From Hyphomicrobiales bacterium (GTDB lineage: Bacteria > Pseudomonadota > Alphaproteobacteria > Rhizobiales > Aestuariivirgaceae): 64,000 nucleotides of DNA. Positions 1-64,000 of this stretch are shown piece after piece. The translations under genes and the position numbers were made by a program. The stretch covers positions 17,406 through 81,405 of the forward strand of contig JANYLQ010000044.1 in the NCBI GenBank assembly GCA_025363755.1, in the 5' to 3' direction. How positions within the stretch are numbered: position 1 is the first letter of the stretch; every line of letters starts with the position of its first letter. A model generated the notes under the pieces. The model did not search any database. It saw nothing but the letters and a program-made list of their open reading frames with translations, and was not told the DNA's origin.

Positions 1-51
1 ACAATCAATTGATGCATTGCAATATTTAATGTTGCATGGCAGCATCAAATT

Positions 52-654
52 GTGGACCACGGCCTTTCAATATTACTCGTCGACGAAAACACGGATCGTG
101 CTGCTTTGATCGAGCGTGGCCTGCATGAGGCGGGTTATAACCGCGTTTCAATTATCCGGGAAACCAAGGGTGTTTTAAAAAAGATAGAAGATATTTCGCC
201 GGATGTAATTGTCATCGATTTGGGCAATTCAAGTCGTGATCTTTTGGAGCACATGTTTTTGGTGTCGCGCACCGTGCGCAAGCCGATCGCCATGTTTGTA
301 GATCAATCGGATGAACAGTCTATGTACCGGGCAATCGAGGCAGGTGTTTCTGCTTATGTCGTCGATGGACTTAAAAAAGAACGTATCAAACCCATTCTCG
401 ATCTGGCGATGATCCGGTTCAAGGCGTTTGAAGACATCCGCGATGAGCGGGATGCAGCCAAATCGGCACTTGATGACCAGAAGCTAATTGATCGTGCCAA
501 ACGCAACCTGATGAATGCAAAAGGCCTTTCGGAAGACGAAGCATATGAAAGCTTGCGCAAGGCTGCCATGGCGCAGAACAAACGCATGGCGCAAATCGCC
601 GAGGCTGTGATGACTGCACAAAGTTTGATGGAGCAATGTGATGATCGAACTTAA
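52..654 (+). CDS. nasT: ANTAR-domain response regulator, NasT-like transcription antiterminator
   Basis: N-terminal receiver-like fold (LSILLVDENTDRAALIERGL), C-terminal ANTAR-like helices (LIDRAKRNLMNAKGLSEDEAYESLRKAAMAQNKRMAQIAEAV); next to a NasS-like gene and a nitrate operon. GTG start; upstream context is cut by the window edge. Confidence 0.88.
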   Translation: MDHGLSILLVDENTDRAALIERGLHEAGYNRVSIIRETKGVLKKIEDISPDVIVIDLGNSSRDLLEHMFLVSRTVRKPIAMFVDQSDEQSMYRAIEAGVSAYVVDGLKKERIKPILDLAMIRFKAFEDIRDERDAAKSALDDQKLIDRAKRNLMNAKGLSEDEAYESLRKAAMAQNKRMAQIAEAVMTAQSLMEQCDDRT

Positions 655-1861
655 TGTCGGCTTTGTGCCTTTGCTTGATGCATCAATCCTCATCATGGCC
701 CATGAAAAAGGTTTCGCCGAAGAGCAAGGTCTTCAACTTAAACTTATGAAGGAAACATCCTGGGCCAATATCAGAGACCGCCTGTCAGTTGGCCAGTTTC
801 ATGTTGCCCATATGTTGGCCCCGCTGCCGATTGCACAGAACTTAGGATTATCGCCGCTTAAAACGCATTTGATTGCGCCTTTCGCGTTAGGGCTTGGTGG
901 AAATGCCATTACAGTTTCTCAGATGCTTTACGGGGCGATGGGTGAATCTATTTCGCATTCTTCCGACCCAGCAAAAGCTGGCGCTGCCTTGCGCGCGGTT
1001 GTTACGAGTCGCAAAGCACAAAACCTATCCAAACTTGTTTTTGCGGTTGTGCACAGCTTTTCGGTTCATGCTTATGAATTACGCTACTGGCTGGCGGCAA
1101 GCGGGATAGATCCCGAAGATGATGTTGACCTAACAATTGTCCCGCCCGCGATGATGGGAGACGCGTTGGCGACAGGTGCTATTGATGGGTTTTGTGTCGG
1201 TGAACCTTGGAATAGCAATGCTGTAGCGCAGGGCTTGGGCGAGGTGGTGACAACAAAAGCATCAATTTGGAGATCGAGCCCCGAGAAAGTTTTGGGATTA
1301 CGAAAAACATGGGCCGAAGATAATCGCGAAAAACTTGATACATTACTCGTTGCTCTTCACAACGCTGCGATGTGGTGCGGTTCGCCTCTTAACAGAGATG
1401 AAATGGCGCGCATTTTGGCAAAGCCCCAATACATTGGTGTGGGTGAAAAAATAGTTCGAAAAGGATTGGTTGGAAACATTCAAGGCGACCAGACACAAAG
1501 TGATTTTCTGATTTTTGCAGAGCGTGCAGCAAACTTCCCTTGGGTCAGCCACGCACTTTGGATCTATTCGCAAATGGTCCGGTGGAACCAATGTCAATAT
1601 AGTTCTGCAGCCGAAAAAATTGTCAGCCAAACCTATCGTCCCGATATTTACCGACAAGCGCTTGGCCCTTTCGGAGTGTCCCTCCCAGGTGGCAGCTCTA
1701 AGGTGGAAGGCGCGCTTACGGAAACAACGCGTGTGCCAGCTTCGGGAGGCCCTTTAAATTTGGGGCCGGACGGATTTTTTGATGGCATTGCCTTCGATCC
1801 AAGTGACATTAAATCTTATCTGACAGAATTAGGCAGAGATATTGCGTTGCACAATAGATAG
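638..1861 (+). CDS. nasS: NasS-like nitrate/nitrite sensor (CmpA/NrtA-family, no signal peptide)
   Basis: CmpA/NrtA motifs (GFVPLLDASILIMAHEKGFAEEQGL, FCVGEPWNSNAV) without an export signal; overlaps the nasT 3' end by 17 bp. Confidence 0.85.
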   Translation: MMIELNVGFVPLLDASILIMAHEKGFAEEQGLQLKLMKETSWANIRDRLSVGQFHVAHMLAPLPIAQNLGLSPLKTHLIAPFALGLGGNAITVSQMLYGAMGESISHSSDPAKAGAALRAVVTSRKAQNLSKLVFAVVHSFSVHAYELRYWLAASGIDPEDDVDLTIVPPAMMGDALATGAIDGFCVGEPWNSNAVAQGLGEVVTTKASIWRSSPEKVLGLRKTWAEDNREKLDTLLVALHNAAMWCGSPLNRDEMARILAKPQYIGVGEKIVRKGLVGNIQGDQTQSDFLIFAERAANFPWVSHALWIYSQMVRWNQCQYSSAAEKIVSQTYRPDIYRQALGPFGVSLPGGSSKVEGALTETTRVPASGGPLNLGPDGFFDGIAFDPSDIKSYLTELGRDIALHNR

Positions 1862-1958
1862 GCAATCAAATGCCTGTTCATGCGGCAGGTCAATTCGTGA
1901 AATTCGTCCGATAGATACTAAGTATCTGAAATTAAATATAAAAATAGTTTTTTGAAAT

Positions 1959-1974
1959 TGGCACAACTCATGCA
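1959..1974 (+). promoter_or_regulatory. Candidate sigma-54 (-24/-12) promoter
   Basis: TGGCAC-AACTC-ATGCA compared with consensus TGGCAC-N5-TTGCA: one mismatch, with correct GG-to-GC spacing; lies upstream of a nitrate-assimilation operon. Confidence 0.65.
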
Positions 1975-1987
1975 GTGATGCAAGCAA

Positions 1988-2068
1988 GTGCTCACAAGCA
2001 CATTCGGCAACGCCGCCGACAGGAAAGAGATCGCCCCCGACTCTCCGCCTGTCGGCGGCTTTTTTTTT
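1988..2068 (+). promoter_or_regulatory. Candidate ANTAR (NasT)-responsive antitermination leader
   Basis: Hairpin GTGC-TCACAA-GCAC (1988-2001) followed by hairpin TCGGC-AACGCC-GCCGA (2004-2019), whose hexaloop has A at position 1 and G at position 4; the second hairpin overlaps the 5' arm of the terminator. Confidence 0.65.
2012..2068 (+). terminator. Intrinsic terminator in the nrtA leader (attenuator)
   Basis: Perfect 12-bp stem GCCGCCGACAGG (2012-2023) / CCTGTCGGCGGC (2048-2059) followed by nine T (2060-2068), then AAGGAG and ATG at 2081. Confidence 0.88.
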
Positions 2069-2080
2069 AAGGAGAATGAG

Positions 2081-3361
2081 ATGTTTCAAATCAATTCCAC
2101 GCGCCGCGCCTTTCTGAAGAAATCAGCAGCTACTGCAGCAATTTTAACCGCGGCCCGCGCTCTATTGCCATCGGGTGCAATGGCTGCAAGTGGCCCCGAG
2201 ATTGACGTGGCAAAGCTCGGCTTCATTGCGCTGACAGATTCTTCTCCTTTGATTATTGCAAAAGAGAAGGGCCTCTTTGCTAAATATGGCGTTGGCAATG
2301 TCGAGGTTTTGAAGCAAGCTTCATGGGGTGCCACGCGCGATAATTTGGTTCTCGGTTCTGCGGGCAGCGGCATAGACGGCGCACATATTCTAACCCCGAT
2401 GCCATACCTGATGACGCTGGGCACAATCACGCAGAACAAACCTGTGCCGATGAAAATTTTGGCGCGGCTTAATCTTGATGGCCAAGGCATTTCAGTTTCC
2501 AAAGAATATGCAGATTTGAAAGTAGGGCTCGATGCATCGCTGCTCAGAGAAGCTTTCGCCAAGAAAAAAGCCGCGGGTGCGGCTGCTAAAATCGCTGTGA
2601 CGTTCCCAGGTGGAACACATGATTTGTGGATGAGGTATTGGCTCGCAGCGGGCGGCATTGATCCTAACAAGGATGTTGAAACCATCATCGTTCCACCGCC
2701 GCAGATGGTGGCCAATATGAAAGTCGGAACGGTTGATGCATTCTGTGTGGGTGAGCCATGGAATGCCCAACTTGTAAGCCAAGGACTTGGATATTCCGCT
2801 GTCACAACCGGTGAACTCTGGTCGAAGCACCCTGAAAAGTCTTTGGCATTGCGCGCTGATTTCACGGATAAGAATCCAAAGACCACGGAGGCCATATTGA
2901 TGGCAGTGATGGAAGCCCAGCAGTGGTGCGACGCTGATGCCAATAAGGATGAGCTGGCCAAAATCGTTTCTAAACGCGAATGGTTCAACATCAAGCCAGA
3001 AGATATTGTTGGTCGCCTGAAGGGTGAGTTTGATTATGGCAATGGCAAAGTGGTTCAAGCTAGCCCGCATGCCATGAAGTTCTGGCGTGATGCTGCTTCA
3101 TTTCCGTTTAAGAGTCATGATGCTTGGTTCCTTGCGGAAAATATGCGCTGGGGCAAGGTGAAGGGGGACACAGATATTGCAGCACTGATTGCAAATGTGA
3201 ATGGTGCTGACACTTGGCGGGCAGCTGCCAAGGCGATGAGCATCGCCGATGCTCCAGCTTCAGACTCGCGCGGTGTTGAAACCTTCTTTGACGGCAAAAC
3301 GTTCGATCCTGCAAACCCAAAGGCCTATCTCGACAGCCTTTCCATCAAAGCGATGGTTTGA
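2081..3361 (+). CDS. nrtA: Nitrate ABC transporter substrate-binding protein, NrtA family
   Basis: Twin-arginine-like signal STRRAFLKKSAATAAILTAARALLPSGAMA; CmpA/NrtA motifs (FCVGEPWNAQLVSQGLGY). ATG at 2081 preceded by AAGGAG; the track start at 1988 lies inside the leader. Confidence 0.9.
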   Translation: MFQINSTRRAFLKKSAATAAILTAARALLPSGAMAASGPEIDVAKLGFIALTDSSPLIIAKEKGLFAKYGVGNVEVLKQASWGATRDNLVLGSAGSGIDGAHILTPMPYLMTLGTITQNKPVPMKILARLNLDGQGISVSKEYADLKVGLDASLLREAFAKKKAAGAAAKIAVTFPGGTHDLWMRYWLAAGGIDPNKDVETIIVPPPQMVANMKVGTVDAFCVGEPWNAQLVSQGLGYSAVTTGELWSKHPEKSLALRADFTDKNPKTTEAILMAVMEAQQWCDADANKDELAKIVSKREWFNIKPEDIVGRLKGEFDYGNGKVVQASPHAMKFWRDAASFPFKSHDAWFLAENMRWGKVKGDTDIAALIANVNGADTWRAAAKAMSIADAPASDSRGVETFFDGKTFDPANPKAYLDSLSIKAMV

Positions 3362-3368
3362 GCTATTG

Positions 3369-4277
3369 ATGAGTGAAGCTGCGTTGAAACTTGAAACAGA
3401 ACTGGCCGAGGCATTGCCTCTGCCGGTTCGTCCTCTATCAAATGTCGTGGTGCTGCCAACCAAGCACGCTAAACCCAGAATGATATTCATGCCTGACTTT
3501 AAAAAAATTGGTGCGGCGTTGTTGCCACCACTCTTTGTTATGCTGTTGGCTTTGTTGTTGTGGCAAATTTTTGCTTCATCTCCCACCTCAGGTTTGCCGC
3601 CGCCGACAACGGTGATTGCAGAGAGCAGCGACCTCATTCTGCATCCGTTTTTTGATCATGGCGGCACAGACAAAGGCCTAGGCCTTCATGTTTTTGCATC
3701 GCTCAAGCGCGTAGCTTTGGGCTATACGTTGGCGGCCATTGTTGGCATTGCCTTGGGAACTCTGGTTGGCGCTTCACAATTGTTTATGCGCGGACTTGAC
3801 CCGTTGTTTCAAATCTTGCGCACTGTGCCACCGCTGGCGTGGCTTCCCATTTCATTGGCGGCGTTCAAGGACGGTCAACCTTCGGCAATCTTTGTGATTT
3901 TCATAACGGCGATTTGGCCGATCATTATTAATACTGCCACAGGCATCCGCAATATTCCCGATGACTATAAAAATGTGGCCCGAGTTATTCAACTCAACCC
4001 CCTTCAATATTTTTCCAAGATTATGGTCCCTGCTGCTGCGCCTTATATTTTCACAGGCCTGCGTATTGGTATTGGACTTTCCTGGCTGGCTATTGTGGCG
4101 GCAGAAATGTTGATCGGTGGAACTGGCATTGGATTTTTCATTTGGGACGCTTGGAATTCATCGCACATTAGCGACATCATTGTGGCCCTGTTTTATGTGG
4201 GGATCGTTGGTTTCGTGCTTGATCGGTTGGTCAGTTATGTGGGCTCGCTTGTCACCCACGGCATGACGGTGAATTGA
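3369..4277 (+). CDS. nrtB: Nitrate ABC transporter permease, NrtB family
   Basis: Binding-protein-dependent permease fold (LRTVPPLAWLPISLAAFKDGQPSAIFVIFITAIWPIIINTATGIRNIP). The in-frame ATG at 3369 is preferred over the track start at 3249, which overlaps nrtA. Confidence 0.9.
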   Translation: MSEAALKLETELAEALPLPVRPLSNVVVLPTKHAKPRMIFMPDFKKIGAALLPPLFVMLLALLLWQIFASSPTSGLPPPTTVIAESSDLILHPFFDHGGTDKGLGLHVFASLKRVALGYTLAAIVGIALGTLVGASQLFMRGLDPLFQILRTVPPLAWLPISLAAFKDGQPSAIFVIFITAIWPIIINTATGIRNIPDDYKNVARVIQLNPLQYFSKIMVPAAAPYIFTGLRIGIGLSWLAIVAAEMLIGGTGIGFFIWDAWNSSHISDIIVALFYVGIVGFVLDRLVSYVGSLVTHGMTVN

Positions 4278-4283
4278 GTATAT

Positions 4284-5081
4284 ATGATGCACAAACCTTA
4301 TCTCTCGCTATCGCATGTGGGCAAAAGTTTTCAGCGTGGCACTAATATCACCGAAGTACTGCGTGACATTTCTTTGACTGTCGAACGCGGCGAATATGTT
4401 TCGCTGATTGGCCATTCAGGTTGCGGCAAATCCACTTTGCTCAATCTGATTGCAGGCCTCACACCCGTCTCAAGCGGGACAGTTCTGTTGGAAGACAAAC
4501 ACGTCAATGCCCCGGGACCTGATCGTGCTGTGGTGTTTCAAAATCACTCGCTGCTGCCGTGGCTGAGTGTTTATGACAATATCAGGCTCGCTGTAGATAA
4601 AGTCTGGGCCAAGGAATCTGCAAGCCAACGCAAGGCTCGCATTATGGAAAAGCTTGATCTCGTACAAATGGCACATGCCAAAGACAAGCGTCCAAGTGAA
4701 ATTTCTGGGGGGATGAAACAGCGCGTAGGTATTGCGCGTGCGCTTGCTATGGAACCGAAGGTGTTGCTGCTCGACGAGCCCTTTGGCGCGCTTGATGCTT
4801 TGACGCGCGCCCATTTGCAAGACCAGGTGATGCAGATTCATCAGACGTTGAAGAACACGGTGGTGATGATCACGCACGATGTGGATGAGGCCGTGTTGCT
4901 TTCTGATCGTATTGTGATGCTGACCAATGGGCCATCAGCCACAATTGGGGAAATCGTGAATGTGAACCTGTCTTATCCCCGCAAGCGCATCGAACTGGTT
5001 TCGCAGCCAGAATATATCCGCTGCCGCGAGGCAGTTCTCAAATTCTTATACGAACGTCATAAATTTGTGGAGGCCGCATAA
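4284..5081 (+). CDS. nrtC: Nitrate ABC transporter ATP-binding protein
   Basis: Walker A GHSGCGKST, signature SGGMKQRVGIARAL, Walker B VLLLDEPFGALD; operon context. Could equally be named nrtD or nasD. Confidence 0.88.
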   Translation: MMHKPYLSLSHVGKSFQRGTNITEVLRDISLTVERGEYVSLIGHSGCGKSTLLNLIAGLTPVSSGTVLLEDKHVNAPGPDRAVVFQNHSLLPWLSVYDNIRLAVDKVWAKESASQRKARIMEKLDLVQMAHAKDKRPSEISGGMKQRVGIARALAMEPKVLLLDEPFGALDALTRAHLQDQVMQIHQTLKNTVVMITHDVDEAVLLSDRIVMLTNGPSATIGEIVNVNLSYPRKRIELVSQPEYIRCREAVLKFLYERHKFVEAA

Positions 5082-7528
5082 TGGCATCTAAACTGGTCAT
5101 TATCGGGAATGGCATGGCGCCGGGGCGCATGTTGGAGCATTTGTTCGAACTTGCGCCAAACAGCCACGACGTTACGATTTTCAACGCGGAGCCACGTGTC
5201 AATTATAACCGGCTCATGTTGTCGCCCGTGCTTTCTGGTGAGAAGACTTATGAGGACATCATCACGCATGGCGATGATTGGTATGCGCAAAATTCAGTCA
5301 CGCTGCATAAGGGCAAGAAGATTGCCAAAATTGATCGTGCTGCAAAAACAGTCACGGCGGAAGATGGAACTGAGGCTGCCTATGATAAGCTCGTTATCGC
5401 TACAGGCTCATCGCCGTTCATCATCCCAATTCCCGGCAAGGATTTGCCCGGTGTGGTGACCTACCGTGATCTCGATGATGTTGAAAAAATGCTGGCCGCT
5501 GCGAAACATGGCGGCAGCGCTGTAGTGATTGGTGGCGGTTTGCTTGGCCTTGAGGCTGCTGCTGGTTTGCACGCGCGCGGTATGGATGTAACTATTTTGC
5601 ATTTGATGCCAACATTGATGGAGCGTCAGCTTGATCCGGCGGCGGCGCATTTATTGCAACAGGCGATTGAAAAGCGCGGCATGAAGGTGATGCTTAAAGC
5701 CAATACTCATGCGATAGTCGGCGACGGAAAAGTTGAAGGTGTTCGGCTTGATGATGGCACTCTATTGCCTGCATCATTGGTGGTGATGGTTGTTGGTATT
5801 CGGCCTGCATCAGCCCTTGCAAAAGACGCTGGCATTGAAGTGAATCGCGGTATTCTTGCCAATGATCAGTTGATCACGTCTGACCCTGATGTGTTTGCTC
5901 TTGGAGAATGCGTCGAACATCGCACGGGCATCTATGGCCTTGTTGCACCCCTTTACGAAATGGCGCGAACGATTGCTGAAGTTTTAGCAGGGCAGGTGGC
6001 CGCTTACACCGGCTCTGTTATGTCAACCAAGCTCAAAGTGACAGGCATTGACCTTTATTCTGGTGGTGATTTTGCCGAGGCCCAAGACCGCGAAGAAATC
6101 GTGCTGCGTGATGCGTCGCGCGGTGTCTACAAAAGGCTGGTGATCAAAGACAACAAGATCATCGGCATTGTGATGTATGGCGATACGAGTGACGGGCCAT
6201 GGTTTTTTGATAAATTAAAGAAGGGTGAGGATATTTCCGAGCAGCGTGAAATGCTGATCTTTGGCCAAGCCTATGCAGGAGGGACCCCCCTGGACCCTAC
6301 GGCGGCCGTTGCAGCCTTACCGCCTGACGCAGAAATCTGCGGCTGCAACGGCATTTGCAAAAGCAAAATCACCGACGCGATTGCCGCGAAAAAATTAACA
6401 TCAATTGACGAAGTGCGTGCACACACCAAAGCTTCGGCTTCATGCGGTTCGTGCACGGGCCTTGTCGAAAAGCTGCTCGTCATTTCTTTAGGCGATGGTT
6501 ACAAACCCAACGCAATTCTACCGATGTGCCCCTGCACAGATCTGGGGCATGGTGAAGTACGGCGTTTGATCGTGGCGGAAGGCTTCAAAAACATTCAGGA
6601 GCTGATGCAGCAACTCGAATGGAAAACCAGTTGCGGCTGTGCCAAATGTCGACCGGCGCTCAACTATTACATGGTCTCCAATTGGCCTGGTGAATATGTC
6701 GATGATAATCAGTCGCGCTTCATCAACGAGCGCGTGCACGCCAACATTCAAAAGGACGGCACTTTCTCCGTCGTGCCGCGGATGTGGGGCGGCATGACAT
6801 CGGCCAAAGAGCTTCGCGCCATCGCTGATGTGGCAGATAAATTTGCAATCCCCGCCGTTAAAGTGACCGGCGGACAACGCATCGATTTGCTCGGCGTGAA
6901 GAAAGAAGATTTGCCGGCGGTCTGGTCTGATCTCAATGCGGCGGGCATGGTTTCGGGTGCGGCTTATGCAAAAGGTTTGCGCACTGTCAAAACTTGTGTG
7001 GGCACTGATTGGTGCAGATTTGGAACGCAAGATTCAACGGGCCTTGGCATTAAGCTTGAAAAATTTATGTGGGGATCTTGGACACCTGCAAAATTGAAAA
7101 TGGCGGTATCTGGTTGTCCGCGAAATTGTGCTGAAGCCACATGCAAAGACATCGGCGTCATCTGTGTTGACTCTGGCTATGACATTCATTTTGCTGGTGC
7201 CGCCGGCCTCGATATCAAGGGCACGCAAGTTCTCACACACGTCGACACTGAGGAAGAGGCGCTGGAAATGATTGTGGCGCTCACCCAGCTTTACCGTGAG
7301 CAGGGCTATTATCTTGAGCGCATTTACAAATGGGCGGCGCGTGTGGGGATCGATAGCGTGCGGCAAAATATTGTGGACGATGCAACCAAGCGCAAAGCCT
7401 ATTTCGACAAATTCGCATTCAGCCAAAAATTTGCACAGATTGATCCGTGGCGGTTGCGCGCTTCCGGCCATGAAGCCCACGAGTTTATGCCCATGCGGGC
7501 TTTCCCAAAACGTATCGCAGCGGAGTGA
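5081..7528 (+). CDS. nirB: Assimilatory NAD(P)H nitrite reductase large subunit
   Basis: FAD/NAD oxidoreductase N-terminus, BFD-like [2Fe-2S] Cys motifs (CGCNGICKS, CGSCTG), siroheme/4Fe-4S motif (CPRNCAEATCKDIG). Confidence 0.93.
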   Translation: MASKLVIIGNGMAPGRMLEHLFELAPNSHDVTIFNAEPRVNYNRLMLSPVLSGEKTYEDIITHGDDWYAQNSVTLHKGKKIAKIDRAAKTVTAEDGTEAAYDKLVIATGSSPFIIPIPGKDLPGVVTYRDLDDVEKMLAAAKHGGSAVVIGGGLLGLEAAAGLHARGMDVTILHLMPTLMERQLDPAAAHLLQQAIEKRGMKVMLKANTHAIVGDGKVEGVRLDDGTLLPASLVVMVVGIRPASALAKDAGIEVNRGILANDQLITSDPDVFALGECVEHRTGIYGLVAPLYEMARTIAEVLAGQVAAYTGSVMSTKLKVTGIDLYSGGDFAEAQDREEIVLRDASRGVYKRLVIKDNKIIGIVMYGDTSDGPWFFDKLKKGEDISEQREMLIFGQAYAGGTPLDPTAAVAALPPDAEICGCNGICKSKITDAIAAKKLTSIDEVRAHTKASASCGSCTGLVEKLLVISLGDGYKPNAILPMCPCTDLGHGEVRRLIVAEGFKNIQELMQQLEWKTSCGCAKCRPALNYYMVSNWPGEYVDDNQSRFINERVHANIQKDGTFSVVPRMWGGMTSAKELRAIADVADKFAIPAVKVTGGQRIDLLGVKKEDLPAVWSDLNAAGMVSGAAYAKGLRTVKTCVGTDWCRFGTQDSTGLGIKLEKFMWGSWTPAKLKMAVSGCPRNCAEATCKDIGVICVDSGYDIHFAGAAGLDIKGTQVLTHVDTEEEALEMIVALTQLYREQGYYLERIYKWAARVGIDSVRQNIVDDATKRKAYFDKFAFSQKFAQIDPWRLRASGHEAHEFMPMRAFPKRIAAE

Positions 7529-7529
7529 G

Positions 7530-7868
7530 ATGATGAATCCGGATTGGATCGATATTGGCTTGGTGCGCGATGTGCCGTTTCGTGGTTCGCGCATTGTGAG
7601 CACGGGCAATGGAGACATTGCAATTTTCAAAGCCTTTGATGGCAAAGTTTTTGCGCTGTGGGACAAGTGCCCTCATAAGGGTGGGCCGCTCAGCCAGGGC
7701 ATTGTGAATGGTCACTCAGTCACTTGCCCGCTTCATAATTGGGTGGTTGCATTGGACACGGGCGACGTGAAAGGCCCAGACAAGGGCTGTGCGCGAAAAG
7801 TTGAATTGATGATCGACGACGGACGCATTTATATGGCCGCCGCCACGCTCAAAAGAGATGCTGCATGA
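7530..7868 (+). CDS. nirD: Nitrite reductase small subunit (Rieske-type)
   Basis: Rieske-like motif CPHKGGPLSQG...CPLHNWVV; ATGATG at 7530/7533 directly after the nirB stop. Confidence 0.9.
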   Translation: MMNPDWIDIGLVRDVPFRGSRIVSTGNGDIAIFKAFDGKVFALWDKCPHKGGPLSQGIVNGHSVTCPLHNWVVALDTGDVKGPDKGCARKVELMIDDGRIYMAAATLKRDAA

Positions 7869-10465
7869 CAACGACTAAAACCACATGCCCCTATTGTGGT
7901 GTGGGTTGCGGCGTGCTGGCGACAAAGATTGGGGATGGAAAGGTTTCGGTTAAAGGAGATCCAGAACACCCAGCGAATTTTGGCAAGCTCTGTTCCAAAG
8001 GTTTAACACTGGCCGAGACGCTTGTGCCGCAGGGGCGTCTGACTTACCCAATGATTGCCAATGAACGTGTTTCGTGGGACGCGGCTATTGCACGTGTGGC
8101 GGAAAAATTTGCGACTACAATCCGGGATCATGGCCCAGACAGCGTGGCTTTCTATGTGTCGGGGCAATTGCTGACGGAAGACTATTACGTCGCCAACAAA
8201 CTGATGAAGGGGTTCATCGGCTCGGCCAATATCGATACCAATTCAAGACTATGTATGGCCTCAGCAGTGGCGGGCCATAAAAGGGCGTTTGGCGCAGATA
8301 TTGTGCCTTGCAATTATGAAGATTTGGAAGAGGCCGACTTGGTGGTGCTGGTAGGTTCCAATCTTGCTTGGTGTCACCCTATTCTGTTTCAACGCCTGCA
8401 AGCTGCGCGCGAAAAGCGTGGCACAAAACTTGTGGTGATTGATCCGCGCCGCACCGCCTCGGCCGAAGGTGCGGATTTATTTTTAGGGATTACGTCTGGC
8501 AGCGATGTTGCGCTTTTCAACGGCTTGCTCCGCCAGCTTTACTTACGCGGTGAATTTGATCCAGCATTTGTTTTTTCTCACACATCTGGCCTTAGCGAAG
8601 CGCTGTTGGCGTCGCGCGAATGGACGACTGAAGGCGTCGCGGCAGCAACCGGATTGAAACAGACGGATGTTGAGGCGTTTTATGCTTTGTTTGCAGCGCA
8701 TGAAAAAATCGTCACTGCCTTTTCCATGGGTGTCAATCAATCGGCATCAGGCACTGATAAAGTGAATGCCATTATAAATTGCCACCTGCTCACGGGGCGC
8801 ATTGGCAAGGCCGGAGCCGGTCCGTTTTCGATCACGGGTCAACCCAATGCCATGGGTGGCCGTGAAGTGGGCGGCATGGCCAATATGTTGGCTGCACATA
8901 TGGACATTGCCAATCCTGTTCACCGTGATGCCGTCCAGAAATTTTGGGCTTCACCACATATCCCAGAAAAAGAGGGTCTTAAAGCTGTCGATATGTTTCA
9001 GGCAGTGGGTGAAGACAAGATCAAAGCGCTTTGGATTATGGGCACAAATCCTGCTGTCAGCTTGCCAGATTCTGGTTCTATTGCAGCTGCATTGAAGCGC
9101 TGCGATTTCGTTGTTGTTTCCGATGTCATGGCGCAAACCGAAACAACGCAATATGCCCATGTACTTTTACCCGCTCAAGGCTGGGGCGAGAAGGATGGCA
9201 CAGTCACCAACTCAGAGCGTCGCATTTCACGGCAGCGCAGTTTTTTGGCACCCGAGGGTGAGGCACGCCCTGATTGGAAAATTATCTGTGATATTGCCGA
9301 GGCCATGGGATTTGACGGCTTTGGATACGAAGGCCCCGCAGAAATATTTGCAGAGCATGTGGGTCTTAGCGAAGTTCAAAATAACGGAACGCGGTTGCTT
9401 AATCTGGAGGACTGGAAAGGCCAAGATTTTGAAGCACTCATGCCTACTCAATGGGGTGGCAGGCGTCCGTTCGTTGATGGAATTTTTCAAACCCATGATG
9501 GTCGCGCACGCTTTGTGCCGACGCTTTTTAAGCCTGTGACGATTGATGAAGGCAAATACACGCTGAACACGGGGCGCATTCGTGATCAGTGGCACACCAT
9601 GACGCGCACTGGTCTGGTGCCGAAACTGTTTAGCCACCGTGCAGAGCCTTACATCGAAATATCACCTGCAGCGGCGACCAGCTTGGGTTTGCACCCTGCG
9701 GATTTGGCTGAGATTTCGGGCGAGCACGGAAAATCCATCGCCCGCATTTTGATCACCCAGACCGTCAGAGATGGAGATGTTTTCCAACCGATGCATTGGA
9801 CTTCTCAATTTGCATCGCAAGCTTTGGCCAATGGCAACACTTCACCAGCGGTTGATCCATTCAGTGGCCAGCCAGCGCTGAAATCATCGGCTGTCAGTAT
9901 CGCCAAAAAGGCAATCGCTTGGCATGGTTGTGGAATTGCGCTTGGCCCGCTGGAATTGCTCACATGCTATTGGGCCAAAGCGCCATTGCTGGAAGGATTT
10001 GCCTTTGAGTGCGCTGATGAAAAATTTCCAGCGGATTGGTTGGCATTTAGCGGGTCTTTGATGTCTTTGGAGGCAAGCGAAATCTCCACGGTATTAACAG
10101 GTGACCAAGCTTCCTTTCGCTGCGTTGCCCGAAAAAATGGAAAATTGATTTTTGCTTTCTTTGCGTCGGCCCAACCTGTTGAGGTAAGCCGCGCATGGCT
10201 GCACCAACAGCTTGGCAGTGACGTTCAATCGGTGCAGGTTCTGTCTGGCAGGCCAGCGGCAGGCGTGCTCGATCATGGCCCCATCATCTGTTCTTGCAAC
10301 GGCGTGGGGCGTAACTTGATCAAACGCGCGGTTTACGACACACACGGCGCAACACTAAGTGCGATTTGTGAAAAGACCAATGCAGGTATGGGCTGTGGTT
10401 CATGCAGGCCAGAGGTGCAAAGGATCATCACGGAAATCTCTGCTACGCGCATTGCAGCGGAATAG
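7865..10465 (+). CDS. nasA: Assimilatory nitrate reductase catalytic subunit with C-terminal BFD-like domain
   Basis: N-terminal 4Fe-4S motif CPYCGVGCGV, molybdopterin oxidoreductase motifs, C-terminal IICSCNGVGRNLIKRAV...CGSCRPEV; 4-bp ATGA overlap with nirD. Confidence 0.93.
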   Translation: MTTTKTTCPYCGVGCGVLATKIGDGKVSVKGDPEHPANFGKLCSKGLTLAETLVPQGRLTYPMIANERVSWDAAIARVAEKFATTIRDHGPDSVAFYVSGQLLTEDYYVANKLMKGFIGSANIDTNSRLCMASAVAGHKRAFGADIVPCNYEDLEEADLVVLVGSNLAWCHPILFQRLQAAREKRGTKLVVIDPRRTASAEGADLFLGITSGSDVALFNGLLRQLYLRGEFDPAFVFSHTSGLSEALLASREWTTEGVAAATGLKQTDVEAFYALFAAHEKIVTAFSMGVNQSASGTDKVNAIINCHLLTGRIGKAGAGPFSITGQPNAMGGREVGGMANMLAAHMDIANPVHRDAVQKFWASPHIPEKEGLKAVDMFQAVGEDKIKALWIMGTNPAVSLPDSGSIAAALKRCDFVVVSDVMAQTETTQYAHVLLPAQGWGEKDGTVTNSERRISRQRSFLAPEGEARPDWKIICDIAEAMGFDGFGYEGPAEIFAEHVGLSEVQNNGTRLLNLEDWKGQDFEALMPTQWGGRRPFVDGIFQTHDGRARFVPTLFKPVTIDEGKYTLNTGRIRDQWHTMTRTGLVPKLFSHRAEPYIEISPAAATSLGLHPADLAEISGEHGKSIARILITQTVRDGDVFQPMHWTSQFASQALANGNTSPAVDPFSGQPALKSSAVSIAKKAIAWHGCGIALGPLELLTCYWAKAPLLEGFAFECADEKFPADWLAFSGSLMSLEASEISTVLTGDQASFRCVARKNGKLIFAFFASAQPVEVSRAWLHQQLGSDVQSVQVLSGRPAAGVLDHGPIICSCNGVGRNLIKRAVYDTHGATLSAICEKTNAGMGCGSCRPEVQRIITEISATRIAAE

Positions 10466-10481
10466 TGCTTAAAAACTCGTT

Positions 10482-11705
10482 CTAAATAATCGCCTTTTCG
10501 ATAATCGGCTCGTTATTCATTATACGGTCGAAATGGAACGCCGTCAGATCAAGCGTTTTATATTTTCCGTAGGTCAACCACTCAGATGTGGCCCGACCCA
10601 TGGCGGGAGATTGTTGAAGTCCATGGCCTGAAAAACCGTTGAGGGAAATGAAATTGGAAATAACCGGGTGCGGGCCAGTGACGGCATTGTGGTCGAGCAC
10701 ATTTGAATCATAATGGCCCGTCCATTCGCTTGTCACTTTCACGGCGTCAAACTGCGGAATACGTGTGGCGATGGTTGGCCAAATATGATTTTCCCATAGC
10801 GAATGATCCATCGAAAAATCATCAGGATCAACAGCTGGATCAATTTCCGCATGGCCACCGCACATATATGTGCCGCCACCATTCTCCCGGACGTGTACGC
10901 CCGAAGGGTCAATCGTCAGAGGCAAATCCACTTCGAGTGGCTTATCGGCCTTGAAAATCCAAGTGTAGCGTTTGCGTGGCTCGATGGGCAGCGCAATGCC
11001 TGCCATTTTTGCGGTTAGTGCTGCGCGCGTGCCAGATGAATTGACAACGTGACCACAGCCAATAACTTCACCTGATTTTAGAATTACACTTTCGATCTTT
11101 GTTCCGTTGGCATTTTTTGCCATGCCAACAACTTCATTGGTCACATATTCAACGCCACGTTCGCGCGCCACACGCTTCCACCAATCAAACATTGTGGAAC
11201 CATCAAAGTAGCCTTCGTCGCGACGATTGATGCTGCCCAAAATGAGATCATCAGTATTATAGAATGGATAGGTGCTTTTGATTTCGTCGGCGGTCATCAA
11301 TTGCGTTGCGGCACCAGCGGCCAATTGCACTTTTTGGTTTTCACGCAAAATATTTGCAAAGCTTTCGGTATCGGCAAGGTACATATAACCAAAGGTGCGA
11401 ATTGAAAGCTCCGGTACGCGCTCGTCGCCGCCCATATATTTTCGCAGGTTTTTATAAAATTCTGCACCAAATTGCGAGATGCGCACATTGAGCTCAGTCG
11501 AGAACTGTTGCCTGATGCAAGAATTGCTCAGCGTGGTTGCGGCTTTTTCATAGGTCGGATCTTTCTCAACAACCAGGACTGTGCCTTTGAAATCTGGATT
11601 ATCTGTCAAAAACCATGCGGTTGATGAACCCATAATGGCGCCACCAATAATTACCACATCATAAGACTTGCGTGTAGGGCTGGTTGTCAACTTTAGCGCT
11701 TGCAT
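10482..11705 (-). CDS. FAD-dependent oxidoreductase (DAO/DadA-like)
   Basis: Rossmann motif YDVVIIGGAIMGSSTAWFL and DAO-family C-terminal region (GFSGHGLQQSPAMG). Confidence 0.85.
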   Translation of the reverse strand: MQALKLTTSPTRKSYDVVIIGGAIMGSSTAWFLTDNPDFKGTVLVVEKDPTYEKAATTLSNSCIRQQFSTELNVRISQFGAEFYKNLRKYMGGDERVPELSIRTFGYMYLADTESFANILRENQKVQLAAGAATQLMTADEIKSTYPFYNTDDLILGSINRRDEGYFDGSTMFDWWKRVARERGVEYVTNEVVGMAKNANGTKIESVILKSGEVIGCGHVVNSSGTRAALTAKMAGIALPIEPRKRYTWIFKADKPLEVDLPLTIDPSGVHVRENGGGTYMCGGHAEIDPAVDPDDFSMDHSLWENHIWPTIATRIPQFDAVKVTSEWTGHYDSNVLDHNAVTGPHPVISNFISLNGFSGHGLQQSPAMGRATSEWLTYGKYKTLDLTAFHFDRIMNNEPIIEKAII

Positions 11706-13333
11706 TACAGCACTTCTCCAACATCATCGATCATCATTGTCATTGCAACATCAGCCAGCATCATTGTCGGTGCGTTGGTGTTTCCTGACGGAATAAACGG
11801 CATGGCCGAAGCATCAATCACCCGCAGGTTTTTTACGCCTCGCACTCTAAGATGATTGTCGAGAACAGCGGCAACATCACCATCCGGCCCCATGCGGCAT
11901 GTGCCGACCGGGTGCCAATTGGTTTTGACGGTACGGCGGCAATGTTCAGCCAATTCAGCATCACTTGTCACATTTTCACCGGGTAAAATTTCGTGGGTAA
12001 TGCGCGAAGCGATTGGATTTTCCTTCAATATCTCACGCGCATAACGCAGGCCAGCAATCTGCATGCGCAAGTCATCAGCTTCGGCCAAATAATTATTGTC
12101 GATGATCGGTTTGTCGAATGGGCTTGTTGAACGCAGCTTAACTGTTCCGCGTGATTTGGGGCGCAGCAAACAAGCGGTTAAGGTCACCCCATCCTGCGGC
12201 TTCACATTTTTGATATCGCCATCAAGATAGACCGAAGGCACACAATACATTTTAATTGTCGGACGTGGGCCGCCATCAGGATCGATATAAGCAGCCGCCT
12301 CAACGCCTGTGCTGGTCACAGGCCCGGTTTTGGTGAGGAGATATTGTAGGCCGTTCCAGATCGCGCGAAGCCCTTTGTCCTCTCCGTAATATCCATAATG
12401 GCCATTGGTTGCTGCTACCACTGGCACTTCATGGTGATCCTGTAAATTTTGACCAACCCCCGAAAGATCATGTTTCACTGTGATCCCCATTTCACGTAAA
12501 TGTTTGGCTTGGCCTATGCCCGATAGCATGAGAATTTTGGGTGAGTTGTATGAACCAGCGGCGAGTAAAACTTCGGCATCAGCGAAGGCTGAAAAATCTT
12601 CGCTGCCCTTTACAAAATCGACGCCCTTGCAAATTCCGTTTTGGATCATCAATTTCGAAACGGTGCATCCGGTTCTGATTGTCAAGCGACCGGTTTCTAG
12701 CGCTGGTTTCAAAAACGCTTCAATGCCGTCATAGCGGCGTTTTTGAAAAGTTGTGTATTGCATCGTGCCAACGCCGCGCTGAGTTGCCCCATTAAAATCT
12801 GCATTGTGCGGAATGCCCAATGCTTCGACAGATTTTACATAATCCTTGGTGATCTGGCATTGCCTTGCGGTACCCGAGACATAAAGCGGCCCGTTATTTC
12901 CGTGCCACTCGTCATGCAAATGCTGGTTATTTTCCATCGCCTTGAAATGCGGCAAAACATCTTTGTAAGCCCATCCGGAACCAGCACCTAGAAATTGGCC
13001 CCAATGATCATAGTCAGCAGCCTGACCTCGCGTATAAACCATGGCGTTTACTGATGTGCCGCCGCCCAAAATATTGGCCTGGCCAACGGCTGGTGCGCGG
13101 CCGTTCAAATGTTTTTGTGGAATGGGCTGATACATTTCAACGACCGGGCTGCCGCTGATACCCTTCATCCAGCCCGCTGGCATCGATAGCAGTTTAGCGG
13201 TCAGAAAATCTGGCCTTGCGGGGCCGCGTTCGAGCAGCAAGACGGTGGCCTTGGTGTCCTTGGTCAATCTCCAAGCCGCAACGCAAGCTGCCGAGCCACC
13301 GCCAACGATTATGTAGTCATATGAAACACTCAT
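11705..13333 (-). CDS. GMC-family oxidoreductase (choline/alcohol dehydrogenase-like)
   Basis: YIIVGGGSAACVAAWRL, GGGTSVNAMVYTRG, LAAGSYNSPKILMLSGIG, NTNAPTMMLADVA motifs typical of GMC enzymes. Confidence 0.9.
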   Translation of the reverse strand: MSVSYDYIIVGGGSAACVAAWRLTKDTKATVLLLERGPARPDFLTAKLLSMPAGWMKGISGSPVVEMYQPIPQKHLNGRAPAVGQANILGGGTSVNAMVYTRGQAADYDHWGQFLGAGSGWAYKDVLPHFKAMENNQHLHDEWHGNNGPLYVSGTARQCQITKDYVKSVEALGIPHNADFNGATQRGVGTMQYTTFQKRRYDGIEAFLKPALETGRLTIRTGCTVSKLMIQNGICKGVDFVKGSEDFSAFADAEVLLAAGSYNSPKILMLSGIGQAKHLREMGITVKHDLSGVGQNLQDHHEVPVVAATNGHYGYYGEDKGLRAIWNGLQYLLTKTGPVTSTGVEAAAYIDPDGGPRPTIKMYCVPSVYLDGDIKNVKPQDGVTLTACLLRPKSRGTVKLRSTSPFDKPIIDNNYLAEADDLRMQIAGLRYAREILKENPIASRITHEILPGENVTSDAELAEHCRRTVKTNWHPVGTCRMGPDGDVAAVLDNHLRVRGVKNLRVIDASAMPFIPSGNTNAPTMMLADVAMTMMIDDVGEVL

Positions 13334-13414
13334 GCCCTAACTTATCACTGCGCATAAGAAAACTTGCAAGAGTGAAACTTTGTTTGTTAGGCTTCCAAAG
13401 AATGAGGTGGAAAC

Positions 13415-14188
13415 ATGTATCTCGAAAAATTCAAAATAAATGGCCGCAAAGCTGTAGTTACAGGCGGTGGGCGCGGCATTGGGCTTTGTTGCTCTGAAGC
13501 ATTGGCCGAGGCCGGAGCGTATGTCATCATCGCGGACCGCGACCCTGATATCGCGGCCAGCGGCTTGGCGCATTTGCAAACCAAGGGTTACAAAGCGCAG
13601 AGCGTCGTGATGGATGTGACCAATACGGAACAGGTCAACCACGTTGCTGATGCTCTGTTTAAACAACATGGGGCCATGGATATTCTGGTCAATTGCGCTG
13701 GCATTGCGCGCTCGGGCGTGAACGCTGAAGATGTACCGGACGAGCTTTGGCTTGATGTGAACAATGTCAACTACAATGGCACATTCTGGTGTTGCCGGGC
13801 CTTTGGTAAACAGATGTTGGAGAAAGGCAAAGGCAGCATTGTCAATATCGGTTCGATGTCAGGGATCATCGTCAATCGCCCGCAAAACCAATCCTATTAT
13901 AACGCGTCAAAGGCAGCCGTGCATCATCTTACAGCATCTTTGGGTGCTGAATGGGCGTCGCGGGGCGTGAGGGTTAATGCAGTTGCTCCCACTTATATTG
14001 AAACGCCGATGATTCACAGTTTGGAACTGGTCAAAGAAGCGATGAAGGATTGGCTGCGCGATACGCCGATGGGGCGCTTAGGTCAGCCGGACGAGATTGC
14101 CTCAGTTGTTCATTTTTTGGCGTCTGATGCGTCGAGCATTATGACGGGTGCAACCGTGGTTGCCGATGCTGGGTTTATTTGTTGGTGA
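13415..14188 (+). CDS. SDR-family oxidoreductase
   Basis: TGGGRGIG, NCAG, SYYNASKAAV catalytic motif and C-terminal SIMTGATVVADAGF. Confidence 0.9.
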   Translation: MYLEKFKINGRKAVVTGGGRGIGLCCSEALAEAGAYVIIADRDPDIAASGLAHLQTKGYKAQSVVMDVTNTEQVNHVADALFKQHGAMDILVNCAGIARSGVNAEDVPDELWLDVNNVNYNGTFWCCRAFGKQMLEKGKGSIVNIGSMSGIIVNRPQNQSYYNASKAAVHHLTASLGAEWASRGVRVNAVAPTYIETPMIHSLELVKEAMKDWLRDTPMGRLGQPDEIASVVHFLASDASSIMTGATVVADAGFICW

Positions 14189-14229
14189 GAAGAGGCGGGT
14201 CGTCTGTTTTCAAACAAGTAATTCACGAT

Positions 14230-14304
14230 CGTCATTCCCGCGTAGGCGGGAATCTCTGTTTATTTCGTCCAAAAACGCAGGTCCCCGCTTTCGCGGGGAT
14301 GACG
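14230..14304. repeat. Dispersed palindromic repeat element, copy 1
   Basis: Terminal inverted repeats CGTCATTCCCGC ... GCGGGGATGACG, with internal short hairpins (TTCCCGCGTAGGCGGGAA, CCCCGCTTTCGCGGGG). Confidence 0.75.
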
Positions 14305-14349
14305 GTTTAAGGTGAAATGGTGTTTTTCTGAAGCCACACCTGAGCCAAA

Positions 14350-14799
14350 TCAATCTTCAGCAATATCTTCAGCCCATAGTTCCGGCTTTTCCTTGATAAA
14401 GCGCGTCATCAAAGCGGTGCAATCGGAATCGCCTGCGATAATAACTTCCACGCCCTTAGAGCGCAAAAACTCTTCATTGCCCCCAAAGGTTTGGTTTTCG
14501 CCGATCACCACGCGCGGAATTCCAAATTGGATGATCGTGCCAGTGCACATCATGCAAGGGCTCAAACTGGTGTAAAGCGTAGTGTCGCGGTAGGTCTTTT
14601 GGCGGCCAGCTTTGCGCAGCGCGTCCATCTCGCCATGGGCAATTGGATCGCCGCCTTGCACACGCTGGTTGCGTCCTTGGCTCACGAGGGTCTCGCCACG
14701 CGCCAAAACTGAACCAATTGGGCAGCCGCCTTCATCAAAGCCCGCCTTGGCTTCATCATAGGCAATACGGAGGAATTTTTTATCAATGTCGTTTAGCAT
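14350..14799 (-). CDS. CMP/dCMP-type zinc-binding nucleoside/cytosine deaminase
   Basis: Zinc motifs HGEMDALRKAG and SPCMMCTGTIIQFG; start assigned at MLNDIDKKF. Confidence 0.85.
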   Translation of the reverse strand: MLNDIDKKFLRIAYDEAKAGFDEGGCPIGSVLARGETLVSQGRNQRVQGGDPIAHGEMDALRKAGRQKTYRDTTLYTSLSPCMMCTGTIIQFGIPRVVIGENQTFGGNEEFLRSKGVEVIIAGDSDCTALMTRFIKEKPELWAEDIAED

Positions 14800-14807
14800 A
14801 GGTGATC

Positions 14808-15308
14808 CTACTCTTTGCGGGCGTTCCAAAAATCATCCTGCAATTTTGCGGCCTCAACTTCAAGCATTGGCCCCACTATTTCTGTTGCTCTTTGGCCGGC
14901 TTCAAAAACAATGTGACATGGCAAATCCAAAGTTGGGTTTTCTTCATGGTCGCCCGTCTGTTCTTTCAGCGCCTTCTCGGTTTGTCCAAACACCACGCGG
15001 CCGATGCCCGCCCAATAGATGGCACCTGAACACATGGCGCAGGGCTCTGCGGATGTATAAAGTGTGCAACCTTGTAAAAATGCCACATCATATTTCTTAG
15101 CCGCGCGAGACGCCAAAATGCGTTCGGCATGAGCCGTCCGGTCACCGCCCTCAGAAGTGTAACCGTTGCCTTGCTCCATCAACACATTACCATCTGCGTC
15201 GGCCAGAACCGAACCGAAGGGATGATCACCCGATTCACGAGCGCGTTTGGCGACCTCAAAACTCAGCCGTAACAGTTTTTCATCTTCCGGTCGGTGTGAC
15301 TTTTCCAT
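14808..15308 (-). CDS. CMP/dCMP-type zinc-binding nucleoside deaminase
   Basis: HAERILASRAAKKY and EPCAMCSGAIYWAGIGRVVFG zinc motifs. Confidence 0.87.
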   Translation of the reverse strand: MEKSHRPEDEKLLRLSFEVAKRARESGDHPFGSVLADADGNVLMEQGNGYTSEGGDRTAHAERILASRAAKKYDVAFLQGCTLYTSAEPCAMCSGAIYWAGIGRVVFGQTEKALKEQTGDHEENPTLDLPCHIVFEAGQRATEIVGPMLEVEAAKLQDDFWNARKE

Positions 15309-15466
15309 ATGCAGTTCCTTGGCAAAATTTAGGGCAACGCGTTAATAATTGTGCAGAAACCTTGAATTCTCGATTTTTGCCCAATTTTTTTTCAGGGTTT
15401 ACTTGCCTGTCATTTCCATTCTGCGCATAGTGCTTGAAAATCTGGTGAAAAGCCAGCGACGGGGAT

Positions 15467-16996
15467 GTGGATAAACGGATGACGGCGCACGGGCCTCTGC
15501 GGCTTGAATTGAGGGGGATTTCAAAGCAATTCCCTGGTGTCTTGGCCAATGATCACGTGAGTGTTCAGGTTGGCGCGGGTGAGATTCACGCATTGCTTGG
15601 CGAAAATGGTGCGGGCAAATCTACGCTCGTTAAAATGATTTACGGCATCATGCAGCCAGACCAGGGCGAGATTGTTTGGAACGGCGAAACTTTGCGCATC
15701 GCCTCTCCCAAAGCCGCACGCAAGCTGGGCATTGGCATGGTGTTTCAACATTTCTCGCTTTTTGAAGCCCTCACAGTGTTAGAAAATATCGCGCTTGGTT
15801 TAGATGCAAAAATTTCGCAGCGCGATCTTGAAACAGAAATTCGCAAAGTAATGGATCAATATGGTTTGAAGCTTGATCCGCAGCGAGTTGTGGCCACGCT
15901 CAGCGTGGGTGAACGCCAGCGCATTGAAATTGTGCGTGCGTTACTGCTCAATCCCAAGCTCCTGATCATGGATGAGCCGACTTCAGTTCTTACACCTCAG
16001 GAAGTCGAACAGTTGTTTGAAACTTTGCGCCAGCTTTCCGCTGGTGGATGCTCCATCCTTTATATTTCGCACAAGCTGCATGAAATTGTTGCCCTCTGTG
16101 AAACCGCTACAATTCTGCGCGGTGGCAAACTTGTGGCCACATGCGACCCGCGCAAGAAGACTTCGCGCGAAATGGCGGAGTTGATGATTGGAGCAAATCT
16201 TAAAGATGTTTCTAAAGCCCAGACTAGCACGTTTGGTGCGTCCAAGTTTGAAGTGAAGTCTTTGAGCATGCCAAAGCGCGGTGATTTCGGCGTGGCATTG
16301 CATGATATTAGTTTTGATGTTCGTGCGGGTGAAATTTATGGAATTGCCGGTGTTGCGGGTAATGGCCAAAATGAATTGCTTGAAGTTTTGAGTGGCGAAG
16401 TTGTTTCACAAAATTCAGGTTCAATATTGCTTGATGGTAAAGCGCTAGGACACATGGGGCCTTCTGATCGCCGTCAGTTGGGGCTTTGCTCGGTGCCTGA
16501 GGAACGCAATGGCCACGCGGCCGTTGGTGAATTCAATTTGACGGAGAATACGCTGCTCACAGCGCGGCAACGCAAAGGTCTGGTCGCAAATGGTATGATT
16601 GATGGCGGTAAGACCAGTGGATTTGCGGCCAGTGTGATCGAAAGTTTCAAAGTGAAAGCCCTTGGCCCCACATCTTTAGCGGGATCGCTTTCTGGCGGAA
16701 ACTTACAAAAATTCATCATGGGTCGCGAGATTTTGCAAGCGCCAGATGTGCTCATTGTGAGCCAACCCACATGGGGCGTTGATGCGGGTGCTGCCTCGGC
16801 CATTCGCCAAGCCATTGTAGACCTTGCGGCCAAGGGTTCGGCCATTGTCGTGATCAGTCAAGATTTGGACGAGCTTCTCGATTTGAGCGACACGATGAGC
16901 GTTATCAACCTTGGCCGCTTATCACCTCCGCGAAAAGTCGGCACAATATCGATAGAGGAAATAGGCCTGCTGATGGGTGGTGTGCATGCGCATTAA
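15467..16996 (+). CDS. BMP-type (nucleoside/sugar) ABC transporter ATP-binding protein, duplicated ABC domains
   Basis: Two ABC halves: GENGAGKSTLVKMIYG with LSVGERQRIEIVRALL, then GVAGNGQNELLEVLSG with LSGGNLQKFIMGREI. Confidence 0.9.
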   Translation: MDKRMTAHGPLRLELRGISKQFPGVLANDHVSVQVGAGEIHALLGENGAGKSTLVKMIYGIMQPDQGEIVWNGETLRIASPKAARKLGIGMVFQHFSLFEALTVLENIALGLDAKISQRDLETEIRKVMDQYGLKLDPQRVVATLSVGERQRIEIVRALLLNPKLLIMDEPTSVLTPQEVEQLFETLRQLSAGGCSILYISHKLHEIVALCETATILRGGKLVATCDPRKKTSREMAELMIGANLKDVSKAQTSTFGASKFEVKSLSMPKRGDFGVALHDISFDVRAGEIYGIAGVAGNGQNELLEVLSGEVVSQNSGSILLDGKALGHMGPSDRRQLGLCSVPEERNGHAAVGEFNLTENTLLTARQRKGLVANGMIDGGKTSGFAASVIESFKVKALGPTSLAGSLSGGNLQKFIMGREILQAPDVLIVSQPTWGVDAGAASAIRQAIVDLAAKGSAIVVISQDLDELLDLSDTMSVINLGRLSPPRKVGTISIEEIGLLMGGVHAH

Positions 16997-18062
16997 TTTC
17001 GAAAAGCGCCCGGAGCCCAGCAAGCTGATGCAAGTGGCCACACCAATAGCTGCGGTGGTTCTGACTATGATCATTGGTGCGATACTTTTTGATGCGTTGG
17101 GGTTTGACGGTCAGCGTACCATCAAAGAATTTTTCTTCACGCCTGTGCTGTCGTCTTACAAATGGCAAGATGTGGCCACCAAGGCAGCGCCTTTGATCAT
17201 CATCGCATTAGGGTTGTCTCTTGGGAACACGGCCAAAGTTTGGAACATAGGTGCCGAGGGGCAATATATTGTGGGTGCCATCGCTGGGGCAGGCGTGGCG
17301 TATCTCACACCTAATGTCACAGGCCATTGGGTTCTCGTTTTGATGCTGATTGCGGGTGTTATCGGTGGTGCGGTTTATGCCGCTATCCCGGCAATTTTGC
17401 GCACAAGGTTTAAAGTGAATGAAGTGCTTTCCAGTTTGATGCTGGTTTATGTTTCACTTCAACTCCTTAGTTATCTCATCACTGGCCCTTGGAAAGACCC
17501 TAACGGTCACAACTTCCCGCAAACCGCAGCGTTTACGGATGCACAGCTTTTGCCACGCTTGATTCCGGGCACATCCATTCCGCCGGGCTTAATCTTTGCC
17601 ATCGTACTCACTATTGTTTTTTGGGTTGTGATGAAGAGATCGCTTTATGGTTTCAACGTGCGCGTCAGCGGTGCAGCACCACATGCAGCGCGTTATGGCG
17701 GGTTCAATGCTAATCAAACAATTTGGTCAACTTTAATGATCAGCGGCGGCATGGCCGGGCTTGCAGGAATTCTGGAAGCCACAAGCCAGCTCGGCCAGCT
17801 CAATCTCGGCTTTCCGTCAGGCTATGGCTTCACCGCTATCATTGTTTCATTCTTAGGGCGCTTAAACCCCATCGGCATTTTCATTGCTGGCTTTGTGCTG
17901 GCCATTACCTCTGTCGGCGGTCAAGTGGCGCAAACCACGGTGCATGTGCCCAGCGCTGCTGGCGGCATTTTTCAAGCGTTGATGCTGTTTCTCATTCTTG
18001 CAGGTGATGTGTTGGTGCGCTACCGCCTTCGCATTCAGCGCAACCTGGGAGCGGCAGCATGA
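16986..18062 (+). CDS. BMP-type ABC transporter permease
   Basis: Hydrophobic permease of the nucleoside/sugar (BPD_transp_2) type: GLSLGNTAKVWNIGAEGQYIVGAI; ATG at 16986 preferred over upstream GTG. Confidence 0.87.
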   Translation: MRINFEKRPEPSKLMQVATPIAAVVLTMIIGAILFDALGFDGQRTIKEFFFTPVLSSYKWQDVATKAAPLIIIALGLSLGNTAKVWNIGAEGQYIVGAIAGAGVAYLTPNVTGHWVLVLMLIAGVIGGAVYAAIPAILRTRFKVNEVLSSLMLVYVSLQLLSYLITGPWKDPNGHNFPQTAAFTDAQLLPRLIPGTSIPPGLIFAIVLTIVFWVVMKRSLYGFNVRVSGAAPHAARYGGFNANQTIWSTLMISGGMAGLAGILEATSQLGQLNLGFPSGYGFTAIIVSFLGRLNPIGIFIAGFVLAITSVGGQVAQTTVHVPSAAGGIFQALMLFLILAGDVLVRYRLRIQRNLGAAA

Positions 18063-18982
18063 CGCTGGATTTTTTCATCTCCGCATTTATCACTGTCATC
18101 GGAATCTCCACGCCTATTTTGCTCGCAGCCACAGGCGAGCTTGTGGTTGAAAAAAGCGGCGTCTTAAATCTTGGTGTTGAAGGTATGATGTTGATTGGCG
18201 CGGTTACGGGCTTTGCTGTCACCTTTACGACATTCAACCCTTGGCTTGGCATGTTGGCGGCAGCGGCGGCAGGTGCAGCGGCATCGCTGGTGTTTGGGCT
18301 TTTGGTTTTGACATTTGGCGCCAATCAAGTGGCCACAGGGCTTGCCTTGGCAATTTTTGGCATTGGGCTGTCAACACTGATTGGCAATAGCTATGTTGGT
18401 ATTATCGTGCCGGAATTTTCCAGCATTTTCCCGGATGGTTGGTCGCGTGATCCCATCTTGCGCATTATCTTCGGCCATTCGCCGATGGTCTATTTCGCCT
18501 TGTTCATGGTGTTTGCCGTGGCGTGGTTTCTCAAGCGCACAAGGGCAGGGTTGATCTTGCGCGCTGTGGGTGAGAATGATCATTCAGCACACTCTATCGG
18601 CTATTCCGTCATCGGCATTCGCTACAGTGCCATTGCCTTTGGTGGTGCCATGGCTGGCATCGCCGGCAGTTATTTCTCGATGGTAATCACGCCCATGTGG
18701 GCGCAGCAAATGACAGCGGGCAGGGGCTGGATAGCGCTTGCTCTTGTGGTGTTTGCCGGATGGAAACCAAGTCGCCTTTTGGGTGGCGCTTATTTCTTTG
18801 GTATTCTCATGACTCTGGAGTTTTATGCCAAAGCTTCAAAGAACGCTATTTTACCGTCACAGTTCTGGGCTGCAATGCCTTATCTGATGGCGATTATCGT
18901 ATTGGCTGTTATTTCAGCGCGTGAACGCACCGGAAGCGAAGCGCCCGCCTGTCTTGGCAAGCCATTTATGCCGACTGACTAA
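18059..18982 (+). CDS. BMP-type ABC transporter permease
   Basis: LAATGELVVEKSGVLNLGVEGMMLIGA motif; ATGA overlap with the preceding permease. Confidence 0.88.
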   Translation: MTLDFFISAFITVIGISTPILLAATGELVVEKSGVLNLGVEGMMLIGAVTGFAVTFTTFNPWLGMLAAAAAGAAASLVFGLLVLTFGANQVATGLALAIFGIGLSTLIGNSYVGIIVPEFSSIFPDGWSRDPILRIIFGHSPMVYFALFMVFAVAWFLKRTRAGLILRAVGENDHSAHSIGYSVIGIRYSAIAFGGAMAGIAGSYFSMVITPMWAQQMTAGRGWIALALVVFAGWKPSRLLGGAYFFGILMTLEFYAKASKNAILPSQFWAAMPYLMAIIVLAVISARERTGSEAPACLGKPFMPTD

Positions 18983-19005
18983 TTTAACTTCAACAGGGAG
19001 ACTCT

Positions 19006-20085
19006 ATGATGAAAATGAACAGACGTAATTTGATAAAGGCTAGTGCTGCGGCACTCGCCATGCCAATGATCGGTGGCCGCGCCATGGCTGCTGATCCACT
19101 CAAAGTGGGCTTTATTTATCTCGGCCCAATCGGCGATTTCGGTTGGACTTGGGCGCATGAAAAGGGCCGCAAGGCCATGGTGGATGCATTGGGCGGCGCA
19201 GTGGTAGCTGACTATGTTGAAAACGTTGCTGAAGACGCATCGGCTGTTCCAATTATTCGCGATTTGGCCCAACAAGGCCATAAGCTGATCTTCACAAGCT
19301 CATTCGGCTATATGGATCAGACGCTGCAAGTTGCAAAAGAATTTCCTGATGTGAAGTTCGAACACTGCACAGGCTTCAAGCGCGCTGACAATGTTGCAAC
19401 CTATAACTCACGCTTCCACCAAGGCCGTTCCGTGCTCGGCACAATCGCTGGCATGACCACCAAGACCAACACCATCGGCTATCTCGGCTCCTTCAAGGTT
19501 CCTGAAGTGGTCATGGGCATCAACGCATTCACACTCGCAGCTCAAGCTGTGAACCCAAATGTAAAAGTGAAGATGGTGATGATTGACTCGTGGTTTGATC
19601 CTGCCAAGGAAGCAGCTGCCGCCGAAACCCTCGCCAACCTCGGTTGCGATGTGATCACCGCCCACACAGATAGCGCTGCCTGCCTGCAAGTTTGCGAAAA
19701 GAAGGGCATTTACGGCTTTGGCCAAGGCGCTGACATGTCACGCTTTGCACCTAAGGCGCATTTGACTGCAATCGAAGACATCTGGGGTCCTTATTACACC
19801 TCACGTGCCAAAGCTGTTCTCGATGGTTCATGGAAATCGGGCGATACTTGGTGGGGCTTCAAGGAAGGCTCGGTCGTGATCTCGCCGTATAACGCTTCAG
19901 TCTCCAAGGAAATTGCTGCGGCCGCAGACAAGATCCAAGCAGGTTGGAAAGATGGCAGCTATGACGTGTTCACCGGCCCTATCGCCGATCAATCAGGCGC
20001 CGAAAAAATCGCCAAGGGCGCCAAGCTCGATGACGGCGCATTGGCCGGCATGGATTGGTTCGTGAAGGGTGTTGAAGGCGCGTAA
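19006..20085 (+). CDS. BMP-family ABC transporter substrate-binding protein
   Basis: Signal peptide then PLKVGFIYLGPIGDFGWTWAHEKGRKAM, typical of the BMP/Med family; end of an ABC operon. Confidence 0.9.
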   Translation: MMKMNRRNLIKASAAALAMPMIGGRAMAADPLKVGFIYLGPIGDFGWTWAHEKGRKAMVDALGGAVVADYVENVAEDASAVPIIRDLAQQGHKLIFTSSFGYMDQTLQVAKEFPDVKFEHCTGFKRADNVATYNSRFHQGRSVLGTIAGMTTKTNTIGYLGSFKVPEVVMGINAFTLAAQAVNPNVKVKMVMIDSWFDPAKEAAAAETLANLGCDVITAHTDSAACLQVCEKKGIYGFGQGADMSRFAPKAHLTAIEDIWGPYYTSRAKAVLDGSWKSGDTWWGFKEGSVVISPYNASVSKEIAAAADKIQAGWKDGSYDVFTGPIADQSGAEKIAKGAKLDDGALAGMDWFVKGVEGA

Positions 20086-20096
20086 CTCGCACTGTG

Positions 20097-20125
20097 TATC
20101 CCTCCCCTCATACAGGGGAGGGATA
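20097..20125 (+). terminator. Strong stem-loop after the BMP operon (probable terminator or stabiliser)
   Basis: Perfect 12-bp stem TATCCCTCCCCT / AGGGGAGGGATA with 5-nt loop CATAC; the T-tract that follows is weak. Confidence 0.6.
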
Positions 20126-20230
20126 TAGTCTTGTTCGAAATTTGAACTTTTAAGACTTCACGAGTGACTTGATCCCTGCAAACTGATCCAAAAATAATTA
20201 GAGTCTAATCCCGTTTTTTAGCAGTAGACC

Positions 20231-20312
20231 ATGAAGCAGAGCAGACTAACGAAGAGCAGTTTCTTGGAATATTGCAGGAGCAATAAAGCGGCATGACTGT
20301 TTCTGAGAACAT
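20231..20312 (+). pseudogene. Possible decayed 5' fragment of an IS3-family orfA transposase
   Basis: ATGAAGCAGAGCAGACTAACGAAGAGCAGTTTCTTGGAATATTGCAGGAGCAATAAAGCGGCATGACT resembles the start of IS3-type orfA (MKxSRxTEEQxxGILxEQxxGM) once one frameshift and one stop are allowed. Confidence 0.4.
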
Positions 20313-20575
20313 TGCTGAAAACCGAAAGATATTAGAAAAGTCCAAAAGAATTTGTTATCCCTCGAACTCAGCCGGGAGTATTTAGCCAGGTCTCTAAAGG
20401 ATGGCGCACTCTCAAGACAGGATTTGTTGGGTTTTTACAAGGTGCGGATGTTACTGCAAAGTATAAAGCAATTGAAACCCAAATATTGAGTATTTAGACT
20501 TTGAGGTGACAAGTGCGACGTTTTGAGTGTAAGTTCGTCGACGTTCAACGACTGCAATCGGGATAAGCATATGAC

Positions 20576-21712
20576 ATGCGATTAAAGTCCCTCTTCGTGA
20601 CATTGGGCGTAGCGTTGTGCCTTGCGGTCAACATAGCTGCGGCAGGACCGTTGGAAGATGCTCAAATAGCTTACAACAATGCTGACTATGAAACTGCATT
20701 GCGCTTACTAATGCCCTTAGCAGATCAGGGCATCCCAGACGCACAATTCAATCTTGGCGTTCTCTATGCGAACGGCCAAGGTGTCGCACTGAACAATGGC
20801 GAGGCAGTCCGGTGGTATCAAAGGGCCGCAGAGCAAGGATACGCTAACGCCCAATACAATTTGGCCATCATGTACTACAACTGATTTGGCGTGCCCCAAA
20901 ACTACACTCAAGCATTAAAATGGTTTCGCAAAGCTGCAGACCAAGGAAACGCTGGTGGCCAAAACTACGTTGGTGGAATGTATCAAGACGGCCAGGGAGT
21001 ACCGCAAGACCAGGTTGAAGCTGTCAAATGGTTTCGCAAAGCTGCAGACCAAGGATATGCAATAGCGCAGCGCAACCTCGGCTCCATGTACATTGATGGA
21101 TTTGGAGGGCTACCGAAGGATAGCGTCATCGCAGCTCAATGGTATCGAAAGGCAGCGGAGCAAGGGCTTCCCATTGCGCAATACTTGCTTGGCTCATTGT
21201 ATTTTCATGGTGTAGGTGTCCCACAGGATTATGTCGAGGCGGCAAAATGGAACCGCCTTGCTGCGGAACAAGGACTGGTTGAAGCGCAGGTTGATCTTGG
21301 TCATAAATATGAAAATGGTCAGGGGGTATCGCAGGATCTGACAGAGGCAGCTGCTTGGTATCGGAAAGCAGCGGAACAAAATAACGCTATGGGGCAATAT
21401 AATTTGGGAGTTTGCTATAATCTGGTGAAAGGTGTTCCGGAAGACGGCAAGGAGGCCCTTAAATGGTACCTTAAGGCTGCTGACCAAGGACAACTAGATT
21501 CTCAGTTTAACCTCGGTGCCTTGTATTCAAATGGTAGTCTGGTTCCACAAGACATCTTGCAAGCTCACATGTGGTTCGAACTGGCAAAGAGGGCCGGTGA
21601 CATGGAGGCACTGACAAGATTAAAAGAATTAGAAAAGCAAATGAGTCCCGATCAAATAGTATCAAGCACTTGGAGAGCAAACAAATGGGCCGACGCGCAC
21701 ACGGGGCGGTAG
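20576..21712 (+). pseudogene. Sel1-like tandem-repeat secreted protein interrupted by an in-frame TGA
   Basis: ORFs 20576-20884 and 20891-21712 are in the same frame and both contain Sel1 repeats (AxxWYRKAAEQGxxxAQYNLGxxYxxGxGVPQD). TGA at 20882-20884 falls where the repeat consensus has Gly (YYN-*-FGVPQNY). Confidence 0.82.
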
Positions 21713-22022
21713 CTGCGTGGCCTGCACCAGAACTACTAAGAGATAGCCAAGGCTACTTTTTTGGTCTCGCATATAGGAAAATAGCAACCTTGCATTTGAC
21801 TCTCACAATCCAAAATTTTGCTAAACTCTTTAAGGGTCGCCGATCCAATTTCTAAAAAATTCGATTAGTACACTAGGGTGTAATCATTGATGTTCAAATT
21901 CTGGCTTATCACTATACCCACCCAAATACAGGGTAAGGTGGAACGTTCTTGAGTATGAGGGGCGGGGGTTCGAGAAAGCTTTTCGCACACAACTAGTTTC
22001 GCTTAATTTCATTTTATCGACA

Positions 22023-22101
22023 CGTCATCCCTGCGTAAGCAGGGATTTAGCTTCTTCAAGTAGGTGAATAAAGCTGGACCCTTGTTTTCGCAGGGGCGAC
22101 G
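22023..22101. repeat. Dispersed palindromic repeat element, copy 2 (diverged)
   Basis: CGTCATCCCTGCG ... CGCAGGGGCGACG terminal inverted repeats, similar layout and length to 14230-14304. Confidence 0.65.
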
Positions 22102-22124
22102 ATTTATATCGCAATAATGAACCA

Positions 22125-22400
22125 TCAACCAGCTTTTGTTGGCGAAGATCGAGGTTTTGATGTTGTCTGTGGAAGTTCAGACTGAGCATCCTTAACTTCA
22201 TCCAAACGCGAAGGTTCACCTCCAGACATACCCTCTTCGGTGGCCACAGAAAGGCGAACGGCGTCCTGCTCCCACGCTGTAAGCGCATCCTGCTTTTGCT
22301 TCGTGGTAAGCGCTTCGTCTTTCACGATCTCTGCTGGTGAGGCGAAATTCCCAACCGGGTCTTCTACCTTCTGCTTTGGCGTGATCTTCTTATTTGGCAT
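22125..22400 (-). CDS. Small conserved-looking hypothetical protein (about 91 aa)
   Basis: ORF with GGAGG before the ATG at 22400; sequence ...SPAEIVKDEALTTKQKQDALTAWEQDAVRLSVATEEGMSGGEPSRLDEVKDAQ resembles a small protein type I recall from alphaproteobacteria. Confidence 0.65.
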   Translation of the reverse strand: MPNKKITPKQKVEDPVGNFASPAEIVKDEALTTKQKQDALTAWEQDAVRLSVATEEGMSGGEPSRLDEVKDAQSELPQTTSKPRSSPTKAG

Positions 22401-22643
22401 TTTTGCCTCCAAATTTCATTTCTGCGGAGTTGAGAGCAATTAAAACGCAGCACGCGCCATCAAGTTCCGCAGTGGGTTTATTGGAGTGATTTCCGAAAAT
22501 GGGTCAACGGTGGCACCAACGTCGTCTTCAGTCAGCTTGCAAGACTTGTTGGCGGAGATTTAACCCAATTCTGGAGACTACACACAAGTAGCAGCTTCAT
22601 CGTACGGTGTCAAGGGTTATTTTCATTTATAGGTATTTATTTT

Positions 22644-23270
22644 TTAATTACTTGATAAAACAGTCTTTAACCCGCCAAACTCTTCGATATATGAAATCAC
22701 CTCGCCCAAGCCTTTCTGCCTAAGCAGGTCAGTGAACACATAGGGTCGAACCCCCCGTGCTTTTTTCGTATCGCTTTCCATCACGTCCAAATCGGCCATT
22801 ACATGCGGGGCCAAATCAGTTTTATTGATAATCAGTAAATCTGAGCGTGTAATCGCAGGCCCGCCTTTGCGAGGGATTTTTTCGCCTTGGCAGACTGAGA
22901 TCACATAGATCGAAAGGTCGGCCAAATCGGGCGAGAAGGTGGCGGCGAGATTATCGCCGCCCGACTCGATGAAGATCACATCCAAATCCGGGTGGCGCTT
23001 TGACATTTCATCGACGGCCGCCAAATTGAGCGAGGCGTCTTCTCTGATGGCCGTGTGCGGGCAGCCGCCAGTTTCAACACCCATGATGCGGTCTTCGGGC
23101 AGGGCTTGCAAGCGGTTGAGGATCAGCGCGTCTTCCTTGGTGTAAATATCATTGGTGATGACAGCGACCGAATATTTCTCACGCATGGCTTTGCAGAGTT
23201 TCTCCGTCAGCGTGGTTTTACCAGAGCCAACTGGGCCGCCGATGCCGACGCGGAGGGGGCCATTTGTCAT
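22644..23270 (-). CDS. ureG: Urease accessory protein UreG (GTPase)
   Basis: [51 protein letters not shown]. Confidence 0.96.
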
Positions 23271-23917
23271 GTGCGAAAAATCCTTGGTTGAAGATGTTCG
23301 TGGTTCATCGCGGCGATATCAGCCAACAATGTGCAACTTCCCAAGTCATCAAGCGATGCCTTTGCAGCACGGTTTGCAGTTCCGGAAATGATGAGCATCA
23401 GATTTTTCAAAACATGAAGCCCTGCTGTTTGACCAAGTGGCACGAGGCGCACCGCCACTGAAACTTGCGCTGCCGCGAAACCTTGCAGGAAAGCGAGCAA
23501 GGCGGAATGTCGATCAACACCCATTGACTTACAGGCCACGCCAGCAGCAATCGCATATGCTAAATCACCATCTACAAATTTTACATTTGTGAAAACCGAA
23601 GCCGCAATTGCAAAGCTGCGCCCTAGTTGCGTGGTTTCTAAATAACGCTCAGATGATGAGGCCATGCCGAGTGCGAGTTCATTTAACTCGGCTGCATCAC
23701 CGTTCCAACACTGGGCAAACAACACGGCATCATTCCAACCTGAACCTTGCGTCATCAAATCGGCAATCCAAGTTTCAACTTCGTTTTGCTTCGTAATTTC
23801 ATTTTCAACAATCGCCGTCTCTAAACCGTGCGAATAAGCAAAGCTGCCGATTGGAAAAGCCGGAGACATCCAGTTGAGCAACAATAGAAGTTGCGAAGCT
23901 ACAATTTCAGTGGGCAT
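23267..23917 (-). CDS. ureF: Urease accessory protein UreF
   Basis: [23 protein letters not shown]; position between ureE and ureG; start assigned at MPTEIVASQ. Confidence 0.92.
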
Positions 23918-24344
23918 GATAGGCGCCGTGCAAGGGTTCAAATTGACCGCGTATTTCTGATACCGAAGCATGAAGGCCGATCAGCATTGCCTTTATAATG
24001 TGGTCACGCTTTATCAGAATACGATTATATTCGATTTGCGCTGAGAGATGGCGATTGCCGATATGCCACGCCAGTTGCGCGATGTGAGCAGGGCTTGAAC
24101 CTGTGATTTCATAAAGGTCTTCCTCGGCAGCGCAAACTTCAAGATAGCTGCCATCATCAAGTTCAAGATGATCGCCATCTTCGAAATAGGCGGTGAGTGG
24201 CAGATCGACCAAAACATCTTTGCCGCTATCGGTTTTGATCAACTTCCGCCTGATCGAACGATCTTGCGCATCCAACGTGATTGCATCTGTCGCCTGGCCC
24301 GGAGCATCGCTCAGTCTGATATGTTTGATGCCACGTATGGTCAT
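23907..24344 (-). CDS. ureE: Urease accessory protein UreE
   Basis: AWHIGNRHLSAQIEYNRILIKRDHIIKAML motif and urease operon position. Confidence 0.9.
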   Translation of the reverse strand: MTIRGIKHIRLSDAPGQATDAITLDAQDRSIRRKLIKTDSGKDVLVDLPLTAYFEDGDHLELDDGSYLEVCAAEEDLYEITGSSPAHIAQLAWHIGNRHLSAQIEYNRILIKRDHIIKAMLIGLHASVSEIRGQFEPLHGAYHAH

Positions 24345-26047
24345 TAGAACAAGAAATAGCGTTGCGTCATCGGCAAACTCGTTGCGGGTTCGCAGACCAG
24401 CAATTCGCCGTCGGCGCGCACTTCATAGGTCTCGGGGTTCACTTCAATTTTTGGTGTAGCGCTATTGTGAATCATAGAAGCCTTGGAAATTCCGCCTCTG
24501 GTATTTTTAACGGCGACCATTTTCTTTGCAGTGCCCAAACGGTTTTGCAGGCCTGCTTCGAGGGCCGCTTGCGACACGAAAGTGACTGATGAGTTGGTGC
24601 GCAATTTTCCGAAGCTGGCAAACATCGGGCGGTAATGTACGGGCTGCGGTGTTGGGATTGATGCGTTGGGATCGCCCATAGGTGCAGCTGCAATTGAACC
24701 GCCAAGCAAAACCATTTCCGGCTTCACGCCAAAAAAAGCTGGCGACCACAAAACCAGATCAGCGCGCTTTCCCAGCTCAACCGAACCCACCTCGTGGGAA
24801 AGGCCATGGGCAATTGCCGGGTTGATGGTATATTTGGCGATGTAGCGTTTGACGCGTGAGTTATCATTACCCTTATCGCCAATCAATTCGCCGCGCTGAA
24901 CTTTCATTTTATGCGCCGTCTGCCAGCAGCGGATGATTACTTCACCTACGCGGCCCATAGCTTGTGAATCTGATGAGATCATCGAGAAGCAGCCGATGTC
25001 ATGCAATATATCTTCAGCGGCAATCGTCTCTTTGCGGATGCGGCTTTCGGCAAATGCGATGTCTTCGGGAATGCGCGGGGACAAGTGATGGCAGACCATC
25101 AACATATCGAGATGTTCGGCAATCGTGTTGATCGTATAGGGCCTTGTTGGATTGGTGGAGGAGGGCAGCACATTGGGCAGGCTGGCCACTTTGATGATGT
25201 CGGGCGCATGACCACCACCGGCACCTTCCGTATGAAAGGTGTGAATGGTGCGGCCTTTGAAAGCGGCAATTGTGGCTTCAACGAAACCGCTCTCGTTCAG
25301 CGTGTCAGTGTGGATTGCCACTTGCACATCATAGTTATCGGCCACAGATAAGCAGCAGTCGATCGCAGCGGGTGTTGTGCCCCAATCCTCATGCAGCTTT
25401 AATCCGCACACGCCCGATAAAATCATTTCTTCCAACGCCGCAGGCAGCGAAGCGTTCCCTTTGCCCATAAGTCCCAAATTCATCGGGAAGGCATCAGCCG
25501 CTTCAATCATGCGTTCCGTGTGCCAAGCGCCCGTGCAAGTCGTGGCCAAAGTGCCATGGGCTGGCCCCGTGCCACCGCCCAACATGGTGGTGATGCCGGA
25601 ATAGAGTGATTCTTCCAATTGTTGTGGGGCGATGAAATGTATGTGGCTGTCAACGCCGCCAGCAGTCAGGATCTTTCCTTCGCCTGCGATAATTTCGGTC
25701 GATGGCCCGATGATGATGGTGACGCCCGGCTGTGTATCTGGGTTGCCAGCCTTACCAATCGCGGCGATACGGCCTTCTTTCAAGCCCACGTCCGCTTTGT
25801 AAATGCCCGAGTGATCAACGATCAGCGCGTTGGTGATGACTGTATCCATTGCCCCTTGCGCACGTGTGGCTTGGGATTGGCCCATGCCATCACGGATCAC
25901 TTTGCCGCCGCCAAATTTCACTTCCTCGCCATAGATCGTAAAATCTTTTTCAACTTCGATGAAAAGTTCAGTATCAGCAAGCCGCACTTTGTCGCCAACA
26001 GTCGGACCATACATTTGGGCGTAAGTGGCGCGCGAGATTTTAGCCAT
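24344..26047 (-). CDS. ureC: Urease subunit alpha
   Basis: [60 protein letters not shown]. Confidence 0.97.
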
Positions 26048-26352
26048 TACAAGGCTCCCATGATTTTCTGTTGAAAGCCGTAAACCTTTCGTAAGCCCAA
26101 AAGTGGCACCAATGTCACTTCCCGTTTTTGTCCGGGCTCAAAACGCACCGCCGTGCCTGCGGCAATATCCAACCTCATGCCGCGTGCCTTGGTGCGGTCG
26201 AAAGTCAGCGATTCATTGGTTTCGAAGAAATGATAATGCGAACCAACTTGGATGGGCCTGTCGCCTGTGTTGGCAATTTGCAACGTGACGGTTTTTGCAC
26301 CAACATTCAATTCGATGTCGCCTGCTTTTGTAATGACTTCACCAGGAATCAT
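26047..26352 (-). CDS. ureB: Urease subunit beta
   Basis: [18 protein letters not shown]...[20 protein letters not shown]. Confidence 0.96.
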
Positions 26353-26358
26353 GTTCGT

Positions 26359-26661
26359 CTACCTTATTGGATGATGCACGGTCACAAGCTTTGTGCCGTC
26401 TGGGAATGTGGCTTCCACTTGAATGTCGTGGATCATTTCGGAAATACCGTCCATCACTTGCGCTTTGCTCACGACATGAGCGGCATTTTCCATCAGGTCA
26501 GCAACGCTTTTGCCATCACGCGCGCCTTCAATCACAAACTCGGTGATGAGTGCTATGGCCTCAGGGTGATTGAGCTTTACGCCGCGCTCTAATCTTTTGC
26601 GGGCGACGATCGCGGCCATGGCAACAATCAGTTTGTCTTTCTCACGCGGCGTTAGTTGCAT
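26359..26661 (-). CDS. ureA: Urease subunit gamma
   Basis: [39 protein letters not shown]. Confidence 0.97.
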
Positions 26662-26670
26662 AAGTCTTCC

Positions 26671-27456
26671 TCATAGCGCCCAAGTTTTAGGCAGCTCTGT
26701 TGGGCTGGCCAACACAGACAATGCCGAAACGATTGCTTTTTTCAAGATCATTCCATCTTTGGCTAACAGTCTTGCAACTAGCTTGCCATTCCAAGCAGAC
26801 ACATCGCCATAAGGCCAGATTATTCCGCGCAATTTTTCTAAATCAATATTGGCATTTGGGTCGATCAAAATAATCGTGGCAAGTGCGCGGTTGGCACCCA
26901 AAGTTGCTTTTGAGTTTGGCAATGCCCCCTCCAATTTGATAATGTCTGAATGAATTAGTTTCCCGCCGTATTTGATATTCCATTGCTCGCGAAAGAAAAC
27001 AGAAGAGATGGTTTCGCCGCTCGCTTCACGGCCAAAAATTGTCGTTTCGAGCCCCAGAAACCGGGCGTTTTCAGCCATATCAACAGCGGTTTGCCGATCC
27101 AAGCTTGCACCGTCAAATATTATGGTTTCGTGCGGAAGCCAATTGAACCGGGCATCAGCCTCCAGGTGAATTGCTGTTTCGATTTTGGCCGAAGGCCCCA
27201 AAGTGCGGTAAACGCGCTCGGCGGATTGGCTTGTAACTGTAAGTGTTGTTTTTTGTGCCAAATTAAATTCATATGAAAATTGATCCCCACCTGCCAGACC
27301 GCCAGCGGTATTGATCAAATAGGCATGGTTGGCACCGGGTGGCAATCTCACTTTGGCGGCCCCGGCTTCGCGCAATTGGTCGATACCGCCAGATTTAAGT
27401 GACAATTTTACGGCCCCATGGGCGCGCTGATTAAGAAGAGTTGCGGTTGAAGACAT
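26671..27456 (-). CDS. ureD: Urease accessory protein UreD
   Basis: INTAGGLAGGDQFSYEFNL...TTLTVTSQSAERVYRTLGPSAKI...WLPHETIIFDGASLDR. Confidence 0.93.
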   Translation of the reverse strand: MSSTATLLNQRAHGAVKLSLKSGGIDQLREAGAAKVRLPPGANHAYLINTAGGLAGGDQFSYEFNLAQKTTLTVTSQSAERVYRTLGPSAKIETAIHLEADARFNWLPHETIIFDGASLDRQTAVDMAENARFLGLETTIFGREASGETISSVFFREQWNIKYGGKLIHSDIIKLEGALPNSKATLGANRALATIILIDPNANIDLEKLRGIIWPYGDVSAWNGKLVARLLAKDGMILKKAIVSALSVLASPTELPKTWAL

Positions 27457-27525
27457 TCGTAATTCTTAGATGCGAATAAGCGCCTGCGCCAGAGCATTAA
27501 AGATATGACAATTTGCAGGTTGATC

Positions 27526-27551
27526 GGTTTTCTGGAATGTTGCAGAAAACC
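27526..27551. repeat. Inverted repeat in the ureD-glgP divergent intergenic region
   Basis: GGTTTTCTG-GAATGTTG-CAGAAAACC, perfect 9-bp arms, 25 bp before the glgP ATG. Confidence 0.6.
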
Positions 27552-27576
27552 ATTTCAATAATGAGTCTTGGGGCAA

Positions 27577-30048
27577 ATGAATTTAAAAGCTGAAAAAGTG
27601 AAGCCGGTCGAAACAGTATTGTCGCCAGATGTCGAAAAACTGCGCGGTCAAATTTTGGCGAAGCTCAACTACTCCATTGGTAAAGATGTTACCGTTGCCA
27701 AACATCATGATTGGCTGAACGCGACAATCTTAACGTTGCGTGACCGGATTATCGATCGATGGATGGAGTCGACGCGCGAAGCTTATGTGGCCAAGGCCAA
27801 GCGGGTTTATTATCTTTCGCTCGAATTTTTGATCGGTCGCTTGTTGCGCGATGCTTTGAGCAATCTTGATCTGACGAAAAATTTTGAAGAAGCACTCGCG
27901 AGTTTTGATGTTGATTTGAATTTGACAGAAGCGCTGGAGCCTGACGCAGCACTGGGCAATGGTGGGCTTGGACGTTTGGCAGCGTGCTTTATGGAAAGTA
28001 TGGCCAGCCTTGGCATTCCTGCTTATGGCTACGGCATACGTTATAACCACGGTCTGTTTCGTCAGATGATTTCGAATGGCTGGCAGATTGAACTGCCGGA
28101 AGATTGGTTAGAGAACGGCAACCCGTGGGAATTTCCCCGCCGCGAAGCTGCTTACCGCATTGGTTTTGGCGGTTCAGTTTCATCAGAGGCAGTGAGAAAT
28201 GGTTTACCCCATGCAAATTGGCAACCCGGTGAAATTATCTTAGCCACGGCCTTTGACACACCAATGGTGGGTTGGCGCGGCAAGCGGGTAAATACGCTTC
28301 GGCTTTGGTCGGCGCGGGCGATTGATCCTATTCGTTTAGAGGCGTTCAACACGGGTGACTTTACGGCTGCACTTGCCAGCTCTACACGTGCTGATACGAT
28401 TACCCGGGTTCTCTATCCATCAGACTCATCAGAAGCGGGACAAGAGCTTCGTTTGCGACAAGAATATTTTTTCACCTCGGCTTCTTTGCAAGATATTATT
28501 CGCAGGCATTTGCAACAATATCCGGATCTCACGAATCTGGCTGATAAGGTTGCTGTGCAAATCAACGATACGCACCCGGCAATCGCAGTTGCAGAATTGA
28601 TGCGCTTGTTGGTGGATGTTCACAATCTGCCATGGGAGCGGGCCTGGACGACCACGCAGGCCGTAATGTCATACACCAATCATACCCTGCTTCCTGAGGC
28701 ACTAGAAAGCTGGCCTCTTCCATTGTTCGAAAAATTATTGCCACGCCATCTCAATATGATCTACGCGATTAATGATCAATTGATTGTGCGGGCGCGCAAT
28801 TTGAAAACCAATGCATCGGCTGAATTTATATCATCTGTTTCCTTGATTGATGAGCATGGATCAAAACGCGTGCGCATGGGGCAATTGGCTTTTGCCGGAT
28901 CGCATAGCGTTAATGGCGTTTCAGCACTTCATACTAGCTTGATGAAAGAAAGTGTGTTCCACGATCTTAATCTCTTGTACCCCGGTCGCATCAATAATAA
29001 AACCAACGGCATTACGCCGCGACGTTGGTTGCATGGTGTCAACCCTGAGCTTTCGGCATTGCTCGCGGATGCAGCGGGCAAAGAGTCTTTAGATAATGCC
29101 GAACTGATTGTTCGCGCTGCGCCAAAATCTGGTGAGAAGCAGTTTGTTGAAAAATTTGTCGCAATCAAATTGCGCAACAAAGCAGCTCTCTCCAATCTCA
29201 TCTTGTCGCGCATGGATGTGAAAGTTGATCCACAGGCGATGTTTGACGTGCAGGTGAAACGTATTCATGAATATAAGCGCCAGCTGTTGAATATTCTGGA
29301 AACGATCGCGCATTACCAAGCGATCAAAGCTAATCCGAAAGCCACTTGGGCACCACGCGTTAAGATTTTTGCCGGCAAGGCGGCGGCGAGTTATTTCCAG
29401 GCCAAGTTGATTATCAAACTGATCAATGACGTTGGGCAGATTGTGAATAATGATAAGTCTGTTGGTGATAAATTGAAGGTGGTGTTTCTGCCAAACTATA
29501 ATGTGAGCATGGCAGAAGTGATCGTCCCGGCCACTGATTTGTCAGAACAAATTTCAACCGCTGGCATGGAAGCATCAGGCACTGGGAATATGAAGTTTGC
29601 GCTGAACGGTGCGCTTACGATTGGTACGCTGGATGGGGCCAATGTCGAAATGCGCGAGCATGTAGGCGCTGATAATATTTTCATTTTCGGTCTGACTGCT
29701 GCGCAGGTGGAAGCCAAACGCCGCGCGCGGGTCGATGGCCATGCTGTTGTCGAATCGTCACCAGCGCTTCGGGGTGTTTTGCAAGCTTTGGGGCAGGGTG
29801 ATTTTTCTGGTGGCGACACAAACCTTTATCAGCCGATTATCAATTCCATATACAATGGCGATTATTTTATGGTCGGTTCAGATTTTGATGATTACGCATT
29901 GTCCCAAGACAAAGTCTCCAAACTTTGGGGCAATCAGAAAGACTGGACGTATCAGGCGATTCAGAATACGCTTCACATGGGCTGGTTCTCATCGGATCGT
30001 ACGATCAGGGAATATGCCAAGGAAATATGGAATGTACCCGTCATATAA
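27577..30048 (+). CDS. glgP: Glycogen/starch phosphorylase
   Basis: VYYLSLEFLIGRLL, DAALGNGGLGRLAACFMESMA, EASGTGNMKFALNGALTIGTLDGANVE. The track start (TTG 27568) is replaced by ATG at 27577. Confidence 0.96.
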   Translation: MNLKAEKVKPVETVLSPDVEKLRGQILAKLNYSIGKDVTVAKHHDWLNATILTLRDRIIDRWMESTREAYVAKAKRVYYLSLEFLIGRLLRDALSNLDLTKNFEEALASFDVDLNLTEALEPDAALGNGGLGRLAACFMESMASLGIPAYGYGIRYNHGLFRQMISNGWQIELPEDWLENGNPWEFPRREAAYRIGFGGSVSSEAVRNGLPHANWQPGEIILATAFDTPMVGWRGKRVNTLRLWSARAIDPIRLEAFNTGDFTAALASSTRADTITRVLYPSDSSEAGQELRLRQEYFFTSASLQDIIRRHLQQYPDLTNLADKVAVQINDTHPAIAVAELMRLLVDVHNLPWERAWTTTQAVMSYTNHTLLPEALESWPLPLFEKLLPRHLNMIYAINDQLIVRARNLKTNASAEFISSVSLIDEHGSKRVRMGQLAFAGSHSVNGVSALHTSLMKESVFHDLNLLYPGRINNKTNGITPRRWLHGVNPELSALLADAAGKESLDNAELIVRAAPKSGEKQFVEKFVAIKLRNKAALSNLILSRMDVKVDPQAMFDVQVKRIHEYKRQLLNILETIAHYQAIKANPKATWAPRVKIFAGKAAASYFQAKLIIKLINDVGQIVNNDKSVGDKLKVVFLPNYNVSMAEVIVPATDLSEQISTAGMEASGTGNMKFALNGALTIGTLDGANVEMREHVGADNIFIFGLTAAQVEAKRRARVDGHAVVESSPALRGVLQALGQGDFSGGDTNLYQPIINSIYNGDYFMVGSDFDDYALSQDKVSKLWGNQKDWTYQAIQNTLHMGWFSSDRTIREYAKEIWNVPVI

Positions 30049-30071
30049 GGCGGGACAGAAAGTGAAACGGA

Positions 30072-32267
30072 ATGGCCGAACCGAAGTGGAAAACTAGCGG
30101 CCCTGAAATCGAAGCCATTGTTAATGGCAGGCATGCTGATCCATTTAAAATTTTGGGTTTGCATACATCTGGCAAATCATGGATTGCGCGCGCTTTCATA
30201 CCTGGTGCTGAGAAAGTTGTCGCACAGAGCGCTGATGGCCAGAATTTAGGCGAACTGACCCGTCGCCATGATGCCGGGTTTTTTGAAGGCCAGATTAAAA
30301 CCACCAAAGCTCAAGTTTTGCAGTATGCATGTTCGAATGCTGGCGGCCAATGGATGGTCACCGACGCCTATTCCGTTGGCCCCGTGCTTGGGCCGCAAGA
30401 TGATTATTTCATGGCTGAGGGCAACCATTTGCGCCTCTATGACAAGCTTGGCGCACATCCTCTGAAAATGGACGGAATTGATGGCGTGCATTTTGCAGTT
30501 TGGGCCCCTAACGCCGAACGGGTTTCGGTGGTGGGTGATTTCAACGCGTGGGATGGCCGCCGCCATGTGATGCGCAAGCGCATGGATGTGGGGGTGTGGG
30601 AAATTTTTGTGCCCGCTGCCCATGAAGGCCAAGGTTATAAATATGAGTTGATCGATAAGGCGGGAAAACTTTTGCCGCTTAAATGTGATCCCTATGGTTT
30701 TGGCGCTGAGTTACGCCCGAATACGGCCTCACGCGTTACGCGCACCGATAATTTTCAATGGTCGGATAGTGATTATTTGAAAGCCCGCATTGCGCCCGAC
30801 AGAAGACGCATGCCAATTTCAATCTATGAAGTGCATCTTGGTTCATGGCGCAAAAAGAATGGTGATTTGTTTTTGAGCTATGATGAGTTGGCCGATCAGT
30901 TGATTGGCTATGTGAAGGATTTGGGCTTTACGCATATTGAGCTTTTACCGATCAGTGAGCATCCTTATGATCCGTCATGGGGTTATCAACCCACTGGACT
31001 ATTTGCGCCGACATCGCGCTTTGGTGATCCCCATGGGTTTGCGCGGTTTGTGGATAAAGCGCACGGGGCTGGTATTGGTGTTATCCTTGATTGGGTGCCC
31101 GCGCATTTTCCGACCGATGAGCATGGCCTTTCGAAGTTTGATGGTACGGCGCTTTATGAACATGCCGATCCGCGCCAAGGTTTCCATCCCGATTGGAACA
31201 CAGCGATATTCAATTTCGGCCGCAAGGAAGTGATTAGTTTCCTTTTGAACAATGCTTTGTTCTGGTTGGAGCGTTATCATCTCGATGGGCTGCGCGTTGA
31301 TGCTGTGGCTTCGATGCTTTATCTGGATTATTCGCGCAAAGAGGGCGAGTGGATTCCGAACCAATATGGTGGCCGTGAGAATTTGGAAGCGATTTCGTTT
31401 CTGCAACGCATGAACCATGAGACCTACGGTCAACACCCGGGGATCATGACCATCGCTGAGGAATCAACTGCATTCCCAGGTGTTTCCAAGCCAACGAGTA
31501 CGGGCGGTCTTGGATTTGGCTTTAAATGGAACATGGGGTTTATGCATGACACGCTGCAATATTTTCAGCGCGAAGGCATTCACCGCAAACACCACCACAA
31601 TGATCTGACATTTGGTTTGCTTTACGCGTTTTCGGAAAATTTTGTATTGCCGCTTTCGCATGACGAAGTGGTGCATGGCAAAGGCTCGCTTCTCAATAAA
31701 ATGGCGGGTGATGATTGGCAGAAATTTGCAACACTTCGTGCCTATTTTGGATTTATGTGGGGTTATCCAGGCAAGAAGCTGTTGTTCATGGGCCAAGAGA
31801 TGGCGCCTTGGACGGAATGGAACGCTGCCAAAAGTTTGGATTGGCATTTGCTGCAACACCAGCCGCACCGGGGCATGCAATCAACGGTTCGCGATTTGAA
31901 CAATATTTATAAATCAATGCCAGCTCTTCATGCCCGTGATTGCGAAGGCGAAGGATTTGAATGGTTAATTGCCGATGACGCCGAAAATTCGGTGTTTGCC
32001 TGGGTGCGCCATTCTGGTGATGGCAAGCAACCTGTTGTGGTGGTTTCGAATTTCACATCGGTTTTGCGTGAGAATTACATACTGCCCTTGCCAAAATCAG
32101 GAATCTGGCGTGAAGTATTCAACAGTGATGCAGAACAATATTGGGGGTCAGGCAAAGGCAATATGGGGCGCATAGAAGCATTGGGTGGCCCGTCACACGG
32201 CAAACCCGCCAGTGCTCGGATAACGCTTCCGCCTTTAGCCACTTTGTATTTTGCTGCAGAGGAATAA
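30072..32267 (+). CDS. glgB: 1,4-alpha-glucan branching enzyme
   Basis: [80 protein letters not shown]. Confidence 0.96.
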
Positions 32268-32299
32268 TAAAAAGTAACGCTAGATTGGGAGAAACAGCA

Positions 32300-33564
32300 A
32301 TGACCGAACCGACAAGAAAATCAGGCCCGCTGGCGCGCGATTCAATGGCATATGTTTTGGCAGGTGGCCGAGGCAGCAGGCTACTCGAGCTCACTGACAG
32401 GCGTGCCAAACCCGCTGTGCCGTTTGGCGGAAAATCGCGCATTATCGATTTTGCTTTATCCAACGCCCTCAATTCAGGCATCCGCCGCATCGGTGTGGCC
32501 ACGCAATATAAAGCCCATAGCTTGATCCGTCATTTGCAGCGCGGCTGGAACTTCTTCCGCAATGAGCGCAACGAAGGTTTTGATATTCTCCCCGCCAGCC
32601 AACGCGTTTCAGAAGATCAGTGGTATGCAGGCACAGCTGACGCGGTTTATCAAAATATTGATATCATCGAGAGCTATAATCCAAAATACATCGTCATTCT
32701 TGCAGGCGATCATATCTACAAAATGGATTATGAGCCGATGCTGCAGCAGCATGTCGACCAAGCTGCCGACGTGACTATTGGTTGTCTTGAAGTTCCGCGC
32801 ATGGAAGCCGTTGGGTTTGGCGTTATGCATGTCGATGACAAAGACAGGATTGTTGCATTTGTTGAAAAGCCTAAGGATCCGCCGGCTATCCCTGGCCAAC
32901 CTGATATGGCACTGGCTTCGATGGGGATTTATGTTTTTGAAACAAAGTTCTTGATCGATCTTTTGAAGAAAGATGCAGCGGATCCCAATTCATCGCGCGA
33001 TTTTGGTAAAGATATTATTCCAAGTGTAGTGAGCGGTGGTAAGGCCGTTGCGCACCGATTTACAAAATCATGTGTGCGTTCGCCCCTGGAGAAAACCTCT
33101 TATTGGCGCGATGTGGGAACCATTGATGCCTATTGGGAAGCCAATGTCGATCTGACTGACACGCTGCCTTTGCTTGATCTCTATGATCAGGATTGGCCGA
33201 TTTGGACCTATGGTGAAGTCACACCACCAGCAAAATTCGTGCATGATATTGATGGCAGACGCGGTCAGGCTGTCTCTTCACTTGTGTCAGGCGGTTGCAT
33301 TGTTTCAGGTGGTTCGATCAAGCGCACATTGCTGTTTACTGGTGTAAGAGTGAATTCATTTTCAGCGTTGGATGAAGCCGTGGTGTTGCCGCGCGTCTTC
33401 GTCAGCCGCAATGCGCGACTGAGCAAGGTGGTGATTGATAGCGATGTGGTGATTCCTGAAGGTCTTGTTGTTGGCGAGGATCCAATTCTCGATGCCAAAC
33501 GTTTCCGGCGCAGCGAAGGTGGTGTTTGCCTGATCACCCAACCGATGATTGATCGTCTTTCCTG

Positions 33565-33565
<1 letters not shown>
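32300..33565 (+). CDS. glgC: Glucose-1-phosphate adenylyltransferase
   Basis: [46 protein letters not shown] at 32300 preferred over the track start inside glgB. Confidence 0.96.
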
Positions 33566-36601
<3,036 letters not shown>

Positions 36602-36602
<1 letters not shown>

Positions 36603-38509
36603 TGAAATCAGAAATCCATAATGCCACAGCTTCACCGCTGGGTGTCATACTTTTGCCGGGTGGCGCCAATGTCGCCGTATGGTCGGCCCACGCCACTCAT
36701 ATTTCTTTTTGTGTCTTTGACGCAAACGACAATGAGGTCTCGTGCACGCCGCTGGCTGGGCGTCAGAATGATGTGCATTTTGCTTTTATTGATGGTGTTA
36801 AAGCGGGAACAAAATATGGCCTGCGCGCCGAAGGGCCGTGGCAACCAGAGGCCGGATTGTTGTTTGATCAGAGTAAAGTTTTGCTTGATCCTTATGCAAA
36901 ACAGATAGATCGCGCTTTCACATATGATGCGCGGCTGGGTGAGAAAGGTTTCGATAGTGCAGCTCTTATTCCAAAAGCTGTTGTGTTGGATGAACTTCAG
37001 GATTTACCGTTGCGGCATTTACATGAGCCGAGGTTTATTTACGAGCTGCAAGTTAAGTCATTTACAAAATTGCATCCTGAAGTTCCTGAACACCAGCGCG
37101 GCACTGTTTCGGCGCTGGCGCATCCAAGCGTCATTTCGCACTTGAAGAAAATCGGTGTTGATACAATTGAGTTGATGCCAATTACCGCGTGGATTGATGA
37201 GCGCCACCTCAGACCATTGGGACTTTCCAATGCTTGGGGTTATAACCCGGTTTCATTCTTTGCGCTTGATCCGCAGCTGGCACCAGGCGGTATTCCTGAA
37301 TTGAGGAATACTGTTGCGGCTCTCCACGCAGAAGGTTTCAATGTTACTCTCGATTTGGTCTTCAACCACTCTGGCGAGAGCGATGTGTTTGGCCCAACGC
37401 TTTCATTCAGGGGTTTGGATAACTGCAGCTATTATCGCTACATTAATGGTCAATTGATCAATGATACGGGGTGTGGAAATACATTCGCGCTTGATCGCCC
37501 GCATATGGTTCAAATGGTGGTAGATAGTCTGCGCCATTGGGTCTTGAAATGTGGCATTGATGGTTTCAGGTTTGATCTTGCGACGATCATGGGGCGGCGT
37601 GACGATGGCTTTGACTCATACGCCCCTCTGTTGCTGGCCATTGAAAGCGATCCTGTGTTGTCGACACGCATCATGATAGCAGAACCATGGGATGTGGGGC
37701 CGGGGGGTTATCAACTCGGCAATTTTCCGCCGCGGTGGCTTGAGTGGAATGACAGGTATCGTGACGATGTGCGTCGGTTTTGGCGCGGCGATGCGAATAG
37801 CACAAATAGTATGGCTACTCGGATAACAGGCTCATCTGATGTATTCCAGCGCAAGAACCGCGTGACGAAGTCGGTGAATTTTCTGAGTGCTCATGACGGG
37901 TTTACTTTGCGCGATGTGACGCAATTTCGTGTGAAAGATAATTTTGCCAATGGCGAAAATAATCGTGATGGCAAAAGCGATGAAGTGACGTGCGTTGGGC
38001 GTGATATTCGCGCTCTGCTTGCCACACTGTTTTTGTCACGTGGGGTTATTATGCTAACTGCAGGCGATGAATTTGGGCGCACGCAGAAAGGCAACAATAA
38101 TGCCTATGCGCAAGATAATGAAATCACTTGGCTCGATTGGAAAAATGCTGATCAAGCTTTAATCAACTATGTTAGCACATTAGCTGGACTTCGGAAAGCT
38201 ATACCGATGTTTGTTGACCCGGTGTTCTTGTCGGCAAATCCAACGGGGAGTGAAGTCAAATCCTTCTGGTTTGGTGCAGATGGTAAGCCTTTTGACTGGA
38301 GTGACGGACCGCAAGATTTTCTAGGTTTGATGTTGAGTAACAATGAAAAGCGCGTGGCGCTGGTTATCAACAGAGCTGAAAATCTGTTGCAGTTTCCTCT
38401 CATGGCGCAGACGGGGCATCGGTGGCTCGTCCAATTTGACAGTGCATCTCCCGTAGTAAAATCCGTTGGTTCAGTCTCGGTTTTTGAGGAGTTAGTCAAA
38501 TTAAAATGA
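36602..38509 (+). CDS. glgX: Glycogen debranching enzyme GlgX
   Basis: Isoamylase-type motifs: VTLDLVFNHSGESD, IDGFRFDLATIMGR, IMIAEPWDVGPGGYQLGNFPPRWLEWNDRYRDDVRRFW. Confidence 0.95.
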
Positions 38510-39954
38510 CGCTTCTGGAAATTGCACAAGCGCGTCTGCGGGATCCAGACTCAATTTTTATTGAATGCGATGATGGGCGGATTTTTACTTATGGCCAATT
38601 TTGGCATTTGGCGGGGCAATTTGCGCAGGCGCTGGTTTCAGAAGGTGCAAAGCCTGGTGATCGAATTGCAGTGCAAGTTGAAAAATCGGTTGAAGCTATT
38701 GCTCTTTTTTATGCTTGTGTTCGCAGTGGTCTGGTTTTTCTGCCGATGAACACGGCTTACACGGCAAATGAGATTTCGTATTTTTTGGGTGATGCCGAGC
38801 CTTCGATCTTCATCATATCGCCCGAAAAACCCCAACCTACAGGCATTAGGGTTTTGACTCTGGATGATGTTGGCGGAGGAACTTTGATTGATGCTGCCCG
38901 CCAGACCGCAGGTGTGTTTGAAGATATAGCCGATGATGCTGAGAGGATGGCTGCTATTCTTTATACGTCTGGCACCACTGGCAAATCTAAGGGAGCGATA
39001 TTGAGCGTTGGCAATTTTGCCAGCAATGCCCATGCATTGGCGCAGCTTTGGCAATTCACGCCGCAAGATAGATTGATTCACGCGCTTCCAGTTTATCACA
39101 CGCATGGTTTGTTTGTGGCAACGAACACGGTGTTTGCATCAGGTGGACGGTTGCTGTTTCGGCGCAAGTTTGAAGTTGAGGATATCATGCGCGTCTTGCC
39201 TCAAGCGACAGCATTGATGGGGGTTCCCACTTTTTATACACGGCTGTTGCAGAACAAGGGTCTGACGCGGGATGCGACGAAACACATGCGGCTTTTTGTT
39301 TCTGGCTCTGCGCCATTGCTCGCTGAAACGCATAAGGAATTTTTTGAACGAACGGGCCATGCGGTCTTGGAACGTTATGGCATGACGGAAACCAATATGA
39401 ACACTTCGAACCCTTACGCGGGTGAACGCCGCGCGGGGACTGTGGGGATGGCTTTGCCCGAAACTGATGTGCGTGTGCGCGAAGGTGGCATTGAGGTTAA
39501 GGGGCCGAATGTGTTTAAGGGCTATTGGCGCAATCCTGAAAAGACCAGAGCTGAATTCACTGACGATGGATATTTTATGACGGGTGATCTCGGTCATTTT
39601 GACGAAAAGGGTTATCTCGTCATTTCGGGCCGTGCCAAGGATTTGATCATTACAGGCGGGTTCAATGTTTATCCCAAAGAGGTTGAAGAGCTGATTGATG
39701 CTATGCCCGGTGTTTTGGAATCGGCGGTTATTGGTTTGCCAGACTCTGATTTTGGTGAGACCGTGACGGCGGTTGTGGTTTTGAAAACGGGTGCATCACT
39801 GGCAAGTGCAGACATCATTTTATCGCTCAAACTCAATCTCGCCAGCTTTAAATGCCCCAAGCGCATCATTATTGTGGACGAGTTACCGCGCAATGCGATG
39901 GGCAAGGTTCAGAAGAATGTTTTACGGCAGACTTATGGTGTGCGGCCTGTATGA
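38506..39954 (+). CDS. AMP-binding acyl-CoA synthetase, malonyl-CoA synthetase (MatB)-like
   Basis: AAILYTSGTTGKSKGAILSVGN, ERYGMTETNMNTSNPYAGERRAGTVGMALPE, GYFMTGDLGHFDEKGYLVISGRAKDLIITGGFNVYPKEVEE; 4-bp overlap with glgX. Confidence 0.85.
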   Translation: MTLLEIAQARLRDPDSIFIECDDGRIFTYGQFWHLAGQFAQALVSEGAKPGDRIAVQVEKSVEAIALFYACVRSGLVFLPMNTAYTANEISYFLGDAEPSIFIISPEKPQPTGIRVLTLDDVGGGTLIDAARQTAGVFEDIADDAERMAAILYTSGTTGKSKGAILSVGNFASNAHALAQLWQFTPQDRLIHALPVYHTHGLFVATNTVFASGGRLLFRRKFEVEDIMRVLPQATALMGVPTFYTRLLQNKGLTRDATKHMRLFVSGSAPLLAETHKEFFERTGHAVLERYGMTETNMNTSNPYAGERRAGTVGMALPETDVRVREGGIEVKGPNVFKGYWRNPEKTRAEFTDDGYFMTGDLGHFDEKGYLVISGRAKDLIITGGFNVYPKEVEELIDAMPGVLESAVIGLPDSDFGETVTAVVVLKTGASLASADIILSLKLNLASFKCPKRIIIVDELPRNAMGKVQKNVLRQTYGVRPV

Positions 39955-40148
39955 AGGCCGATGAGGTTCAGCAAGTGGATGCCTGCAAATACGGCTAGTG
40001 CGCCGCCAATGAGCAGGACGAGGGTTGTGGGGAAGAGGCGGGGGTTAAGTTCTTGCTTGGGGCGCTTTTCTAACCAAACCATAGATCCGCCGAGGGCTGC
40101 ACCCAGTCCAAAAACGCTTAAAGTAAGCCAAAATTCAGTATTCCACAT
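39933..40148 (-). CDS. Small hydrophobic (membrane) protein of unknown function
   Basis: MWNTEFWLTLSVFGLGAALGGSMVWLEKRPKQELNPRLFPTTLVLLIGGALAVFAGIHLLNLIG; two hydrophobic segments separated by a basic loop. Confidence 0.6.
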   Translation of the reverse strand: MWNTEFWLTLSVFGLGAALGGSMVWLEKRPKQELNPRLFPTTLVLLIGGALAVFAGIHLLNLIGLHTGRTP

Positions 40149-40250
40149 TGTATTTGCTGCATATTTCAGATGGTTGACAGTGGGAAATCTCATGACTATG
40201 TTCCGCCCCGAAATCAAGGGCAGCTTATTGTCCGGTACTAGGTGAATATC

Positions 40251-40376
40251 ATGAAAGTTCGTAACTCACTCAAAGCATTGTTGAAACGCCACCGCGACAA
40301 CAAATTAATTCGCCGCAAGGGTCGGGTTTATATCATCAACAAAACGAATCCTCGTTTTAAGGCTCGTCAGGGCTAA
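40251..40376 (+). CDS. rpmJ: 50S ribosomal protein L36 (41 aa), absent from the supplied ORF track
   Basis: Translation: [41 protein letters not shown], stop at 40374-40376. Confidence 0.95.
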
Positions 40377-40400
40377 CTTTCGTTCACGTTTATTTGTAAG

Positions 40401-40438
40401 CGCGCTGGGCACCACCCGGCGCGTTTGGCATTTATTTA
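40401..40438 (+). terminator. Probable rpmJ terminator
   Basis: CGCGCTGGG-CACCA-CCCGGCGCG stem (one wobble pair) followed by the T-rich TTTGGCATTTATTT. Confidence 0.65.
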
Positions 40439-40465
40439 TGCCGGAAAATGTGTCATCTTTGAAAA

Positions 40466-41017
40466 ATGCGCATTTTGACAGTGTTATCGGTTTTGTTGGC
40501 TCTAAGTTCGTCAGCATTTTCCGCCGGGGATAATCTCAAAAGAGACGATCAGCTGGATAAGCTGTTTGGCGATTTGCATCAGGCTAAGACATCACGCGAC
40601 CCAGATAAAATCATCGCCGATATTTGGCAGATTTGGGGCAGCAATGATTCTCCGACGGCAGAGCTTCTGATCCGCCAAGGCACTGCGGCGATGAATGCGC
40701 ATGAATTTGATGCGGCCGAAAAAACTTTCGTCCAGCTGATTGAAAGCTATCCTAATTATGCCGAAGGCTGGAACAAGCGCGCCACGCTTTATTTCATCAT
40801 GGGCCGTTACGATAATTCTCTAACTGATATTCAGCATGTGCTTGATTTAGAGCCACGGCATTTTGGGGCACTTGCAGGCAAGGCGGCAATCTTGCGCGCG
40901 CAAGGCCACACGCGCGAAGCCTTGGGCGTGTTGCGAGAGACACTGGCGATTAATCCTCATATGGCTTCGGTTCAGCAGTCGATTAAAGAGTTGGAAAAAG
41001 AGCAGCCGGATATCTGA
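40466..41017 (+). CDS. Secreted tetratricopeptide-repeat protein
   Basis: Signal-like N-terminus (MRILTVLSVLLALSSSAFSAGD); TPR-like helices (AEGWNKRATLYFIMGRYDNSLTDIQHVLDLEPRHFGALAGKAAILRAQGHTREAL). Confidence 0.85.
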   Translation: MRILTVLSVLLALSSSAFSAGDNLKRDDQLDKLFGDLHQAKTSRDPDKIIADIWQIWGSNDSPTAELLIRQGTAAMNAHEFDAAEKTFVQLIESYPNYAEGWNKRATLYFIMGRYDNSLTDIQHVLDLEPRHFGALAGKAAILRAQGHTREALGVLRETLAINPHMASVQQSIKELEKEQPDI

Positions 41018-41027
41018 GGTTCTTTAA

Positions 41028-41047
41028 AAGCCTTGAATCCAAGGCTT
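41028..41047. terminator. Bidirectional hairpin between convergent TPR gene and pyk
   Basis: Perfect 8-bp stem AAGCCTTG-AATC-CAAGGCTT between the stops of convergent genes. Confidence 0.65.
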
Positions 41048-41048
41048 A

Positions 41049-42482
41049 CTAAACGCCCTTGCCGCCCGGACCGACGGTGGCGATGCGCAGCATGTTGGTG
41101 GTGCCGGGCGCGCCAATAGGAACGCCTGCGGTGATGAGAATGCGTTCTCCAGATTTGGCGAAGCCTTCATCGAACGCGATCTTGCCCGCATTGGCGAACA
41201 TTTCATCTAATGATTTTGCATCTTCGACCAATACAGCATGGGTGCCCCATGTGAGTGCTAAGCGACGCGCTGTGTTGATGATCGGGGTAAGCGCAAGAAT
41301 GGGCATGAGAGGGCGTTCGCGCGCCACGCGGGCACCAGTGGAGCCTGAGCCCGTGTAGCAAACAATAGCGGGCACGTTGAGTGTTTCAGCAATTTGGCGG
41401 GCGGCGGCTGAAATTGCATCAGCGGCTGTAGCGCCTGGTTCGGCGCGTTGTGAATGAATGATGCTGCCATAATATTGATCATTCTCGGCAGACTGGGCGA
41501 TCTTATCCATGGTCTGCACGGTTTTTTCAGGCCAGGCACCAGAAGCACTTTCGGCAGATAGCATGACAGCATCAGCGCCTTCATAAACTGCTGTTGCCAC
41601 ATCTGAAACTTCAGCGCGGGTTGGAACAGGCTCAGTGATCATTGATTCAAGCATTTGTGTTGCCACAACCACGGGTTTGCCATATCGGCGGGCCATGCGG
41701 GTGATCTGCTTTTGACGAGCGGGAACCGTTTCGAGCGGAAGCTCAACGCCAAGATCGCCACGTGCCACCATCAGGCCGTCGGAAATTTTTAAAATCTCAT
41801 CGAGCACTGGAAGTGCGGATGGCTTTTCAATCTTGGCCATGACGCCAGCGCGACCCTTCACAAGGCGTTGGGCCTCAGCCACGTCTTCGGCGCGTTGCAC
41901 GAAGGACAGTGCGATCCAATCGACGCCCAAGCTTGCCGCTGCTTCTAAATCAGCGCGGTCTTTTTCGGTGAGCGCGGGGATAGCCAGCAAAGTATCTGGC
42001 AGGTTCACACCCTTGCGGTTGGACAGCATGCCGCCATAGATGATTTTGGTATCAAGGCGCGTAGGCGAAGCTTTGGTGATTTCTACACGCAAACGACCGT
42101 CATTCAAAAGTAAGCTGTCGCCTGCTTTGGCGCCCGCAAAAATTTCTGGATGGGGCAGGTATACGCGCGTTGCATCGCCCGGAGTAATGTCGGTATCAAA
42201 GGCAAAAGCCTCACCTGCAGTAAGTTTCACTTCCTTTTCAGCAAATGTGCCGATGCGGATTTTGGGGCCTTGCAGATCGGCGAGAATGCCAATCGGGCGC
42301 TTCACTTTTACTTCTACAGCGCGGATAAAACCGTGCAGCTGTTTTAACATCGCATGATCGGTGTGGCTCATATTGATGCGGAACACATCCACACCAGCAA
42401 TGAACAGTTTCTCGATCATCTCAAGTGAATTGGATGCCGGCCCCAGTGTTGCCAGGATTTTGACTTTACGTTTTCTATGCAA
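41049..42482 (-). CDS. pyk: Pyruvate kinase
   Basis: KVKILATLGPASNSLEMIEKLFIAGVDVFRINMSH; GVMAKIEKPSALPVLDEIL; MVARGDLGVELPLE. The TTG at 42482 (LHRKRKVKIL) is the most sensible start; the track start overlaps DUF1036. Confidence 0.93.
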   Translation of the reverse strand: MHRKRKVKILATLGPASNSLEMIEKLFIAGVDVFRINMSHTDHAMLKQLHGFIRAVEVKVKRPIGILADLQGPKIRIGTFAEKEVKLTAGEAFAFDTDITPGDATRVYLPHPEIFAGAKAGDSLLLNDGRLRVEITKASPTRLDTKIIYGGMLSNRKGVNLPDTLLAIPALTEKDRADLEAAASLGVDWIALSFVQRAEDVAEAQRLVKGRAGVMAKIEKPSALPVLDEILKISDGLMVARGDLGVELPLETVPARQKQITRMARRYGKPVVVATQMLESMITEPVPTRAEVSDVATAVYEGADAVMLSAESASGAWPEKTVQTMDKIAQSAENDQYYGSIIHSQRAEPGATAADAISAAARQIAETLNVPAIVCYTGSGSTGARVARERPLMPILALTPIINTARRLALTWGTHAVLVEDAKSLDEMFANAGKIAFDEGFAKSGERILITAGVPIGAPGTTNMLRIATVGPGGKGV

Positions 42483-42484
42483 AA

Positions 42485-42913
42485 TTATTGACCTTGTGTT
42501 GTTTTGTCGCCGGAGAGCGAAACTGTCCAATCGGATTCTTCTCCGGTATCAACCTCGAAGAAACCTTGTTTTTGAAATCCGCGCTCAGTGCACTGATCTA
42601 TGCCGCGAATTGTGAATATCTTATCACGGATGCAGATTTGCGCTTTGCCGCCCCAAGAGCCGCCTTTTTCATTATCCACTGCATAAACATAAAAGTAGCG
42701 GGAAACCAAAGCACCTTTAATGAGGGGAAGGCATTCTTGGGGTTTTACCGTCCACCAACCTTCTGAGGCCCAGCCCTCTTTATCTTTATAAGCGATTGCC
42801 ACACCAACGCGGCTGGCGGTGTTATTGCAAAGCTTGAGATCAGCTTTTGCAGGGGTTCCGGCGGCGCTCAGAAGCAATAATGCCCCTAGTCCTGCCCAGA
42901 AATTACGCGTCAT
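42485..42913 (-). CDS. DUF1036-family secreted protein
   Basis: DLKLCNNTASRVGVAIAYKDKEGWASEGWWTVKPQECLPLIKGALVSRYFYVYAVD pattern; signal peptide. Confidence 0.85.
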   Translation of the reverse strand: MTRNFWAGLGALLLLSAAGTPAKADLKLCNNTASRVGVAIAYKDKEGWASEGWWTVKPQECLPLIKGALVSRYFYVYAVDNEKGGSWGGKAQICIRDKIFTIRGIDQCTERGFQKQGFFEVDTGEESDWTVSLSGDKTTQGQ

Positions 42914-43070
42914 GCCGCCTCCTCCACTTGCCGTTTCAAATCATTCAAATCGGCATAGAACTAGGGCAATATGGTGGCATGTACAAGTGTTTCACCCTGT
43001 GGATTGCGCTAAACTGTGATTGGCGCGGGGGCAGGTTACGCCTATGTAAGGCAAAACAGGATTTCACCCC

Positions 43071-43355
43071 ATGGCCCTTGATGACAAGACCAAAACTGAG
43101 CTTGAAGCCGCTGCCTTTCGCCGCCTGATCACACATTTGCGTGGTCGCGAGGATGTGCAGAATATTGACCTTATGAATCTCGCTGGTTTTTGCCGCAATT
43201 GCTTGTCGAACTGGTTGGAAGACGCTGCCAAGGAGCAGGGCGCTGCTTTGACGAAAGACGATGCGCGCCAACATGTTTATGGCATGCCCTATGATGAGTG
43301 GAAGGCCAAGCACCAATCTAGCCCCACCCAAACGATCAAAACACCATCACATTAA
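43071..43355 (+). CDS. DUF1244-family protein
   Basis: AAFRRLITHLRGREDVQNIDLMNLAGFCRNCLSNWLEDAA...VYGMPYDEWKAKHQ. Confidence 0.87.
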   Translation: MALDDKTKTELEAAAFRRLITHLRGREDVQNIDLMNLAGFCRNCLSNWLEDAAKEQGAALTKDDARQHVYGMPYDEWKAKHQSSPTQTIKTPSH

Positions 43356-43376
43356 ATTTAACCATCGGAGATACTT

Positions 43377-43646
43377 GTGGCTGACATTACCAAATCGAAT
43401 TTCGCTGAAGGCCAACTTAAGACCATCGTCGAGCGCATTGAACGCCTCGAAGAAGAAAAGAAAACCATCGCCGCTGACATCAAAGAAGTTTACGCCGAAG
43501 CTAAGGGTAACGGTTTTGACATCAAGATTTTGCGCAAGGTGATTTCACTGCGCAAAAAAGAGCCGCATGAGCGCTCTGAAGAAGAAGCGATGATTGATTT
43601 GTATTTGGCGGCACTTGGCATGAAAGTGGTGAGCGAGGCGGCTTGA
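43377..43646 (+). CDS. gapR: GapR-family (DUF2312) DNA-binding protein
   Basis: [73 protein letters not shown] start. Confidence 0.9.
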
Positions 43647-43685
43647 AAAAGGTAGAAATGAGTACAGCCGTTTCGGTAAGTGCGA

Positions 43686-44405
43686 ATGAAAAATATATCA
43701 ATTCTCATACCTATCTACGAAGAGACAGCTGCGCTTTCCTTTTCAAAATTCTATTTTGATCAATTGGTGCTGAACCCGACCTATGTGTTGGATTCTAAGC
43801 GTATTGATCGACGGGATGAAGTTGAAGCATTGTTGGGAAGAAGTGTAGCAATTTATGAAAACCCCGGCTCATTTTATGAAGCGAACTTTCAAAACTTTTT
43901 GGACTTGGCGGATACAGATTGGGTCTTGCGTATTGATTGCGATGAAGTACCAAATTTAGCGATGCTTGAGCATTGTAAAAAATTTTCAGCACGTCCTACT
44001 GATCATTATTGTGGGTTTGATAGAGATGATTTGATCTGGCAAGATGATCATTTTGATCGCCTTGCCTATGCGCCGCTCTTCGTGGATTCACAGTACCGAC
44101 TATTCAATCGCAACAAAGTAAAAGTCATCGAGAAAGTTCACACGCCTGGGTTTCATGTCCCCAAGTGGAAATTACCATTTCCATTTTGGCATGCTCCACG
44201 GTCAGCTCGACTTTATCATTTGCAACGCGTTTTTCTCTCTTACCAGCAACGCCTAGAGAAGTCCGCACGATATGACAGTGGTGGGCAAAGTGCGCAGCTC
44301 AGCTTGTGGAACACAAGGCTGGATGATTCCTTCAAATGGAAACCGATGCGCGATGATGCATTAACAAATATTTTTTTACAATGGACTCAGTCGAAGGAGG
44401 CTTAA
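43686..44405 (+). CDS. Putative glycosyltransferase-like protein (GT2-like)
   Basis: MKNISILIPIYEETAALSF, DTDWVLRIDCDEVPNLAML (DxD-like), late YRLFNRNKVKVIEKVHTPGF; no close family assignment possible by eye. Confidence 0.6.
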   Translation: MKNISILIPIYEETAALSFSKFYFDQLVLNPTYVLDSKRIDRRDEVEALLGRSVAIYENPGSFYEANFQNFLDLADTDWVLRIDCDEVPNLAMLEHCKKFSARPTDHYCGFDRDDLIWQDDHFDRLAYAPLFVDSQYRLFNRNKVKVIEKVHTPGFHVPKWKLPFPFWHAPRSARLYHLQRVFLSYQQRLEKSARYDSGGQSAQLSLWNTRLDDSFKWKPMRDDALTNIFLQWTQSKEA

Positions 44406-44452
44406 TCGCGAATAAGGCGCCACGAAGCCCCCCACTTCTAATTCCACAATAA

Positions 44453-46075
44453 TTACTGGGTTACTAACTGCCCGACCTTCAACAGCTTCGCGGTCTTTGG
44501 CACGGCCGCGTCGAGATTGCCTTTGCCGTCGCGGTTTATCACCACCAAATCGCCCTTACCTTCAGCCGTCTGTTGGCTGGTCCAAGGATCAGTGGCTTCA
44601 CCAACCAGTGATGCTTGGAGGGGCAGTGGAGATTCGCTGTTGTCACCGATCATCGATGGCGCGCCGTCACGGCGGATTGTGGCGTCGGGGTTCAGCGAGA
44701 GCTGTGGCCACCAGTTGATATCACTGCCACCCGCCGAAGCAAGGAGCGGCTTGATAACAGGCACTTCTGTTGCTGTGCCTGCGCGCAGTTCGGCGGCAAA
44801 ATTGCCTTTGCCTTTTTTGTTCGAGGTCTGAATTTTAACTGTTGGATCAGGCTCAGCGGAGGCTTGTTCCATCAAAGTGCTTAGAGCGGCACTGCCCAAT
44901 GGGGAAGATGCCTGGCCAGATTGATTATCTGGTGGGGCGCTGGCTGCAGAAATGCGGAACATTTGTGGCGCAGGCTTCATATTTGCCGCAGCCATCAACA
45001 TGACTTCAACTGGCTTCAAACGTGGCTTTGGAATGGGGTAGCCCTGCTTTACCTGTGGTTCAGCAGCGCCATTATCTGCGGCCTCAACGACAGGTTCAGG
45101 CGGCACAAGTTCGGCCTTCACCGGAGCCACAATTTTTGGCTTTGGCGGAGGTGCGGCTGCATCCTGCGCGAGATCGCCCAAAGACGCCATTTGATCAGCG
45201 TTTACCTTTGTGCCAGCAACCGGTGATGGTTTGGGCGCTGGAGGTGTTGCAGCGTCAGCTGAAAGATCAGCGATATCTTCTTGTGATCCTGCATAAGCGG
45301 TTTCAACTGGCTTAGCTGTTGGAATTTCAGCTGCTGCCACTTGTGCGTCTGGTTGTTTCTTGCCTGTCAGCCTGCCGATCAGAGCAATAAGACCGCCACC
45401 TTTTGTGGGTTGATCTTCGTCTTGAACCTCTGGGTTGCTGCCGCCGCTATTGCCGCCGCGCACATAGCGACCGACATATTTACGGCCATCACGCATGATG
45501 GAAGCCATCTGGCTGTCGCTGATATGTGGGCCCCAATGGCGCACATGGCCAGAATCAACATGTAAGAAGCCGGTTGGGCCGCCCGCGGAACGATAATAAC
45601 CTACGCCGCCCATTTGGTGGGCCAAGGCCACGTTGCGGATTTTTTGGGTCGGCACATCAGGGAAATAGAAATCAATGGCGTGGCCAACCATGTGCTGGCT
45701 TTGCTTGGCCACATGGCGGCCGATGCGGTGCAAAAATGCATTGGTTGCGGGTGAGCGATAGCCGCACACAATATGAACCGGCTGGTGCGAGCCTAAATCT
45801 TCGTGCAATTCCCACACCAGATCAATGGTGCGTGGATCAATGGTAATGGTTTGTTGCTTGCGCCAATCGCGCAGCAGATAGTTAATCTGCTTCATTGCGG
45901 ACGGAATATATTTGCCATCCTTTTTATAGGTGATGTTCAGGCTTTCGCCCGTGTGCATATGATAGAGCGATATAGTTCGGGTTTCACCACCGGCAATGGT
46001 TGGCGCAGATGCAAAGCCAAAGGCTCCCACTGCGAGAGTTCCCGCAATAGCCGTCGAAACCAGGGTCTTTTTCAT
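44453..46075 (-). CDS. DUF882 (peptidase M15-like) secreted protein with long Pro/Ala-rich C-terminal region
   Basis: HIVCGYRSPATNAFLHRIGRHVAKQSQHMVGHAIDFYFPDVPTQKIRNVALAHQMGGVGYYRSAGGPTGFLHVDSGHVRHW; start assigned at MKKTLVSTAIAG. Confidence 0.85.
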   Translation of the reverse strand: MKKTLVSTAIAGTLAVGAFGFASAPTIAGGETRTISLYHMHTGESLNITYKKDGKYIPSAMKQINYLLRDWRKQQTITIDPRTIDLVWELHEDLGSHQPVHIVCGYRSPATNAFLHRIGRHVAKQSQHMVGHAIDFYFPDVPTQKIRNVALAHQMGGVGYYRSAGGPTGFLHVDSGHVRHWGPHISDSQMASIMRDGRKYVGRYVRGGNSGGSNPEVQDEDQPTKGGGLIALIGRLTGKKQPDAQVAAAEIPTAKPVETAYAGSQEDIADLSADAATPPAPKPSPVAGTKVNADQMASLGDLAQDAAAPPPKPKIVAPVKAELVPPEPVVEAADNGAAEPQVKQGYPIPKPRLKPVEVMLMAAANMKPAPQMFRISAASAPPDNQSGQASSPLGSAALSTLMEQASAEPDPTVKIQTSNKKGKGNFAAELRAGTATEVPVIKPLLASAGGSDINWWPQLSLNPDATIRRDGAPSMIGDNSESPLPLQASLVGEATDPWTSQQTAEGKGDLVVINRDGKGNLDAAVPKTAKLLKVGQLVTQ

Positions 46076-46301
46076 ACGCGACTGCAAGTCTTGACGATGT
46101 CCGGCGTTCCAGATTTTTAATACCATACTCAACACACACACCGGGCGGAACCCGACTCCTATATTCGTCTCCGTCTCTAGTGTCGGTGAGAGTAACCCAC
46201 TTTAACTACTTACGGCACTTCGGACAAGATTGGGGCAGCGATAAGGCATTCCCTTGGTTAATGCAGTTTGCCCGAATGTACTTAATGGGAGTTTAAAAAG
46301 T

Positions 46302-48365
46302 TCAATTTTGATTCAAACCGCCATCAATTGCTCCGGCGGTTGCTATATCACCGGAATCAATGGGTTTTTTGGCCAATGGGTCATAAGCAAAGGCCTTGGC
46401 CATGGCTGTGTCTCGACCATAAATATCATTATAGAATTGAATCTTACCGGAATCATCTGCCCAAGCTGTGAAATAGGTTAGATAAACCGGCACTTTTTCA
46501 GCAAGATTTATGGAGTGACTGTCAACGAAAGCTTCTGTTGGATCTGCTTTTTTATTCTTTTTTGCTTTTTGACCAAGATTCTGTGCCACCTCTTCTTGGC
46601 TCATATTAAGGAGAACTGCCGCAAATTCACGTGGGTTTTGAACGCGCACACAACCATGGCTGAAGGCACGGGTTGATTCGGCAAACAGGTTCTTGGTAGG
46701 CGTATCATGCATGTAAATATCGTGCGCATTCGGGAACAGGAATTTTAACTCACCCAGAGCATTGTCAGAGCCAGGCGGTTGTTGCACGCCAAATGTTGGT
46801 GCTTGGCCCATGCCCCACCAATCAACATCACTTGAGGAAATGACATCACCATTGGAGTCCACGAGTTTGAACCCATTGCGATCAAGATAGCTCGGATCTT
46901 TGCGGGACTTGGGGCCATATTCATTGACAATGATAGAAGCTGGAACACCCCAAGACGGATTGAATACCACAGTTTCAATTTGATCATAGAATGAATAGGT
47001 CTGGTTCATCGGCTTGCCAACGATAACTTTGCTATGCCACGCCACTTTGTTGTGATCAAAGACATTCACTTCATAAGCAGGCTGGTTGACGAACACAAAG
47101 CGCGTGCCAAGATTTTTTGGAAGCCAGCGCAAGCGCTCCATGTTAAACACAATTCGTTGACGCTCATCAGCGCTGTGATCGGCGTTTAGAGCGTCGAGCG
47201 TTGCTACGTCAACAATGCCGGTTAACTTGATTTTGCTACTGGCCTGAAAATTACGAAGGCTTTTGCTTAGTTTTTTATCCAAAACTTTTGGATCAGCCTT
47301 GCTATCAAGATCAGCAACGGCAATGCCCAGACCTTGCAATCTTGTGCGAATGGCGGGGATGCGTTCATCAACAGCGCCGACTTTTACATCAGGCCCGTCG
47401 GCAATTACGTTTAGCTTTTTGCCGCCATCAATTGTTTCAGCCAATGCCTTTTTGAAAATCGCATATTGCGGATGGGTTGGAACCAAGCTGGCAAAATAGG
47501 ATTCCGGAAATGGCGAATAGCCAATTACTTTCATCACGGCATCTGCGGCCACTGTTTGTGGCTTTATATCATTGTAAAGCGACAAGCGATTTGGATCAAA
47601 CTGGCCACCCGAAAGATGCCGTGCGTACTTAACGGCGGCAACAGTCATTGCGATGTCAAACCGGGCAATTTTCAACGGGTTGCCGGCCAAAGCTTCGTCG
47701 ACGTTATCAAAACTGATTAGGCCGACTGGCAGGTAATTTTTTGCAGCCAAACCATCAACTGCGGCATTAGACATCAATTTTAAAACAGATTTTGCGCGTG
47801 GCGTGATATGTCCGCCTTGCGTCCAAATCGGTCTGAAACTATTCGCGCCATAAAAAGCTAAAATAGCCTTGCGTTCCGAGTCAACGGTGCGAATATTTGT
47901 AGCCTTGTTAATCAGCTCAATACGAATTGATTCAGCTTCTTGGCTTTTGGCTTCTATTTTCAGAAGGGCAGAGTCATAAACCGGAACGACCAAAGGCGGG
48001 AAGTAGCTGACGTTGCCCAGACCAAGGCCCGGCAATGGATCAGGCTCAGATTGGTCCGCTAGTATTTCCCTCTGTCGCTGCTTTTTCGAAGGCACAGATT
48101 CGCCGTAAAAGATGCGAATGCCGTCGGATTCATTTTGATTTTGCTTGTCAATTTGGTTTTGCTCCCACCACGTCAGCTTGGCACCATCAGTTGAACCGAA
48201 TAGTGGACGAGATGGTGTGCGTGTCTGCGTTCCACCAAATAAGCTTTCAAAGAAACCTAAGCGCTTTTTATAAACCTTTTGTTCAGCATCAGCCGTGCCA
48301 GCAAACAAGGCAAAGGCGGCCAATCCAACTAGTAAGTTAGAGGAAAATTTAGACATTTTACCCAT
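46302..48365 (-). CDS. L,D-transpeptidase (YcbB-like) with peptidoglycan-binding domain
   Basis: YkuD catalytic motif HDTPTKNLFAESTRAFSHGCVRVQNPREFA; preceding YcbB-like region; signal peptide. Confidence 0.92.
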   Translation of the reverse strand: MGKMSKFSSNLLVGLAAFALFAGTADAEQKVYKKRLGFFESLFGGTQTRTPSRPLFGSTDGAKLTWWEQNQIDKQNQNESDGIRIFYGESVPSKKQRQREILADQSEPDPLPGLGLGNVSYFPPLVVPVYDSALLKIEAKSQEAESIRIELINKATNIRTVDSERKAILAFYGANSFRPIWTQGGHITPRAKSVLKLMSNAAVDGLAAKNYLPVGLISFDNVDEALAGNPLKIARFDIAMTVAAVKYARHLSGGQFDPNRLSLYNDIKPQTVAADAVMKVIGYSPFPESYFASLVPTHPQYAIFKKALAETIDGGKKLNVIADGPDVKVGAVDERIPAIRTRLQGLGIAVADLDSKADPKVLDKKLSKSLRNFQASSKIKLTGIVDVATLDALNADHSADERQRIVFNMERLRWLPKNLGTRFVFVNQPAYEVNVFDHNKVAWHSKVIVGKPMNQTYSFYDQIETVVFNPSWGVPASIIVNEYGPKSRKDPSYLDRNGFKLVDSNGDVISSSDVDWWGMGQAPTFGVQQPPGSDNALGELKFLFPNAHDIYMHDTPTKNLFAESTRAFSHGCVRVQNPREFAAVLLNMSQEEVAQNLGQKAKKNKKADPTEAFVDSHSINLAEKVPVYLTYFTAWADDSGKIQFYNDIYGRDTAMAKAFAYDPLAKKPIDSGDIATAGAIDGGLNQN

Positions 48366-48460
48366 CTTTCAACCAAGCCCCCAAAGTTAGCGCAAGTTAA
48401 ACGTGTGTTTGTGGCGATTCAATGGGTATAAGCCCGCAATACTATAATATTGTTTGGGTG

Positions 48461-49948
48461 TTACCCAGCGGCCTCTTCCAGACCTAAATCACGCATCTTA
48501 CGGTAAAGCGTTGACCGCCCAATGCCCAGCTTACGCGCCACCTCAGACATTTGCCCGCGGTAGCGGTGCATTGCCAATTTGATCATATCCGCTTCAACTT
48601 CTTCCAAAGTACGGATATGGCCACCGTCGGTTACAATTGAAACACCGATGGCATTGCCGTCGCTGACTTGGTTGGTATTTGTACGCACCTGATTATTACC
48701 GTCGGGCCTACGCAAAGTGTGTGGCGCGGGAATTGGGGCTGCTGGAATTTTAACCTCAAAGCCATCAACTAAAGCGGCAATTTGCGGGAAGTCTTGGATA
48801 TCGAGAATGTCAGTTTCGCAGAGCACGATAGCGCGGAATACCGTGTTTTCGATTTGGCGCACATTGCCTGGCCACGCGTAAGCTTGCAGCATTTGTAATG
48901 CATGCGCAGTGATACCATGAACTTTTCGGCCTTCTTCTGCGGCAAGCTTGGTGATGAAGTGGTTGACCAATGCTGGAATATCATCTTTCCGGTCACGCAG
49001 CGGCGGCACCATGATAGGGTAGACATTCAAACGATAATAGAGGTCTTCGCGGAATTTTCCGGCCTTCACCATTTCGATCATATCGCGATTGGTGGCTGAA
49101 AGCAGGCGAATATTCACTTTCACAGGCTTGCGGCTGCCGACGGGATCAATTTCGCCTTCTTGTATGGCGCGCAACAGTTTGACCTGCATTTCAAGTGGCA
49201 AATCAGCGACTTCATCAAGGAAAAGTGTTCCGCCGTCGGCTTCTTGGAATTTACCGAGATGCTTGTTGTTAGCGCCTGTGAAAGAACCTTTCTCATGGCC
49301 GAATAAAGTCGATTCCACCAAGTTTTCTGGGATCGCACCACAATTAACGGCAATAAATGGTTTTCCTGCGCGTTCGCTTTCGCCTTGAATTGCGCGAGCA
49401 ATCATTTCTTTGCCAACGCCTGATTCACCTTCAATGAGAATCGGAATGTTGGATTGCGCGCCACGGCGACCAAGTCGGATGACATTGGCCATGGCGGGTG
49501 ATGAGGCAACTAGATCGTCAAAGCTTAATGCGCCCGTTACTTTCTTATTGAGGCGTTTTACTTCCTCCGTCAGTGCATTTACTTTCAACAAATTCTGCAT
49601 TGAAACGCGCAGACGCTCTGGCGAGACGGGCTTTACAACAAAATCATCCGCGCCCGCACGCATCGCTTTAATCACTGTTTCGATAGAGCCTTGTGATGTT
49701 TGCACGATGACCGGCAAATCGCCGCGAATAGCTTGAAGTTTTTCCAAAAACTCTAAGCCGTTCATGCCCGGCATCATCAAATCAAGAATTGCTAGCCCGA
49801 TGGTAGAGCCAGACTGAGAGCTTAGTACCTCTATGCCTTTGCTGCCATTTTCAACAGCGACAGCTTCGAAACCGAAACGCTTGACCATTTCTTCCAGAAT
49901 ACGACGCTGGGCTGGTTCATCTTCAACTATAAGGACTCTGGATGTCAT
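48461..49948 (-). CDS. Sigma-54-dependent response regulator (NtrC family)
   Basis: Receiver (VLIVEDEPAQRRILEEMV), AAA+ GESGVGKEMIARAIQGESERAGKPFIAVNCGAIPENLVESTLFGHEKGSFTGA, C-terminal Fis-type HTH (EVARKLGIGRSTLYRKMRDLGL). Confidence 0.94.
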   Translation of the reverse strand: MTSRVLIVEDEPAQRRILEEMVKRFGFEAVAVENGSKGIEVLSSQSGSTIGLAILDLMMPGMNGLEFLEKLQAIRGDLPVIVQTSQGSIETVIKAMRAGADDFVVKPVSPERLRVSMQNLLKVNALTEEVKRLNKKVTGALSFDDLVASSPAMANVIRLGRRGAQSNIPILIEGESGVGKEMIARAIQGESERAGKPFIAVNCGAIPENLVESTLFGHEKGSFTGANNKHLGKFQEADGGTLFLDEVADLPLEMQVKLLRAIQEGEIDPVGSRKPVKVNIRLLSATNRDMIEMVKAGKFREDLYYRLNVYPIMVPPLRDRKDDIPALVNHFITKLAAEEGRKVHGITAHALQMLQAYAWPGNVRQIENTVFRAIVLCETDILDIQDFPQIAALVDGFEVKIPAAPIPAPHTLRRPDGNNQVRTNTNQVSDGNAIGVSIVTDGGHIRTLEEVEADMIKLAMHRYRGQMSEVARKLGIGRSTLYRKMRDLGLEEAAG

Positions 49949-50170
49949 ACGTTTATTCGCTCACCAATTCACTGGGTCAGTTTCGCGTCTGCCTCGCCGC
50001 AGCTGACCGCTTGTTGAGCAATTTGTGGCAGGTAGTGGTAAAGGCCAGCTTAACAATATAGCACATTTAGATACAGGTGGCTGTTTTCCATCTAAGTTGA
50101 AGGCTGAACAAGTGTTGTTTTCCTTATAAACGTGGGCCATATGCAGAAATGAAATTAAAAGGAATGTTTT

Positions 50171-51946
50171 ATGCAAGCCAGCCCGAAACTTGGAAATTTG
50201 CCTGAATGGAACCTCGCTGATCTCTATCCAGCCCCAGATTCAAAAGAGTTTAAAGCTGATTTGGAAAAAAGCGCCGCCCAAGCGACAGCGTTTGCCGAAT
50301 CATACAAGGGCAAACTTGCAAGTTTGGACGGGGCGCATTTGGCAAAAGCCGTTGAAACTTATGATGCGATGTCTGACCTCATTGGCCGCGTGGGCTCTTA
50401 TGCTCAACTTTATTATGTTGGCGACACGAGCGATAGCAATCGAGGCAAGTTTTATGGCGACGTGAGCGGCAAGCTGACAGATCTTGGTTCTCAGCTTTTG
50501 TTTTTTGAGCTTGAGCTTAATCAAATTGATGATGGTGCACTTGAAAAGGCGATGAAAACTCCAGCGCTGGGCCACTATCGGCCATGGATTGAAAATCTGC
50601 GCAAAGAAAAGCCTTATCAGCTGGATGACAAGACGGAACAGCTGTTCCTCGAAAAATCACAAACAGGTTTTGGCGCATTCAACCGGCTGTTCGATGAGAC
50701 AATGGCGGGTTTACGATTTAAGGTTGATGGCGAAGAACTGTCGATCGAACCCACTTTAAATTTGATGCAAAGTGCTGATGAGGCCGAACGCAAAAAGGGT
50801 TCTGAAGCATTGGCCAAAACATTTGGCGATAATATCAAGTTGTTCACACTGATCACCAACACATTGGCCAAAGACAAAGACATTTCAGACAAGTGGCGGG
50901 GCTTTAAAGATATTGCGGAAAGTCGCCATTTATCCAACCGTGTTGAACCTGCTGTGGTCGATGCGCTTGTCGCTGCTGTGCGTGCATCATATCCTCAACT
51001 CTCGCATCGCTATTATAAAATGAAGGCCAAATGGCTGGGCAAAGAAAAGCTGATGCATTGGGATCGCAATGCGCCTTTGCCGCAAGAGGATACGCGCGAA
51101 GTGCCGTGGGATGAAGCGCAAGCTTTGGTGCTGAAAGCTTATGGTGCGTTCTCACCTGAAATGGCGAGCATCGCCAAGACTTTTTTTGACAAGAATTGGA
51201 TAGATGCACCATGTCGTCCGGGCAAAACACCAGGCGCATTTGCTCACTCAACAGTGCCATCGGCGCATCCTTATGTGTTGCTCAATTATCTCGGTAAAAC
51301 GCGCGATGTGATGACATTGGCGCATGAATTGGGGCACGGTGTGCACCAGGTGCTGGCCGCAGAGCAAGGGCCGCTGATGTCCAACACGCCGCTCACACTG
51401 GCTGAAACAGCTTCAGTGTTTGGTGAGATGCTCACCTTCCAAACTTTGCTGAAGGAAACGACCGATAAAGGCAAACGCAAAATATTGCTGGCGTCTAAAG
51501 CTGAAGACATGATCAACACCGTTGTGCGGCAGATTGCATTTTATACTTTTGAACGCAAAGTGCATGAAGCGCGCAAAGTAGGCGAATTGACGCCTGATCA
51601 AATCAATGCGTTTTGGATGTCAGTGCAGGCGGAGAGCTTGGGGCCAGCCATCGAATACGGCCCAGGCTATGAAACTTACTGGACCTACATCCCGCATTTC
51701 ATTCACTCGCCATTTTATGTTTACGCCTATGCGTTTGGTGATTGCTTGGTGAATTCGCTTTATGCGCGCTACCGCGAGAGTGAAGCGGGCTTCCAAGAGA
51801 AGTATTTCACGATGTTGAAGGCAGGTGGCACGAAGCATCACTCAGAGTTGCTGAAGCCGTTTGGTTTGGATGCCACTGATCCGCAGTTTTGGCAAAAGGG
51901 GCTGAGCGTGATTTCAGCTTTGATTGATGAGTTGGAGACGCTTTGA
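50171..51946 (+). CDS. pepF: M3-family oligoendopeptidase F
   Basis: TLAHELGHGVHQVLAAEQGPLMSNTPLTLAETASVFGEML; PepF-type N-terminus. Confidence 0.93.
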   Translation: MQASPKLGNLPEWNLADLYPAPDSKEFKADLEKSAAQATAFAESYKGKLASLDGAHLAKAVETYDAMSDLIGRVGSYAQLYYVGDTSDSNRGKFYGDVSGKLTDLGSQLLFFELELNQIDDGALEKAMKTPALGHYRPWIENLRKEKPYQLDDKTEQLFLEKSQTGFGAFNRLFDETMAGLRFKVDGEELSIEPTLNLMQSADEAERKKGSEALAKTFGDNIKLFTLITNTLAKDKDISDKWRGFKDIAESRHLSNRVEPAVVDALVAAVRASYPQLSHRYYKMKAKWLGKEKLMHWDRNAPLPQEDTREVPWDEAQALVLKAYGAFSPEMASIAKTFFDKNWIDAPCRPGKTPGAFAHSTVPSAHPYVLLNYLGKTRDVMTLAHELGHGVHQVLAAEQGPLMSNTPLTLAETASVFGEMLTFQTLLKETTDKGKRKILLASKAEDMINTVVRQIAFYTFERKVHEARKVGELTPDQINAFWMSVQAESLGPAIEYGPGYETYWTYIPHFIHSPFYVYAYAFGDCLVNSLYARYRESEAGFQEKYFTMLKAGGTKHHSELLKPFGLDATDPQFWQKGLSVISALIDELETL

Positions 51947-52464
51947 TTGAATATCGTCGTCCACGATTAGACGAAGCCGAAGCATTTGCGGCGCTTCATG
52001 TGCAATGTTGGCGCGAGGCTTATGTTGGATTTGTTCCTCCTGAATTGATGTCGACTTTTTCCACCGAACGTCGGTTGCCAATGTGGCGAGCTGTTACCAC
52101 TCATCCTGAGCGTTTTGTGTTGGCTGCTTACGACGAAGGAAAGCCCGTTGGCTTTGTCATCTCTGGTTCGACAGACGAAAAGCATATTGAAAATCAAGAC
52201 GGACATTTATGGGCCATCTACATTGCAAGCAAATATCATCGCATAGGCATTGGGCGCGAACTGATTGCGGCTGCAGCCGCTGATTGGTTTGCCAAAGGTG
52301 GAAAAAGCATTACCTTGGGCGTCCTTGCTAAAAACGCCAGCGCTCGCTTGTTCTACGAAAAACTAGGTGCCCGCTTCGTTAAAACGAGCACCTATGATTG
52401 GGATGGCTACAAGCTGGACGACGCCATTTATGTATTTGAGGATTTAGCCTTTCTCACTCCATAA
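51943..52464 (+). CDS. GNAT-family N-acetyltransferase
   Basis: [62 protein letters not shown] start overlapping the pepF stop. Confidence 0.88.
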
Positions 52465-53236
52465 ACCAACCATGGCTAACCACCAGCGATTGCCCGGTTA
52501 GCGCGTTGGTTTCCATGGCTGCGAAGGTGAAGGCTATTTCGGCTACGTCTGCTACTGTTGTGAATTCGCCGTCGACAGTGCCGCCAAGCATCACTTTCTT
52601 CACCACGTCATCTTCAGAAATACCGAGGGCCTTGGCTTGTTCGGGGATTTGTTTTTCAACCAATGGGGTTTTTACAAAGCCGGGGCAGATGACATTGCTG
52701 CGCACGCCGTGCTTGCCTCCTTCTTTGGCGATGACTTTATTCAGACCGATGAGGCCGTGTTTTGCCGTCACGTAAGCAGATTTCAACGGTGATGCTTCTT
52801 TGGAATGTACCGAGCCCATGAATATGATGGAGCCAGAACCTTGTTTATACATGTGGGGCAGCACGGCCTTGGAGGTTAAGAAAGCACCGTCTAAATGGAT
52901 GGCGAGCATTTTCTTCCAATCGGCGAAGGGATATTCTTCGAGCGGGTGCACAATCTGAATGCCCGCATTAGAGACTAACACATCGACTGTGCCCCAAGCG
53001 GCCACGACTGCAGCAACGCCCGCATTCACTTGATCTTCGCTGGTCACATCCATCGCCACAGCCATTGCCATGCCGGGTTTTGTTGTGTTGATCAAAGCTG
53101 CTGTGGCGTTGGCAGCATCCAAATTTAAATCGGCGATGACGACTTTTGCACCTTCGGCGGCGTAGCGCTCAGCGATGGCTTGGCCGATGCCAGATGCGGC
53201 GCCTGTAACAATGCACACTTTGTTATTTAGATTCAT
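52454..53236 (-). CDS. bdhA: 3-hydroxybutyrate dehydrogenase
   Basis: SDR motifs ([96 protein letters not shown]). Confidence 0.9.
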
Positions 53237-53240
53237 ATTT

Positions 53241-53981
53241 TCAATCCTTCAAATAATCATGAACAACTTCGCCTAACCCGAGGGTGATATCAGCGAGAAT
53301 GTGGGTAGCGGAGAGCACTTCGCGCACCGGAAGTTCGGCCACAGGTGCAAGTGCGTGATCGAATAATTCCAATCCAGCGGGGCCAGACCATGCGCCTTTT
53401 AGATTGATATCAGTCAAATAATATCGCACCAATTCACAGATGCGTGGTGTGCAATCGACATGTGGAATAATCTTTAACAGAAAGCTTGGCGTTTCCATGC
53501 TGGCTTTGACTTTGGCCAGATCGAGCGCTTGGTGTTTATAACCCATTGTGCCATTGGCCACGCGGATCGAGCCATAATCTAATGTGCCGACTAGCGTGTC
53601 TTTTTCCGCGCGTAACTTTGGTGCGCCGAGCTTTTTTGGAAAACCCCAAATCTCACGACCGCCCGCAATCGGCGCATCGTCATCGAGATACATCGAATGC
53701 ACAAAGCCACCAGAAACACCATTGTAAGTGACAGGGATCACTTGGCCACTTTCGGTATAATTCCCAAATCCAGTCGAGTCCGGCATGCGGATGAATTCAT
53801 ATTTTACGATAGGGTCGGCGATCTCTAATGGCTCTGGCACCACGGCGCGCAAAGCATCCATATCTGTACGATAGGAGATGATCAGATACTCACGGTTCAC
53901 AAACCGGTAAGGCCCACGCGGATAGCTGGGGCTCGTCAACGGCATGGCAAAAGCGTTTGTTCTAACGTCAGCGAGCTTCAT
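53241..53981 (-). CDS. adc: Acetoacetate decarboxylase
   Basis: [63 protein letters not shown]; start at MKLADVRTN. Confidence 0.93.
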
Positions 53982-55116
53982 CTTTGTGCACCACTCCAAA
54001 ATCGAATGTGATCATGCCATCGGCAGGAATTCTACGGGCTTTCCATGCTTTAGCTGCGTGTGACTTTACCACGTCACGATGACCTTCGGCCCAATGCTCA
54101 TCCATGGTGAGGCGCGAGAATTCATAATCTTTGGATTGCGAGTCAAGATCAGTTGAGCGCTTGATCAGATGCATGATGGTGACACCTGATTCCTTCGTTG
54201 CGTCACGTAATATTTTCGCATCAGGATCATTTTGCAAATTCTCAGGCAGTTTTTTTAAAAGATTCATTGCCGCTTTGTGAAGCTTATGTTCGGCCATAGC
54301 AGCTGTCGTGTTCATGCGTGTTCGACTGGAAAATCGGATTTCTTTTTCGCGCTCAACGGCTTCGATAATTGTGCGTGGCAATGCTCCTGTAGCTGGGAAT
54401 AGATCGATCTGGTAAATGCATAGAGCAAGCCCGCGATCATTTTGGTCTAGCACATGATGAAGTGGCGTGTTCGATACTAACCCGCCATCCCAATAATATT
54501 CGCCCTCAATCAGCACAGGCGGAAAGCCCGGGGGCAGGGCACCCGACGCCATAATATGATCAACGGTAATCTTATCTGTCGTTGTATCAAAATAGCGAAA
54601 ATTGCCAGAACGCACATTCACCGCGCCAATGCTCAACCGGGTTGGGCCTTCGTTGATCAGTTTGAAATCAACCAATTCAAGCAGCGTTTCGCGTAAAGGG
54701 GCTGTGTCATAAAAGCTTGTGGCTCCGGCGGTTCCCGGCCAAGAAAATAATGGTGAAACCATCCGTGGGCTGTAGAATCCGGGAATGCCAAACATGGTGG
54801 CCGTTAGGCTGCTTATTTCATTAAAGAAGCTGCGACCTTGATCACCGGGGATCATTGAGATGCCTTGTAACCCCGATGATAATTTATCCCAAAACGTCTT
54901 GAGCTTGGCCACCCGTTCTTCAGGCTTGTTGCCCGCTATAATAGCGGCATTAATTGCCCCAATCGAAATACCCGCAATCCAACTGGGTTCGTGTCCCGAC
55001 CCCATCAAGGCTTCATAGGCGCCTGCCTGATAAGAGCCCAAAGCGCCACCGCCTTGGAGGACAAGGATGTTCTTTTCGGTTGCTGATTTTTGTTGCATTG
55101 CAGCATTGTAGTGCAT
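53968..55116 (-). CDS. Patatin-like phospholipase family protein
   Basis: [45 protein letters not shown] (GxSxG) and [30 protein letters not shown]. Confidence 0.9.
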
Positions 55117-55200
55117 TGCGAAGGGAAGGGGAATTAAAAGATTTTAATGGCGAATTGTTGGCCCCATTATAAAAGGAGATGAATGTTGAATTGATTTGCC

Positions 55201-56283
55201 TTGGGGGCTCCATTGTTAAACTGGCTACTCATCTTCATTCCCATCACCTTGGGCCTCGAATTTTTTATTCATCCCAGTGATACCATTCTCTTTATTTCGG
55301 CAGCACTTGCCATCGTTCCGGTTGCTGCCAATATGGGGCAGGCGACGGAGAATTTGGCGACGAAAGTTGGCCCGACGATTGGCGGTTTATTAAACGCCAC
55401 ATTTGGAAACGCCACGGAGTTGATCATTGCGTTTTTCGCGTTGCAAGCCGGCAAGCCCGAAGTTGTGAAAGCCTCGATTACAGGCTCTATGATCGGAAAT
55501 ATGCTGCTGGTTTTGGGCTTGGCATTATTTCTCGGCGGTCTCAAATATCAAAAACAAACGTTCAATAAAGAAATAGCAGGCGCTTTGGCGAACTTATTGT
55601 TGATTGTCATGATTGCTTTTCTCATTCCTGCTTTGTTTGATGTCACGGAACATGTTTCTGGCATCACGTTGGCGCAAACAAAAACCAGCGATGGAAATTT
55701 TTCGCTGGCAGCAAGCGTGGTGTTGATAGGGCTGTACGTCTGCAACATGATTTTCGCGTTGGTCACGCATAAGGATATGCTTTCGCCAAGTGGTGAGGAA
55801 CATGAAGAGGAAGGCTGGCCGGTTCGCCGTTCGATGGCAACGCTTGTCGTTTGCACTTTGGTGGTGGCATGGCTTTCAGAAGTTTTAGTTGGTTCGCTTG
55901 AAGGCTTCAGCAAAGGGCTTGGCCTTTCCGAAGTGTTTGCCGGCCTTATTATCATTCCAATCATTGGCAACGCGGCAGAACATTCGGCGTCTGTGTTTGC
56001 GGTGAAAAATAAACTTGATCTAAGTATTCAAATTGCATTGGGAGCCACCATCCAGATTGCATTGTTGGTTGCGCCTTTGTTGGTTATTGTTTCATTTTTG
56101 ATTGGCAAACCTATGGATCTGGTTATCCACCGGCCGCTGGAAATGGCGGCACTGGTCGGTGCAACATTGATTACGGCGGGTGTATCGCGGGATGGCGAAA
56201 CTAATTGGTTGGAGGGTGCCATGTTGCTGGGCATATATTTGTTGTTGGCGCTCGCGTTCTATTATCTACCAGTGGTAGTTTGA
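55201..56283 (+). CDS. cax: Calcium/proton exchanger (Cax type)
   Basis: GPTIGGLLNATFGNATELIIAFFAL and IPIIGNAAEHSASVFAVKNKLDLSIQIALGATIQIALLVAP; TTG start, exact position uncertain. Confidence 0.92.
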   Translation: MGAPLLNWLLIFIPITLGLEFFIHPSDTILFISAALAIVPVAANMGQATENLATKVGPTIGGLLNATFGNATELIIAFFALQAGKPEVVKASITGSMIGNMLLVLGLALFLGGLKYQKQTFNKEIAGALANLLLIVMIAFLIPALFDVTEHVSGITLAQTKTSDGNFSLAASVVLIGLYVCNMIFALVTHKDMLSPSGEEHEEEGWPVRRSMATLVVCTLVVAWLSEVLVGSLEGFSKGLGLSEVFAGLIIIPIIGNAAEHSASVFAVKNKLDLSIQIALGATIQIALLVAPLLVIVSFLIGKPMDLVIHRPLEMAALVGATLITAGVSRDGETNWLEGAMLLGIYLLLALAFYYLPVVV

Positions 56284-56301
56284 GGTTCCGCTAAAAAGAA
56301 A

Positions 56302-56326
56302 AAACCCAGCTAATATTGCCGGGTTT
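56302..56326. terminator. Bidirectional terminator between convergent cax and rpmE
   Basis: AAACCC-AGC-TAATATT-GCC-GGGTTT stem with A-rich upstream and T-rich downstream flanks. Confidence 0.65.
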
Positions 56327-56348
56327 CTTAAATGGACGAAAGAAGCGT

Positions 56349-56570
56349 TTACTTCGTGAGAAAGCTGAACTTCTGCTTAAAGCGCGAAACACGGCCGCCG
56401 CGATCAACGATTGTGCCTTGGCCGCCGGTCCATGCTGGGTGCGACTTTGGATCAATATCGAGGTTCATGGTGTCGCCAGCTTTGCCATAGGTCGAGCGTG
56501 TCACGAATTTTGTACCGTCTGTCATCACAATGGTGATGGGGTGATAATCGGGGTGGATATCTGCTTTCAT
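56349..56570 (-). CDS. rpmE: 50S ribosomal protein L31
   Basis: [71 protein letters not shown]; the start is internal to the track ORF. Confidence 0.95.
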
Positions 56571-56692
56571 AGCGGTTAACTCTTCAACTTGTGCTTCGGG
56601 TGCCTGCACCCAATCTGTAGGTTTCAGCCGTTTCAGCGGCGGTCTATAGGCGAATTCAATGGGGCGCACAAGAGCGGTATAATAAAGGCAAA

Positions 56693-58471
56693 ATGGCACG
56701 ATATTCTGATCCAGAACTCCGGTCGAAAGACCTCCGTCCCCTGTTGAAATTGCTTCCTTTTTTGGCGCAGTATCGCAAGCAAGCAGCTATTGCTTTGGTG
56801 GCGCTTATCGTTGCATCGACGGCAACTTTGGTTGTGCCCATTGCTGTGAGGCAGGTTCTTGATCAGGGTTTTAACGCCGCAAACATCGAACTTATCAACC
56901 GATATTTTTTGGTGATGTTTGGCGTTGTGTTGCTGCTGGCAACGGGTTCTGCCGTTAGGCTCTATTATGTGACTTGGATTGGCGAGCGTGTTGTGGCCGA
57001 TGTGCGTGACGCGTTGTTCAGTCATCTGATGACACTCACGCCGCATTTTTATGAAACCCAAAAAACCGGTGATGTCGTTTCACGACTTACTGCCGATACG
57101 ACACAAATCAAATCAGCATTTTCATCAACGGCTTCAATTGCCCTTCGTAATGCTGTCATGTTGATTGGCGCGGTGGCCATGATGATTTATACCAGTCCAC
57201 GCATGTCAGGGCTGGCTGCTTTGGCAATTCCGGCAATTGTGGTGCCGCTGGTTGTTTATGGCCGTAAGGTGCGGGCATTGTCGAGAAGAGCACAAGATGC
57301 ACTGGCTTCATCTGCGGCTTATGCGCAAGAGCGACTGCAAGGCATTGTGGCTATACAAGCTAATACTCAAGAGCCAGCTACCAACTTGGCTTTTGGAAAA
57401 GCGACAATTGTGGCCTTTGAGGCGGCGCAAGCACGAACGTGGGCGCGGTCTATTTTGACATTTGCCATTATTGGTGTGGGGACAGGTGCTATTGTTGGGT
57501 TGTTGTGGTTTGGCTCCCATGAAGTTCTTGGTGGAAATATTACTGGGGGCACGCTTGGTCAATTTGTTTTGTATGCATTATTTGCTTCAAGCTCGCTCGG
57601 TCAGCTTTCTGAGGTCTGGGGCGATTTGCAATCTGCTGCGGGTGCCGCTGAGCGAATTTCTGAATTGCTCAATGAAACGCCCGCAATAACCTCTCCTCTT
57701 CAACCCGCATATTTGCCTTTGCCTGTGCGTGGAGAAGTTCAGTTTGAGCATGTGGATTTTGCTTACCCTTCACGCCCTAAAACCAAAGTGCTCAGTGATA
57801 TTTCATTCACAGCCAAACCGGGCGAAGTTATTGCCATTGTCGGCCCATCTGGCGCTGGTAAAACCACGCTCTATGCATTGATCCAGCGTTTCCAAGAAGC
57901 CAATTCTGGTTCTGTAAAACTCGATGGCCTGAACATTGATACACTTGATCTTGAAGTATTGCGGAACAACATCGCGACAGTGCCCCAAGACCCGACAATA
58001 TTCTCTGGCACAATTGCCGATAACATTCGTTTAGGTCGCCCCGATGCCTCAATGGATGAAGTGATTGCCGCTGCAAAGGCAGCCCGCGTTTCCGAATTTG
58101 CCGAAAAGCTGCCTGAACAATATAACTCAATGCTGGGCGAGCGTGGCATAACGCTTTCGGGTGGCCAACGCCAACGCTTGGCCATCGCCCGTGCTATTTT
58201 GCGCAACGCGCCCGTATTGTTGCTTGATGAAGCTACCAGTGCGTTGGATGCAGAAAGTGAAGCGCTTATTCAGGAAGCATTAGAAGGGCTCACCAAGGGC
58301 CGCACGACATTGGTTATTGCGCACCGCCTAGCAACGGTGCGTAATGCTGATCGCATTATTGTTTTGGAAAATGGCAAGATCGTGGGGCAAGGCACTCACG
58401 CTCAGTTAATGAAGAAAAGCCCGCTCTATTCCAAGCTGGCAAAACTGCAGTTCAGCGTTCCGTTAATTTAA
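56693..58471 (+). CDS. ABC exporter (fused TMD-NBD, MsbA-like)
   Basis: Six-TM N-terminal region; [50 protein letters not shown]. Confidence 0.9.
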
Positions 58472-59480
58472 GTTCAATGCGCCGGTTTTCAGATTTCGCT
58501 TCTTCGGTGCTGCCGGGGGCCAAGGGTTGAAACTCGCCAAAGCCAGCCGCGACCAAATGGTTTGGAGTTACACCTTGAGCCGCTAAATACTTAACAACTG
58601 CAATCGCGCGCGCTGATGAAAGCTCCCAGTTCGAAGCAAATTTAGCGCCCACCAAAATGGGATCATTATCGGTATGGCCATCAACACGCAGAACCCAAGG
58701 CAGATCAGCAGGGATTTCCTTTTCGAGTTGCTTTAATGCATCGGCCAATTTTGTCATCTCAGCTTGGCCAATATCACTTAAATCCGCACCACCTTTAGGG
58801 AATAAAACTTCAGATTGGAAAACGAAGCGATCGCCCACAACTAAAATATCTGAACGCTGCGAAAGGATTTGGCGCAAGCGACCAAAAAATTCAGAACGAT
58901 ATTTTGAAAGCTCTTGAACCTTTTGTGCCAATGCTGTGTTCAGACGGCGCCCCAAATCCGCAACTTGTGTTTCAGACGTGCGATTGCGCGCCTCTGAGTC
59001 ATCCAACAATGCAGAAATTTGAGATAGTTGACGTCGCATCGCGGCGATTTGTTGATTGAGGAGTTCTACTTTTGCAAGGGCATCTGAAGAGATTTTCTTT
59101 TCGGAATCGAGCGATGTTTGAAGTCCGCTGATTGTTGTTCCCGCATTGGCCCCTTTGTTACTTTCGGCTGCAAGGCCGGCCAATAAATCCGCGGTTTTAG
59201 CTTTTTGTGCATTCAAATCATCGGTCAGCGCCATGAGCTGCGCGTCTGAATCTGCTTTGCCTGCTTTCTCAAGAGCGAGCAGTTGAGTGAGCTCTGATAT
59301 CTGCGAACGCAGCTGGCCCAGTGCTGAATCTTGCCCCGATATTTGCCTCGCCAACAGAAACTGGGCGATCATGAAAACTGAAAGTAAAAAGGTTATGACC
59401 AGCAACAGTTGCGCCATCGCATCGACAAAGCCCGGCCAATAGGGGGCTTCCTCGGTGCGGCGACGGCGAGAGAGCGCCAT
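58452..59480 (-). CDS. OmpA/MotB-like peptidoglycan-binding protein with N-terminal TM and coiled coil
   Basis: N-terminal TM (LLLVITFLLSVFMIAQFLLARQ), long coiled-coil-like region, C-terminal OmpA-like domain (LRVDGHTDNDPI...WELSSARAIAVVKYLAAQGV). Confidence 0.85.
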   Translation of the reverse strand: MALSRRRRTEEAPYWPGFVDAMAQLLLVITFLLSVFMIAQFLLARQISGQDSALGQLRSQISELTQLLALEKAGKADSDAQLMALTDDLNAQKAKTADLLAGLAAESNKGANAGTTISGLQTSLDSEKKISSDALAKVELLNQQIAAMRRQLSQISALLDDSEARNRTSETQVADLGRRLNTALAQKVQELSKYRSEFFGRLRQILSQRSDILVVGDRFVFQSEVLFPKGGADLSDIGQAEMTKLADALKQLEKEIPADLPWVLRVDGHTDNDPILVGAKFASNWELSSARAIAVVKYLAAQGVTPNHLVAAGFGEFQPLAPGSTEEAKSENRRIELKLTER

Positions 59481-59483
59481 TGC

Positions 59484-60485
59484 TTATGAACCTTTTCCAC
59501 TGCTGCGAATGAGCAAGCGTTGAATTTCACTTTGTTGCACTTGCTGGCTTTGAATCCATTGGCGCACCATTTTCTGTTCTTCGCGCATCTGCTGCACAAG
59601 GTTTGCGACGGCATCTGCCAATTGTTCGGTTGCGTTATCATCGCTGCCTGCGGGCGGTGAAGCTACTCCGCCGCGCAGTTCGACGCTTGTGCCGAGCCGC
59701 TCAATTGATTTTTGTAAATTCTGCATATCGATGCGGAGATAAGCTGGGTTCATGCCACCGCTGTTGTCTCCGGCTTGGACATCCGTGATGGTTGAAAGCC
59801 AGTCTTCGAGATTGTGATAGAAACGGTTTTGGGCTTGGCCTGCTTTCAAATCGAGAAAGCCCAGCACCAATGATCCTGCCAGACCAAACAGCGAAGATGA
59901 AAATGAAAGGCCCATGCCGGCCAGTGGTTTTTGCAGGCCAGATTTCAGCTCTTCGAAAACGGCAGATGATTGGGTTGAACCCACATCAAGATTGCGGATG
60001 GCATCGCCGACTGATGTTACCGTTGCAAGGAGGCCCCAGAATGTTCCGAGCAGGCCTAAGAAAATCAGGAGGCCGATTAAATATTTCAAGAGATCGCGCG
60101 ATTCATCGAGGCGTGATGCAAGCGAGTCGAGCAATGAACGCATTGTTTGCGGCGATAAAACGGTGCGGCCTGAGGCATCGCCCAGAAGTGTGGACATTGG
60201 TGCGAGCAAAATCGGTGGCGATTGTTCAGCACCTTGGCCAACTTTGAAATCGTTTAACCAGCTGACTTCGGGAAACAAACGCCATACCATGCGGAAGGCA
60301 TAAAGAGCGCCGACAACAAGTGTGGCCACGATCAAACCATTCAGGCCTGGATTAGCCATGAATGCATTTTTGATGTTGGGAAATAAAACTGCTGCGATAA
60401 TCGCCACCAGCAATGAAAAAACCAACATATGCACCAGATGCACTGTGGGTCTATCTACAACAATTGCCTCTTGCGCCATGCCCAT
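59484..60485 (-). CDS. MotA/TolQ/ExbB-like proton-channel family protein
   Basis: LLIFLGLLGTFWGLLATVTSVGDAI, GMGLSFSSSLFGLAGSLVLGFLDLKAGQAQNRFYHNLE; adjacent to the OmpA/MotB-like partner. Confidence 0.85.
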   Translation of the reverse strand: MGMAQEAIVVDRPTVHLVHMLVFSLLVAIIAAVLFPNIKNAFMANPGLNGLIVATLVVGALYAFRMVWRLFPEVSWLNDFKVGQGAEQSPPILLAPMSTLLGDASGRTVLSPQTMRSLLDSLASRLDESRDLLKYLIGLLIFLGLLGTFWGLLATVTSVGDAIRNLDVGSTQSSAVFEELKSGLQKPLAGMGLSFSSSLFGLAGSLVLGFLDLKAGQAQNRFYHNLEDWLSTITDVQAGDNSGGMNPAYLRIDMQNLQKSIERLGTSVELRGGVASPPAGSDDNATEQLADAVANLVQQMREEQKMVRQWIQSQQVQQSEIQRLLIRSSGKGS

Positions 60486-60553
60486 TCCCGCTCATGTAAA
60501 AGAATCTTGAAGGACAATCTAGACGATTAGAAGGCAAAGGGGGAGAGGGATGA

Positions 60554-61951
60554 TCAACCCATCGCCTTATTGATTTCTTCCGTCATCTTCTTCGCATCAC
60601 CAAATAGCATCAGCGTGTTGTCGCGCCAGAAGAGGGGGTTGTCGACGCCGGCGTAGCCTGAGGCCATGCCGCGTTTTATGAACATTACGGTTTTGGCTTT
60701 CCATACTTCCAGCACTGGCATGCCGTAAATTGGAGAAGTTTTATCGTCTTTGGCGGACGGGTTGGTGACGTCGTTGGCGCCGATGACGAAGGCGATGTCG
60801 GCTTGGGCAAATTCGCTGTTGATGTCTTCAAGTTCGAAGACTTCATCATAGGGAACATTGGCTTCGGCCAGCAGCACGTTCATGTGGCCGGGCATGCGAC
60901 CCGCAACGGGGTGGATAGCGTATTTTACGGAAACGCCTGAGGCTTTCAAATGATCTGCCATTTCGCGCAATGCATGTTGAGCTTGGGCAACAGCCATGCC
61001 GTAACCGGGCACGATGATCACTGAAGCAGCGTTCTTCATCATGAAGGCTGCATCTTCTGCGGAGCCTTGTTTGACAGGCTTGGTTTCGCCTTTAGCAGCA
61101 GGGCCAGCGCTTTCGCCGCCAAAGCCGCCGAGGATGACTGAGATGAAAGAACGGTTCATGCCTTTGCACATGATGTAAGACAGGATGGCGCCCGATGAGC
61201 CGACGAGTGCACCGGTGATGATCAAGGCTGTGTTGGCTAATGTGAAGCCAATGCCTGCTGCCGCCCAGCCTGAATAGGAATTGAGCATTGAAACAACGAC
61301 TGGCATATCAGCGCCGCCGATGGGGATGATCAAAAGCAGGCCAAGTGCGAATGCAATGAGGATGATGAGCCAGAACCAGATTGCGGCTGGCGACATATAG
61401 AACAGCACGACGGAGGCCAGCATTGCTAAGCCCAAAGCGATGTTGATCAGATGTCTTGCGGGTAACATGATGGGAGCGCCAGACATGCGGCCATCGAGTT
61501 TTAGAAATGCGATGATCGAACCTGTGAAAGTGAGTGCGCCGATTGCGGCACCCAATGACATTTCAATACGGCTCTGGGCATGGATCAATCCATCGGTCGC
61601 GATGCCGAATGCATCAGGCGCGTAGAACGCTGCGGCAGCAACACAGACTGCGGCGAGACCGACAAGAGAGTGAAATGCAGCAACCAATTGTGGCATTGCT
61701 GTCATCGCAATCGTACGGGCGAGATATGCGCCGATGCCGCCGCCGATGGCTATGCCGCCGACAATGAGTGCCCAAGCGAGTGGACTGTTTGGCATTGCCA
61801 CAGCGAGTGTGGTGAGGATGGCGAGGCCCATGCCGACCATGCCGTAAAGATTGCCTTTGCGTGAAGATGCGGGAGACGACAGGCCACGCAGGGCCATGAT
61901 GAATAACGAACCGGAGACCAAATAAAGGATGGCTGCGAGATTAGCGCTCAT
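60554..61951 (-). CDS. pntB: NAD(P) transhydrogenase subunit beta
   Basis: MSANLAAILYLVSGSLFIMALRGLSSPASSRKGN; VIIVPGYGMAVAQAQHALREMAD; FVIGANDVTNPSAKDDKTSPIYGMPVL. Confidence 0.96.
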   Translation of the reverse strand: MSANLAAILYLVSGSLFIMALRGLSSPASSRKGNLYGMVGMGLAILTTLAVAMPNSPLAWALIVGGIAIGGGIGAYLARTIAMTAMPQLVAAFHSLVGLAAVCVAAAAFYAPDAFGIATDGLIHAQSRIEMSLGAAIGALTFTGSIIAFLKLDGRMSGAPIMLPARHLINIALGLAMLASVVLFYMSPAAIWFWLIILIAFALGLLLIIPIGGADMPVVVSMLNSYSGWAAAGIGFTLANTALIITGALVGSSGAILSYIMCKGMNRSFISVILGGFGGESAGPAAKGETKPVKQGSAEDAAFMMKNAASVIIVPGYGMAVAQAQHALREMADHLKASGVSVKYAIHPVAGRMPGHMNVLLAEANVPYDEVFELEDINSEFAQADIAFVIGANDVTNPSAKDDKTSPIYGMPVLEVWKAKTVMFIKRGMASGYAGVDNPLFWRDNTLMLFGDAKKMTEEINKAMG

Positions 61952-61952
61952 C

Positions 61953-62270
61953 TCACTTTTCCTTTTTCTTATACATGGCAAGCATGCGGCTGGTGACCAT
62001 GAAGCCACCGAAGATGTTTACGGATGCAAAGATCAAGGCAAAGAAACCAAAGATCATTGCGAGGACTGAACCCGATGCGATGGCACCTGCACCGACGGCG
62101 AGCAATGCGCCGACGACGATCACCGATGAGATGGCATTGGTGACGGACATCAGCGGCGTATGCAGGGCTGGCGTTACGCTCCACACCACAAAATAGCCGA
62201 CGAATACGGCGAGTACAAAAATCGCAAAGAGCGAGACGAAGGGATCAACACTATGGGCCAGTTGTTCCAT
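61953..62270 (-). CDS. pntAB: NAD(P) transhydrogenase subunit alpha part 2
   Basis: Small membrane protein [34 protein letters not shown] between pntAA and pntB. Confidence 0.94.
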
Positions 62271-63388
62271 TATTTCGCTCCATACATTGTGTGAACCAGT
62301 GCGCCATCTTTGGCGATGAGTGTGCCTTTTATACATTCATCTTCGAAATCGATGGCCAGATTGCCCTCTTTGCTGATCATCAGATCAATAAAGTTTTGTA
62401 AGTTCTTGGCAAAGAGGGGCGTGGCATTGCCAGCAAGTTTGCCTGCTAGGTTTACCGTGCCAATAATTGAAACGCCTTTGTGGACGACGATTTCATCTGG
62501 TTTTGAAAGTGGGCAATTGCCACCACGTTCGACGGCGAGATCAACGATCACGGAACCGGGCTTCATGGATTCAACCATTTCTTTGGTGATCAAAACGGGG
62601 GCTGGTCTACCGGGGATCAATGCTGTGGTGATAACGATGTCTTGTTTTTTGACATGATCAGCCACTAGCTTTGCTTGCTTGGCTTTGTCTTCGGCGGAAA
62701 GTTCTTTGGCATAGCCGCCTGATGTTGCAGCATCAGCCACATCTGCGAATACAAATTTTGCCCCTAAGGATTTGACTTGCTCTTCGGTGGCCTTGCGCAC
62801 GTCAGTGGCGGAAACGATGCCGCCCAAACGGCGCGCTGTGGCGATGGCTTGGAGGCCTGCAACGCCCACTCCCATGATAAATATTTTTGCAGGCGGAACT
62901 GTGCCAGCTGCCGTCATCATCATTGGAATGGCGCGGCCATAACAGGCGGCTGCATCGATCACTGATTTATAGCCAGCGAGGTTGGCTTGGGATGATAAAA
63001 TATCCATGGCTTGAGCGCGAGAAATGCGCGGCATCAATTCCATGGCAAATGCTGTGACACCCGATTTGGCGAAGGCTTCAAGGGCTTTGCGGTCGCCGTG
63101 CGGTTCAAGGCCCCCTGCAAGCACAGCACCTTTTTTCATGGCTTTCAAAATAGCATCGGCCGGGCGGCGGATGCTGAGAACGATATCTGCATCTTTGACG
63201 ACGCTGGTGCCCTTAATAATTTCAGCACCCGCTGCTGCATAATCAGCATCTGAAATATTTGCGCCCAATCCAGCCCCGGATTGAACTGCGACTTTCAAAC
63301 CTTTTTTAACGAAGGCTTTCACGCTTTCGGTAGAAGCTGCACAGCGGTTTTCACCCGCTGTTGTTTCGGAGGGAACCGCGATTTTCAT
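62270..63388 (-). CDS. pntAA: NAD(P) transhydrogenase subunit alpha part 1
   Basis: [83 protein letters not shown]. Confidence 0.95.
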
Positions 63389-63404
63389 GAGGCGTTTTTA
63401 CCGA

Positions 63405-63722
63405 TCAAGACATATGCACATTCATGGCCGTGAACAGCCCATACAATACTAAAATCGCTATTGGCAGCATCCACTTGCCACCCATGCGCAAGGCAATAAT
63501 GCTCGTCAGAATACCGACAATCATGCCACCGAAACCGAGGAGCAAGTTAAAGGGGCTATCAACAAAGCGAAACACGACGAGTGCGACGACGATGAAGAGG
63601 CATATGAGGGAGCCTGCCGTTGAGAATGCTAAAAACCCATCATAAGTCGCCTTGTGAGCTGCTAAATCTTCGGCTGAGCCTGGTTTGGCTGGAGCAGGCG
63701 AAGGTGAGGAATGTGAAGCCAT
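63405..63722 (-). CDS. Small membrane protein resembling aa3-type cytochrome c oxidase subunit IV family
   Basis: AEDLAAHKATYDGFLAFSTAGSLICLFIVVALVVF, with further TM segments; upstream of pntAA; start at MASHSSPSP. Confidence 0.7.
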   Translation of the reverse strand: MASHSSPSPAPAKPGSAEDLAAHKATYDGFLAFSTAGSLICLFIVVALVVFRFVDSPFNLLLGFGGMIVGILTSIIALRMGGKWMLPIAILVLYGLFTAMNVHMS

Positions 63723-64000
63723 TGGAGAATCCCTGAATTTAAATATTGCAATCTCATATCTAATCGGCCCGAGGGCTGCAATGGCCTTGTTTTGTCGCGG
63801 GGGATTATGGGCGCGAGTCCGCATTTGATGAAAACGGTTATTCCGTTTCGGGGGCAGAAAGAAGTGAAGGGTTGCGCGGGCGCAAACAAACACGAATATG
63901 CCGGTAGGGTGTTCCGGCTATGGTGGTGCCTATAAGCACCCACGCTTTTGCGGCGATTTTTGCTGTTGGTGAACGAGAGTCTCTGGAACTGGGCGGCTGT

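What the first reader, a model, noticed from the sequence alone, without database searches (positions are those of the whole stretch)
2004..2068. Antiterminator hairpin with an ANTAR-type hexaloop overlaps an intrinsic terminator immediately upstream of nrtA
Directly visible: hairpin TCGGC-AACGCC-GCCGA (2004-2019) has a 6-nt loop with A at position 1 and G at position 4. Its loop and 3' arm overlap the 5' arm (2012-2023) of a perfect 12-bp terminator stem followed by nine T. The two structures cannot coexist. Established: ANTAR proteins such as NasR, NasT and EutV bind hexaloop hairpins with conserved A1 and G4 and prevent terminator formation. Inference: NasT, encoded about 1.4 kb upstream, binds here to derepress nrtABC-nirBD-nasA, with NasS as the sensor.
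Basis: partly seen in the sequence, partly recalled or inferred. Interest (0 to 1): 0.72.

Follow-up and report, generated by a model that had tools for sequence, protein, structure and literature searches.

The report
Nitrate-controlled NasT antiterminator leader before nrtA
A short RNA switch in front of a bacterial nitrate-uptake and nitrate-reduction operon folds either into a stop signal or into a hairpin that the regulator NasT is expected to hold open when nitrate is present; the mechanism is known, but this lineage lacks the usual first of the two recognition hairpins.

Summary
Comparison supports the interpretation. nasT (the genome's only ANTAR gene) and nasS lie directly upstream. 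A covariance model from 19 leaders outside this family has its best 64-kb hit here (20.8 bits; next 10.1). Among 76 distinct leaders, a hexaloop overlapping the terminator carries A1/G4 in 34, against at most 5 for any other combination. This is the known NasS-NasT antitermination switch, behind a predicted sigma-54 promoter (1958-1974).

The hairpin next to P2 (P1) carries A1 and G4 in 41 of 46 leaders outside this family. In the window it is GUGCU-CACA-AGCAC (or loop UCACAA), with neither base. None of eight family leaders has a canonical hairpin there (one has it further upstream), while P2 is intact in all. NasT of the window and its sister genome has Gln at the EutV Arg142 position (Arg in 115 of 118). 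Ordinary mechanism, variant target; binding and readthrough untested.

The parts
52..654 (+). nasT: REC + ANTAR antiterminator, 200 aa
   Evidence: Pfam ANTAR 59 bits and Response_reg 32 bits; only ANTAR match in the genome
638..1861 (+). nasS: nitrate/nitrite sensor, NrtA-like, overlaps nasT
   Evidence: Pfam NMT1_2; ORF; conserved nasT-nasS order in relatives
1848..1864 (+). NtrC-like dyad TGCACAATAGATAGGCA (tentative)
   Evidence: pattern TGC(A/C)-N9-GGCA; weak evidence, inference
1871..1887 (+). NtrC-like dyad TGCCTGTTCATGCGGCA (tentative)
   Evidence: kept in sister genome G003 as TGCCTGTTCATGTGGCA
1958..1974 (+). predicted sigma-54 promoter TTGGCACAACTCATGCA (GG 1960-1961, GC 1972-1973); predicted start about 1985
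   Evidence: same kind of site in all 8 family leaders whose upstream sequence is held and in 53 of 78 leaders against 15 of 1560 random stretches
1988..2001 (+). P1-position hairpin GUGCU-CACA-AGCAC (or GUGC-UCACAA-GCAC); lacks A1 and G4
   Evidence: not aligned to model P1
2004..2019 (+). P2 antiterminator hexaloop hairpin TCGGC-AACGCC-GCCGA
2012..2059 (+). intrinsic terminator stem-loop, 12-bp stem (2012-2023 with 2048-2059) with an inner hairpin
2060..2068 (+). nine-T tract of the terminator
2069..2074 (+). Shine-Dalgarno-like AAGGAG
2081..3361 (+). nrtA: nitrate-binding protein, first gene controlled
   Evidence: Pfam NMT1_2
3369..4277 (+). nrtB permease
   Evidence: TIGR01183 above cut-off
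4284..5081 (+). nrtC ATPase
   Evidence: TIGR01184 above cut-off
5081..7528 (+). nirB nitrite reductase large subunit
   Evidence: TIGR02374 above cut-off
7476..7868 (+). nirD-like Rieske subunit (frame; exact start not fixed)
   Evidence: Pfam Rieske
7865..10465 (+). nasA assimilatory nitrate reductase
   Evidence: NCBIfam NasC/NapA/Fdh-alpha family matches, below the equivalog cut-offs

Best explanation
This is a NasS-NasT transcription-antitermination leader. NtrC and sigma-54 RNA polymerase probably start a short leader at about 1985 under nitrogen limitation (inferred). Without nitrate, NasS holds NasT, the 12-bp hairpin at 2012-2059 forms and transcription stops in the T tract before nrtA. 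With nitrate or nitrite, NasT is released and binds the P2 hexaloop (2004-2019, A2009/G2012) as it emerges. P2 shares bases 2012-2019 with the terminator 5' arm, so the terminator cannot close and nrtABC-nirBD-nasA is read. Shown here: sequence anatomy, mutual exclusion by folding, conservation with compensatory change, gene neighbourhood, single ANTAR protein. Inferred: NasT binding, nitrate dependence, NtrC control. In this lineage the first recognition hairpin (P1) has lost both signature bases, so P2 must carry base-specific recognition alone or with a degenerate P1.
For: P2 and terminator as described. Model R1, from 19 leaders outside the family, gives 20.8 bits, E 0.006, here against 10.1 bits for the next of 64 kb and scores 12.7-28.2 bits at the pre-nrtA leaders of family members. 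Covariation of P1 and P2: 91.6% of cells paired, 8 pairs with double changes, 0/500 shuffles reaching the covariation score. A1/G4 in P2: 34 leaders against at most 5 for any other combination. Adjacent nasT-nasS, one ANTAR gene. Sigma-54 site in the leaders of relatives. NasT retains six of nine RNA-contact residues mapped from EutV, among them Met172, Arg168, Lys149 and Glu160. Literature: NasT binds the nasA leader in Paracoccus, and a leader hairpin mutation abolishes growth on nitrate (PMC3795266, PMC5424462).
Against: P1, needed for EutV antitermination in vivo (PMC3369931), is not canonical in the window. NasT here has Gln where EutV Arg142, which contacts G4, is expected. The rough E-value of the model hit (0.006) rests on P2. 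Stem and loop of P2 share bases with the terminator, so part of their conservation could come from the terminator. No expression or binding data.
Confidence: 0.88

Rival explanations
1. Standard dual-hexaloop leader: the 1988-2001 hairpin still works as P1, its UCACAA loop being recognised despite lacking A1 and G4, so nothing differs from the textbook switch.
For: The position next to P2 is kept and a hairpin is present in window and sister. Distance from the -12 element to the P2 end is exactly 46 nt in four genomes whose sequence between differs, which suggests a spacing constraint. Some leaders outside the family also lack A1 in P1 (3 of 46).
Against: U1-A6 can pair, giving a tetraloop, a loop size that EutV is thought to exclude (PMC8934654). 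Position 4 is G in 44 of 46 leaders outside the family but C here. In sister G003 the stem is shorter (3-4 bp with a G-U pair).
Confidence: 0.35
2. Plain intrinsic terminator that ends nasTS transcripts (insulator) with a constitutive fraction of readthrough; the hexaloop is a by-product of the terminator's 5' arm.
For: The terminator lies after nasS and is strong (-31.9 kcal/mol).
Against: A predicted sigma-54 promoter lies upstream of the terminator, so a pure nasTS terminator would block the operon's own promoter. A1/G4 conservation and P2 covariation are not expected. P2 5' arm bases 2004-2008 lie outside the terminator, yet the corresponding bases keep pairing through compensatory changes in relatives.
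Confidence: 0.07
3. NasT-independent attenuation (for example Rho, a small molecule or a leader peptide).
For: A GTG-started frame 1988-3361 runs through the leader in frame with nrtA.
Against: That frame has no room for a ribosome site at a predicted start of about 1985; Rfam finds no riboswitch; nasT adjacency and motif match.
Confidence: 0.03

Closest known systems
NasS-NasT / nasA leader of Paracoccus denitrificans (PMC3795266, PMC5424462)
   Same: nasT-nasS directly upstream of the target, intergenic leader with recognition hairpin and attenuating hairpin, NtrC involvement
   Different: There the target is nasABGHC and the reported NtrC site lies before nasT; here the target is nrtABC-nirBD-nasA with a predicted sigma-54 promoter in the nasS-nrtA gap
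NasT-controlled nosR, nirA and narK leaders of Bradyrhizobium diazoefficiens (PMC6759348)
   Same: NasT antitermination in an alphaproteobacterium
   Different: Other targets; the published hairpin figures were not available to align
EutV dual-hexaloop leaders of Enterococcus faecalis (PMC3369931, PMC8934654)
   Same: P2 hexaloop with A1/G4 overlapping the terminator 5' arm
   Different: EutV leaders have two A1/G4 hexaloops with a 5-12 nt linker; the window has one, and its NasT lacks the Arg142 equivalent
NasR / nasF leader of Klebsiella oxytoca (Chai and Stewart, as cited in PMC3369931)
   Same: nitrate-responsive ANTAR antitermination, A1/G4 hexaloop
   Different: NasR carries its own nitrate sensor domain; two A1/G4 hexaloops are reported there

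Membership tests
NasS-NasT antitermination leader | ANTAR protein NasT and sensor NasS encoded next to the target | tested here: met
NasS-NasT antitermination leader | Hexaloop hairpin (A1, G4) mutually exclusive with a terminator upstream of nitrate genes | tested here: met
NasS-NasT antitermination leader | Scores with a covariance model of other members | tested here: met
   20.8 bits against 10.1 for next best in 64 kb; carried by P2
NasS-NasT antitermination leader | NasT binding and nitrate-dependent readthrough | not testable with these tools
   needs EMSA and reporter assays
ANTAR dual-hexaloop motif (EutV type) | P2 hexaloop with A1 and G4 overlapping the terminator | tested here: met
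ANTAR dual-hexaloop motif (EutV type) | P1 hexaloop with A1 and G4, 5-12 nt upstream of P2 | tested here: not met
   UCACAA or tetraloop CACA, 2-nt linker; no other A1/G4 hairpin between the predicted start and P2
ANTAR dual-hexaloop motif (EutV type) | Conserved RNA-contact residues in the ANTAR domain | tested here: inconclusive
   Six of nine EutV contact residues are identical (K143, K149, E160, Y164, R168, M172); K147 is Arg, as in most NasT; Arg142 is Gln and Asn173 is Ala
Rfam-catalogued riboswitch or leader | Match to an Rfam family | tested here: not met
   only a chance CRISPR-repeat match, E 4.6, elsewhere

The most novel reading that the evidence does not exclude
In this lineage NasT antiterminates through a single canonical hexaloop. 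The recruitment hairpin P1 has been lost or replaced by an ordinary tetraloop hairpin at the very 5' end of a shortened sigma-54 leader, and NasT has changed at the Arg142 (G4-contact) position to match. That would be a natural single-hexaloop ANTAR switch, at odds with the two-hexaloop requirement shown for EutV.
Probability: 0.35. Interest if true: 0.6.

Novelty: new variant of a known kind. Interest (0 to 1): 0.4.

Why it matters
The basic switch is known, so the window adds a member of a recognised regulatory class. The variation bears on an open question in ANTAR biology: why two hexaloops are needed when a dimer contacts only one. If the window's leader works, it is a natural experiment without the first hexaloop. 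Other relatives give the contrary case, with the first hexaloop kept but separated from P2 by an extra hairpin.

Tried and rejected
Rfam scan: no leader family. A canonical P1 further upstream in the window (TGC-AGTGAT-GCA, 1971-1982, A1/G4): rejected as the working P1 because it overlaps the predicted -12 element, lies before the predicted start, and is not kept in sister G003 (TGC-AGAGTT-AAT). A second NasT target in the genome (C28:19380-19417, 19.4 bits): rejected, since it looks like coding sequence and no terminator follows it. The first automatic P1/P2 caller chose most-stable loops and mislabelled some hexaloops as tetraloops; replaced by the tests. The Azotobacter NasT paper (10.1128/AEM.01720-12) is not held.

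Full report
WHAT WAS CHECKED. The described bases are exactly where stated. TCGGC 2004-2008, AACGCC 2009-2014 and GCCGA 2015-2019 form a 5-bp hairpin with a hexaloop (A first, G fourth). GCCGCCGACAGG 2012-2023 pairs without mismatch with CCTGTCGGCGGC 2048-2059, and nine T follow. nrtA begins at ATG 2081 after AAGGAG. Folding of 1960-2060 is much more stable than shuffled sequence (z -4.2). Folding growing lengths from 1985 shows P2 present from 2019 to about 2050, opened from its outer pairs at 2054, and replaced by the terminator at 2059 (P2 -7.1 kcal/mol, terminator -31.9). This is the order that a protein-stabilised antiterminator needs.

GENE CONTEXT. nasT (52-654) has a receiver and an ANTAR domain, and nasS (638-1861) is an NrtA-like sensor. 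The genome has one ANTAR protein. Downstream lie nrtA, nrtB, nrtC, nirB, a Rieske nirD-like frame and nasA. In many relatives the element again lies just after nasS.

COMPARATIVE TEST. I built a covariance model (R1) from 19 leaders found at nasT loci of other bacteria, nearly all alphaproteobacteria and none from the window's family. Its two hairpins are supported by double compensatory changes in 8 of 12 pairs (27 cells against a shuffled mean of 7.9; covariation score 0.438 against 0.222; 0/500 shuffles). The shuffle control ignores relatedness; the slide control, which keeps it, gives at most 2 such pairs. Searched without filters over 64 kb, the model's best hit is 1964-2019 (20.8 bits, rough E 0.006); the next is 10.1 bits. 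The alignment shows that the score comes from P2: model P1 is not matched. In 76 distinct leaders, a hexaloop hairpin overlapping the terminator had A1/G4 in 34, against 5 for the next best of the 15 other base combinations.

PROMOTER. TTGGCAC-AACTCA-TGCA (1958-1974) has the GG-N10-GC layout of sigma-54 promoters. One-mismatch matches to the 17-base pattern are not rare in the window by themselves (19 found, 10 expected). The case rests on conservation: such a site recurs in all 8 family leaders whose upstream sequence is held and in 53 of 78 leaders against 15 of 1560 random 150-base stretches of the same loci. The predicted start is about 1985. Two dyads of the TGC(A/C)-N9-GGCA type lie at 1848-1864 and 1871-1887; calling them NtrC sites is an inference. 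A sigma-54 survey lists nitrate ABC transporter genes among sigma-54-controlled families (PMC12316311).

ANTAR proteins of the EutV type require two hexaloops, both with A1 and G4 (PMC3369931). A structure shows that a dimer contacts one hexaloop at a time through G4, and its authors propose that P1 recruits the protein and P2 antiterminates (PMC8934654). In leaders outside the window's family, the hexaloop hairpin nearest upstream of P2, chosen without regard to its loop bases, has A at position 1 in 43 of 46 and G at position 4 in 44 of 46; 41 of 46 have both. In the family the loops next to P2 are: window UCACAA, sister G003 UAACAA, G022 CUCGAU, G021 CAUGAU, G277 GGUGAC, G436 GCUGAC, G005 AAAAUC, and G008 a 7-bp stem with a 5-base loop. 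None of these eight has both bases, while P2 keeps A1 and G4 in all eight. In the window, U1 and A6 can pair, so the hairpin is best drawn as GUGCU-CACA-AGCAC. The family is one clade, so these are not eight independent losses.

TWO FURTHER COMPARISONS. First, in Rhizobium, Agrobacterium, Phyllobacterium and related leaders (22 of 23 examined) P2 is GAC-ANNGAC-GUC and a canonical A1/G4 P1 lies 28-39 nt upstream, with room for, and usually a predicted, further hairpin in between. G005, in the window's family, has this same arrangement (AACC-AGAGUU-GGUU, then GGCUC-AAAAUC-GGGCC, then P2), and its leader is about 26 nt longer than the window's (72 against 46 nt from the -12 element to the P2 end). 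A simple reading is that the window's 1988-2001 hairpin corresponds to the spacer hairpin and that the true P1 was lost when the leader shortened (inference). Second, mapping EutV's RNA-contact residues through an alignment with the solved structure shows that the Arg142 position, which contacts G4 and whose alanine change costs about 8-fold in affinity (PMC8934654), is Arg in 115 of 118 NasT proteins. It is Gln only in the window and its sister G003, the two leaders whose hexaloop-sized hairpin next to P2 lacks both A1 and G4 (one further protein, L081, has His with a canonical P1). This is a single evolutionary event, so the link is suggestive only.

VERDICT. The mechanism (NasT antitermination of the nitrate operon, relieved by nitrate through NasS) is well supported by comparison, not by experiment, and is of a known kind. 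The window's leader fails one defining feature of the dual-hexaloop motif, so I file it as a variant. Whether it works with one hexaloop, or with a degenerate P1, is open and directly testable.

Noticed in passing
L043, L048, L050, L051, L053, L059, L061, L064, L066, L070, L071, L074, L077-L079, L085, L091, L092, L098, L101, L105, L111 (leader after nasS): Rhizobium/Agrobacterium/Phyllobacterium-type leaders have a canonical A1/G4 P1 (typically GGUC-AACGGC-GAUC) separated from P2 by 28-39 nt that often hold another hairpin, longer than the 5-12 nt linkers known for EutV.
   Followed up: partly
L016, L063, L083 (leader after nasS): Three tandem A1/G4 hexaloop hairpins: an extra one about 31 nt upstream of P2 in addition to P1 and P2.
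   Followed up: no
window NasT residue 143 (within 52-654) and L002: Gln at the EutV Arg142 (G4-contact) position, seen only in the window and its sister genome, and Ala at the Asn173 position.
   Followed up: yes
genus and family of the window (37 and 69 genomes): NasT is present in only 6 of 37 genomes of the genus and 8 of 69 of the family, so the nas cluster is patchy.
   Followed up: no
window 7865-10465: NasA has a C-terminal stretch (residues 799-859) matching an iron-sulphur region of NirB.
   Followed up: no
window 1914-1928: Perfect short palindrome AGATAC-TAA-GTATCT between nasS and the promoter; not kept intact in sister G003.
   Followed up: no
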